DNA of 64,000 nucleotides from Diprion similis (taxonomy: Eukaryota; Arthropoda; Insecta; Hymenoptera; Diprionidae). The notes under the pieces are model-generated. The model had not been told where the DNA came from, searched no databases, and saw only the letters and a program-made list of their open reading frames with translations. Location: NCBI RefSeq assembly GCF_021155765.1, contig NC_060106.1, positions 21,726,031 through 21,790,030 of the forward strand. The letters are read 5' to 3'. This document shows positions 1 through 64,000 of this stretch, piece after piece. Within the stretch, counting starts at the first letter, position 1. The number at the start of each line of letters is the position of its first letter. The position numbers and the translations under genes are program-made.

Positions 1-3000
1 TATTGTCGGAAAGCGCATTTTAGTCAGCTAAGGCTGTCATTTTTGGCAATTCCGATGAAGTTTCTCCGTTTGCTAACTTCCGTATAATCGAATGTGAATA
101 GTCGATTGATTGTGATCGGCATCTTCACGCAATTCCGTGCCAACTGTAAGGGTTGGTTGTTTGTACGCAATATCTGCAAGAAATTTTTCGCGTGTAATCC
201 AGGCCGTACAAAAGAATAAGGAGACGAAGCTCAAGCTTGCGTACCAGAAAAAATTGGGCCCATTTTTGGCGCAGAATTATTAGTACCGATTTCCTCCACT
301 CACCGCGTCCTGTTCTTCGTTCATTCGAAATATGTAAACCAAGCAGCTGCAACATCTGGTCAACACTTAATAATCATAATATTTGAACGACCAAAGAAAA
401 CAGACCCAATGAGTGGCAAAAATCGGCCCACTAATAACCCCACGCTGAATCCGGCCTAATTCTTTACTCCGGAGTTTCGACTCCTTTTCTTTTATTTATT
501 ACCTGATGTAGTCTGAACGCTGAGAAGCAACGCGCTCGGATAAACAAAGCCGGCGAAAATAGTGCATTCATGAAACTCTGATCAGCTGCTGCGTCGTGAG
601 TCGCTCGTTATAACCCGACGTTGATAAACATAGATTTGGTCCGTCGGGCTGGCAGAATGCCACCAAAAAGTTGCAGTCTTGAGCCTCGTCACCGCCTCCG
701 ACTTTCTTTCCCGCCGTAGTTTCATCGTCGTCGTCGTCGTCATCTTCATCGTCGGCGTGTTTACTTTCCTGCGACATCGGCCCGGTTCGACTTCCTGCAG
801 GTCTGGTAGCGTGGCTAGACTCTGCGTCGAATGCCGACGGGTGGATTCCGACACGTAATGCTTACGCTTTTCAGAATATTACAACGCGCGGATCTGATTT
901 CGCAAGGTCAAAAAAAGATCAAAATAAATTATTACGGTGCTCTCACCCTGTTATCGACCTGATTAGCCGGGGTCAGTTAACTGATTAACGATCTTGTTCT
1001 TTACTTTATTTTCGGTTGTCAGCAGTTTAATTCTGGGGTTTTCGCATTGGTCAAGCCAACGTGACGGGCTAAAGATTGCGGGTGGATGAACCAATGCAAA
1101 CACGATATTGCAAACGGCGTGCAATCTTTCGATTCCATGTATTACCTGAAATCAACAACTCTGAGAATATTCCCATCAAGTCTCAAAGATTGAATGTCGA
1201 TAACGTAATAAAAATTTTTTGATACATCTTGGCATCTTGCAAATTCGAAAGTGAAATCATTTTCAGTACAAAACGATCTGAATTCAAGTCAAGGATACGT
1301 ACATACAATAAGCAAACCTACAATGGACTGTTATAGCTCTCAAACATCGTTCCAACTCTCATGCAGCAATGAGCAGCACGCGTAGTAGTACTTCGAGCAT
1401 TTTTTACATGCAGCCGCAGCAGCGAGCGACTCGAAGAGAACCCTTCGCACTTGGCACGCAAAGGTGGCGTAAAAGAAGAGGGACGGAGGGCTGAGTTATC
1501 GATCATCGGCGCAGGCGTTACTCTATAGGTACATGTACCATCCACTGGCAAAATCATAGAGCACGACGAGTTCCCGACTACGCAGCGTGCGTCGTACATA
1601 CAGGTACGTAGGTATCACGTAGGCACATCTCATATTCATGTATGATGCGAGTGCCTGTAAGCCTGCAGTAACTCCTAGATGGTTCTGGTGTAATCGTACG
1701 TAAGTACGAGGCGCGTCGTTTAAGCTTTGAAACCGGAGCGCCGTGCCCAGATATTATTCAAACCTAAAAATACAACGAACTGGGGTCTCCCACACTCTGA
1801 TCGCAACGCCGTCCAGGCTACGGGATGTCAGCTTCTCCTGGCTAGTCTACAATAACGCGAAAAAAGTTCCATCTCCGAGCGCCTCGATGACTCGTTTTCA
1901 CCCATGCGTAGGTACACACCGCAGGATACGTGTGTGGACTTAATATCTCGCATGCGTACACGCCATTTCCATACATGTGTAGACACCGTTTATCACACGT
2001 GTATAATACAGCAGGCATACAGCATCATTCTGCAATCGCATCACACCCGTTGCTTTACACGCTGTTATCAAGCAAACGCGGATGCCACAGAGACTCGAGT
2101 TATAACCGTACAACAATGCACGATTATTTGTATACTCATCGTTAATCGTATAATGGCAAAACAGTCGAGTTTTGAGATTCGTTTGTCCGATCGGCTGAAT
2201 TGGACGGTGAAAATCTGAAAACTGCACGAATAAGGAAGTCATCGCAGAGTGCAGAAGGCAGATAATACTTAGACTCTGAGAGACTCGATTCCGGCTGTAG
2301 TTCGTTCATCACACCTACCTCGTAATCCCTGTTCCTGCGATACACAAGTGTATCGATCGTTGTGGGGTCCGTCCACCTATACACGCATGGCGATACGATG
2401 CAGGATCGGAAGATTGGAATGAAACGAGCTTCGCAATACGACGCGACCTAACCGAACTCCGTGCAATGTTTACATTGCAAATCGTCGCCGGCACCTCCTC
2501 GATCACCGTCGTGTGATTCGCGGTTTTTCTTATAATTGACAATCGATTACTCACCGAATCTCACATCGATAGAAACGGGTTCCTTAGGTGAAGGCGCGCT
2601 GGTCGCCGGTGTAACCGTGAATCGTTCCGGCATATCGAGGTCCTGTTGTGGATGGTCCTCCTCCTCCTCCTCCTCCTCTTTGAAGATTCCTCCTCCTCAC
2701 TCACCTCCGTTTTCACTTACGTCAATTTACTGTTCGTATGTCCTACTCCGCGTGGTCGTGGTCCCTACCGCGTTGTTTTCCTACTTAATTAAACTTTTCT
2801 ACGTAATTATCGCGCGTACTGCCCGACCCCTAGTGAAACGTCGAACGTTTTCGCAACGACTGTATAATGTAGTATGTATAATGCTCTCCGCGGTCGCTAT
2901 CGGACTCCCTCCTTGGTCCGCGAATCGAGCCTAACTAACGAGCTTCCTCGACGCGTAACGACGAGGTGTTTGTAGTTTAAACGAAAAAATCTCCCGCACT

Positions 3001-4560
3001 TTCCTCCTACCTCTTAATCCCCTCCCCCCTCCCCTCACCCCCTTCGAGCCGCCCTTCCCTTCCCTTCCCTTCGCACACTTCCACTTACGATAAACTTATG
3101 CGTTAGCGCGCGCTCCGCTTTTATTTCTTTCTCTTGCTGCAACGCCGGTTCGCGGTGTAACGCAAGGCTTGAGCACGCTATACAATATGTATATCAGTGT
3201 TGTATAGTAACGTGAGATTGCAAGGAGATTGCTGATACTCGGAATATGCATCCAACCCGACGTACCTATAATTTTCGCGGGATTTTATTGTCAGAAGAAC
3301 AGCGAAGATCTGCGACACTGACAGTAGTAGTAGCTGGTTACTGGCAGAGGGGACAACTTCTGAGCTTGCTGACACACACGGCACGCCACGCGACACGCGT
3401 CGCACTCGTAACCATGGCTTCCTTTATTCTAGTCACCAATACACGTGCGCAATGACGACGACACACGTTAATAATTCCGAGTTTTCGACACCTCGACGCA
3501 GCAGCTGTAAGACGACGCGCCTTGTGCGTGCGTGAACATGAGACTGATTCAGGGGTTTCCATGCCGATTATTGTTGCATCGTGCGCGCCCAACGCACCAA
3601 TCGTATACTCATATTCATCCGCGTGCGTCTCTTTACACGTTATGCGTGTGTATGTAACCATGTATATGTATGCATACACGTGTACGCTTGTATGTATATA
3701 ACGACGCACGAGAGGTGCTTCACCCACCCGTCGGCCGTCGCACGCGTCCTGAACGTCCTGGTAAACCCAACGGTGGCGAAACAGTTGTAAGCAGCTAACT
3801 GCAGCTTTTTCTGTTCCTTGTTTCTAGCCGCGAAATGTAGGTGGCGGTAAAGCTCGGGCGGTTTACCTTACCTGCCTCCGTTGCTTTGGCGTCAGGTACT
3901 TACCACGAAGCTTCGGGTGGTTTGTAAGTAATGTTAGTCTGATTTTTTTATTATCGCATTTTCGTATTCATTCATAATCTAAAGATCACTTTATAATTCC
4001 TTGGGATAGTCAGGCTAGTATTTCGATCTAAGAACTGATTGTCAAATCTTCTACAGATCTTATTTGCGATACGGTATGGATCGCTATTGTAAAGTATTTT
4101 GAAATCATATCTAGCGGACGAATTTTCGAGATCGCGAATTTTGATTATTGGAACGTTTTATTTAGTGCAATGGTATAAAAGTTTTCAATGCATATCACAG
4201 ATGGTGAGCTACACTGATCGCGCGCTCCGATTATGTCATCGAAAGCATAAAATTCCCGCTCAACCGCATGGTAAAACCCTGTATGGTAAAACCGTCGACT
4301 GTTTTCCATCAGACTCGAGTGTCGTTGAATATACTGTAAAATTTTCTACCTACGGTCTCGAACGGTGGCGATGATCGTCGTGAAGATTTCTACATCATCA
4401 AGTCTCAACTTTTGGCAATACTTTCATCGTCAGCTAGACGAACATTTGACCTGCAGGAAATTGACGTAAAAATAGACTGAACACGTGCGTCTATTTCCCG
4501 GCACGATATTTGAACTCGTCTGATTGTAAGCCGGTTGTGCGCGCGTTGAATTCGAACTTG
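1..4560. other. Non-coding stretch upstream of the bromodomain gene
   Basis: I see no gene here that I can support. Open frames are short, overlap on both strands and match no family I recognise. The stretch holds a GTC/GAC triplet tract at about 724-746, a CTC-triplet tract at about 2656-2680 and C/T-rich tracts at about 3000-3065. GC-rich and AT-rich patches alternate. It may contain the end or promoter of a gene lying to the left. The only open frame worth naming is the acidic one on the minus strand at 568-777, listed separately. Confidence 0.5.
568..777 (-). CDS. Possible small acidic ORF, unrecognised
   Basis: A 69-codon frame on the minus strand starts at an ATG at 777-775 and ends in TGA. 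Its N-terminal part is rich in Asp and Glu, with a run of Asp encoded by a GAC/GAT triplet repeat, followed by a Gly/Lys patch and an unremarkable C-terminal half. A second frame through the same repeat (582-854, minus strand) is also open and reads Met/Thr-rich, so the openness may simply come from the triplet repeat. I recognise no domain. It could be a first coding exon of a gene running left out of the window, a small protein, or nothing. Confidence 0.12.
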   Translation of the reverse strand: MSQESKHADDEDDDDDDDETTAGKKVGGGDEAQDCNFLVAFCQPDGPNLCLSTSGYNERLTTQQLIRVS

Positions 4561-4567
4561 GCGTCGT

Positions 4568-4575
4568 TGACGTCA
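4568..4575. promoter_or_regulatory. CRE palindrome upstream of the bromodomain gene
   Basis: A perfect 8-bp TGACGTCA palindrome lies 167 bp upstream of the presumed BRD7/9 start codon. A second half site (ACGTCAC) follows within about 10 bp. TGACGTCA is the classical CREB/ATF binding site and is frequent in promoters of housekeeping genes. Its position fits a proximal promoter, but no transcription start is visible directly. Confidence 0.4.
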
Positions 4576-4741
4576 CTAACGTCACGCAATGGCCGTCGAC
4601 CAAGCGTGAGCTGAGACTTCGAGTGTGTAGTAGTGCTGCAAGGCTATCGTGGTGATTGCGCGAGGGATTGTCCATCGCGGAAAAGTTTTCTTCGCAAGCT
4701 GTTTGAAAAAATTCGTCAAGCTGTGGACCCAGCCGCAAACG

Positions 4742-7700
4742 ATGGGCTCGAAAAAGCACAAAAAACACAAACGGGAGCGACTCGAAGGTAACAGTGAATC
4801 ACGTGATTATTGTCACTCGCTCTTTTGCGCATCCGTACACCTCTGTAGTACCGCTACTCGTAACCAGATTGTTTACTTTCCCCTCTGCTGTCATTTCGCA
4901 TCTTTTCTATCGATAATCGCAGCCAATGCTGGCCGCCGGTTGCCGCACTATTTCTATCGGTGCATTCTAACACCTTCCGATAAATAAAACAGTCTGTAAT
5001 AACAATAACGGGATATTGTCATTGTTTCTTGGAAATAAAAAGGGCGACCGTTCTGTCAGAAGTATTTTTCGCGATCGGAAATCGTCGCGTTTCACACACT
5101 CAGGGTGTTTTCCACGCTCGATTAGATTTTCTGAAATCACAACACTCGTTTATAATTCTAAGATTATCGTAAATTTATTTTTTCTTGACAGAGAAGATAG
5201 AGAAGTTTAATTATTGATTATTTACTTTACACAGAGGGGCATTACTCGACCCCAGACAGACCTCCGGCCTTGAAGCTGATATTGAAGGTCGGCGGGAGCA
5301 GTGGGACTCCTGAACATGGGGCAGATTCGCCTCATCACTCGTCGATACTTCAGCAGCACTATCAGCAGCAGCTTGGCATTAATTATTCCGTGACCCAGGG
5401 TGAATCTGAGTACGATCGTTACATGGGTCACAAAAAGTTGAAGAAGAAAAAAAAGAAGAAGGATAAACGGCACAAGCATCATCATAAGGAGAAAAAAAGA
5501 CGGAGGGAAGAATCCAGCCAGGAGTCTGTCGGAGAAGACAGTCTCATGGAACCACCTAAAAAAATATCTGCCATTATGCCTCAAAATCAACAGCTTATGC
5601 CCCCGAGGCCACCCGAGATGGAAAACAGAGTAGGCATAATGGCCTCGAGCTCGCTTTCTCCTCATCGTGAACCCAGAACCTGTGTCCTAAGGAAAATAGC
5701 TGAAAGAACTCCGCTTCAGAGGCTACTAGAACACCTGCTTCGGTCGATGGAGAAACGAGATCCTCAGCAGTTCTTTGCTTGGCCGGTGACGGATAATATT
5801 GCGCCTGGATATTCTCAGATAATAACAAATCCAATGGACTTCAGCACAATAAAGCAGAAGATTGACGACGGGAATTATCAGAATTTGAATGAATTTATTA
5901 ACGATTTCAAACTGATGTGCAGTAATGCTACTACTTATAATCACCAGGACACAATTTACTACAAGGCAGCCAAGAAGCTTCTTCACGTCGGCCTCAAAAT
6001 GGTTACTCCTGAGAAGCTCCGGCAGCTGAGATCCGTTCTTACCTACATGCCAGATATTACTAAGGAAGAACTTGGGTTCGAGCTAGGCGTAGAGGATCCC
6101 AATAATCCTGATGTCATGGTAACAGAGGAGCAGATTGAGAAGGAGAGGGAGCAGGAGGAGAGAAACGAAGAGGCGGAAGAACTGAGGAAAGAGAATCAAC
6201 GGAAGTTGCGGTTGGCAAATTTGGGTAGGTATGAAGCAATCCCAGACGACTTGACACCCGATGAGATCCTTAAACAGGCGCAAAGTGCAGCTAAACATGC
6301 CGCTGAAAAACTTAGTTTTAAACGTGTCAACTCTAAGATGGGCTTTCTACGCCAGAAGAAGGATGGAACTACAAGCTTGCAGATCTTGGTCCCTGGGGAC
6401 GGTGTTATACCCGGTACCAACCAGAGGCCCGTTTCCTTAGGACAATTAATTGGAAAATTGAGCCATGGAACTGGCTCGCTGGCCGGTTTCAGAGAAGATA
6501 GACGCAATATGTCAAAGCCAGCAAAACCGCTCTACTACGGGGCCTTTGGCTCCTACGCTCCCAGTTATGACTCGACGTTTGCCAATCTTACCAAGGAGGA
6601 GACAGATTTGGTGTTTCAGACGTATGGAGATGAAACTGCAGTTCAGTACGCAGAGTCAATTTTGGATTTTGCCAAGGACTGTGACTATACATTGACCATG
6701 GTCGACAATTTGCTCGACTTGTTGACTAATGGGGATCACAAGAAAACTAAGAAATTTTTGGAGGAAAAACGCAGGCTTCGAGAAGAGGAAGAAAAAATAA
6801 AACACCTCCTCGAAAAGCCGGCACAGGATGGAAAAGGAGCAGAATTTTCAGCAGATAAAGTCAAAGTTGATCTTGATCAACTAAAGAGTCTGGCTGACCT
6901 TGGCATTGATATAGATTTCTTAAATAATATAGGTAATGAAATTCATGCTACATATATAACATACTGACTCTTTTTGAGGCCTTTTGAAATTCATGTTACA
7001 TATGAGATTCTGACCTTTTTATAAATTTCAAGTACTACGTTGTGATATTTATAAATTTATCTTAATGTCGCTTCATTATTTATTGCATTCAAACATTGTC
7101 AGTAGTTTGATATGTTACGGTGCATTAACGTGAAAACCATTTGATATTATCAACCACAGACTGCAGTCAAAAGTTATCAACACCATAATCTGACCCGGGC
7201 CGAAAATATTGGGTTATCTTCGTCAATGTTATCACTTAGGCAGCCTCGAGTTGGCCATAATTTTGTAGTAGCTCTGCAATTACTAATATTTCTGTATTTT
7301 TTAATGCAATGAATTTACTCCACAGCTATTAGTCATATCTACGTAGCAAAAAGTTATCATTAAGCCGATGAACCCCATTTTACACTAGACGTATTTTACT
7401 CCGCAGGAGAATTTGTATGATTCTATTATTGATGCCTAAGCAACATAGGCTAATCTATGTTCTTTATTTCTTTTCATATCTCTGGAACAGAAGAAGAATC
7501 TAAAACGAGCGCAGAACAAGCGGCGCTCCAAAGTGAATTGGACGATACAACACAGCTCTTGGGTCGTCTGCGCCAAGTGCAGCATGACCGATTGTCTGCG
7601 CAGCCACCAGCGCACTTGTCAAATGTCCCAAAGGCGCAAGAAACGGAGACAAGTCTGGCGGAAAAGATTACAGAGAATCTGACTGAGATTGCCAAGAAAC

Positions 7701-8194
7701 TTCCACCCTCTGCTATTGCTCCAGTAGACGGTCTTCGGCGTGCGATGGGAATTACTCCGATCTCACGGCCGACTTCTGCTCCTGGAGTCGTTCCTGGAGC
7801 TGTCACTATCCCCCGGCCAATCCCAGGAGTAGTTTCCAGCGGTGGTAATGTCCCTCAACCGGAGACGATGGAAGTCGTTGATAGTATTGTTCCTTCGTCG
7901 CCATTACCACTGGGAAATCAGAGTCTCAGTCAATCTCTGAATATAACGAGCTCAGGACAGACATCTTCCATACAAGTTCAAATTGGAGGAATCCCTCAGC
8001 AGGATCAGACTCAGCCTCAAGTGAGTGGAACTGGCAGTGGGGCGAACGGAGGACTTCTTGCTACGCAGGAAAATTCATCCGGAGTTCCTGACCTGGAGTC
8101 GGAGCTTAGAGAATTTCTCGAAAGCGATCCTACTCTGGTACACTCACCACTCCACGACGACAAGACTCTTGAGGATATTCTGTCAGAGTCGTAG
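4742..8194 (+). CDS. Brd7-9: Bromodomain protein of the BRD7/BRD9 family (SWI/SNF subunit)
   Basis: Three coding exons join in frame: 4742-4787, 5235-6932 and 7491-8194. All boundaries are GT-AG, giving 815 residues. The first exon encodes only 15 basic residues starting MGSKKHKKHKRERLE. A Lys/His/Arg-rich tract follows at about residues 79-110. The bromodomain spans about residues 174-272, with the acetyl-lysine-binding Asn near 251 in the ATTYNHQ motif. The conserved BRD7/BRD9 C-terminal domain (DUF3512) follows, with NLGRYEAIPDDLTPDEILKQ and later RQKKDGTTSLQILVPGDGV. The tail is Pro/Gly/Gln-rich and the gene ends in TAG with a second in-frame TAG six bases on. Family knowledge: vertebrate BRD9 and BRD7 are subunits of the ncBAF and PBAF chromatin remodellers; insects usually have one gene for both. 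Neighbours show no functional link. Confidence 0.95.
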
Positions 8195-8277
8195 CGATAG
8201 TGCAACCTGTTGCATGGCTAACTATGGTTTCTCGAACTCAATGCAAAACGTTGTAACGTACAATGTTGAAAATACTT

Positions 8278-8283
8278 AATAAA
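8278..8283 (+). terminator. Poly(A) signal of the bromodomain gene
   Basis: AATAAA lies 84 bp after the BRD7/9 stop codon in AT-rich sequence. It is the first canonical hexamer downstream of the gene and would give a short 3' UTR. No strong GT-rich element follows at once, so a more distal site is possible. Confidence 0.5.
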
Positions 8284-8508
8284 TAGTTTATATCTAACTA
8301 ATACGATCGTATCGGATATCTCTTTGCTATTGCTCGTACGATTTGATATACTATTCAAAATTAAGCAAATTAGCGAATCTGGGAAAGAAGGGAAATTGGT
8401 AAATTTCGGAATTATCATCAAAGATGTCGATACACCTTCAAAGCAAGTTATCCTTTGACAAATAGACATATTCTCGTTACTATTCACAATACATATTAAA
8501 TCTAAATA

Positions 8509-8742
8509 AGGCTGAAGTTAGTAACGTTAACGTTAACGTAACGAAACGTCAGAGGAAAAAATTATTATTGTACAATTTCTGAATGACTTTCAAGAAATTG
8601 ACTTTGTTCGAAATATATGAGTATATTTTGTTTACCATGGTTTACTAAAATTCAAACTATAATAGATCCTAAAAGTGCGAAGTAGTGATTTTCCTTAAAC
8701 ATACATATCGTTACTGTAACGTTACTAACTTTACCCTCATAA
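8509..8742. mobile_element. Short inverted-repeat element (MITE-like), family A, copy 1
   Basis: The left end carries AAGTTAGTAACGTTA (8515-8529). The right end carries its perfect reverse complement (8717-8731), extended outward by ACCCTC. The interior is AT-rich with no coding capacity. A diverged relative lies at about 54880-55096, sharing the right end and several internal blocks. This is the structure of a non-autonomous DNA transposon. I could not define a target-site duplication with confidence. Confidence 0.6.
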
Positions 8743-8917
8743 ATCTGAACAATTAAAAACACGTTTGCGGCATTTGTCTCCGTAATGTATAGGTACATAT
8801 TGTTGATACAAGTTTACTCTGTTCAGGTGAAAAATCATATCGAGAGTTACTTTGAACTTGTAGTATTTATCTTCAACTCTTGTAAACAAGATATACCATT
8901 CATCGAATGAGTAATAA

Positions 8918-9240
8918 GTATTTGAATGAAAAATTTCGAAATGTTCCATTAGGTCCGTCAGATAGAATATCGAAAAACAATTGACACGTATTGTTCTTTT
9001 TTTCGTTTCAATGTTTATTAACAAAGATATAGCAGTTGTTCTACGCGTGCTGTCATAATATTAACATTCAAATATATCTATATACATGTATGCACATTGT
9101 GACGTCACGCGTCAATTTCAAACTGTTATATCTTTGTTAGTGAACATTAAATTGAAAAAAAGAAAAAATACGTGTCAATTATTTTTCGGCATTCTATCTT
9201 ACGAACCTAATGGAATTTTTCATTCGAATACCTCATTAAA
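8918..9240. mobile_element. Long inverted repeat (MITE or foldback element)
   Basis: Two arms of about 110 bp (roughly 8918-9035 and 9127-9240) are inverted copies of each other with scattered differences. Shared blocks include AATGAAAAATT, TCCATTAGG, AGATAGAAT, TTGACACGTATT and AACAAAGATATA. A unique core of about 90 bp separates them and contains a GACGTCAC motif. No coding sequence is present. The size and symmetry fit a MITE. No other copy was found in this window. Confidence 0.65.
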
Positions 9241-9245
9241 ATTCT

Positions 9246-9756
9246 CTGATCAATAATTAACCGGGAAAACTTCCTCATTTCCCTACCCGTGCTGCAGCTG
9301 CGGTTCCGCAACGCGGTCACGGTCTAGCCGTCTTTTAATTATTATTGTAGGGACATACACGGTTACTTGAAAAGCGCTTCATCGAGCTTTTGAGAGTCAA
9401 GCCATCGGGGCTACGTGGACAGCTAAATCAGTTCTATATATCATGTATAGCAAGTACGCGGCTATCTCAGTAAACGTACAGTATCAACAGAGCTTAATCT
9501 AACTAACTGACATAATTAACGAGAAGGAAAGGGGCGCCGGGGCGAAACAATGGAGTAGTGAGATGACGACTTGTTTCACCTCCTTCTGCCGCTCTATGTC
9601 ACTCCCGTTCGTCCCCTGGCGCCAATGAATCTCTCCTACGTATCTCAATTCGCGCCCCCTCATTCCCGGCTACACCTGTTACATACGATTGAACACATGT
9701 ATACGTTACACGGTTACAACGCCCCTAGGTTATGCATTAGTAGATAAAAACTTGAA
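9246..9756. other. Intergenic sequence without recognised features
   Basis: I see no open frame or RNA gene of note. A moderately GC-rich patch lies at about 9525-9660. Confidence 0.5.
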
Positions 9757-10083
9757 CAGGGTGGCCACACACATGAAAAACCTGGAAATTTCAGGGGATT
9801 TTTAATTTGGTTAGGGAAAAAACTGAAAACCTCAGTTTAAATTGTTTTCATCGGAATTAGAAATGATTTTTTGAGGTAACAATAGTTTACTTATTTTGTT
9901 TCGTCGAGAAAACGAAACTGGCTTAAACTGACTTTTTTGTACATACATTACACTTTTCTTCAATCTGAATTTAATTTTAACCAAATAAAGAGTTATAATA
10001 AGCAGAACAATTTCAGTTTTAGTAACTTACTAGGACCGGGAACATGCAGGGAATTCTTTTTTCAAACGCTTGTAACCACCCTG
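9757..10083. mobile_element. Short element with CAGGGTGG terminal inverted repeats
   Basis: CAGGGTGG at 9757-9764 is matched by its exact reverse complement CCACCCTG at 10076-10083. The intervening 311 bp are AT-rich and non-coding. CAGGG-type ends occur on several cut-and-paste DNA transposon families, so this is probably a non-autonomous remnant. The flanks (TTGAA left, TGGAA right) give at best an imperfect target-site duplication. Confidence 0.4.
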
Positions 10084-13000
10084 TGGAAGAATTCAAGTTC
10101 GCGGAATTTTTATGATCCAGCACTCCAGTGTAAATTTATTTATTCAAGGCTACGCAATAAATTTTGTTACAGCACTGATTAGAGTTGACTGACCTTATCT
10201 CCTACTCTTTTAAATCATAGATGACACAGTGCGGTTATTCTGCACGCACTTTGATGCCTGCCTGTTAAATCACGGGTCCGAGAGGCCGTTGATTGAATTT
10301 CCGAGAAATACCGAGAAAACTTTTCTGCCTACAGGTGCAGCACTCGAATCGCTTACGCCTACCAACAACCAAGTATAGATCCTTAGGTCGGATTCTCTCC
10401 AAATTACGGTCGAAGTTGAGATTGCGGTGTAAACATTGTCGTTAACGAAAACTTTTGTTCGTGTAGTAATTCCCTCGGTTTTGTGAGCGGCGATTATGAG
10501 TCGGCCATGTTGGAGTAGGTGGTAGGATATTAGGGTTTTCGCAGCTTGCACGCTGCGTAGTTTCCGCACAAAGTTACCCGCGAGCTCTGCGTGATTCGAA
10601 ATTACGACAACGAGGGGTTGCCGTAGGCAGGCGGCGCTACCCCTAATGTCATCAATTAAAGCATTAGCGTAGGTAGACCAACGCTGCAGTGCTGTTGGTA
10701 TAAGGTACACACAACTGTTGAGGCGTGATTAATGGAAGAAGTAAACAAGAAAGAAAAAACGCGAGGATGGAAATGTTTAAGAAATAAAGAAAAAAAAACT
10801 TGTCAAGAGGAGAGAACAAATAAATTCAAACATGCAACTTCCATAACTTTTTCTCCGCCGCATAGTTCGAGATTTTATACGCGTACTTATCGATCTCGAA
10901 TCCAAGCTGTTACACGATTTATATTGCGTGCACGCCAGAATTCTCTCTCTCCCCCCTTTTATCTTTAACAGCCTTTCATTCCACCCGAGGGTTGGTTAAA
11001 TTTACTATGTGTGCATATACACTATTATACAGTGACAATTGTATTGCTTGAACGTGATTCTTTGGCGCGTACGTAGTATACGTGTTGTATCTATTTACCC
11101 TCACGTACGTCTTATAATTCGCGTGGGTGATTCTAATTCCATCGTCAAATAGTGTATTCATCGATTCTTTACCCCTGCAAAAATATACTAATTGGTAGTG
11201 TGGGAGTGCAATGCTGTACGGTAGTTTAGTTTTTCTTCTCATATCATAAAAAAGTCCTTAGTCATTTTCATTTTGTTTAAATTGAGTAATATCGGGCTAA
11301 CTTAATAATACTGTGTTATCCACGAGTGTAGATCAGGCATGATGTCGTGCAGAAAATTAGCATAGTCTCAAGATCCGCGGATAAGATTACTCTGAACGAT
11401 ACCGCAGGTATAGTAATCAGTCTTTAGCAAATAACGGTAAAAAATTTGTTTCTATATCGTATATTTTACTACAATGCTGCACGAATTCATCAGTCTCGTA
11501 CGGTTGCACCGTAGATTTTGTATAAAAGCGAATATGTAAGCAAAGAATTATGAGAACTTACGCTTTTCAGCGTGATTTTTCAAATTTGTTAATAATGTTC
11601 CGTGAGAAAATCGTTCCTTTACAACTCGTTCACGGTTTTAAAATTTTTTCCCCTAATTGTTTAGTCGAATGCATCGACATAATATTATGAAAAGCTAATG
11701 TACATACATACTTACTTCAAGTTGGCTAGTGATGCTTTGTCTCTTCGAAAGAGAAACCTTAGTGACTTGCGGTTATTTGCTTTTCGTGTTTTGGAGGATT
11801 TCAATTCCGCCGGATCCCTACAGCTTCGTATACGCAAGTATATATATATATATATATGTATGCGTGAGCTTATAGGAATGGCGAAGTGAGCGGGAATTCC
11901 CCAGGGACTATTATTGTAGCTCACAACCGCAACTATGTGTATATACATATATATGTATATATATACATATAGTTGCGACACTGCGTTCCGACCACGTCAC
12001 ACACATAAAATAGGACAGAGTGCCCGAATTCGTTCAATATATTGATCGATCCGAACCTGACGTTCTCGGTCTGGCTAGCGCTGTAAAATTCCAGGGGTAG
12101 GTGTCGACGTTGGTGTAGGTGGTGCAGAAGGTATATAGCTAGGTACCCTTTAACGCGTGTGGTACCCACGCACCGCGGATAACTTGGGTCAGGATGCCTA
12201 CGTGATGTTCGAATAGGATCATGACGGAAGGAGAAGGAAGGGAAGAGGAACTGGGGGTGGTTCAAGGTTGACGGATGGATGGGGATGGGGATGAGGACGG
12301 GAAAAGGAAAAGGAAAGGGTGTGCGTTACAAAGCGAGCAAACAACTCAGACGTGGAAGAGCTATGGGACCGCACTGTACTCGAGTTAAACGCCGTCGGCA
12401 TTTTGCCAGAATGTCTGCGGGGCAAAGGATCCTCCTCGCCGGAAGATTTGCGAAAGACTAGGCTTAGCGCTCCGCCTACTGCGAGGAGCTGAATCTCCCG
12501 ATATTTGCGTCCCGGCTTTTGCTCGTCAGGGCGAATGGCACGTGAAAAGATATAGAGCAACGCCCTGTGCAGGATGCCAGGATCAGCCGGTGGAAAAGTT
12601 GGGAAATGCCAAAGCCAGTCCCCCACTCGAATACCTCATGGGATATACTTATATACATACTTCTGGGTACAGAATCATTCGTTAACGAAATCAGGGAAAT
12701 GCGCACTTCGTTTTTCGACTATTTAATAACACACTTTTTACAAAGAGAATGTCAAACAGTTTCCTCTTTGAATGTCTCAGGTTACAACTATGCTGTCCAG
12801 CTTCAAAAGTCTTGAAAACTATCCTTGAATATTAAGTCTTGTCTCCCGGAAGTATTCTATTTTCAATGGCCTAGAATTTGTTAAGGATTCTTTACCGGAC
12901 ACCATTGATATCGGTATACGTAGAACGCTCTATACTCTAAAGTAAACGACTGAGAAGCTAGTGTTTGCAATAGCTAATTCTCTGTTGAAGCATGACCAAT

Positions 13001-13893
13001 ATCGTGTAACGACGTGTACATTTCTACAAAGAGAAACCGGGAAATTATCTGATACATATTTGATACCGCATGTGCTATATAATGATTTTTTCCTACCAAC
13101 AGGAGTTGCAGTGTTGAATACACAGGCAAAGACGCATTCGTGGGTCGATACTTGCCCGTTGAGGGTAGTTATGTGAAACGTATATAGGTACATACATATA
13201 TGTAGAACGTATATTAAAACACAAACCACATTATTATATATGTGTGTGTTGTGCAACAGGAGGAGTCGCTGAAAATTGACGCGGAGAAACTGTCTCGTGG
13301 ATGGATCGTGTATAATGTGGAGTGAATGGGATGTAAACTGAAGCAACTGCGTCAGTAGCTTATACACTTGAATTCTCCACAGGCTTCTCCTACGAAACTA
13401 TGCTGATTAAGCTGATACTGACGTTACCATTGTATCGATCACGTTCCGTAACTGCGAATGCAGTCCATACCTACTATAAACGCCGCAGGAATTCTGCGCT
13501 TTCGATGTAATAGATTCGTGCACTTGCATATTGTTAGTTGAATTATCAAACGCTATTCTCAAGTGAAGATCATTAGGCACGAATTTTGAACTAATGACGA
13601 AGAAACGTGAATAACTTTATAGATTTTACAACGACGCAGTCAATTTGCCAAAACTTGACCGTGACGTGTACGTACAAGAGGAAAAAAAGGTATAACAAAG
13701 TCTTTTACACACCAGTTACTGACTCTATCCCAATTCTTGCCATTTTTTGGTTGTATCTGTTTTATTCGTAGCCCTAAGATTACCAAAAAATCAATTCGTA
13801 GTGTCTAAACCTCTAGCAATTGGTTATAGTCATCGAGATATTCAAAATTTATAATTTTGGAAAATAAACGTGTCAATAACTGGTGCACTTACC
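10084..13893. other. Intergenic desert, part 1
   Basis: No supported gene. It holds AT dinucleotide tracts at about 11839-11857 and 11937-11970, a purine-rich patch at about 12225-12320 and otherwise ordinary AT-rich sequence. Open frames here are short and without recognisable domains. Confidence 0.5.
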
Positions 13894-14153
13894 GGGTGGT
13901 GGTCAAAACTTGGAAGGGTCAATATTGCGAATTGCCGATATATGGAAATTTCAAACATGTAAAATTAAAATAACGAAAGATGAATCGTTCGAAATCTTTA
14001 TTTTTGAAAGTGTCTTTGATTAGAATGACCATACTCACCAGTGACTGAAGATTTCGAACAATTCATCTTTCGTTATTTTATTTTCACATGTTTAAAATTT
14101 CGATCTATTGGTCATTTGCAATATTGACCCTTCCAGGTTTTGACCTTTACCCC
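13894..14153. mobile_element. MITE with about 100-bp terminal inverted repeats, family C, copy 1
   Basis: The left arm begins GGGTGGTGGTCAAAAC. The right arm is its inverted copy, ending GTTTTGACCTTTACCCC, and the match continues for about 100 bp at high identity. Shared blocks include GGAAGGGTCAATATTGC and ATAACGAAAGATGAAT. The element is flanked by direct repeats ACTTACC (13887-13893 and 14154-14160), a likely 7-bp target-site duplication. A second copy of the same family is at 43068-43258. There is no coding capacity, so it would need a transposase from elsewhere in the genome. Confidence 0.75.
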
Positions 14154-14160
14154 ACTTACC

Positions 14161-17100
14161 CCATCTCATCTCGCGTACTAATCCTCGAAAGGTTGATTGC
14201 AACATGTACCTACGGTTAGGTACCCACAGCATCTGTGTACCAGCATACCTATGTTCGGGTTTCACTTCTGCGAAACCAGAGTATTCCTTTCTCACTACGA
14301 GATTTGCACCTCTTTAGAACAATTTTGCGGGTACGTATAAATATTTCATAATATTCTCTTAGGCGTCTAATTTGGCCCGGGGTCATACAATAAAACTGCT
14401 CCGTCTCTCTGCAAACATGCCCCTTTGTCCTTAGGCTCTTATTATAGTATTGTAGCTAACCTCCTTATGCTTGTATATATATATATACATATGGCGCAGT
14501 ATATAACGTACTTATACAAACATACATAGGTACATCCTTTATAATTAGTCAATTAGCGTTATCACAGCTGCTCAGCCAGCTCAAGCTCTTTCCACAGCAT
14601 GGAATCGACCGTTTCACTTATCCTCTGTTTCTCTCTTTCGTTTAATCTGTCCACTGGGAGTAATATGTAACGTGGTCAATATTGGGGTGACAGTGGTCGT
14701 CCAGTGATGCGTAAATTAAACCAATTGCTTGTTTATTCTACAGTAATATGGGTTATATACGTTGTTACATGCGTCACTGGCCGTAATTTTATACGTCAAC
14801 AGAATTGCAGATTTAAATGTATTTGTTCATCCAGCCGACGAGTGAAAAATGTGGCAAGTGAACAGTCCGGTAAAAAAAAAGTATCAAAACGGAAAAATTA
14901 AGAAACACAGGCTTCGAATCAATAACCGAAGTCTTTTTTAATAAGTTTGATCAGAAAACTACACTCTTACAATTAGTATGGAGAGGAATGAAAGCCCGCG
15001 AATTTTGATTGCAATATTTCAATGATTTATACTCTAGACTGGAATTTATTATTCAACAGCTTTCATTAATGCCAAATTCATTTTATGTCTTGTCCAATTT
15101 TAATGAATAATAGCTTACTTTATTCAAAAATGCGTTCAACACAAATCATGATATATAAGTCGTTGATAAAATAAATGAATTTTGGAATCACGTATCAGTT
15201 TATTACATGTATAGCTTGTATTGATCCTTAATGAGGCGTTTTTGGCCAGCTCAAGAGCTAAATAAAAATTCAAGTCCAAGCAATTCGTGAACAGTCCATT
15301 TACAAACCAAATGAGCTGTGATTTGTTCCAATCGAACGTAAGATATAGTTTTTTTCTAAACATGAAAGTAGAAGAGTTTCACATGCTTGGAAAAAAGATG
15401 TTGACAAAGCTGTAAAGTTCTTTCCATGCAGACTTAGTTATTTTTCTCCCTCTCCACATTGAGGAGATATAGTGTTGACTCAACTCAACTTGATTAACCA
15501 CAGCTGTCCTCGGCCAGCATTTATTTCGTAGTTCTTTCTTAGTTTGTACACTGTTTTGACTGAACTGTCTACCCCATAAATCCTTCACTATCACCACCAT
15601 CTCGGCTCTATATCACATCTACACATAATCTATGATCTCCCACAACTTCCGGAATAGCTCGAACTGCCAGCGTGATGGTGGTGGTAGAAAAGTGGGGCAA
15701 ACAGTATATCGAGGGTCCTCGATCGGAGCTCTTTTTATTCGAATTGGCACCGCTGTGACGGAGACAAAGGCTCGGGTGGGTGCCTTTCGGCCCTTCAAGT
15801 CACAAAGAGTGGATACCAATTATCCCGTTCTTCAACTTCAGCTCACTCCTTCGCACACCTCGCTCGTTGTGTTTGATGGAAGCACCAACGCAACGGCAGA
15901 TCCAACGCGAAATGCTCATCGTCATTTGGCACTCGAGTACGATGATGCTTTAGCCGTCCTGATTATATTCGGGTTTGTGGCACGTATACCTGCAATGTAC
16001 ACATTCAGGGCTTTCCACCAATTATCGTTACACCGTCGAGTCTCTAAACATGAATTTTGGATTATGCTTCTGTTCGGACAGTTTGCCTTGCAGAGCCCCA
16101 AACCTTAATCTCAGCGACGGGAAAATTGACCCAGAGATCTTGGTCCTGCGACTCGACTCGTGTTACGTATACATCATCACCCTTGTGTCACAGAATTGAT
16201 CACGAGGAATCGAGACGAACATTCTGAACAAAAATGAGTCTAAATATACGCTACCGAAGACTTGTGTGATATCTAAAGTTGAAAATCCGAATCATTTTTT
16301 TAAAAACCCAGATATCCATCATCCATTTTACCATCTGTCTTGTTATCACCATAGTGATGTAGGTAAAATGACGAACAACTTTTTGTCGCGAAGTGAAAAG
16401 CAGCAAGGAATGCGACATATTCGTGTATCATGAAATAACCGCAGATGTCTGTCTGTGAGTTTCGAATATTATAACATGCCGGAAATTATGGTTAAACCAA
16501 CATTTGTGAGCACTTACGAACGTCTATTAAGACGTGCTCACATTACGCAGTATCAACAACGGTTATAACTGTGTATAACGTTCGTGTAGAAGAAGCCGCG
16601 GAGCGGTTCGAACGATGCCATTCATGCTGTTATTACACCTATTCTGGTTAGCAGTGTAATGGAATTCATTCAACCAAGGCACGCAATACACTGTCATTAT
16701 AGTGATAACAATCCGCGTCTGTGTTAACACGCTGAGACAAGCGTTATAGGGTATAAAGCTATAGACCCAAGGGTGAGAGGAAGAGAGAGAGACAGCTTTT
16801 GTGTACGAAGAATTGAACAAAGTGGTTGTCTTCAGTCAAGCAAAGTTTTTCACAACCATCGTAGCTGGCACTAAACGAATTGATTGATCAACGATGATAC
16901 ACAAATCAATTCGTTGTACATATACGACTACACAGTCAGTTGGCAAAGATCGTTGATCAGAGATCTGTCGAACGTTGGTTGCCTTCACTGTATATAGAAA
17001 TGTACCACATGTATCCTGGTGGTCGCAATGTTCTCAAATGTTTAAGGCCTTCCCTTTGAGCTTTGAGCAGACCCTGCAGACCCCTGTTTTTGAATGAATT

Positions 17101-17607
17101 ATACCACGTGTATAACGCAGGTATACGTATGCCTACATGCATACATAACAAGCATCTTCATAAAGGACAACACAATGGTGCTGCTTGCCGTAAATAGTGA
17201 ATCGCTCGAAAACAAGGCGATAAAGGAAGGTGGGATATACGTTACACCGTGCGGGGAATAAGGGCTTCGCGAGGGGCGAAAAAAGAAGCAAAGGAAAAAA
17301 ATGAAAGCAACGCCACAAAAGCATTGCGGTGGTGTGCGACGACAGTCAACAAATGCTTCTATACTGTCGCCACAATCCACCCACGTTGAGGAGAGCTCGT
17401 ACGTCATATCTGTAAGCTTATTGTACTCTGCATACCAATTAGAAGCTTTTTCACCAGAAATAATAATAAAAATATACCCTCCTCAGGTTCAATAGCCTTC
17501 TGTGCCAGAGTTTCAAGTGTATAAAGAAAGCTGGCTCTTCGCAGCGTGGGAATGAACATTTTTTTTATTATCATTATCACCGCGAATCCTAAGTATAAGG
17601 CTGGTTC
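14161..17607. other. Intergenic desert, part 2
   Basis: No supported gene. A frame of 158 codons on the + strand (15632-16108) and overlapping minus-strand frames have no recognisable domain. A perfect 11-bp hairpin (ACGAATTGATT at 16875-16885 with its complement at 16904-16914) is listed separately. Confidence 0.45.
16875..16914. repeat. Perfect 11-bp inverted repeat (hairpin)
   Basis: ACGAATTGATT and AATCAATTCGT are exact reverse complements separated by 18 bp. A related GATCAACGAT motif and its inverted form ATCGTTGATC lie inside the loop and about 50 bp downstream, so the structure may be a decayed small foldback element. Confidence 0.4.
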
Positions 17608-17850
17608 TGCGTACAGATTCCGATATCGACATTATACCGAAATTTTAACCGTGTCACAGCTCAGACACAAACCCTTTTTTTCGGGTGGAGTTAAACCCAC
17701 ACTGGTCAAATTTATCCATAATATCGATGAACTTTATCGCTGGTCGATAAAGTTGACCAATGTAGGAATAATCTGCACCTGAAATGAAGGGTTTGTGTCT
17801 TAGCTGCGAAGCTGCTAAAAGTGTCGGTAAAATGACGGTAATGGAATCTG
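17608..17850. mobile_element. Inverted-repeat element of about 240 bp
   Basis: The left arm (about 17608-17690) and right arm (about 17780-17850) match as inverted copies. Shared blocks include ACAGATTCC, AGACACAAACCCTT and ACCGA-type spacers. The core has its own hairpin, ACTTTATCGCTGGTCGATAAAG. No coding frame. It is probably a MITE or foldback remnant. No second copy was seen. Confidence 0.5.
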
Positions 17851-18319
17851 TAAATTCAGATTCCGTGTTTGGTGCTGAAAATGGAAATGTCAGTAATTCG
17901 CTGTTCGTATTTTTGTTCGATTTCCCTTACCGTCAACTACTCTAAGCATCGATTTGCTATACGATCATCTTGGGCATCTTACAATTTGCACAAGAACGGT
18001 TTGGCCACGTTGTTGGCAATTTTGCACGCAGATCGTGAAAAGGAACGATTAGTGCTCGTGGCTGTTATAACATGAGGCGATTAACTACCCGAAGCTATTA
18101 CCAGCAGTTTGCTCTTAAAGCTGCGGGTCCTCTGACAAATAACCGATAATTGGCGCACTAATGTGCGAGCGGTTGGAAACCCTTGTAATTAGCCGTTTCA
18201 GGCCCTAGCAAGTTCTGAGAGGATTTCTTGCCTTCTTAGCCGACGGATGACCAGCCCGTACAACCTCTTGTAGCAAACCTACATGAACATAAACAAATCT
18301 TCCATCGAGGCAATACCTA

Positions 18320-18321
<2 letters not shown>

Positions 18322-18356
<35 letters not shown>
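18322..18356. repeat. (AT)n microsatellite
   Basis: About 17 perfect AT dinucleotide units. Confidence 0.9.
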
Positions 18357-18360
<4 letters not shown>

Positions 18361-19489
18361 GCGTAGGTGTATGCCAATATCAACACGTGGTTGAATGGAG
18401 AACCAGCACTCACGTTCCTGCGTCTTACCCATATTGTATCGTGTCACCTCCCCTATCAACACGACCCTGCAGCCGTCACTCAAACCATAGAGCAACCACT
18501 GATAATTAATGATGAATAAATGTGAGCCCTACCGTCCGTCGTCATAATATTACCTTGCAAGCCTCGCTGCAAGCACATTTTCACCAGACCTACCATGTTG
18601 TTTGCGTAATACATACATGTCAAGAGTGTACAGACAAAGGGCACGAATTATAGATGAGTTACGCTTCAGGCATTGGTCAGTACAGTCTCCCGGACAATTT
18701 TGAGCATATCCATACTGCGCCTGCTTCAGTATACCTAGATATCGACGTTGACAATTAGCTCCAATCATATGGGACCCAACCATACCAATTTCGTCACAAA
18801 TACTCAGGGCTGTTATTTTATTCGACACGAAATAACCCCAGATAACTATCGTTGGAGGGGGAGGCAGGAATCATACATCTGACGCAGAATTGCGACCTCT
18901 CTAACGACAGCCGTCTAGAAATTTCAATAATTTAAATTGAAAAAAAAATTCTAACGTCTCTGAATTTAATCTGGGAAATTTATTAGTAATGCGCGTGGTA
19001 GTATTTGCACTCTCTAAATGGCTACATTATGTGTCTACATCGCAACGTTCATTTGTAGTATACTATAGGTATAGAGGGAGGAATTGCAGGGTGACCGTAT
19101 ACATATGTACATGAGTATCTATAATTTATACACACCCATGTGTAGATATTGTGGGTTGATATTACCCGACTATTCATATCGGATACATATCGTTCATGTG
19201 TACCTATATACTCATACGTTGATTGGCACCGTTGGCCGCAGACAATGGAGAGAGAGAGAGTGTGTGAAGTGTGGTAGCAGCGACAAAGCTTAATTATGCG
19301 TATAATAATTCTGGCCGAACGAAAAGACGACGACGATGGCGACCCAGTTCAACCCTCTCCCCATCGTACATATGCCATAAGGGTTACCCGAGAATAGGCC
19401 AACCAACCGGTTTTATTCGTTTACGGAGGACCGCGCGGGGCGCAATCAGTCCGGTCGAGCAGCAATATTGTTCTCTTGAAGCAGAGGAA

Positions 19490-19502
19490 GGGGGGGGGGG
19501 GG
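19490..19502 (+). repeat. G13 homopolymer run
   Basis: Thirteen consecutive G. Its length may vary between reads or individuals, and it is a potential assembly error site. Confidence 0.85.
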
Positions 19503-22500
19503 AGATCTACCCATGAGACGAGATACAGATATACAAGATGGCTTTTAATCAAGGGTTGGTCTCTGTGTATAGGGACACACCGTGTCACGTGTATGCTATG
19601 TATGTACATTCTAGATATATGTTTTACTTGTGTCAAAGTTCGAATGGCATTCTTAGCCGCAGAATTGCAAAGGTGCAACGATAGCCGGTAGACTAATAAT
19701 ATCGTGTGACACTAATTTTTTTTGTTCTATATGTATATAATATAGACAAGAATTAATATAAATGACTTTTAGCTACTCCCTGGAAGGTTCCACTGTGAAA
19801 GGGAACCTGGCCACTTCCGGTACCCGAAATGCGGCGTATAGTTATAAACAGTTTCGCCAGTGTTGATATTTATTGTCCTTAGCGAGGCATAAATCACCGC
19901 TAATTCTATCCGGTCTTGTTCTCTGCGGCTTCTCCAACACGATTCTCTCTTTGTGTGTGTGGGTACGCGCCTACGATGCGCAATGAACTTCACCTCAGAA
20001 ATCTGCCGGCTGCGTGAAAGAGATAAGACAGAGCTTAAATGTGTAACGGTATGTGTATATGTACACGTATAGGCACACATGCGGATATCGTTGTACATAC
20101 ACTTTGAAACTTTGTAATTAACTTTAAGCCTACACCCTGTCAAACCCACGGAAACATTTTGAAAATTGACTTTGCATTGAAAAACATTATTGAACAAAAA
20201 ATTTGATGAATTACGGTTGGTAGTAAAACTTCTTTATTACTGGATGTTACTCAGCACTCGACACTCTCGCTGCAAGAAAGAAAAAAAAAAAAAAAAGTTT
20301 AGGAATTTTGTTGGCTATAACTACTGATAAAACAGATTTCAAATACAGAAGTTATCATGAAAATGTTGATCCATCATATGTAAATATAACGAATTGACTA
20401 TTCGAGGCGATGAAAATACGTAAAAATAACCATATTCCGACCATTTTTCGGTCCTTGCAGCCTTTCAGCTGATCAGTCTAGCGCGACCGTTATTGTGTCT
20501 GCTCTATATGCATCCAAGGAGTTAAGGTTCTTATGTAGTTTTACGAGCGTGGATACTATCCAACCTTTACAATCCTGAAGGGATTCTCTGCGTACGCATT
20601 TTTCGCGGTAAGTTTATAGTTGATTTAGGAAAGACATAAAGCTGAGACTGTATTCGAGTGGGCATGGTTATTTACATATTTACACGGTGTGTATACACAC
20701 CTGACTATAAAGGTATGACCTGCATATATTTTTACGGTTACTGGAAGCCGGTGAGCCAACGTCTACGGTAGTGAAACCGCGCTGTCAAGAAGCTCAATAC
20801 GGCTTTATTCCAAAGACACGCGGCTTCACAAGAGACGGTGATTTTGTTAAATTGAACTCCGGAATGGAATCGTCTGCCTTGTTGCTCGCCTGCCCATTGA
20901 AAAAGGCACGTTAAGCTGATTTCGTTCGAAACACGTACCTACGCACCGAAAGAAGGCTCTCCCGATATCGGCATGATTCGAATCCTCGAATCCTATATGC
21001 ATTCAATTTAACTTACAGATATCAGCTACACCTCGCTGTGCTCAACTCTCATCCTCACTTGGTGTTTTATCCAATCCCCAATTCCGAACTTGAGTGTCAC
21101 GCTCGGTGTACACGTAGACCGGAAGCTTCTATCTATATATATGAACAGCGCAATAATTATATTAAACCGTGTTTGAAAATTGGATTGAATAATGCATCGT
21201 GAAGTAGACTCCATGTGTGACGCGCTTTTGTGGAAGGGAAAGATCCCCTATGAAGTGGTGTATTTATAATCGATTTGCGAGGTCATCTACGCTTTTACTC
21301 GGCTCCAATTTTACCACCAGAGGATCGTCACGCCTAGTCGGTGCCCGTTGAAGTAGTTAATTTTTGAATACCTTGTGCCGGTGGTGGTCATCTGCAATTA
21401 TTGGATCAGAGCTTCTGCGTATATAAATACTCGAGGACATGGTCCGCGTAGCCGAGGCTGATTGAAACACTAATTTTACTGCACAGATGCGATGGAGTCA
21501 TGAAGTTCTGTGCACTTTTTAATAAAACAAATATTCAATATACCCTATAACCAAAATGCAAATTGAGGACAGTTTCCGGATAGCTACGGCCAGGATTTGC
21601 CTTTCGAATTGGAATCTCGAGTAATTGGCTCCGCCCAAGTTGACATTGCAGGATGAGCAGAGGTATCGAGAGTGGCTGGTGGGTCAGAGATTACCGTGAG
21701 TTTGACCATTGATTTAGGTGTTCTCGATCGAAAATTCATTACCTGGTGTGAAGGGAATTACTTTACTCGGAAGATAAGTTGGAAGTTCGCTTTGTTGTTA
21801 CAAAGATTCCCTCATAAGCGTTGATTGTTCGTTGTCAGATCAGTCCTCGGTTTTAATCTGACTTCCGCCCTCCTATCCAAGAAGGTCAAACGTCAAGTGT
21901 ACGAGCTCTAAGTCGAGGACTGATGCATAAACTTACTGTCCAATGCATAATGAGGGAGATCCTCTGATCCTCGGGCTAACTGGGATTTGTGGTTAACCTA
22001 GATTGGGGGAGACTTAAGTAAGCTTATTTTTGCGTTTATTAACCGTGAAACTTGGGTGTAGATAATTTGTGAGTAGTTATCTAGTCAAGCTTGAGATCAA
22101 ATTCAGTTGCGTATTAAGATTCTTTATTTTATCCTTTATTTTATTGGACACGTTTTTCCCTCTACTTGTTGACGTAGAATCGCTGAGAGTTTTGTGATCA
22201 CAGTAAACCGATCTTCCGTCATATAGTTGATGATGGCTGGCTTAAATTGAATCTCTGAAAGATCGTAAATTGTAAATTTACCGACGTGTCCGTAAGTTTA
22301 AAAGCTTTCTGGTGTTATCTCCTTTCGCAACAGTGTGCAGTCAGACATAACGATCCGACGATTTACGCCCGACTTATGTGCTTTTTCCTTTCTATTTTTC
22401 TTTCTTCAGCAAGCTTTCCGGTGTTAACGATAACGATAATTCACGCCTCTTTAATGGCACGCCAGTACGGAACATGTACGTAAAACAATACCTGTGTACA

Positions 22501-23539
22501 CAGAAAGATTTTTAACTTCTCGCTTCTCTGTATTCAAAGAAGAGTATAAAAAGTTGTTGGATAATTTACTCTGTGAAGGAAAAGTTAATCTTTCATTTGA
22601 TATCCGTAGAAAGTCACTTCCGACTATTTGGACGCCATTATCTCGAGAACGATGAATCAATGGACTTTGATGATTTCAGTTTCTGCCAAGCCAGTTATTC
22701 TTATATGTATAAGTGTTGAAATATTATCAAAAATGTACACTTTCTTCTCCGAAAATATTTCAACTCAAAACTCCGAGCAATATCTGAGTTTTTACCGAAA
22801 TTAAAATCTTTTTCTCTAGTATTCTTATTTTAGAAAATAATGGCTGCAATAGCGGGAAGTTTTTTCCAGTCTCTGCCCATTGAAACGATCCACTTTAAAC
22901 CTCTAACCCAAGCAATAGCATTACAGAGTGCAATTTACAGGTATTTCTGTTATTGCCGGTGGAGAATGAAGTCAACTGTTTGAGTTCAGAGTAAAAAGAC
23001 GTACTCAGTACCAATATTTGACCACGTAGCTATATTTCAACTGTAATTTCGCGAATGTCCTCCAGATTTTCGATTTACAATCGACGTCATAAAAGTTGAC
23101 TGCGAATTGACTTGTCCGTAATGAAATAATGGCCAAAAGAAACTTTGTAGTATCAACGAGATACATAAAAATAATTTCTCCATCTTTATGATTTAAATCT
23201 TGTTTTCATCTCGACACTGCGCCGACATTCGTTTATCGAAAATACCTTACCATAGCCGATGTTTTACAATATTTAAACAATGAATTTTGATTAATAAAAA
23301 CTGACAATAAGAAAGCTTTTTCTACGAGATCCTTAAACATTACCTGGATATCTTTTTTTACATTTTTAGAACCCATTGTTCGAATCACTTTTTTTTAAAC
23401 TAGATTGAATTTCAGTTGTGCGATTCTACGCAAGTGTGAACAATTATAGTTAAATTTCTTTGCCTTCAAGCTTTTACATCTAAGAGTCTTTAAGAGTCGA
23501 AAGGCACCTCGACAAGTGGATGGACCTTACGGATACCGG

Positions 23540-24060
23540 TTACTAAATTCTTCGGTGCATCCGCGAGTCGTGTGTCCAACCGAACGTAGGTAGGTAGGTA
23601 GGTAGGTATCTCCTCGAACGGCGTCCCGACGCGCCCCGACGCTTTCGGAAGGGTGCCTGCCTGCCTCTCGAGGTGCCGAGGCACGCGTGCGCCCAGCGTC
23701 GAGGGTGCAAGCTCGGTCGGCCGGGGCGCCGGGGCGCCGGCAGAGCGGCGTCGGGACGCCAGCGTCGCCGTCCGTCGGCGATAAACCATAAACCCACCAG
23801 CCAGCAGCGAGCCTCGCGCGAGAGGCACGTCAAGTCGCGTTTGGACACATCCATCGCGATCAGCGTAGCCCTAATACGAGTAAATCGCGTATCGTGCGTA
23901 CCTGAGTTGGAGATAAAACGGATAATTTTATTGCACAAGACATAACTAAGTAAGACTAACAACAAGCGACGCGTCGTTCTCACCGAGTGCTGGTGTGGTC
24001 GGTCAATTGTACCTTCCTTTTTTTTTTCTCTCCTCTTTCTCACTTTCTTTCATTCTATTC
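23540..24060. promoter_or_regulatory. GC/CpG-rich island, possible promoter or first exon
   Basis: Within AT-rich surroundings, about 23600-23900 is strikingly GC- and CpG-rich (for example GGGGCGCCGGGGCGCCGGC at about 23722). It is preceded by a TAGG tetranucleotide repeat at 23587-23608 and followed by a T/C-rich stretch. Both strands are open for 60-166 codons, but the frames overlap and none shows a domain. A transcription start with a non-coding first exon of a long gene is a reasonable guess; strand is unknown. Confidence 0.3.
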
Positions 24061-27000
24061 TTCATCTCCACACGCATCAAGTGCATGTGCTTTCTGCTCA
24101 GATGTTCACGTGATTCTGGTGATCGTGAAGGTGAATTTTCATACTTCGAATACTTATATTCGAATTTCGTATATACGAGTGGCTACTTTTCCACCGATCG
24201 TCCGAGATTGGATCTCGTCGTTTGCAGTCCGAGGGCTCGATATCGTACGTATAACATCTCATGTATAATACATTAAGCATTATCTCTTTGTATAACAGGT
24301 GTATTACCGCAGATTGGAATATTTGTAGATTGATCGTCAGATAGAAAAGTCATTGAATCAACTAAATATGTGTTCACAAGCGGCGAAGTAAATGCTTATT
24401 TGTCTATATTAAAGATCTATTGATCTGAAATAACGTTCAATTGATTCAACTAAGTTAATTTGTTAGATCAACAAAAGTATCTTTTTCAATTAAGTAAGTA
24501 TTTCGTGTTCGCCGCATTTATTTAAACCGAACGAATATCGCTCTATTCAAATAATCATTTCCCTCCGCGTGTGCAGCCAGCAGCTTCGATCACTCTTTAC
24601 GCAAAATTATAGATATTATCCGATATTTGAGTCTTCTCTCGATTATAAAGTCTGCATTATATACATACCTACATCCGTCCGGTTAACACGGGACATTTTG
24701 CATTCCGTTTATGCAGCCTCTCATTTTATTATCATTACAATAATGCCATTGTTGAGGTGTATCGGAAAATGCGCGGGGAATGCGTAGGTGGTGTAACATA
24801 TTGTGCTTCGTACAATTTAATGTCCAAAAGTGAAAAGCAAAAACCATTAGCCAAAGAAGAATTTTAGTCGAAATTGCGATGATATCGTAAATCGCTTTAT
24901 AGTTTTATTAATGCCTTTTACAATGGTCAATATTGAACATGTATTCCTCGTACACTATGAAGCTTTTGAAATATCACTCATTCTGTATCGAACTCACGCG
25001 TTTATGTCGTTGCGAATCATGCGATATTCAATAGGCACGAGGCACAAAAATCTTTTTACACGATAGCAGTTCGTGTATAATTCAGTCCATACACTGACCG
25101 AGCAATCTGATCACAACGTACGTTTTAACAGAAGTTGATCGCGGAAACAGAGATATTGCATGAAAAATTGATAAGAAGTTTTGGATTTATATTCTGCCTT
25201 GTCATGTTAAAAAGCAAATTACGATGTTGAGGTACATGTAATGCTTCCCGATCTCGATTTTTCGCAAATTGTCGATCAGTTTTCACCCAGATGTTCATCG
25301 AGCTGCACAGATATCAGTTACACGAACTGATTAATTCGGCGAACTCGAATGAGCAGCTGTGCAAATACGAGAGATTCTCTTCACTAGATGAACAACTGTT
25401 CAACCGTGTTATTCCAATCTCGAGAAAATAGCATGTGAAGAATTCGCATTGGTTTTAGTCGTACAAATTTATTGCTGCAACGCGTCGTCGCGTTATCTTG
25501 TCTGCATAGATGAAACATCCATTGGATTAGGGAATGTAGAATGAATTGATCTGTTATCCTCGATGATATTGCTTACGATTCAAATCCATCGGAAATGTTT
25601 GACGTTTCTTTTATTTTCCGGGGTACCCGCAGAGTTTCAAAAATTTTCAAGCCGGATTATCGAGGGGACGGATCAGATCCCGGAGGTGAAAAATGAGAAG
25701 AAATATTTTACAAGTTGGATGGAAAAAAAGCGATTGGCGAAAAGCATAAGCTAGGTGCAAAGCTACGGGAATTGTTGTTATTATCATTATTATTATTATT
25801 TCTTTTTTCTGTACACCTGCGCAAATTTTCCTTAAGTATATATAATTCCCACGGCGTGTTGTAAGTAATCACCAACCTAATTAACGGTGTGAAAAGGATC
25901 GTTGACGCGACGACGGTGCGGAATTTACCTCAGACCCCTGAAAATATTGTAATATTTTCGACAAAAATGAAAAAAAAAGAAGAAAAAAGAAAGAAAGAAA
26001 GAAGGCGAAAGCCAGGTGTCTCTGCGTTGACCAAATTATGTTCAACGCGAGCTGCATAAGCCGGCAATTATAAATTTTTCTGCGACGTGATCACAACTCG
26101 TTCCTCCAACGAGAGGGGAAATTTTAACGTGTCGTTTTGTTCGCGGGTGTAATACCCGTGTGTCTATGTACTCGCCTACCTTATAATACTTTGAGAGAGG
26201 AGGGACGTATAAAAGCGGTTACGACGTTGTTGCAGCGTAGCAATTAATTTTTCCCGTAACCAACCGCCGCTACTGCGTTCTTCTTCCGGGGGTTGGGACG
26301 GACAATTTGCACGTATAAAACGTGGAGCCATAGTGGCTATGGGGTGAAAAAAAAGTGATTAGATAAATAAAGCTCCAAAAGCACCGCGGCAGCCGCGCAA
26401 CTCGATTATTCGAAAGCCATCATCCTAGTTTATTGGATTATAATATGAAACGCTCGCCTGTTATGCGTCTGTAAGCGATTGCGTTATCATATTAGATCCG
26501 AACGGCATCAGCCCGTTTATATATACATGTATCTATGTGCGGGATATTTGCGAATATGCGAATTAATGCTCGAAAGATTTTCAACTGACAGATATTGCGG
26601 ATCAGTGAACCAATCGAAACGTTTTCATGATCGACTAACCTTCGTTCTTTATCTCGCTGATTACACTCATCGTTAGCATTATATACACCGTGTGAAAAAT
26701 TGTGTTCACAGTATGGGAAATAATTAGAACGTTACAGAATCTGTACACCTTCTTCTCATTTATCAAAGTCAGCTTCGCCCGCTATGGTTCGCTTAAAATG
26801 CCAGTCGAAATATTACACACAAATAAAGCGAAGTCAAAGAAGGTTGGCACCGTGCAAAACGATCTGCAGAATTACACCGATCAATCACGCACGCGAACCT
26901 TTTCAATCATTTCCCGAGCGCATTTAGGATCGCCTTTCTAAAGCCTCGTGTTATCCGTCGGCCGCTTTCCGTACGCCAAAACTTTTACACTTATCTTTTC

Positions 27001-29079
27001 TTACAGCCAGATGTATGAAAAAAAGTAATATTGCATTCGAATGATTCAGTTCCAGATCATTAATTTTTATTTTCTGCAAACGCAGGTTTTGTGCAAAAAA
27101 TCAACGACTCATCTACGCCTGTTTAAATCGGCAAAATATTTTCGGAATCGAACCTCTTATTTTTCATGTCCATGCTGGAAATAAAAATTTTTATTTTGTA
27201 CCTCAAGGCGTAACTTCGATATACATTGAAAAGGTTCTTTGTGATGAGTATTGAGACCGTATAATCGCAGGCACGTATTTAATTGTATATGAAAGTTGAA
27301 AGGTTCTCATGGAAAAAGTTGTTATGAAATTGGCGAAAGTTATACGAGCTTTAAAAGATGCCGGATTAATTTCCAGACTTCGGTATAACGTGTTCATATA
27401 TTTATTCTACTTTGGTACAGAAAATTTTAGGCATTCTTCGTAGGAAAGATTCATTCGTCAATCTAATCGCAAACTGTGAACCTCGTTTCTATCAACCTCG
27501 CGAAATTCATCCGAAAACAATGATATCAGCGCAACATTCGGGAAAGGTAGCTTATTCACGGCATTGATGAATCTCTGGAGTCTAACAACTGATTCTAAGT
27601 TGAGTGAGAGCCTCGAGCAATTTGTGGCTGGTTCGACGGTGAAAAGCGCCTCGTATTTTCCAGGTTTTTGTGCCGTTTGTGAAAATTGAAATGCAAACAA
27701 TAGCGACGGGAGAAGGAGTATCGAGTCACCTCGTACAATGCCTTCGTGTTGTAAAAGCTGGAGCTATTTCGTCAGAACGTAGGTACATTGAAAGATGGAG
27801 ATTATATCTTCTCATTTCTTAAAAGGATGGGTTGGGTTGGGTTATACATCGCGGAAAAGATATGCTGTTTGATTTCCTTTTCCGACACATCGCCATCGTC
27901 TTATTGAGACAATGGATTATTTAGGAGGAAATATTTTGTCGTTAATTTTATTTTAAGGTAGTCGATACGTCGCGTTATATCTATTTAGGTATCAAATTTA
28001 TATTCGCGTCGGTTTTCGAATTTCAAATCACTTTTAAACGGTAAAATATCTGTACTATACAATCGTTTCATTTCCTCTGCGATCATAATCAATCTCTTTT
28101 CTATCAGGATCGTATCATTAAACGTTCAATTTTTAAATACCATCTTCTCTGTTTTCTCTGCATGTAAAGACAAAGTTATTATAATCACCTCGACAGTGAA
28201 AAGTTGATTTTCCACTAAATCTCTTGGACCAGACTACCATCTACTGATAGTTTAAAATTTTTTGGATTTGGGGAACGGATTTGGTTGATTTTGGTCTCAA
28301 TTTATGGGGCTTTTGTTAACTAAGAACCGATTAGATTTTGTATCTCATGGGTCCAGTAGTTTTCGGGTTACTCGAATAACAAAGTAGAAAAAAAAGAGGA
28401 ACAAAAATAAACGACCTGCTGAAGTTTTATGAACTCGAAACAAATCTGAAGTACGCTTGCCCATCATGGTCAGCCAGATTAATCAGTTGTTTGAGGTTAC
28501 GCTGATCTCCGTTTTGATCGAGGATTAGCAATATTAAGTTGACTATTGAAAAAAATATTTCAATGTATTTGCATAAATTTTTTATCTCAACAAAATTACG
28601 AACTATCACACAATAAAATCGAACGAGTTTACTGATGAACGATTTCAAGCAAAAAAATCGGTATTACTAATGTTTCTATTGCGAGTTTAGTTTTTTTTTA
28701 TCTTGACATTTTAAGAAAATTATCGCAGCTCAAGAATATACCAAAGCTAATACACAATACGCAGTTCGTCTGACAATCGAATGAACGAAATAATGTTTAT
28801 TTCCAATTTGTTTAAACCTCTTAATTATAATAACAAACTCTTATCCTTGGTTGGACAATTAATTATTTCGCTTGACATGTTGAAAGTGAAAGACAAAATT
28901 AACATCAAGCCAGCGAAAAAATTCGACTATTTTTTCAAAACTCAAGTCAAAAATATTGTTCCAAGTGACGAAGAAGGCCGTAAATAAGTTTTGAAAGAAT
29001 AGATTTATCGTAAAATGATAAGAAACCTTTTTTATAGAACGTTCAATTCCGTACAAAAATTGTAAAAAGCCAAGTCGAC
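24061..29079. other. Intergenic desert, part 4
   Basis: No supported gene. AT-rich, with a GAAA-type tract at about 25976-26005 and small homopolymer runs. No repeat family was recognised. Confidence 0.5.
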
Positions 29080-29960
29080 GTATAGCAACGAATGGCGGTG
29101 AACAGCTCGACGAGCAACGTACAACTGCATGGTGAATGAGACTCGAGGCTGAATGAATGCGCGATTAGCCTCCCTCGGCGTCGAGGAGTTACGGAATCCC
29201 GGAGGTGGCGGTGGTGGGAGGTTCGGTCGAGTTTCACCCGGGACCATAATCTCATCGCCAAGGAGGTTCCGCGTACATCCCACGCGCCTCGGGGCTGGGC
29301 CGCGTGTCACTTCCGGTTCCACTTTTTCCTGTCCCGGGGCCGGGGAATATATGACGAGAGGGGACTAACTACTAAGGGAAGAAAGAAAGCTCCGGAAGGA
29401 AGGAGAGAGAGAGTGAGTGGGAGGGAGGGAGAGAGGGAAGGAGGGAGGGAAAGGCCAAAGGCGAGGCTGCAGGGGCTGGTTGAACTCGGTTGCGGTCGAA
29501 CTCAATCTATTAGATCGACGTCAATTACTCTCTGGTACCACGAGGGTCTTTTGCACCGCTCCTGCTTCACCGGCCATTCAGCGCGGATGGCCGCCCGTTT
29601 ATGGCAAACCGATGAAAGAAAATGGCCCCTTAAATTCGACTCGGAGAGGCTCGCGATGCAAGTTCAGAATCCGAGATTCTCTTCTCCCTCTCACCCCAAT
29701 TCTCAACCTTTCGTTTTCTCTCCGGGTGTATAATGCAGAGGCTCGAGGATATTGGCTCGACTGACACCGTCTTTCCTTTCTCTTCTCTCTTTCTCCCTCT
29801 CTCTCTCTCCACTCTTATATTCATTCTCTTGCGATCGACGCCGTCGCGGCTCAGGCCCGATGTCACGTGAATTACTTTTCATCCCCTGTAGAAGATCAAG
29901 ACGAAGCCGTTGAGTGCGAAGACGAGGACGCCGCGTAGTTTAGCTCGGGACTTTGTTGAG
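29080..29960. promoter_or_regulatory. GC-rich island with long GA/GGGA purine tract
   Basis: A GC-rich block (about 29160-29345) is followed by a purine tract (about 29370-29465) of GA, GGGA and GGAA units and later a pyrimidine CT tract (about 29775-29815). GA repeats bind GAGA-type factors in insects and are common at promoters. The frames on both strands are unconvincing as protein. This is a candidate promoter or enhancer; direction is unknown. Confidence 0.3.
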
Positions 29961-32900
29961 TGGTGGACTGACGATGAGGAGTTTTAGCCACGACGAGGGT
30001 GCCGTCGACCGAGTGGTCGTTACCTACCCTTCCCGACTCGGGCGATTCGCGCCTCCCAGACTATCCGAATGCCTGCCTGCCTGCTTGCCTGCTTCCCTCC
30101 ATGACTCCTTTACACGCGTGTCTTCGTTTATTAACCCGGAAGTTTATTTACTGGACAAGGTCTTACATCCTGCAGTGAAAATAAGTCTCCTTCACGCTTC
30201 AAGCTTTTCACCTGATGAGAACAATAATTTTCACACCCTGCGCACCATCTTCTCGGATAATCGTGACCCTTTCACTCCCTACAGATCAATTGTCTACCTT
30301 TTCCCTTTTCGTTTATTCTATTCTATTCTATTTCATTCCCTTCTCTTCTCGCTCGTGACTATTGAAAGTAAAGTTCCTGCTTTTTGTATTTGTACTAAGA
30401 ACTCTTAGACCCCTCAACCGATATTGCAACTCCTTATTTTTTTTTTTTTTTTCTTTTCTCAGGAGGACAATCATTCGTCCAGAATGTATTTTGTAAATAA
30501 CTTTATATGACGTAGTATTCTTGAAAGTTTAACACACCGAATAATGAATATGGGCATAGTTTTGTTGAAAAAATATATAATAATATCATTTCAAACAATT
30601 TTTATAACGTGACATATTTCAGTCTCATAAATTACAAAAATAGAAGTATCCGATTCTCTCGTGAAAAAACGTATATTGAATTCATATATTTTTTGGAAAG
30701 TATAATTTTCGTGCAAAATACAGGGACAAATAAATTATGTTCAATTTGTGGTGCGTCGAAACGAGCGGCACGAGTCCACTTGTCTGCGGAAAACAAAAAA
30801 ATTAACGCCACCAGTCAAGGGTTAACAGCAACTAAAGTGATCTACATGAAAAATAGATTATAACTTGTTAACGCTGGCTCTCCCCGGTTATTAAATCTAA
30901 TTCTTTTCCTCCGATTCGTTACTTTTTTGGCGTACAAAGTGCAGAACCTGTCTGAAATGGTACGCAGCAGTTTATACTTTAATGTATAAGGTTCAGTCAA
31001 AGGAGCTGAGCCCCCTTATAGCCTCTTGCCTTATAGCCTTGCGCACAGGGTGAAAAAATAAATTCTACCCCTAATCTGACTTGATTTATACTTCAAGAAA
31101 CGAGATCCCCTCCCACAGTGCCACCTTCTCCATCTTGATAGGAAATATAAAGTATGGAATGAGGGCGTTACACGATCTCGATTTGATTCAGGTGTAAAAT
31201 GTTTATGTGCCTGGACGCGTGCATGTACGATATACATATATATCCTCATAAATTAATTATAGGTACTTAGGAATTTTGACGTAACTTGCGTGTTAATTGT
31301 GTCGACTAAATATTTCAAGGAATAATGATCAAAACAGTCCTCGGTTAAATTAAATCCCAGTCATTTAGGAGCTCTGTAATTGGATAGGTGTGATATAAGG
31401 TATAATGATATTGCAGAGTCGGAGAAAACATCCTATAAAGTGTAGGGGGTGAAGTTAATACCGTCGTGCAGTAACTTGAACTCGGAAAATTTCATAAAAT
31501 CCCTCGCTTGCCGCGGTAGGATAATTTTTTTCGACCTTCGAATCTTTTTCATTTTACCTGTGCAGTCGGAGTCTCAAAATGTTATCGACGTTGTATCGAT
31601 TCGTCGGTTGTTGATAAAATATCGCAGACGGATTTCTTTTCTGCAAATTTGGGGAATAAAGCCGAGAAACTCTCATGCTTATCGTTAATCGGTATAAACT
31701 CGCCCCAAAAATTATACGTCACAGTGTGAACGCGGAAAACAGCCGTAGAAATTTTCACACACGATTTTTAAACCGTGTCATCGGCTCTTGATTATACCTT
31801 CTGAACCTCGCTGATATACATACTCTGAAACCTACTTCTACACCCTCGAAGCGGTCATAAATTTTCAACATACTTGTTCGGAGTTTATCGTTAGAGAACC
31901 AGCCCGAGTCATAATTCCTGCAGTAAAATAGTTTCGACGTTACACCACCGCAGCGAGAAATTCTCGATGGGTTAATGAAAATTGATCAGAATTCCTGAAC
32001 TTCAACTTTTCGCGTGGTTTCTCTCCTCGTTTTATTCATTATTATCTTTTTTTTTTTTCTTCACCCCCGCCCCATTTTTTTCTACTCTTTTTCAACATCC
32101 CTTCGCGCGTTGAAATAACAACTGAATGAATTGCCCCTGAAGCATTATGCAAAGCGTGGGAAATATACATATTCCGAAAATGGTAATGAAAATATTGGAC
32201 TGATATCGCCCACTTGAATGCCAGAATTTAGCACAACGTCTCGTGGGGTTTGGAAATGACGATTTTCTTTTCTACCAGCTTTCTCGTTACCCGTTTCCTC
32301 AGAGCCAGCTGACGCACCCCAACGATCGATTCCATACCCCGTCTAACCTCAGACTCGAGTTCTCACTCTTGGCTTTGCTTACCTAAGAGACATGCCTGGA
32401 GTATACACATTATACACAAAATATTCCTCTTCTCGTACCACGCGCTCATGGTTCTGGATAACGAGTTTTGTTTTCTATTAACGGAACTATGGATCGCCCG
32501 AGGACGCAGATAAATCTAGACACAGCATCCATCCCCTGACGCCAAGATATATAGCAGCTTATATACCAGCGTGCGAAATTGCGAAAAATTACATCATCAG
32601 CATCCCAGTGAAATTTACAAATGGGGGTTCGGATTTTTATTCATTGCTTGGTGAACGAAAAAGAGAAGAAAAGAAAAAAAAACGAAACGAAGAACGAGTC
32701 GAGGGGTATGATATAACTCAGGGTGGCTCCACAGTGAAATGAAATTTCACAATAATTATGGAACGAGCTGACTTGACACTTTTAGGGTGGTTACGTAATA
32801 TCGCTATCCGAGCTTTTGTCAGCCGCTATTTTAAGGTTTCAAATTTTGTCTCGTCTACTTTCGTTCCATACATTTAAGGGTCGAATTAATTTTGTCTCTG
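29961..32900. other. Intergenic desert, part 5
   Basis: No supported gene. It contains a CTGC-type tetranucleotide patch at about 30069-30090, poly(T) runs at about 30438-30452 and 32048-32059, and otherwise AT-rich sequence. Confidence 0.5.
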
Positions 32901-33420
32901 CTCATCGATTCGACTTTCCGTACATTTTTATTACGCACAAGTACGACTCTGAGCAACAAACTCCGTTCAGAATGGCGAACAGCTCGGTGGCTGCCTGTTG
33001 CTCCTCGCTCCTCGGCTGCGTTCGTTCTTGACAGGGCGGAGAACGGATAGTCGTGCGAGTTGAATGCAACAGTTGGGCACCCCTATACGAACTACCCCCG
33101 TTCTCGTTCTCGTTCTCGTTCTCGTTCTCGTCCCGTCCATCCATCCGTTCGTCCGTCCGTCCGTACGCCCTTCCCTGCAAGCTGCCTCGATCAATACTCA
33201 CCTGCCTGAGGACTCGGTACGTCGTCCGAGGTGGACGGGAGTAGGTGGTGCACGTTGTCGAGCTATCGTGCAGGCGATTTTAGCCGCCGCTGGATGCACC
33301 TCGTCCCGTGAACTCTGACGTTAGCGATCGTGCCAACGAGATGAAAGCTTCTAGCCGTTTTCACCATCTCGCGACCTCGTCCACCACCTCCACCTCCATC
33401 GCCCGAGGAATAACGACCAG
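32901..33420. promoter_or_regulatory. GC-rich low-complexity island with CGTTCT hexamer repeat
   Basis: About five and a half copies of CGTTCT (33099-33130) are followed by CCGTC/CATC repeats, inside a CpG-rich block. Several frames on both strands stay open through the repeats, reading Phe-Ser or Glu-Asn runs, which is expected from a hexamer repeat and is not evidence of coding. Possible promoter or non-coding exon. Confidence 0.25.
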
Positions 33421-34804
33421 TAATTACAAGTTACGAGCAAAACACTCGTTTGTTCTGTTCCAAATAACTTATAAGAGCCAGGCACTTGTGTTAGGTTAAG
33501 GACTGACGAATGCCGGTTTCAACCCCCGAGACGTTGATTACAGAAAAAATCCCTCGGAAGGATTCTCCAACGTAAATATTTCTTCCGGAACTCGATAAAG
33601 ATTATACCCCTATTCCCGAACCTTCTGCCCTACCATCAACTCCAAAACCTAAGTAATCGAGCTACGAATCAACAAACTCCGGCCCCACACCGATGAGAAA
33701 AAACCAATACCAGAGAATTGACTACCGAACAAACAAAATCCTGGGGTGTAATCTTCTTCGGATGCAATCTACGAAGATTTGATTAAATGACCTCAGTGCT
33801 AAATCGAAGAAAATTTCCTCGGGTAATTTCTGATGATTATTCCCTATAATTATCTTTAAATAGGTCGTGCATACGACGCTGCGTAATAACACGGTGATAT
33901 CAGGAATCTACAGTACATTCTGGATATAGGGGCTTGTCCTGTGCGGATCTCTTGCCGCGACCTTATGCCACCGGATCTCGTGCACCTCGTTAACTTTGAA
34001 ATGGAACGTCCGAAAGACCTGAGCTGCCTATGTCAACAGCGTCCGTCGGGTTATTAAAAGATAAGGAAAATGAACCAGTAGCCTCAGCTACGACGCGGCA
34101 ACGACCACAGTGAACTGGTCTTAAGATCATAGAAATCGTAATAACGATGTGAAACCCTTACAGCATCCAGTAGCGTGAGTTGAAGCTGTTATACGATACG
34201 TTTGGTCAAACCGCCCGCAGGGCACTGGAAATACATTTTCTACAACGGCATGAACTTGACCTCGTGGCACATATTATACCTCATGAAAGTTTCCGCAGGT
34301 CTGCAATGCTACCTGGACTAGCGGGCAGTGCGAGAATTCGTCGTTCAAACTCCTGCCACTGGAAGATTGAAACAGTTCAGTAAAAGATAGGGTTCAACAG
34401 GTAGATAGGCAGGAGGTGTCCCCGGGTTCGGGTTGTCAGCCCGGGCGTGCAGTAAACGCGAACCTCCATGTATCTTGCAATATATCTATGGCTATACACA
34501 ACCGTACCCACTTACTCGATTCCGGAGTCAGGGCTGGTTGAACTGCCGCCAGAATCTCTCTAGTCTAGCTTCGAGGCGGGTGTAAACCGATAACAAGTTG
34601 AAGTTAGAAAACCGTGAAATAGAAACGATCCCCAACTCTCACACGTGCAACAGCTTCATGGCATATGTGCGAGCAGAGCATACTTACCTTGCACACTTCA
34701 ATAGGTTAGATGTATTACTATATATTTGTCCTGACTACATGAATCTCATCGTCACGTAGTTAGTGAATCCAGAGATGTCACTTAGCTTCAAAGTTAATAC
34801 AGCA
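33421..34804. other. Intergenic sequence downstream of the ODAD4-like gene
   Basis: This stretch probably includes the 3' UTR of the minus-strand TPR gene at its right edge, but I found no canonical AATAAA close to the stop codon on that strand. I see nothing else I can name. Confidence 0.4.
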
Positions 34805-36496
34805 TTACTGAGTACCCAAGATCGTCACAAATTCTGTCTCAGCATCGCTTACATCTCGGCATCGTGGGGTCGTCGTGTTTGATAAGGGACGTTGAACGAC
34901 GGGCGACGACAAATCGTAGGTACGTCCGGTGCTGATGGTGCCTCGACTAACGCCATGTCCATCGTCCTGTTCACCAGGTTCACACGAGTCGCCAGCTGCT
35001 GAAGCTTGTTCGAACTTTGGCGTCCGTTCGAACGACGACGATGACCCATTCCAACATGGTTCAAGGTATACGGGGATCAGCTGGTGGTCGGAATCTGAGT
35101 CAGTATCGGAGCCGCTCTTGGAACGAACTGAGAAGGATTCTGCGGTGTCTATATCCTTAAGGTCACGCACTTTTGAGCTGATTTGAAGACATTTAGCTGA
35201 TCGAGTCTGCTGGTCTGAGGCCAGCACGAGACGTTTGATCAGTTCGCGAACGTAGGCCAGAGTATGAGCATCGCCAGCTTCTTCCCCAGCGAATTCCAGG
35301 CTCCTTAGTACAGTTGCAGCCTCGGAAATTCTTCCCAATTGCGTCAAACTCTGGCCGAGAAGAAGCCGTCCGTGAAAAGTCCACTTTTCGGAACCTGCAG
35401 CTTCGGCGGTGTCTAGGCATCTGGTGGCCAGCTCGAGGGCTTTCTTGTGATTGCCACTTTCCAGATGACACCTGCCGATCTCGTGCAGCAGCCAGGCTCT
35501 AGGTATCGGCTCGTAAACACAGGGTATCAGCCTCTCCCAGGCACGTGCAGCCGCGTTGAGGTGGCCAAAGGTCAGATGTACCTTGCCCAGGGTGACCAAG
35601 GCCTGCGTCATGAGAAGAGGAACATCAATGGCTGACGCAGCTCGCGTCATCTTTGCCGCTGCAGCCGTGGCACGGTCGTGTCGTTTGAGGGCGACATAAG
35701 CGAGGGCGATGATGCGATTGGTCGTTGCTTCGTAGCGGAGCAGGATTGTCGAATCGGTAGAGAAGTCATGGTCCAAGTTGGTTAGGACCTCGTGGCCAAT
35801 CCGGAGTACTGTAGCCAAATCGCCGCTGTTTAGAGCCATCTCCATGCTCCTGACACGTTCCGTTATCCTCACTGCTCTCCGTTCCACGGTCGTCACATTT
35901 CTGCAAGGTTGCGGTGGCGATTGAGGCTTACAGGGAGTTCGCCAGAAGTCAGTGCGCTTATCGAAGAAGCCAAGAATTTGAGGGACGACGGCAACTGGGT
36001 CCGAGGACTCGGCGAGGATGCGGGAAGCCCTCACGGCCGCGGACTCGGGGCAAATCACCGCTGCCTGTTGGGCTCCGTTTTTGGCCTTGGGTAGAAGCAT
36101 GTTCAGGGCCTTGCTCGGGTGCGTTAACGCGTTTATAGCCGCGGCTGTACGTCGTGCTGCTACTCCGTGACTGCTGTCCCTGGGACAGACGCTCGCTGCT
36201 CGGTGATAGAGAACCAGCGCAGTCTCGTAGTCGCCCTTGTAGTGAAGGTTGTCCGCTTCTCTATGCAGTGCCTCGGCAAATTGTCGATCCGTACCTCTGA
36301 GCAGACGCGAGCCGTTCCTCCGCTGACGGATGCGGGCGCGGGCCTCGGCATGGGCAATAGTCGTCTCCTGCGGCTCGTCGGATGTTTCAGTGGCGGTTTC
36401 ACCTCGCAGAAAGACGTCCGGTAAGGGATTGAACCGATGTTTGGGGCGACACAACGGCGTCCTGGCAAGGGTGGAGTCCGCGAACCAGTCTGTCAT
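34805..36496 (-). CDS. ODAD4/TTC25-like TPR protein, single-exon copy
   Basis: One uninterrupted frame of 563 residues. The start ATG (36496-36494) is supported by an in-frame TGA 15 bases upstream. TPR-like helices occur at about residues 73-105 (with ALVLYHRAASVCP) and again at about 255-410, including RAWLLHEIGRCHLESGNHK at 333-351. A TDFWR motif lies at 182-186. The family signature of a TDFW segment followed by a WL-HEIGRC TPR matches outer dynein arm docking complex subunit 4 (ODAD4, formerly TTC25). That protein helps attach outer dynein arms to axonemal doublets in cilia and sperm flagella. The C-terminal 130 residues are Ser/Asp-rich and probably disordered. It lies 1.3 kb downstream of a second, diverged ODAD4-like gene on the same strand. 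Lack of introns suggests a retrocopy or intron loss, but the frame is intact. Confidence 0.8.
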   Translation of the reverse strand: MTDWFADSTLARTPLCRPKHRFNPLPDVFLRGETATETSDEPQETTIAHAEARARIRQRRNGSRLLRGTDRQFAEALHREADNLHYKGDYETALVLYHRAASVCPRDSSHGVAARRTAAAINALTHPSKALNMLLPKAKNGAQQAAVICPESAAVRASRILAESSDPVAVVPQILGFFDKRTDFWRTPCKPQSPPQPCRNVTTVERRAVRITERVRSMEMALNSGDLATVLRIGHEVLTNLDHDFSTDSTILLRYEATTNRIIALAYVALKRHDRATAAAAKMTRAASAIDVPLLMTQALVTLGKVHLTFGHLNAAARAWERLIPCVYEPIPRAWLLHEIGRCHLESGNHKKALELATRCLDTAEAAGSEKWTFHGRLLLGQSLTQLGRISEAATVLRSLEFAGEEAGDAHTLAYVRELIKRLVLASDQQTRSAKCLQISSKVRDLKDIDTAESFSVRSKSGSDTDSDSDHQLIPVYLEPCWNGSSSSFERTPKFEQASAAGDSCEPGEQDDGHGVSRGTISTGRTYDLSSPVVQRPLSNTTTPRCRDVSDAETEFVTILGTQ

Positions 36497-37752
36497 CGTC
36501 GTGACACGTCACGTGCTTCGTTGGAACAACTGCGAAGACAACATGCCATGCGTGAGGCGCAACCAAAATGGCGATGACGCGGTAGCAAAGTCTATTTGCG
36601 TAAGCTACGCTCAGAGTCAGTCCTGGAATTGTTACGGAGATTTTAGTTGGAGGGATGAGATGACCGTGTCGCGGGGTAATCCCAGAGGATAGCGTTGAAC
36701 TGGGTATTCTCCGTGCTGTGTAGTGGATGTAGGTTCAGAAGTCTATTAGAGTGTTGGGTTGACCCCTAAGTGCTATGTTAACCCACGTAGGAATACATCG
36801 GTTTTGTTCGTATTACTCATGTTGGGATGACCCGACATCCCGACTTGTTGTCACACCGAACTAAACTACACAGTCAGGATTTCGGTCAAGAGTTTATCCA
36901 CGCGAAAAGAATATTAATTACGATTCATAATCTCATCGCATGGTCTCAAATTTATTGCCGAGAAGAGTAGGAGTCTACATGTCTTTTTAACTTACATATC
37001 TCTATAAATTTTTCACTGCGAGTTTGAACTATAATACTAAAACGGAAGATACGTTTTAATACCACTTACGTGAGTTGAATATCTCCTGAGGAAGGTTTGC
37101 GGCGTAAGACAATACGTCTTTAGGTATTTAACACGTTATCTATATGAACGTGATGGTAGGTTTACTTGGTTTATTGTACACCCTAATTCGCTTGTATATG
37201 AACTACGTTTTACTGACATATTTGTTGGATTATTTTTACATTGATTACGGTTTTTTTGGTAGTTGGACTTTATAAATAACATCGTTATCCTACTTACAAA
37301 TTACAAAAAGTGTATTTCGATATTCGTAATAATTTGCACAATTGACTGGAACTCGGGAATTCAGGATCGATTGGTTGAACAGTAGCACGAAGACTAATAT
37401 TAACTACTTTAATTGCCAAGACGTCATAACGGTGTCAAGCGTGCAAAAATATTATTATTCAATGTTTTCCAAAAGAAAAATTCATCCGAAGAAAGAAGAT
37501 GAAAGAAGAGTTTGTTCTATCATATAACGCCATTTGAGAAAATAATCAATAATACGACAACTTCGAAGGCTCGAACCTCTATGAATACGCGGAAAAAATA
37601 ACTTTTTATGGTCATGATCTGATTCCTTGACCTCAAAAATACTCGAAACACATGCTTTCAGAAGTAAACATTCACCCGAGACACCAAAAAACATTGAATT
37701 ACTTTATGACGCCATTGAAGCAGCTACCCGAGGTTAAACTGCCTGGGTTCTA
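36497..37752. other. Spacer between the two ODAD4-like genes
   Basis: AT-rich; it presumably holds the promoter of the single-exon gene (right of 36496) and the 3' UTR of the three-exon gene (left of 37753). No canonical RFX X-box was recognised by eye, although ciliary genes often have one. Confidence 0.4.
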
Positions 37753-39750
37753 CTAGTAGTCCTCAAAGTCCACCCAACCGAGGGCACCGCGAGTGGGAGC
37801 GAATTGCTGCAGTAGAGCATTCCGGGCATCCCTTTCGGGGTCCTTAGGTGGTGCCGGGAGTATCGAATTTCGTCGACAGGACATGGGGAATTTGTAATTG
37901 AAGGCCTTGCAGCCTGGCATGACGGAGAGTCGGCGTCTAGCGGGGACGACGTTCATACTGCGGAAAAGGAAGTCCACCCGGTTTTTCAACTCCTCTGGCA
38001 TAAGATCGACGATAAGCATCTGTCGTTTTACGATGCTGTCGACTCCGCTTCTCGACTCGAAGTCAATTTCGTCTACGAGCCGAATAGCATTCTGATAGAA
38101 ATCGACGAGGTAATCGATTCCGAGGCGCTTAGCGTTCAGCATGGCGACCTGAGCAGCCTCTCGCGCCTCGTTTCGGTTATGCTGCATAACCTCAATCCTG
38201 AGGAAAATATGATTCGCGTTCAAGGCCCAGTGCTCGTCCTTGGCGTTGGCACTCGCGTCTCGCGCCTTTTTTGCGTAAAAACGAGCTAAGTCAAACCGCC
38301 GTGTCTCGAAGTTGAGCTTGCAGAGATCGTGAAAGAGCCAAGCGAGTTCGAGGGGTTCCGAGGCGAGTGAGAGCCGGCGGCGAAAGACCTTCAGAGCGTG
38401 TTTGATGTTCATCGTTGGTACCCATGCAAGATCCGAGTCCCGCGGTAGTTTGGCAACTCTTATTCCCAGATGATGTTTCAGATAGCGTATCTTCGTCTCA
38501 CCCTCGAGGCAAGTTAGATTTCTCGGGTCTATGTAGGCCCAGGCAGCCATCTTGTATATGGTGTTTAGACACTTCCGTTTTAGTGGAAACATTCGTTCAC
38601 TATAAGACTCGAATTTGTCCTTTGTGCGGTCGAGGTACTGGAAGAAAAGTGGGTAGTCCCGCTTCATTCTCGCTGCGTGCAATCGTAACAGCAGGAAATC
38701 CGCTTCAATAATTATGTTGTCACGACGAATCTGCTTCAGATGCAGAACGTTTCTCTTATGTCCAAGCGGCCAGGCCTTCCGGTCAAATCGACGGGTGTAG
38801 TAAGGTTTGCGTATGCGGAGGACGTCTTGTCGATAGCAGGACTTCCGGTAGGACTCTTCAGCTAGGGCGTATATCTCCTTGCTGCTATTCGCGTTCGCTG
38901 ACCAGACTGCACTAGAGTTGAGGGTCTCTTCCATCATGTCTTTGTCGTGAGCCATCAGTCCTAGGTAGGTCTCAGCCAGAACGCGATGAAGCTGTTTCAG
39001 ATAAGCCCCCAACTTTGCCACTGGATCGTTTACCTTCAGCCTGGTATTCTCGTCGTCGATGGCTAGAGCCAGAAAATATTTTAGACTCGTTCCCAGTCAT
39101 TCCTGATGGACGAAGTGAAAGTTGCAGTCTATAAAACGGAACGTACCCGCAAATTCGTCCTCCTCTTCGCCGAGCTTCGCAATCAATTCCATTTGTCGCT
39201 TCTGAACTTTTTGAATCCACGGAAAAAGTTCTCTGAGGGCAATCGGCGATGTGTTACGCCCAATACAGTCGAGGACTGTCTCGTTTCCCTGAAATACTCC
39301 CAACTCAAAGGGGAACTCATGCTGCTGCATTCCTTGATGCGCATGTATCAGACTGTATCCGAACTCCGCGATCTCGAAGAGTGTTTCGACGCGTCTCCAT
39401 TTCACCCGTAGGTTTTGCGGGTCTGGAAATCGAGAAACAGTGTTCCGTCAGCCATGCAGCTTTGTGAACCTATCTCCCAAAGTCTAACCTATTTCCATGC
39501 ACTTATCGATGACCTCAGCAGCCGCATGATACTTGGTGTTACGACTCAGAGCCACGCTTAGTCCTAGCAATGTCCTGAGGTCACTGGTTTCCGCGTGAGC
39601 TTGCGCCGCGTTGAAAGCCTTGATCGCACAGGGATATGCTTCAAGGCGGGTAAATCGGTAGCCCCATTCTCGATAAAGAACCTGTGCCCCCAAGATGTCC
39701 TTGGTGTTGCTACCTGCGCCTGAAGTCGGGGTTTTTCCAGAGGTAGGCAT
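37753..39750 (-). CDS. ODAD4/TTC25-like TPR protein, three-exon copy
   Basis: Three coding exons on the minus strand join in frame: 39750-39489, 39422-39147 and 39062-37753. They give 615 residues, close to the length of vertebrate ODAD4. An acceptor 13 bases upstream of the ATG suggests a further non-coding 5' exon. The N-terminal TPR segment (about residues 17-85) contains YREWGYRFTRLEAYPCAIKA. The middle contains FFQYLDRTKDKFESY. A TPR block includes LAWLFHDLCKLNFETRRFD, equivalent to the WL-HEIGRC block of the neighbouring copy. The C-terminal tail is basic and short. Family role: docking of outer dynein arms on axonemes; in an insect this points to sperm flagella and chordotonal cilia. 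Identity to the neighbour is low, so the duplication is old or one copy evolves fast. Its 5' end faces the MATH gene head-to-head. Confidence 0.8.
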
Positions 39751-40507
39751 CTTCGAATAATCTCTGCAAATACACACTTGAGTGTCTAGGTTATCGGTGG
39801 GAACAGGTGATCTATGCGCTATTTTCCTCTTTAATTAGTCGAGAATGTTCCCCCGTTCAGTAAAGTAGCCGCACATTTGACCTCGGGGATATGTTTAGCT
39901 GATATCCTGCATCGGGTACTACTTAATGGAACTCACATAGAGGTGGATTTGTTACTTATCTACTGTAATTTTGACAATTTACATCTTCACCGAACCCGAA
40001 TCCAATGTGTCAAAATGTTAACAGCCACTTTCACGAGACGTATGTTTGTTCGTTTATTCGAATCGACTTCTTCATTGTTTTCACTGAACAGACATTGATT
40101 ACACTTCACTTTATTATTTAATCTGCCAGGAAAATGTACGAGTCAATGCCCTTACCACGACCCAGTATATAGTATAACATTCATTCAACTTCCGATGCTT
40201 GTGCAAAGTCCTATTCAACTCAGAGCTTATAGTATAGTTATTACCTCCTCCAAGGCTCGAGAATTTTCGCAATGTTCTGTAGCTTCTATTGTGTAATTTA
40301 GCAGAAAGCTGTTTGTGACGCATTTACAATTAGAGCACCAAGCTGAACGAAGTAATGCTTGATTTCACAGCAAAGAGCTCTTGAGCAGAGGGTGGCACTT
40401 GAGTCAAAGGACGGGCTGAGGGCCCGGGATCAGGCTGGGAAGCGCGGGGGTGCTCCAGGCCTGCAGCAGGGCGCGAGATCTTCACCTAAAACAGCAGGAA
40501 TGCGGTG
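39751..40507. promoter_or_regulatory. Divergent intergenic region between ODAD4-like gene and MATH gene
   Basis: About 750 bp separate two start codons pointing away from each other, so both promoters should lie here or in upstream introns. A good acceptor (GATTTCACAG at 40361-40370) suggests that the MATH-gene exon begins at 40371. Between 40371 and 40507 sequence is GC-rich, and the main frame has a TAA at 40487-40489. Confidence 0.45.
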
Positions 40508-40508
40508 A
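40500..40508 (+). promoter_or_regulatory. Minimal upstream ORF overlapping the presumed start codon
   Basis: ATG CGG TGA is a one-elongation-codon upstream ORF whose last base is the first base of the presumed main ATG (TGATG arrangement). Such minimal uORFs can lower translation of the main frame or feed termination-reinitiation. This matters only if 40508 is the true start. Confidence 0.3.
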
Positions 40509-42338
40509 TGGCTCTTCTCTACAGATTCGCGCAGCTGCCCGATCGCGGTGGTACGCGGGTCTTCTCATTTGTCGTAACGAGGAGCGTCGTCCGCGACCCA
40601 GAACGCGACGTAACCAGCAAGGAACTCGTCTGTGGCTTCCAGCGATGGGCTGTCGCCTTCTCACGCGGCGACAAGGTACGTGCTAAACCCTAATCGCATA
40701 AGGATTGCTAACGCTGCTAAATACAGCCCTTGAACCTCTTGACGTTCACGTTCCAATATGTCCAATCCTTCGATAACCAAGCATTTGTTGTAGGATAAAT
40801 GAATGCAAAGTAGGTTAGAACTTGTTAGCTTCTTCAAATTAAGAAATTTGATGTGATCCGTTGAGTCGATATAGTCACTCTAATGCTGAAATCGAATCCA
40901 TTGGTATCCTATTCGATGTGTTACCATTTCACTGCACTGTTTTCTAATCATTTTACTCAGCTGAATTCATTTCCACTGATCACAGGTCCTGGGTGTTTAT
41001 CTGGTATGGCGAGGAGCTGCGCCAGGTTTGCGAGTCTACGTCGACTTCACGTTCACCCTCCTTAACCGGGAGCACTTTTCAGTGAACGAGGGTTTCTCCG
41101 GGAAGCGGGTTAAGTTCACGTACGATGCTCCGGCCCAGGGTAACCGCAACTACATCCCAGTTTCGGATCTCTACAGTCGGAACTTCGCCGACCCCAACGG
41201 AGAATTCCAGCTCGAGTTGTCGATGGCGAACGTCCGTACCGTCTACACTGCCGAGCTGCGGATACCGACCGGAGTCTTCTCGGCAGGACAGCAAAAACCG
41301 GAGAAACTGGAGACCGGGTACTTCACATTCGGTGGGTTTGACTGGAATCTCGTGATCTACCCGTTGGGGGATAAGGAGGCCATCAACCACGAGACCAGCG
41401 TTTCAGCCATCTCAGCTTCCGGTCCTGGCGCCGCAGCCTCGTCCACGGGTCACGGAAGGCAGGAGGGACGGTTGAGCGTTTACTTGGCGAGGCTGACGGG
41501 CTTCGATCACCGATGCCGAGTGCGTTACAACGTCACCCTGGGGGAGGGGGACCGGAGGATAGAGTCCGGGCACATCGAGGACCTCTCGGACGCTGACGGG
41601 CGCGGCTTTGGCTGGCATCCGCGGATTCGGTGGTCAGAAATAGCCCACAAGGGCGTCGTCCGCGTCTCTCTCGAGATGGTCGAGGCGCGCACCGTTTCCG
41701 AGGTCGGGGTCCAGGCCCTGGGACCGCCGGTGCTGCCGGCTGCGCCGTGCTACGACCGTGACAAACAGGCCTGGGCACTCAGGGCGGACCTTCATTCGGA
41801 CACGGTGAGGCTGCACCTCGTCTACAAAGACATCCACAACGTACCGAGGAACCATCTGCGGTATGTCGGATGGACTGCGTATTTGATGAGAGGCGAGGAG
41901 GCCGTTGCTCTACCCGGAGCTCCGTTCGGCCGGTACTACGCTCAGGAGGCGGTCGACGAGGGTATAATAATGGAGACCAGCCTCGGCGTGACGGAGGTCA
42001 AGGATGTCGAATGTCCGTTCATAACTGACAAGGGGCAGCTCAGGGTGCGGCTTGAGTGGAACGAGGGCCATCTTCTATTCCAGGCCACCTATCACAAGTA
42101 CGACGATGTTTGCCGTGTTCACAATCAGCAAATGCGTAGAGAGATCGCCGCCCTTCAAGCCGAGAACTACTCGCTCGAGCGGCAGCTATTCAGCTACCAG
42201 CAAAGCCTCGCCTTCGCTCAGGCCCAGGCTCAGGCCCAGGGAGAGGAACCGGACGTCGTTGACCCCGAGCATCACCACCATCATCACCACCACCATCATC
42301 TCGAACGCTCGGCGTCAACAGACACTGAATACGCCTGA
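40508..42338 (+). CDS. Protein with three MATH/TRAF-like segments, coiled coil and His tract
   Basis: Two coding exons join in frame, 40508-40675 and 40986-42338, with GT-AG ends, giving 506 residues. Three MATH-like segments are visible. The first is at about residues 44-150 (CGFQRWAVAFSRGDK, then VYLVWRGAAPGLRVYVDFTF). The second is at about 166-285 (TGYFTFGGFDWNLVIYPLGD, then GRLSVYLARLTGFD). The third is at about 311-430 (AWALRADLHSDTVRLHLVYK). A coiled coil (about 432-475, QMRREIAALQAENYSLERQL) and a ten-His tract (about 486-495) follow. MATH folds bind peptides of receptors or ubiquitin-ligase clients; no RING, BTB or protease domain is seen, so a scaffold role is a guess. The start is uncertain: ATG 40508 follows an in-frame TAA, but an acceptor at 40524 could link to unseen upstream exons. 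The frame continues past the TGA at 42336; see the findings. Confidence 0.75.
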
Positions 42339-42758
42339 CGCGGGGCCGAAGCCAAGACGCGCCATGTCCACCATAACCGTCGGTACGCCGATAATGGGGG
42401 GAATTACGAGGACGATGATGCGGATGGAGAGGATGACGTCGGGGCTGAGTTTCGGAGGGAATCGGAAGGGCTGGAAATCGCCACACCCGCGTTATGGAGA
42501 GAGACTCCTCTTATTGTGGATCACCATCAACGCAGTATTGTTCAGCAGCCAAAATCCGTTGCTGGATCGAGAGGTCCACCTGCTGGGAACGTCGCTTACG
42601 ACCACGGTGTCGATGGGGTCGCACCGAGGCCTATCAAGCCACAGAAAACCCGGCGAACCACATTGTGGGAAACACTCACTGGCCTCGTTTGTTCTCTAGG
42701 CGCATTGGCCACTAGGGCAGCTAAATTGGCGACTCGCCGAGGGGGCGAGCCTCTGTGA
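42336..42758 (+). other. Open frame continuing past the TGA stop (possible readthrough extension)
   Basis: After TGA (followed by C) at 42336-42338, the same frame runs 139 sense codons to the next TGA at 42756-42758. Its composition is protein-like: an acidic patch (NYEDDDADGEDDVGAEF), then TPALWRETPLIVDHHQRSIV, then a Leu/Ala-rich end (WETLTGLVCSLGALATRAAK). Possible explanations are programmed readthrough, a small spliced-out segment, a sequence error, or plain GC-rich 3' UTR. Another frame is also open here (to 42699), which weakens the statistical argument. Confidence 0.4.
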
Positions 42759-43067
42759 GACGAAGCCACCTCGCCAATACCTGCAAGTATATAAGTAATA
42801 GTGGGAACAGGAATCGCCTGAAGAACTGGGATTACGATCCCCGACTCCAGGTGTCCTGCACACAGTCAGTCTACGTCTTTATTTATAAGTCTATAATCTA
42901 CTTGTCAATTTACCAAAGAACCTATTTTCCTCTAAAGACTTTTTCACGTATCGTACTCGAATAATACTATATCGTAACATACATTAACGTTCATCAGACT
43001 AGTTAAATGCGCGACCCCGTTATCGCTGAAATAACACTTAATACTCAGCTTTTTTCACCCTGTATTC
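42759..43067 (+). other. Probable 3' UTR of the MATH gene
   Basis: Sequence becomes AT-rich after the second stop. No clear poly(A) signal was found before the MITE that follows. Confidence 0.4.
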
Positions 43068-43258
43068 GGGCGGAGGGTCAAAACTTGGAAGAATCAATAT
43101 CTGCAATAGCCGATATATCGAAACTTCAAACATGCGAAAATAAAATAACAAAAGTCAAGATTTCGAACAATTCATCTTTCGTTATTTTATTTTCACGTGT
43201 TTGAAATTTCGATATATCGGCCGTCCTAAATATTTATCCTCACAAGTTTTGACCCCCA
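43068..43258. mobile_element. MITE family C, copy 2
   Basis: This is the same terminal inverted repeats as the copy at 13894-14153. It starts GGGCGGAGGGTCAAAAC and ends GTTTTGACCCCCACT, with the shared internal block CATCTTTCGTTATTTTATTT. It lacks about 70 bp of the central loop of copy 1, so the two arms are almost adjacent and would form a near-continuous hairpin. It is probably inserted in or near the 3' UTR of the MATH gene. Confidence 0.75.
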
Positions 43259-44205
43259 CTCTTAAATTGTAAACACGTGCCCCATGAATTCAAAGTTAAG
43301 TGTACCCTTGCGATTTTTCCTCGCGAGTCTACCGAAGCGCTCAAAATATCCATTGAAAATTCAACCGCCGGATAACATACCAGCAATCGATTGTATTGGA
43401 AAGGATATTTGATTTTTTTGGTTTACAGTTATCTCTCGTATGACAACCTCAGGCAACCAGCCGTGTCGGCGAATAATTGTAAAGCCATTCAGTATCCTCT
43501 TCTTTTAAAAGAAAAGCTTTTGCAAATGCGTCCCTGTGAAAAGCGCAATTTTTATCAACACAAGTGTGTATTGTTCATGTGATCTGCACGGAAATAATCT
43601 CACCTACTCGACGACTCTGACAAGCAATACGGAAATAAGTGAGTGCTTGACTATTCCTGAAATCCTGAGAGAGTGTATAAGGCCTGACTTGAAAACCGAA
43701 AGAATTTCAATAACTAGAAATTCAAAAAACTTTAAATTATGCAAGAATTTCAATTAATTTCAGACGAATTCAGGATACTGCTGACTAACGATATACGTGT
43801 ATAATCTACACTTGTTTCAAGCAAATGGTTAAACGTTAAACCTCTCGAAACAGCGATCCATAACATGCATCTATAATACCGTGTAATACGCAGCAGGGAA
43901 ATTGTTAAACACTGGGAATCCATCCATGATCTTTCCCCTTTTATGTCGGATTATCCGGGTGGCTGTAGTTACTGGAAAACTCGGATCGTATCTCCTTTAC
44001 AACGCTGTGTGGTTAACGCCGAATACATTCGATATCAACCCTGCGGGGTTTGCTGAAGGCTGAGGCAACCCTCATCTCGCGCCATTGCAGAAATCCCTTC
44101 TCTGACTAGCAGAGCTGTATACTTTGTACATATATATACCTGTACCATAGATATACACACGCATACATTTACACTATAGTCGAAATTCTATTCTTACTTC
44201 ATGAA

Positions 44206-44229
44206 ACACACACACACACACACACACAC
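44206..44229. repeat. (AC)n microsatellite
   Basis: About 12 perfect AC dinucleotide units. Confidence 0.9.
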
Positions 44230-45970
44230 GTACACGTAACGTTATACACTGTTTCATGTCTATACCTATGCATCCGCGTGATATTGGAGTGGTATGGGCA
44301 TAACTATCCTACGCGTGGACATGTGACGAGTACTTCAACGCCTATGTGCAGGACAATCGATTTTTATTGGGGTATAAGGAACCAGAGAGGCTTCTGCACC
44401 TTTTATTGTCGTTGCGAAGCTCAAATGATTAGATGGAACGAAGTCGTTCTTACAATTAGAGGTCAGAACGTAGGTAGGTACCTACATCCTTGGACGTGCG
44501 CTACGTCAATCTGTTTGTACTCTAAAAATTTATCAGAAGACAATTCTATTCTACCATATCAGACAAGCATATATAGTCAAATAATAATGCTCCATAAAAA
44601 AAAAAAAATGATATTTATTTATAGTAATCTGTAAATTTCCATCGATTAATTGTTTATGTAACAAATTCGTCAGTCGAAAACTGACGTCTCAATAATTACA
44701 ATTAGATTCTTCAGACGATGAATCATGTTTCTTGATGTTACAAATATTTTCTTGCGCGATTTAATATCACTTATACGTATAAAGAGGCATTCATAAACAA
44801 CATTGAAGAGACACGCAATTAGTAATTAAATAAGTATATGGCAGTTGGCTCGTGGGCTGCAGAAAGGGTTTGTTTAACTCAACTGGAACATACCCAGAGT
44901 CAGAATAAAGAGAGAGAAATCATATTCTTGTGGCTCACCCAATCGTTAAAATACTCGATGCAGACGCGACGCGCTTTGTACCTATATCAATATAATATTA
45001 ACGTTAATTAACACTGCACAAATTATACACACGCACATCAACTACATTTAAGTTATAAAGACACAACATACAGACACAAAACTCACGTCAGGTGCACAAT
45101 AAATTATATACATATTTAAACATTACACGTTAATTACGTCCTGCTTGTACAATCCACTATATAGGTATTATCGAGATAATATTGTACTATTATGATAATG
45201 TTAATTCAAAAAATGTAAACATTTTTCATTGCCTATATATGTTATATATGTATATATACACATATATACAAACATATATATGTATCTATGACACATTATA
45301 CCTGCGTTAGAATATATTTCATGACGATTCTCTTCTATTAATTGTTATAGTTACACGGTGTTGAATTATGCATATTGTGTTGAATTGTGTTCTAACTCGT
45401 ACATTGTATTGTATATCGTGTATAATTGTATCGTATCGTAACGTATCGTAACGTATCGTAAATCGTATAGTACTCTACGTAGTACCGTACCTACTAAATA
45501 GACAGCACCGTAAACCCCTTGACTCTTATCGAGTAGGTATACATGTGTAATCGTACGTATGTACTACATACGTACATAGTATATAGAAATTAATCCTGTG
45601 ACATATATTGTGGGTATTTTATTATGATAAGACAGAGTGACCGAACTACAAAATTTCAGGACAAAGGATTCGTCAATTGTGAATGGTTTTCTTATTAGTC
45701 TTACCTTAATTTCATTCACTATAGCTTGGTGGTAAATGTGTTCTGAAACGTGCTGAAATAACTATCGCAAATTTTCAATTATCATTCAATTATTGGTAAT
45801 AAATGAATTGAAATGATTATTTTGACTAAAAATATTTACTTATTCGTATGTAAGGAGACTCGGATCTTTCGGCAAGGTTCGATTATGTTCTTCTTTGTTT
45901 TTTTTTTAATTTTGTTTTTTTTTTCTAATGCGTCAGGTATTCCTGATAAGGTGTACAAATCGAAGTTCGT

Positions 45971-45993
45971 CGTGACGTCAATACGACGTCACG
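45971..45993. promoter_or_regulatory. Palindrome with paired CRE-type sites
   Basis: CGTGACGTC and GACGTCACG are perfect inverted copies separated by AATAC, so the first half carries a full TGACGTCA. It lies 2.3 kb upstream of the first SLC52 start in AT-rich DNA. Could be an enhancer element or chance. Confidence 0.3.
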
Positions 45994-48316
45994 AATCTAT
46001 CATCAATTCCATTTCACGAATCGAAATACGTACATTAAGCACACCACTTATTTTATACTGTATACTTACGGTAGTATACTGAAACAGGAAAAAAATAACA
46101 GTTCCCTGCACATATAAACTTATCAGCATTTTGTGATTTGGTCACTTTCGCAGTATGTACATTTACACGTAATCCCATTCATACCCACAATATCACATTT
46201 GCGAGGAATGGCTAGCTATTTTTATCGGCATTGACGACAGCGGTTAAAGATTGTTATTTGCTCTCGCGAGAATATTTTGAAAAATTATCAGTTTTTTTAC
46301 ATGGACGAATGTTGTGTTAAGATCAATGGAATAGCGGCCAACCTTGCAAATTATAATACATTGAAAACGAATAAATTAAGATCACTTTTTTCACTGCAAT
46401 TCTATACGCAAGCTGAAGCGTATAGCGGCTCTGACAATCGCGCACACTTGCATTCTATTCTGCAAAAATTGCACCCTTATTATACATATAATACATTAAG
46501 TACATTATATTATACATGTAATTAGCTCGCTATCAGCGAAGAAGGCATTCTGTATGCGTGCATGTTTTCTTTGTTTTGCACTTTGATGTTTATCTGCTCG
46601 AGTACCGGAGAAAATCTGATCCACCCTGCCTGACGTCTCGTCAAACTTCAAACGCTCCCGGGCGATTTCAGTTTTTGTTCATATTATCTTGAAACAATTT
46701 ACTGATTTCTTCCCGCTTCCGTACATCAATCATATGCTATATTTCATTCGGTGTTTAAACTAGACATAAAGAAACAGTCAAATTTCTCAAACTCGATACT
46801 CGGAAAATAATATTTTGCTTACTTTATTGTTTGAGAGTTAGAAGCAAAAAAAAAAAATGCAAAACTTTCAACAAAAATTTTCGCTTCTAAATAAAATTAC
46901 CCGCCATATTACTATATGGTTTTTTTGGTTTTGTAGCCGTGATACTTTTTTTTCAAATACTCACCAGGCTGCAACATGCATAATTAACATTTTAAGCGCA
47001 AACATTATCAATATGCGGCGGGGCTGTTACATCAAAGTTTTTGCTGTCACCTGCTTGCTGGTAAAAAAAAAAAAATACATTATGAATGGCATATATATGT
47101 TTGATGAAATATGTATTCAAATTTGAGCGCTAAATACCAGCAAAGTGACAGCATTGAAGAGCCCCAAAGTAATAATTGACAGGTATGAAATTCGGTAAAT
47201 AACAAATATAAAGACTGATATACAAAAACACTGCATCAGTTCGAATTGGTGAGAATACTCGCATGGAATTCACAGAAAACTCTGACTCTCCTTCGCAAGA
47301 ATTTCAACAAAACATGTACTATAAATACACGTATAACGTCTGTGAGTCTGCCTCATCTTTTATAAAGTTCTTGCTACATTCACACGACCTATAATTTATT
47401 TCTCGCTACTTTATATAAAACTCTCCCTACTATTATTCGCTGGATATACACAAATCGTGCAAACTGAGGAAAATGTCAACCTACAACGTCATGAAGGTAT
47501 GTGAAATGAAATTTGTTAAGTCCCGGAAGCTCTGAAACGGAACAATTTATTCTGCATCAACCCGTGAGAAAACATTCCGTTGGATTGCGTCTGCAATCCA
47601 AATTCATTACAATTATAACCACCGTGTTAAATTTTTCTACGGTAAGCGCACCTCGCCAAAGCGAAGTAACTAACAGGGATTCACAATAAAAAGGCAGTAG
47701 ATAATACCGGAAATATTCAAAATACGAGATAAGCCATTAACCGTTGTTGTGAAAAGCTTTTCAGAATCACGCGGTTCCTGTACGACATTAAAACTTGCAC
47801 ATTTGAAGCCCGGTAGCACTTCAGAGGTGTTGAAAAGGTATAATCGACGCGCCTTATGCACGGCATTACGCGTTGCTTCCCTGATGGTAAGTGAGTATCG
47901 GTTGTCGGTCAAGCAGATTTCTATCCTCGCAAAGGGTCAGCGCGCAATCGCAGTTGGCCACGACCGCCTACTCGACAGAAATTGCAGACTGGGTTATCCG
48001 TTATTGCGTCAGTTATGTAGCCACGATCCGTTCGTCCGTAAGTCGAGGTATGAAAAGTGGGGACAAGTGACGCGAAATATTGCACGGCGATGAGACAGAG
48101 CGTTAATCTCGGTGAAAATCGGCGAGTGTTAAAAATCAATCGCCTGCCGGCCAAAGTCGAGGCACATCTTGTCCTTCGGATCTCGTTGGCTAACCGTAAC
48201 CACTGGCTTAACCTCATTTTTCTTCCACAATCGTCACGTGCTTCAGCCACGACGTTACTAACGCTGTTTAATCGGTAGAATTACCATTCTAGTCGAATAT
48301 CTTAACCTCGACACGT

Positions 48317-51300
48317 ATGACGCTCGCTCAACGCTTCAGCAACCGCCGTCTCGTGGTAGATGCTCTCGCCCTAACCTTCGGCATCGGAGCATGGATCGGG
48401 GTCAACGGAATATTCGTTCAGCTACCCCTGCTCGTCGAAAACGCCCCGGAAGAATGGCACCTTCCCGTTTACATGACGCTCGTCGTCCAGCTGGCAAATA
48501 TCGGTCCGATACTTTACAGCTTTTACATCAAGTAAGTTCACGCCGTTTGCCATCCATCTACATCAGCTGAACTAATAACAGGTGACAGCTCTGCCACTTA
48601 CCTTAGTGCTCCGGGATCTTGTTATGTCTCTGTAGATATTCTCAAGAGTTACGTCAGCAGGGAAGTAGATGAAACCCAATTGATATGACGATCTTTACAG
48701 AGAGAGAGTCATAAAACCTAATAACTATCGACCTCATCGTTTTAACGGGGAAATGTAATCTACACTGCATGGAAAATTTTTTTATACACATCTTACTTCT
48801 CTTGAGGTGAATACATGTATGGGCAGAACTTCTCTGGAATAAAATCTACATGAATTGTGGTAGATCTATCTCTAAAGCGTATTGTAACTTTTACTATTGG
48901 TTTTGTAAATCTTGTCACAATTGCTCTAGATTTAACTCCACAAAGTCCTGTCCATATACTAACCACAGGAGATGTAAAATCTACATTATTTTTCTTTCTC
49001 CGTATCCGGAACTAATTAGTCATGCGAACAATTCGCAGGAAGGAAAAATCTGACGACGTTGGCGTTTATTATTTTATTTACCGATCCTAAATTGGAGCGA
49101 TTTTTTTGCAGTTCGAGCAAGCCAAACACGCTATTGAATTGATCAAATTGTGTCACGTTAAATTAAAAAATTGGCCTCGCTTAGAAATTGCGATTCATTC
49201 TGCCATCCGTCACGTTTTCCTCGTTTTGATATATAATTTCCAACTCCAAGCGTATACGGAAACCGGAAGTCTTTGCAAATATGTATGTAGACACTGGTAG
49301 ACCCACCATGCTTCAACGTATTTGTACCGCTAGTTTTCGATCAGCAAAATGATAACGAGCGATCGTTAGGCTGGGGAAAAGAGACCTAACTGTAACATGT
49401 ATATACAATACATGTACATAATCTACGTCGAAGCGATACGACACTTGATCCCGCGGTCCTCTCAAATCACGGTATACATGTTATATAACGTACGTGCAGC
49501 ACAGGCGTTTCTCATGTCGGAATTATTGTTTTCGTTGGGTTATACTAACAATAAGGCTGGATGCCCGACAACGGCTTGATACTTATTGTTGATTGATTGA
49601 TTGATTGATTGATTCTCATTACTATACTGGTATTTCCAATTGAGACCAAAAATTTCAGAACCTCGATGTTTTTTTAACGAACAAATAAACGTTGTGCGAG
49701 ACTAATCACCTCATAAAATTTAAATACTAGTCATCAGAATCTATGTGATATAAACTTTGCAAGTTGCACTTTTGTACACCTTTAGGTCTTCCCGACAAGC
49801 CCAAAACTTTGTCTACAGCTGAATATTGATATTTGCGAGTATGTACTGCACATTCGAGATCTTCTCTCTATCTCTCTCTCTCAGCTTTCGCACTGACCAA
49901 TCAATTCAGTAATCATTGAACATTCACATTGATAAAGCAATGTATCCTGAGAAGTAGCCGTTATTTTTTCTCCTACCAACTGTGTGATGAAACTTGTATT
50001 GACGTACAAATCTTTCATGTAATTTCGCAAATTGTTTGTTCTCTGTACACGAGAGTGGTAGTGATTAGTTGGTTGAAAATACATATGATTCTTGTACTTG
50101 GCGCTTGGTTGTGTGTTGCTTCATTGATATTGCACAATCGTTTGCTCACAATCGATAAAAAGTGTGTATGTAGTTTGCGATCGTACTTTTACATTAGATG
50201 TATATTGATGATTGACGAAAACTGATATTCTTCCTTTTACATGATTCTTTTTTAAGCACAAATTTTCAAATTTGGGACTAGTTATGCCTTGCTGTGAATA
50301 ATAGTCGGATCGAATTAACGAAAGTAAAAAATTGTGTTCTCAAAGAGAGGGATTGAGGTGTACTTATATAAGATAATAATATCACATTGGTATATGATTT
50401 ATAGTTGCTCGTCGTCAATTATTTTAACTACCTCATAAGTCGTTCGTATTTATTACTTACTTTTACCGGCATTCACTCGCGAATGAGACAAGTTGTCGAG
50501 TCATTTAACTCCGTTACGCATGTAGATTATACCTTGTTTTTCACCATTCCACAGGTACATGAGCCGAGCACATGATCATCTGTTAATATACATTCTCTTG
50601 GGCGGCGGTACGATCGGGATGATTTGCTTGATCTTTGTCCACGAGAACACCTCTTACATGTTCGGTAAAGAGAGCTCAACGGCTCTGCTGAGTCTGATGT
50701 TCGTCGCAGCTTTGGTCGGCTGCACCAGCTCGGTTCTGTTCATGCCCTACATGCGTAACTACAGAGAGATATACCTGGTCTCTTATCTCGTGGGCGAAGG
50801 GCTGAGCGGATTTTTACCCAGCATCATAGCGCTGATACAAGGTGTCGGTGGGAACGCACAGTGTGTGAAGACGGCGAATTCAACCGCCGATAACCCCACG
50901 TGCACGGAGTACGTTCCGGACCCAAGGTTTTCCACCTCTGTGTTCTTCACCCTTCTCAGCATCATCCTGTTCCTAAGCTTCTCCGCTTTCATTGCCCTCA
51001 ATACCCTTCCCATCAGCCTCAGCGAACGCGTCAAGCCACCAGGAAGCACCGAAGCTCTTCCAACCGACCCCGACGCTGCTCCGACCTTCAAGTTTAACTC
51101 GGGATGGAAGATGCCGAGGCGAACTTACATCTACCTCTTGGTCATGATGGCCGTTATATGCGCCCTGGGAAACGCTGTGCTCTCCGGGATCCAGCCGTAC
51201 GCCTGCCTCCCGTATGGCAACGTGACCTATCATTTGGCCGTCACTTTGGGCGCGATAGCCATTCCTCTCGCCATGTGCATTGGCTTCGTTGTGAAGAATC

Positions 51301-51647
51301 CTCGAGTCGACGTACTGAGCCTCTTGACAGCGGGTATCCTCGCCCTGGCAGGTTTCGTCTCTTACTTGGCGGTCAAGTCGCCTGCACCACCTATGCAGCA
51401 CATGTGGATTGGCGAATTCGTCGTCGTCGTTTCCTGGATCATCGTCAGTGGACTGATCGGTTTCGTCAAACTAGCCATTACCACACTCTTTCGACCGGAT
51501 CCTGGCAGGGGGTTATTCTTCACGGGGGTGGCGACGCAGGTTGGCTCGTTAAGCGGGGCTGTGCTCATGTATTGTTTAGTCACATACGCCGACATATTCG
51601 AGAAGTACAATCCTTGTGATGACTGCACGGACGTTGGTAGCAGTTAG
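48317..51647 (+). CDS. Riboflavin transporter, SLC52 family, copy A
   Basis: Two coding exons, 48317-48531 and 50555-51647, join in frame across a 2.0-kb GT-AG intron to give 435 residues. The protein is strongly hydrophobic with about ten to eleven membrane segments, the SLC52/RFVT layout. Family-typical stretches are IGVNGIFVQLPLLV near the N-terminus, ALVGCTSSVLFMPYMRNYRE, then VGEGLSGFLPSIIALIQGVG, and YACLPYGNVTYHLAVTLG in the C-terminal half. SLC52 proteins carry riboflavin (vitamin B2) across the plasma membrane; animals cannot make it. The short loop between the halves (about residues 230-255) is much smaller than in copy B. A tandem paralogue follows 3.6 kb downstream on the same strand. 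Confidence 0.92.
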
Positions 51648-51796
51648 AAATGATTCTCTCGTACATACGGGATGGACCTGGGAAAAGACTTTGATAACGC
51701 AAGATTTTACATCGTGCAACAAGTCAAAACCTTCAGTCGTCAGTATTTTTTATTCGTTATACTACCCGGGGAGACTTTTGGTATCGATCTTCACTT

Positions 51797-51894
51797 TATT
51801 GCTTATTCAGAATTACAATAAAATGTACGAGTTCAAGAATAATCAGGATTATCCTTAAACTCGTACATTTCATTGTAATTATCGATAAGCAATA
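51797..51894 (+). ncRNA. Long tight hairpin in the 3' UTR (possible small-RNA precursor or regulatory fold)
   Basis: Arms 51797-51844 and 51847-51894 are inverted copies matching at 42 of 48 positions, with almost no spacer (AG). The size and imperfect pairing resemble a hairpin RNA or pre-miRNA, although a mature miRNA cannot be named. An AATAAA in the left arm would be buried if folded. It may instead be a small foldback element. Confidence 0.35.
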
Positions 51895-52729
51895 GAGCAA
51901 ACATTCATACCAGAAGTCTGTGTTAGATAATTGAAATACCGAACGTCTCGGACCATTTTTTCTCCTACCTGGAGATGGAGTATTAGGCAAATCAATTTCC
52001 AAGAACGTACACTATACACCGCCGCGTTTTCACGACGTGCATGCGCGTCGAGTTATGTACAAATTAATGCGCGTGTTTCATGTTTCTTGACACGTACGCG
52101 GACGTATGTTATGTTCATAATTTCATATAGACAATATGTAGATGACTTTTATTTATACTTTATAGTCTATACTAGTGCGCAGTTTGAGATATATGTCAGT
52201 CTGCAGTGTGCACGAATTTATAGTGTGTGTGTACAGGGTAAAATATTTAGGATGTATATTGAGATTTTTTCACATTTGCCAATTTAGCTGGTAACAAAAA
52301 ATGATGCGCATATTATTCGTTATTAGCAAAATCGGCTGGGGTAATGTTGGCAAATTATTATTTATGTTGAGAGAGACAGATTACGTATTTAAGTCGGATA
52401 AGGCGTATGAAACAAATGTGCGAGTTATGTACTTTTGGCAATGGTTTTCAAATTTTTATTTATGTTATGGAACAAATTTTCATAGTTTAACATATGTATG
52501 TGGATGATCGATATGAGCTGGAAAAACGTTACATTAATCGGTTATTTTTCACTTGACAAATCGGTATAACCTTCAAACTTTTTTTCGTATTTTAAAAAAA
52601 ATATTTTTAATCACCACAAGGATGTTCACAGTACTTAAAGCGTCCTTACTTGTATTATAATTATGTATTTATTATTTTCACGAAGGAAGCCTCTGGATTA
52701 TACATTATTTTTTGTTGACCAGTTTCAGC

Positions 52730-52735
52730 AATAAA
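52730..52735 (+). terminator. Poly(A) signal of riboflavin transporter copy A
   Basis: AATAAA is followed after about 4 bp by a T/GT-rich stretch (TTTGTTATTGTTGTTATT), the usual downstream element of a cleavage site. Confidence 0.65.
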
Positions 52736-52755
52736 GACGTTTGTTATTGTTGTTA

Positions 52756-55307
52756 TTATTACGGCTGATTTTATTCCATTGCATACCACCTGCACCAAAG
52801 TTTTCCAGTGTCAGTACAAATGTCTGGTCAAATCAACATTTTCGCTGCTTTTTTTCTCTTTTGGATGACATTTTTACGCATAAAATGTGTTTTATACACT
52901 CGCGACGATATTATGACAACCTGTCATTCAAAATTACTCGACTACATCGAACTTCGACGGTTATCGCGATAAACATAAATAATAATTATTTCTTCACCTG
53001 TTCTCGTTGCATTTAAATACAGAAAAAAATTGTTTAAAGTTTAAAATAGTTTATTTAACGAAATATTCAACTTCCAGTAGCATCTTTGAAATGAAACTAT
53101 CCAGAAGCATGTAATATCCAATTACGTAATGGAAGATCCGAACGCATACACTTTGGTTAAGTATACGTACACAAACCTGTCTACGATATGTTTGTTTTAT
53201 ACTTGAACTTGAGTAACCTTTTCAAAAAGTATTATACATATTATGTGGAATTTTCGTTTCTTAATATTGAAATGAATATAATGGTAAGATGGAAGTGACG
53301 TAACGATATCACCGTTTCAGGCTACGGACAAACAGGATGTGGTTACACGGTCTAATCGTAAAAAATACACGGTCAGCCTTCCTTACAACAACCATCAATA
53401 ATTGATACAAATCTCGCAGTTCATTCCAAATTTAAATTCCTCAGTTAATATCAATTCCAAAAAGCATGGCACTTTATAGTGTACATCTGTGATCCGAGTA
53501 TTTGTCCTACATCCTCTGCTATTGTTTACACACCCATTTCTGTACCACTTTTTCAGATAACATTATCTAAGTATGCACGTCGCATTTACTTCACCGTTTT
53601 ATAAGGATTTGCAAATATTAGTCTTGTCTACTTGAATTCTAGGTTGTCACACAATTCGGAAAGATGCAAAGCCCAAGTCAATTTGTTTAAAATCTAAATT
53701 TTTTACCGAAAATTCTGAGGTCATGACACTGATTGTGAGTTGCAGCAGCTGTTGCCTTAAATACCGAATAGATTGAATCTAAACTCAAAACTAAGCGCAG
53801 TATTATTTTAACTGGTTTTATCGTATAAATCTAACCGATTGATCAAGGTGCAACAAACTGTTCAGTTCGACATTTCGCATGCTGTCATTTAGTCATCTGC
53901 AAAACTTGACAAGTCTTGTGTTCACTACGAAAAGTACGAAAAAAACCTAATTTGTAATTTATATCATTGGGTGGAAACATGATAATTTATACTCTACTAT
54001 GCGCGTATTTACCTAAATTTGCCACTATCAGTACGACTGCAACTATCTCTCGTTGTTTCTACAAACAGTTTGGTAAGATGCGTCACGATCGTAAATGTTG
54101 CCTACTCCCGGGTGCTGGAATCTTATTGTTTTCCAGATAAGTGGCAAGCCGGGAACCAGGCGGTAGGTACAGATTAAACTTCGCTCTTCTGTGCCTTCAA
54201 CTGTTATTCAGATGTAGTTGTATTCAATAATTAGGCAAATTATGCGACCTATCTGTCGCTGCAAACCAGAACACTCCCAGAAACAGGAAGCGTGTATTGC
54301 CAGTAAACGCAGGATGTGAAGTTACACGGTGAAAAATTGTCGCACCAGTGAGTGACACTATGTGCTTAACCATTTTCATACTATTATAAACACTCAATTT
54401 CAAAGAAAAAAGTGACAAATTCGAGTGATATCTTGGTACTATTCATTTATGGATAAAGCTGTATTTTTAAAACATGCAAAAAATGTGATTTCCATAGTCG
54501 AATAACTATAATTCAAAATCGGATTCAAAATTTTGTCAGAACTATATTTTTTTGTACATTTTTTCAGATGGTAAGACTAGTTACTGAAAAAAAGAACGCA
54601 CTTCACGTCGATCTGTGGAAGTTGAATAAGTGTACGTCCAAAGTGATATTTCATCTCGTTTTGTCAAGTTTTTTATCGAGGTGCAGTTTTATACGAACAA
54701 CGATTTCATATTGGCAAAGATGAGTAAAATGCAAATATTATTAACGGCTGGAAAATAGCAGGTAATGTAAACTCCGTTGTCAATAATAATACATTACAAT
54801 TTTTTATCCGTACTGCAGTGCGTGACAAGTGTCTTTCATGTTTTCGTTGCTGTTACCCTTTCGACAAAAGAAGAAAGTGCTAAAGTTACACGAAAATCAG
54901 GGAACAAATCTTGATCCCGCAATTCGAGAATGACTTCAACGAGTTTTATTTATTTATTTATTTACTTTTTTTTCAAAATATAAGCATGTTTCGTTTATTA
55001 TGGCTTACTAGATTTCAGGCAGTCGTAAAGGTGTGAAGTAACGATTTTTTCAATCATGCAACGTTGCACTAACGTTACTGACTTCACCCTGATAAAGTTA
55101 CGCGAGTTGAACAGTCAATTTTATGTACTAAGTAAAGAAAAGACAGAACAAAGTACATGCTGTTAAAATACTTTTTGTGTAAAAGTTTTGTGCTATGTCG
55201 CTACCTTGAAGGAATCGAATGAAATTTTATACGCAAGACATGATAATTTACAATCTATTTCAGAATTTCAAGTCATTACCGCCATTCCCATTGTCTTTTC
55301 AATTGCA
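52756..55307. other. Spacer upstream of riboflavin transporter copy B
   Basis: No supported gene. It should contain the promoter and any upstream exon of copy B, because a strong acceptor sits at 55306-55307. A diverged family A element ends at about 55096. Confidence 0.4.
54880..55096. mobile_element. MITE-like family A, diverged copy 2
   Basis: The right end TAACGTTACTGACTTCACCC (55070-55089) matches the right end of the element at 8509-8742. Internal blocks such as GAATGACTT and TGGCTTACTAGATTTCA align with counterparts there. The left end is too diverged to place precisely. Confidence 0.45.
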
Positions 55308-56778
55308 GGAACAATACGAAATTAGGCAAAAAGAAAAAAAGGACGGAACCACGAAAGACTCCGCAAATAGTGAAAGGACACGACTTTTGCACCGTGAAAT
55401 GCCACGTCTAGCAGGGTGTAACGGAGAGTCGGGAATGACTCAACGTAGATTCCTAATCGACGTCCTGATAGTAATGTTTGGGATCTCGGCGTGGGTTGGC
55501 GTCAATGGAATCTACGTCCAGCTCCCGTTGCTGGTGGCAACGGCTCCTGAAGGCTGGACACTGCCAGCTTACATCGTCGTCGTAGTACAAGCCGCTAACA
55601 TTGGTCCCGTGTTCTACGCCTTATCCCGAAAATTCTTCCCCAGGCTCTGCAAGGAGTCAGTCTGGATATCCAGCCTTCTCGTTCTTGGAAGTGTAGCCAT
55701 GGGCACGCTGGCGTTTGTCTACGAAGCAAAGACCAGCATTAACGGGACCGAACACAGCGTAGCTCTCCTAGCTCTAATATTTTTTACTGCCTTAGTGGGC
55801 TGCTCAAGCTCCGTCCTCTTCGTTCCATACCTCAGAAACTTCCAGGAGATTCACCTTGTCTCATTTTTCGTCGGCGAGGGGCTCAGCGGCTTGCTTCCTA
55901 GTGCGGTAGCCCTCGTCCAGGGTGTTGGCGGCAACGAAGACTGTAAATCACCCGACTTGAAGTCAACCAATGACACCGCATCGTCCGATCAAGTTCCCCA
56001 CTTCTCACCAAAAATTTATTTCCTCTTCCTCTTTGGCTTGCTAGTTGCTTCTACCTGTGCCTTCTGGATACTCGAGTACTCCTTGGTCTCTCAAGAGAAG
56101 CGAGACCCTAGGTTATCGAGGGTGTCCCACACACCCCCTCACAATCGGTGTCCATCTGACGAAAAGATTTCCTCCGAAATTCCGGAGTTCGAGCCCCGTA
56201 CAGCCGAAGAAGTCACCGAATCGACCAGCCTGCAATCAGACGTGACAATTGCCTACAGCGGTGTCGTCAGAAGTTACCTCTACGTTTTGATCGGTCTGAT
56301 CTGCTTCGCGGGAAATGGATTCCTACCGGGAATACAGTCGTATTCCTGTCTCCCTTATGGTAATGTCGCCTACCACTTGACGGTCACCTTGGCTCACCTA
56401 TCGAATCCCATTGCGTGCGTTCTCGCTCTGTGGATGCCTCCACCGGGTCCACGTGGCATCTCGAAAGTCTCGGCCTTGGCAGTTATCGCCAGCACGTATG
56501 TCACTTGGCTGGCATTCTCGTCGCCGACTCCACCCTGGCACGGCACCACCCTCGGCACAATCCTCGTTGTCCTTGCCTGGATTGCCTTGACCGGCCTCGT
56601 GACCTACGCGAAACTCTCCATCACCGCGATATTCAGGCGAGAACCAGGGGCCAGCTCTCTGTTTTACGTCGGAGTCGTCACTCAGGCGGGATCCGTTGCT
56701 GGTGCCATATTCTCTTTCGTTCTTACCAACTATTCCACCCTTCTTACTTCATACAAGTCTTGTGTTCCTTCCTCGTAA
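55308..56778 (+). CDS. Riboflavin transporter, SLC52 family, copy B
   Basis: A single long coding exon ends in TAA at 56778. A strong acceptor (CATTGTCTTTTCAATTGCAG) precedes 55308. The frame is open from there, so coding may begin in an unseen upstream exon. Otherwise the first Met is at 55399 (459 residues) or 55435, which aligns with the N-terminus of copy A. If residues before 55399 are translated they include ERTRLL, resembling an acidic dileucine sorting signal. Core motifs match copy A: WVGVNGIYVQLPLLV, ALVGCSSSVLFVPYLRNFQE, VGEGLSGLLPSAVALVQGVG and YSCLPYGNVAYHLTVTLA. The central cytoplasmic loop is longer (about 60 residues, Ser/Glu/Pro-rich) than in copy A. There is no intron at the position used in copy A. 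The likely function is plasma-membrane riboflavin uptake. Confidence 0.9.
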
Positions 56779-57330
56779 CCTAATTATCCGGAGTGAGGAT
56801 ATTATTTTTCTCAAGCAGTAAACGACCTGGAAGAAAAACACATTTTGTATAATTGCAGTTCATTCTGGTATAAGACTTTAGTGAAGTAAGTGCTTTATAT
56901 ATTTTAATAATTAAATTATAGTGTACAATTTTTTGAGTAAGTAATTTTGGCAAATTTTCTCATTGCTGCAGAATTATTGAACAATCAGTCAGCTCTAAGA
57001 TATTATTTTTTTAAACGCCTGAAAAATAAATTCTGTTCGTCGAATGGAAGGATTTAAGAAAATTCTATACCTGACTCATGGCAGTGAAATAGAGTTTTTG
57101 ACAGAGTTCCAAATTCGGAAAATATTGTTATTTTTTTAACGAAATGCTTGCAATAACATTCTACAAACGACAGAATGATCAATTATTTGTTCGTTTACGT
57201 TTTCGCATGAATAGCGCCACTTATGTATGTATGTATGTGTGTATAATTATATATAGAGATATCACTCTCGGACGAATAAGTATATTAAAAAGTATATGTA
57301 TAAATAAATATTTGTTCAGGTGATTATAAT
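56779..57330 (+). other. 3' UTR of riboflavin transporter copy B
   Basis: AT-rich sequence after the stop. The AATAAA at 57303-57308, followed by TTTGTTCAGGTG, is the best poly(A) candidate; a nearer AATAAA lies at about 57025. Confidence 0.5.
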
Positions 57331-58272
57331 AATAATGGTTGTTATACTCTCAACGTAATGCAACAGGTACAGAATGTACTCGAATTTTGAATACCAAGTT
57401 AAACGAAATGATTTAAAATTGTAAGTATACACACATATGCTACTCGAAGTATTATTTTTTTAGATACTACATGAAGGTATCAGACCAACGACAAAGCGTA
57501 AGGTATCGTTTCGAATAAAATTTGTCGCATTGTTTGTATATTTTGACGGCCAAGATGCGTTAAAAACCACGAATGCAGTTTTCTACATTAACCACTTGAA
57601 CACATTGCCGATCCGAATCACCGCCAAACCTTTAATTACGGAAAGTGATACGATTAGCTGAAGCAAAATTCGTAAAGTCAACACCTCGTCTGCAGTAAAT
57701 GATGACTCGATATTATTCCAAATTGAATAGTAATATAATTCCCTAAAAAATGGTCAAAGTTAGAGTTACTTGCTCCATTCAAATGGTATGCGCATAACAT
57801 TGCGCGCTTTTCTTTTGCATCAATCTTCTGACACAAGCGACATTTATCGTAAGTGATTTCATTGGTCGGATCTAACGGAACAAGCCAATGAAATCACTCA
57901 GTGTCGTGTTTTGTTAGAAAATTGATGTAAGACGAAAATCCCGAAAGTGCTGCACTCTGGACCATTTTAAGGCACATTAAAACAGGTAGTCAATAGTCAT
58001 TTCAGGCAGGTAGGCAACACTAAGATTTCTAATTCTAGGCATTACAGTACAAGTTCGTGCAGCTGCGATACGTTGATAAAGATAAGTGATATGTCAAAGT
58101 GAAGTTTAGATAATATTTCTGTTTACTGCCGTTTTCTTTCCGTAATTATAAAGGCTCTTGCAAATAGTTTAAGCGTATGATTGAAGGTAAAGCAAATTTA
58201 CAATCGTCGGGTATCATCGGAGTTATAGAAAAGTTTGGTTGCATGATTTGACAGGATTTTGAAAGCTGTAAT
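57331..58272. other. Spacer and presumed promoter of the FBXW9-like gene
   Basis: It contains the inverted-repeat element at 57806-57938 and then about 330 bp of ordinary sequence before the FBXW9-like start codon. No core promoter motif was identified. Confidence 0.4.
57806..57938. mobile_element. Inverted-repeat element (small MITE or foldback) before the FBXW9-like gene
   Basis: A perfect 13-bp core (GTGATTTCATTGG at 57853-57865 and its complement at 57885-57897) is flanked by further matching arm sequence: GCATCAAT and GACACAAGCGACA on the left match the inverted copy on the right. Arms are about 55 bp and the loop 19 bp. Confidence 0.55.
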
Positions 58273-60722
58273 ATGTGTGACACCGAAGTCTCTCCCCAAA
58301 ACACAACATCGTCTTTGTCACTGCTTGACTTACCAGTTGAGGTATGTACTTTTCTTTCTTTCTTTCTTTGTTCGACTAGTAAATTCTGAAAATTTCCTTT
58401 GTATTTTATTGCTCTTCTTATAAGAAGCAATGAATAAATGGAAGATAATTGAATTAGTAAATAATATGTTAGTTGAAGCGTGTGATACAGTTATTTAATT
58501 AATTCTTATCCTTTTTCGTTTCAGATACTGCTTCATATTTGCTCTTTTTTGGATGCGGCAACATTGGTTCACAGCCTGAGTCTAGTTTGCAAAGAATTCA
58601 ACCTAATTCTGAACGATGATTCCATGTGGAAAGCACGAATCAGTCAGATTTGGCCACACTGTGGTTATCCTATCCTGCCTTCCGGTTAGCTCACACTGCT
58701 AGCGCCTTGCACGGCCAATGGTTACTGTAAATAAATGAAATAATTCACCTTTTACTAATATACGTACCTCGCTAAAGCGACACTTTAGTACCGAATCACT
58801 TGCACTCCGCCTGATCCTGCCGCTCAATATTGACTTTAGTTCAGTATAAAATATATTAAAAAATTAACTCTGTCAACAATGAAACATCTAATTTAATGCT
58901 GCCTTCTTTGAGCTTGACTATTTGTGGGCTGTTCGGTACTTTTTATCTAATCTGCTAACCTGTAGTTACTGTACACCCTTATGTATAAATCTCAGTAATA
59001 ATTCACTCTCTAGAATTTGGACTTGAAAGTAGATATCACACTTTGGACTGTTGAAATTATTTTTATAACTTATTCAACTCTTATTTATAGATGATGACAA
59101 TGGACTGTTTTGGAAGCTTTCCTGCAGTGCGATTGAGCGCCAAAATTTGCTGTGGGGTAAAGAGCAGGGAGAAACAATGGAGAAATTATCACTGCATAAT
59201 ATTCATTATTCAACCATAGATAGTATATTACTTGTGAATGTATGTATGAGCGAAAGAAGCATGAACAAAGAAAAAATCAATTTCAATTTATTGTAAAATA
59301 TTTTATACAAAGTTAAATTTTTGCACAGAAAGGAAATGTCTGTGTCTCTGGAGCTAGAGACCGGTCCCTTGTGTATTCAGTCTTGCCAAACAAAGGAGGT
59401 GAGAATCCTGTATCAAAGACCACGAACAATGCACACGATGGATGGATTTGGGATTTGACTGCCCTAGACGATAACATTTATAGCTGTAGCTGGGATCGAA
59501 CCGTCAAGTCCTGGAAACTCTCAGACACTGGGCTTATTCCGCTGAACACTTATGAAATGTAATTGGCTACGCGTTTGATGAAATATTCACTTTGCCGTGA
59601 ACTGATGAACTGAACAAGGGAGAAACACTGACTCACTTTTTGTACAAAAGACGACGTATATTCGAAAAATGTTGCTCGAATTCAGAGTTCCAAAAAATTC
59701 AAATCATGAATAACTTCTACAATCCAATAATAGAATTAATTACGGTTGTTTGAAATCAATTAAATTTATAAGCTTTCTTGGCTGGCTATAAAAGTAATGC
59801 CATGAATTCGACAGAATTATAATTTGATTGAATGTTTAAAATAGGTGTATAAATTTCGCAGGAAGGTTACTGCACCCTTGCTGTGTGTGACGTCATCCCC
59901 ACATTTGGGTTTGTTCGCATGTGGATCATACTGTAAAACGGTGTTGGTATTTGATCCACGGTCCCGGTCACAAGTCGCCACATACCAGCCACATCAGCGA
60001 GCCATTGTCAGACTAACCATGAATTCTAATTACATTCTCACCGCTAGCGAGGACAAAACACTATCTATTTGGGATCATAGGAGCAGAAAAACAGTGAAAA
60101 CTATCAAAGTAGAGCAATGCTAACTTTTTGTTACGCTTAAAGCCAACAATTTCCTACATTCCTAATCATATTCTGTTACAGATTTCCAATGAGAACTTTC
60201 CCATGAGTATTTCAATGCAGAAGAGTACTGTTTATGCAGGAGATAATGGAGGTAAATTGCACGTTCTAGATTTGAACAATGATTTAGAACTTGTAAAAAG
60301 TTATGAGACTGGACACAAAAAAGGCATTACTGGAGTGTATCAGGCTCCAGGCTTGCTGATCACAACTTCTTTGGATAAAAGTGTGCGGATATCAAGTCCA
60401 ACAAACCCACCAAAGCTCCTCACTTCTCTAAATTCCACATACGGTGAAATAGCCGGTGTAAGTATTCAAATTTTAATAGACTCATTTTAGAAATTGGACA
60501 GATATATGCGTCAGTATGGTGATTTTTTCACTGAAAAATTGGTACTTGCATGAGTTGCTTAACTGTATTAAATTAAGTGATAAGGAATCTCGAGCCAGCA
60601 ATTTCATTGTGATTGTACCATGCAATATTTTTCCTATATAAAAGATGGATTACTTGAACGAGGTACTAGCTATATCAGGCACGGATGGGATACAAATCTG
60701 GAGACCTAAGTGCAGAGCATAG
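58273..60722 (+). CDS. Fbxw9: F-box and WD40 repeat protein, FBXW9-like
   Basis: Seven coding exons join in frame: 58273-58341, 58525-58684, 59091-59239, 59329-59558, 59862-60108, 60182-60457 and 60645-60722. They give 402 residues. The F-box spans about residues 18-65 (LLDLPVEILLHICSFLDAAT) and is followed by a linker. Six to seven WD40 blades follow, including AHDGWIWDLTALDDNIYSCS, NYILTASEDKTLSIWDHRSR, VYAGDNGGKLHVLDL and the last blade VLAISGTDGIQIWRP at the C-terminus. F-box/WD40 proteins are substrate receptors of SCF (SKP1-CUL1-F-box) ubiquitin ligases: the F-box binds SKP1 and the propeller binds the target. Order and length fit FBXW9. For exon 5 a nearer AG at 59844 gives the wrong frame, so 59862 was chosen. 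For exon 6 the donor at 60458 (GTAAGT) keeps the frame. Confidence 0.88.
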
Positions 60723-60881
60723 ATTGCCGCATACAGGATCAGATATCAATAGCAAATACTTGGCAAATGGAAATTACAAAACACTGAGAAACCGGGAAAG
60801 ACAACACAAATTGATAAGCTAAAAACAATGGTAATTCAGTGTCCATTGATATAGTTGATAACAGCCCTAAGTCGCAGCCTT

Positions 60882-60948
60882 AATAAATAATTATTCATTC
60901 CACTAATTCTGTCCAACTTAGTGGACATACTATCTTTTTAACAATAAA
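60882..60948 (+). terminator. Poly(A) signals of the FBXW9-like gene
   Basis: Two AATAAA hexamers, at 60882-60887 and 60943-60948, lie 160-226 bp after the stop. The second is followed by TGTGTGC, a GT-rich downstream element, and is the better candidate. Confidence 0.55.
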
Positions 60949-60949
60949 A

Positions 60950-62198
60950 ATGTGTGCTTTGCTAAATGAGTTAATACAAAAATCGTTATACCTTATACTC
61001 ACAATTTATAAATTTTTTACCAAAAATCTTGATACATGATTTTTTACTACCCTTACTACTAAGTTTTGCAATAAACAGAATTTAGGATCACCGCGAAATT
61101 TCTTCCAAGTTGAAAAATGTTTTAATTACGTGAAGAATGTTTGAAAAGTGGAGGCTTACTGTGAGAATTGGGAAGGAGAAGCACTAAATCAGCATATTAA
61201 AATTGGTCATATTTCAAAGTCCCTAATTGCCAGTATCATGGGGACCGAACTCCATGTAAACAAGTTTTTGCTGGAAATAAGATTATACTAGTCGTTGACA
61301 TCTTCAGTCAACGCACTAGTATTCCGTATGCACCGAAGACTGTGGAGGCGACAGTTTGAATTGAAGTCATTCTACCAATCACATTACAAGATCATTGATT
61401 GGTCCATCTTTGCCATTCGTGCAAAAAGAACTCTAGCGACGCTAGTGATACAAAAAACACCGTAAAACTGGAGCAGTTTATTCTTATATAAAGTTTTAGT
61501 CAATTGCATGTCCCACGATTCCAGTTCGGTCTTCCTTGTGTAGTCCCCGTCACCAGTATTTTTCATAAAAAGCATTTTTTGCTGGTAATAGCGTATTTGA
61601 TTGGCGGCAATGACTGTTTGAGTGTGAATTTTCCGAATTTCCTAGGATACCGCTTCTGCTATTGGTTCAAAATTAGAAAAATCTCTCTCAGTACACACTC
61701 AGTCGGTAACAGGCGGGTCGGTAACTGATACACACTTACCACCAAAGGAGTTTGTTATCTAGTTACGTCAAAAATTACATCTAAGGACCTGTTTCGCGTT
61801 AGAGGGCGCTACAAAATGGGGACATACAAAAAACGTGAGCGTGGGCTCCTCTCTGAACGTTTAGTGCCGTAGCCTGTCACGATCGATGGTGCCTTCGCCA
61901 GCCGGATAAACTCGTCTGCTCGCGTTGAACGGTAGTCAAAAGTGCGTCTATAACGCGATTGAGTGTGTACAGGTTTGAGGGGGAATCCGGGAAAACACTT
62001 GATTATAAATAGGCACTGCCGCGTTGTTTGTGAATCACGTGAATTTTGGCCAAACTTGTCACCGCGAAAGCGTTTAAGAGCCGTCAGTTTCGCTTCAATT
62101 CCAGACACGGCGTGGGGGTAGACAGTTCTTCCGGCTTCCGTTAAGTTTGCGAGGTCAGAGAAGGCTGGCTGTGTTCCGTGGTGCCGTTGAAAAACACA
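60950..62198. other. Spacer and presumed promoter/5' UTR of transportin
   Basis: No supported gene in the left part. From about 61800 the sequence is more GC-rich and is likely the promoter and 5' UTR of the transportin gene. A 164-codon antisense frame here overlaps the transportin first exon and looks like a shadow. Confidence 0.45.
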
Positions 62199-63126
62199 AT
62201 GAAAATGGCGTGGCAACCGCAGGAGGAAGGACTTAGGCAAATTTTGACACTCCTGAAGGAGTCTCAGAGCCCAGACACAGCGACCCAACGTGCCGTGCAA
62301 CAAGTATCCTTTCCCTATTTACACTGAAAATTTATTTCGCGTTGAACGATCAGCAGGAGTTCTTCAATACTTGCCAATCTGCGCTACCTACGCTGCCAAG
62401 GGCGTGCTTTTATTGACAAATTATTCAGCCCGGGAAACCGTCCAGTGTGGAATGACGTTCGGATAATCGCAGCTTATCACCACCTATCTCGTAGCCTGGC
62501 TGCACCCATTCTTTAATTCATTTCAGACGCGACAGTACTTTACTTTCATTCACCCGCTCAGCTCCCGGTTAAATATTTCGACGTATTTACAAAGTCTTAC
62601 AATTAGCAATTTGCCTCCACGCCGATATGGCATCCGTAGCTTGTGTCAAATCTTCCCGGCTACTTCCTATTGTCACTCGGTAGACTTTCTCAAGTTTCGA
62701 AAACGCCTTTTTGTCAAATTCGTACAGCTTCGTATTCTCTTGTATTTTTCTTCCACAAAATTTTTAACATTCTCATTTCTTCCAATTTTCTTTTAAACGT
62801 TTGTAATAAATTCAGCAGCACTTGGCAAGCAACGAGTTAGATGGTTAGATAATTTTCCATTTTGGGAAACAAAGATAGATTTTTATCTCTTTGTTCTCGC
62901 TTTCATTTAGACGTTTCAATAACAAGTTTAGTCATAACTTTGATCTTGATCCAATTTTCAAAACAAGTCTTCACTCTTCTTCAAGCCGTGCCAAATTACT
63001 ACCTACCTCTACACAATTATTTATTTTCTTTAACTAAAGACGTGTTGCAGAAATTGGAAGAACTCAACAAATTTCCAGATTTCAACAACTACCTTATATT
63101 TGTCTTGACGAAATTGACGTCCGAAG
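62199..63126 (+). CDS. Tnpo1: Transportin-1 (karyopherin beta-2), 5' part only
   Basis: Two coding exons are seen: 62199-62303 (35 residues) and 63051-63126 (25 residues plus one base). The frame joins cleanly and exon 2 ends at a GTATGA donor; the rest lies beyond the window. The first exon encodes [20 protein letters not shown] and then the [13 protein letters not shown] stretch. The second encodes [20 protein letters not shown]. Both match the N-terminal HEAT repeats of transportin-1 very closely. Transportin imports PY-NLS cargoes such as hnRNP A1 into the nucleus under control of Ran-GTP. Two Met codons are close together (62199 and 62205); vertebrate proteins begin at the equivalent of the second, so either may be used. 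Confidence 0.93.
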
Positions 63127-64000
63127 GTATGATATTCTCCATGTTTCTCATTTTAATCACTACTTTATCGTAATTTAGAAAAAAACTAAAACTAAAACGC
63201 TCAACAACTTATCAGTGAAATCGACTTTTAAGTTTACAGTTACTTTTTTTCTTGACGATGAATAACGTTTTGGCCTCAGGGAACATCCCAAACTAACCAT
63301 CAGAGCATTTCATCCTTATAAAAACGTGTTGATCAATACCAACGAATGCTTAGCTGAAATCAATGAGTTGTTAGCAAATAGTTACACATATGTTCAACTT
63401 GACAAATACCTTATGAAGCATTCTGTGAAACAAAGTAACAACATTATTAACCATTGACTCGTGAGTGACTGTATCAGCATCAAACTGGACAGATATTTGA
63501 AATATTCCACTTATAATATGCAAAGTGCATACATGTCCCGTATAGACTGTTTGCGTTTAATACCAGTTATATAACATATAACTTGACGACATTTTGTTCA
63601 CGAACACCAAGCTGTATTTTAGGTGAAACTACGCATCACATCATGAGGAATTCCTGGTCATTAATAGAAAGTATAACAAGCATTAGCATTCCATCTAATC
63701 CCAAACTAATCTTCCTCAATTTAAAATCACTTTTTACCAATGAAGATGGAATTCTTACATGATATGAAACTAATGTATCGAAACTATCTATCTTGTACAT
63801 GTAAATCAACGATATCTGCAGATAGAGGGTGTGGCTACCGAATGAGTCTTTTGGTTGTTTATCTGTTAATGGAAAACTAGAGAGTGAAGTCATTGCGAGA
63901 TTATATTAGGGTCTTTCCTTTTTTGGAAGGCACGTCCAAAATATTGTCACGTGTCTCGTTGTAGACTACGTTAAAGATGTAGTCTCCAAATTCTAGCAAG
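63127..64000 (+). other. Start of transportin intron 2 (continues past the window)
   Basis: No exon encoding the expected next transportin segment was found. The stretch contains a 59-codon open frame without ATG at 63281-63457, listed separately. Confidence 0.55.
63281..63457 (+). pseudogene. Unrecognised protein-like open fragment inside the transportin intron
   Basis: After an AG at 63278-63279, a frame beginning EHPKLTIRAFHPYKN is open to TGA at 63455-63457 and has ordinary amino-acid composition (for example NECLAEINELLANSYTYVQL). It lacks its own ATG and does not match transportin. It could be a remnant of a transposon-encoded or duplicated gene, an alternative terminal exon, or chance. 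Confidence 0.2.

Follow-up and report, generated by a model that had tools for sequence, protein, structure and literature searches.

Stop-codon readthrough at a TGA-C probably gives rise to a 646-residue form of a MATH-like gene in Diprion similis, a reading to which we assign a probability of about 55% on the strength of one genome's sequence. The gene lies within a 64,000-nucleotide stretch that was analysed as a whole (hereafter "the window"; positions 21,726,031 to 21,790,030 of contig NC_060106.1, NCBI RefSeq assembly GCF_021155765.1). In the proposed mechanism, the main product would be a 506-residue MATH-like protein ended at the TGA-C, and a minority of ribosomes would decode the TGA-C as sense via a near-cognate tRNA, as is known for TGA, with decoding past the stop adding a 139-residue tail to yield the longer form. 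The preliminary description of this DNA had raised readthrough as a possibility, and the proposal was borne out with respect to a coding signature in frame with the gene, a GC-rich composition that gives way around the second stop, the TGA-C itself and the lack of a convincing splice pair in a matrix scan. It was borne out less well over the first 23 codons of the extension, which do not separate the reading frames, and passage of the TGA by ribosomes, its rate and the role of the tail are parts of the explanation that we infer.

The two exons of the gene (40508-40675 plus 40986-42338) join into a first open reading frame (ORF) of 506 amino acids (Table 1). Pfam MATH_2 matched the large exon in two stretches (E = 2.6e-06; exons 1 and 2 scanned separately), and because its score of 28.2 bits lies under the curated gathering cut-off of 32, the gene is named only "MATH-like". 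Neither the MATH exon nor the extension had a match in NCBIfam. In the insect's own genome no second copy turned up, as the extension (E up to 10) and the MATH exon (E up to 0.001) each returned only a self-match. Ten histidine codons in a row (42270-42299) end 36 bases upstream of the first stop. Matches of the MATH exon to solved structures were set aside as probable His-tag artefacts, since all 60 of the matches listed (of 120) overlap the poly-His tract; with the C-terminal 70 residues removed, the exon had no match to a solved structure up to E = 10.

Table 1. Coordinates of the MATH-like gene, its candidate extension and the downstream signal (positions within the window).
Feature	Position	Strand	Basis
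Exon 1, coding part	40508..40675	+	ATG at 40508; translation and splice joint, donor AAG/GTACGT
Intron 1	40676..40985	+	Joins frame; donor score 5.8, acceptor score 3.3 (splice matrix not trained on this genome)
Coding part of exon 2, comprising a MATH-like region, an end resembling a coiled coil (by eye), a poly-His tract and the first C terminus	40986..42335	+	Open frame; Pfam MATH_2
First stop, TGA then C	42336..42338 (C = 42339)	+	Sequence
Candidate readthrough tail, 139-codon in-frame extension	42339..42755	+	Open frame; coding-phase tests; no in-frame ATG
Second stop, TGA then G	42756..42758	+	Sequence; next in-frame stretch only 11 codons
AATAAA, putative polyadenylation signal	43139..43144	+	Pattern scan

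Frame 0 is open from the TGA-C to the second TGA, which agrees with the 139 further sense codons that had been claimed, and the claimed lengths of 506 and 646 residues follow by arithmetic (506 + 1 + 139 = 646 for the predicted read-through form). Genes of the readthrough class have a second ORF, in frame and at least 10 codons long, beyond the first stop, and the extension, at 139 codons, falls in that range. At five other presumed terminal stops in the window, the frame ran on for 5, 1, 1, 8 and 0 codons, and TGA-C occurred at none of the five. Because no in-frame ATG was found in the extension, a separate start within it is unlikely. Openness over 139 codons arises by chance in about 1.5% of dinucleotide-matched random sequences (1.4%, or 856 of 60,000, in a second set) and is therefore not decisive alone on a genome-wide scale. 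The preliminary description had also warned of a second open frame in this region, and the +1 frame is indeed open over 42025-42696, overlapping the extension; a minus-strand frame is open as well (42190-42510).

To evaluate coding character, a codon model was trained on the other long exons of the window with the MATH gene excluded (bromodomain/DUF3512, two SLC52 riboflavin transporter exons, one TPR exon and two long exons that matched nothing above cut-off), which yielded a small training set of ∼2,700 codons from one window. Segments of 417 nt were then scored against composition-matched nulls. Under this model, to which the MATH gene contributed no codons, the extension had a codon-phase z of 2.07, compared with a range of 0.33 to 4.68 (median 2.2) for 20 coding segments, three of them from the MATH exon, in which the segment's own exon was left out each time. 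None of 244 noncoding segments reached 2.07, including none of the 22 with GC above 0.47. These controls came from 16 random 10-kb stretches (368 segments by arithmetic), and since segments near open frames of >110 codons were dropped to leave the 244, the control is biased to sequence that is clearly noncoding. The margin by which frame 0 leads the next best plus-strand frame was equalled by 10 of the 244 noncoding segments, and both measures together by none. With openness ignored, the codon score alone was reached in 226 of 20,000 nulls; when the frame also had to be open and to score as high, under a model that excluded the MATH gene from training, 8 of 60,000 matched random sequences qualified. 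A position-specific base model gave +7.7 for frame 0 and −5.5 and −31.7 for the other plus-strand frames, with the observed value reached by 10 of 20,000 nulls. When the signal was split, synonymous codon choice contributed z = 2.1 and the amino-acid part z = 1.0. Over the first 23 codons past the TGA, frame 0 and frame +1 were not separated (−4.24 versus −4.72). The mirror frame on the minus strand scored like frame 0 (−0.034 versus −0.040; higher in the first half, 0.18 versus −0.06), and the test thus gives codon phase and not strand; the plus strand of the extension is argued from continuity and from stops, two of which interrupt the mirror frame. The extension looks like coding sequence and not like 3′UTR, a result of moderate strength from a small training set.

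GC content was 0.60 upstream of the TGA in the MATH exon and 0.58 over the extension; it was 0.40 over the 300 nt past the second stop, of which the first 142 nt had 0.45. GC at third codon positions (GC3) fell from 0.72 in the coding sequence (CDS) to 0.54 in the extension (odds ratio = 2.0, z = 3.6, compared within amino acids), and a drop was also found relative to the last 139 codons of the CDS only (odds ratio = 1.8, z = 2.3). No comparable step was detected inside the CDS itself (odds ratio = 1.25, z = 0.95).

The first stop lies in a leaky context that is typical of readthrough genes but not required, as TGA followed by C is the typical readthrough context in published candidates (PMC5100048). 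Folding of the 105 nt from the TGA gave no excess RNA stability (z = +0.84, with 162 of 200 shuffles at least as stable; one sequence folded). In published candidates, a predicted RNA structure lies within 100 nt downstream of the stop in 9% of cases and is not a defining feature (PMC5100048), from which it follows that most readthrough genes are without a stable one. The 8-mer CAGCAGCA, reported in or near 23% of published candidates versus 8% of other transcripts (PMC5100048), is absent from 40501-42760, where seven of its eight bases match once, at 42543.

A rather unlikely alternative to readthrough is that a nonsense change in the species or the individual, or an assembly error, truncates one long protein, which the gene formerly encoded or still encodes in other individuals; the downstream stretch would then still look coding owing to a change that is recent or not real. 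One base change in a sense codon is enough for this, CpG transitions are a common route to nonsense changes, and the view is limited to one genome with a single copy of the gene. Recent nonsense changes would leave such a signature according to Jungreis et al., who excluded stops found only in close relatives as possible recent nonsense (PMC5100048). However, a very recent nonsense change does not explain why GC3 drops already at the TGA, and TGA-C is the favoured readthrough context. The fall in GC3 weakly favours a rarely translated tail over a very recent nonsense change, but it could also reflect weaker selection on a disordered tail in a gene that was long until recently. Assembly error is countered by an assembly that looks chromosome-scale, with 60 contigs for 269 Mb (the window is in contig 2, and contig 1 starts with arrays of TTAGG, the telomere repeat of most arthropods), and by the position of the TGA outside any homopolymer. 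It is also conceivable, although improbable, that the MATH exon is alternatively spliced to the downstream stretch with loss of the TGA, which would provide two C termini without readthrough; such splicing is one of the causes eliminated through manual screening by Jungreis et al. (PMC5100048). Weak donors are present at 41805 (score 4.1) and 41861 (2.9), with an acceptor-like site at 42700 (2.8). Nonetheless, a scan across the TGA with a splice matrix that was not trained on this genome revealed no convincing donor-acceptor pair. The same matrix scored the best in-frame pair (41805 to 42549) at 4.2 versus 9.1 for the real intron, and use of that pair would delete 744 nt, including 531 nt of first-ORF coding sequence. 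The top pair overall (41805 to 42700, score 6.9) breaks the frame, and the 470 nt leading up to the TGA (from 41861) contain no donor with a score above 2.

Less probable still is that the open frame is a by-product of an ordinary GC-rich 3′UTR or of coding on the other strand. The further open frames on both strands fit this account, as does the mirror frame that equals frame 0 in phase score, and with a chance of ∼1.5% some of the thousands of genes in a genome will show an open frame of this length. Yet openness and score are jointly rare in random sequence, none of the 244 noncoding segments scores so high, GC falls near the second stop and not near the first, and the two stops in the mirror frame argue against coding on the minus strand. 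We regard it as extremely unlikely that the TGA, which is the selenocysteine codon, encodes that residue here. No SECIS element was found among seven Rfam matches (E up to 5) in 40300-45000, and loss of selenoproteins has been reported for Hymenoptera, Lepidoptera and Coleoptera with complete genome sequences (PMC2500217). A genome-wide SECIS search also returned no match, but control genomes were silent too, which makes that search uninformative.

Readthrough at this gene would resemble that of Drosophila and Anopheles genes (Jungreis et al. 2016, PMC5100048) in having a TGA with a 3′ C and an in-frame, coding-like second ORF whose codon signal is weaker than that of the first; in published readthrough regions, too, the coding score is intermediate between that of first ORFs, which are coding, and that of third ORFs, which are noncoding (PMC5100048). 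It differs from them in that there is no RNA structure signal here, the full CAGCAGCA 8-mer is absent and one genome was used. A bumblebee study described 851 readthrough candidates, of which at least 306 were estimated to be functional (PMC7826183). As in the present case, readthrough in an insect was predicted from sequence and TGA-C was enriched, but the bumblebee candidates were obtained with PhyloCSF on 19 bumblebees and four honeybees, in contrast to the one genome here. Literature searches on readthrough in MATH-domain genes and in Hymenoptera showed no readthrough report for this kind of gene among the papers listed; the one paper matched for MATH domains was set aside because its title and abstract concern N-terminal extensions in cancer. 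If the reading is true, an insect MATH-like protein gains a long C-terminal tail that is missed by standard annotation, which ends at the first stop, and a testable readthrough case has been found from one genome. The general picture of readthrough would be unchanged, as hundreds of insect genes have already been described.

Ribosome profiling in Drosophila has identified C-terminal tails added by readthrough, comparable to the tail proposed here, with nuclear-localisation signals in 10 of those extensions and predicted transmembrane segments in eight (Dunn et al. 2013, PMC3840789). In contrast, the present extension was predicted from sequence. No known domain was detected in it using Pfam, solved structures or NCBIfam, and its two matches to solved structures were weak (best E = 0.27). 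A hydrophobic stretch near the end of the tail has a KD19 of 1.23, which is lower than the usual transmembrane threshold of ∼1.6; shuffling the final 40 residues reproduced this value in 0.34% of cases, and it was also attained, across the full extension, by 29 of 400 random open translations. The amphipathic look that had been ascribed to the end of the tail proved weak, with 14% of shuffles attaining the highest helical moment of the final 40 residues. Our guess is that the tail would be mostly disordered, carrying acidic and basic patches and then, close to the C terminus, a hydrophobic segment, and that it could change where the MATH-like protein localises or which partners it binds. We also put forward, tentatively and as a possibility with the odds against it, that the extension constitutes a conserved, regulated readthrough switch, in which one mRNA would supply two forms, the longer with a hydrophobic-ended tail of 139 residues, for different locations or partners.

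Downstream of the MATH-like gene, an inverted repeat at 43075-43255 spans the AATAAA at 43139; its 80-nt arms are 83% complementary and enclose a loop of 21 nt. The repeat matches miRNA families under Rfam's cut-offs and may be a small inverted-repeat transposon. On the minus strand, opposite to the MATH-like gene, the region 34808-39096 contains a TPR-protein exon (34808-36508) and a long exon without a Pfam match (37756-39096). Two neighbouring plus-strand exons (50526-51644 and 55210-56775) match the SLC52 riboflavin transporter family and are probably a tandem duplicate.
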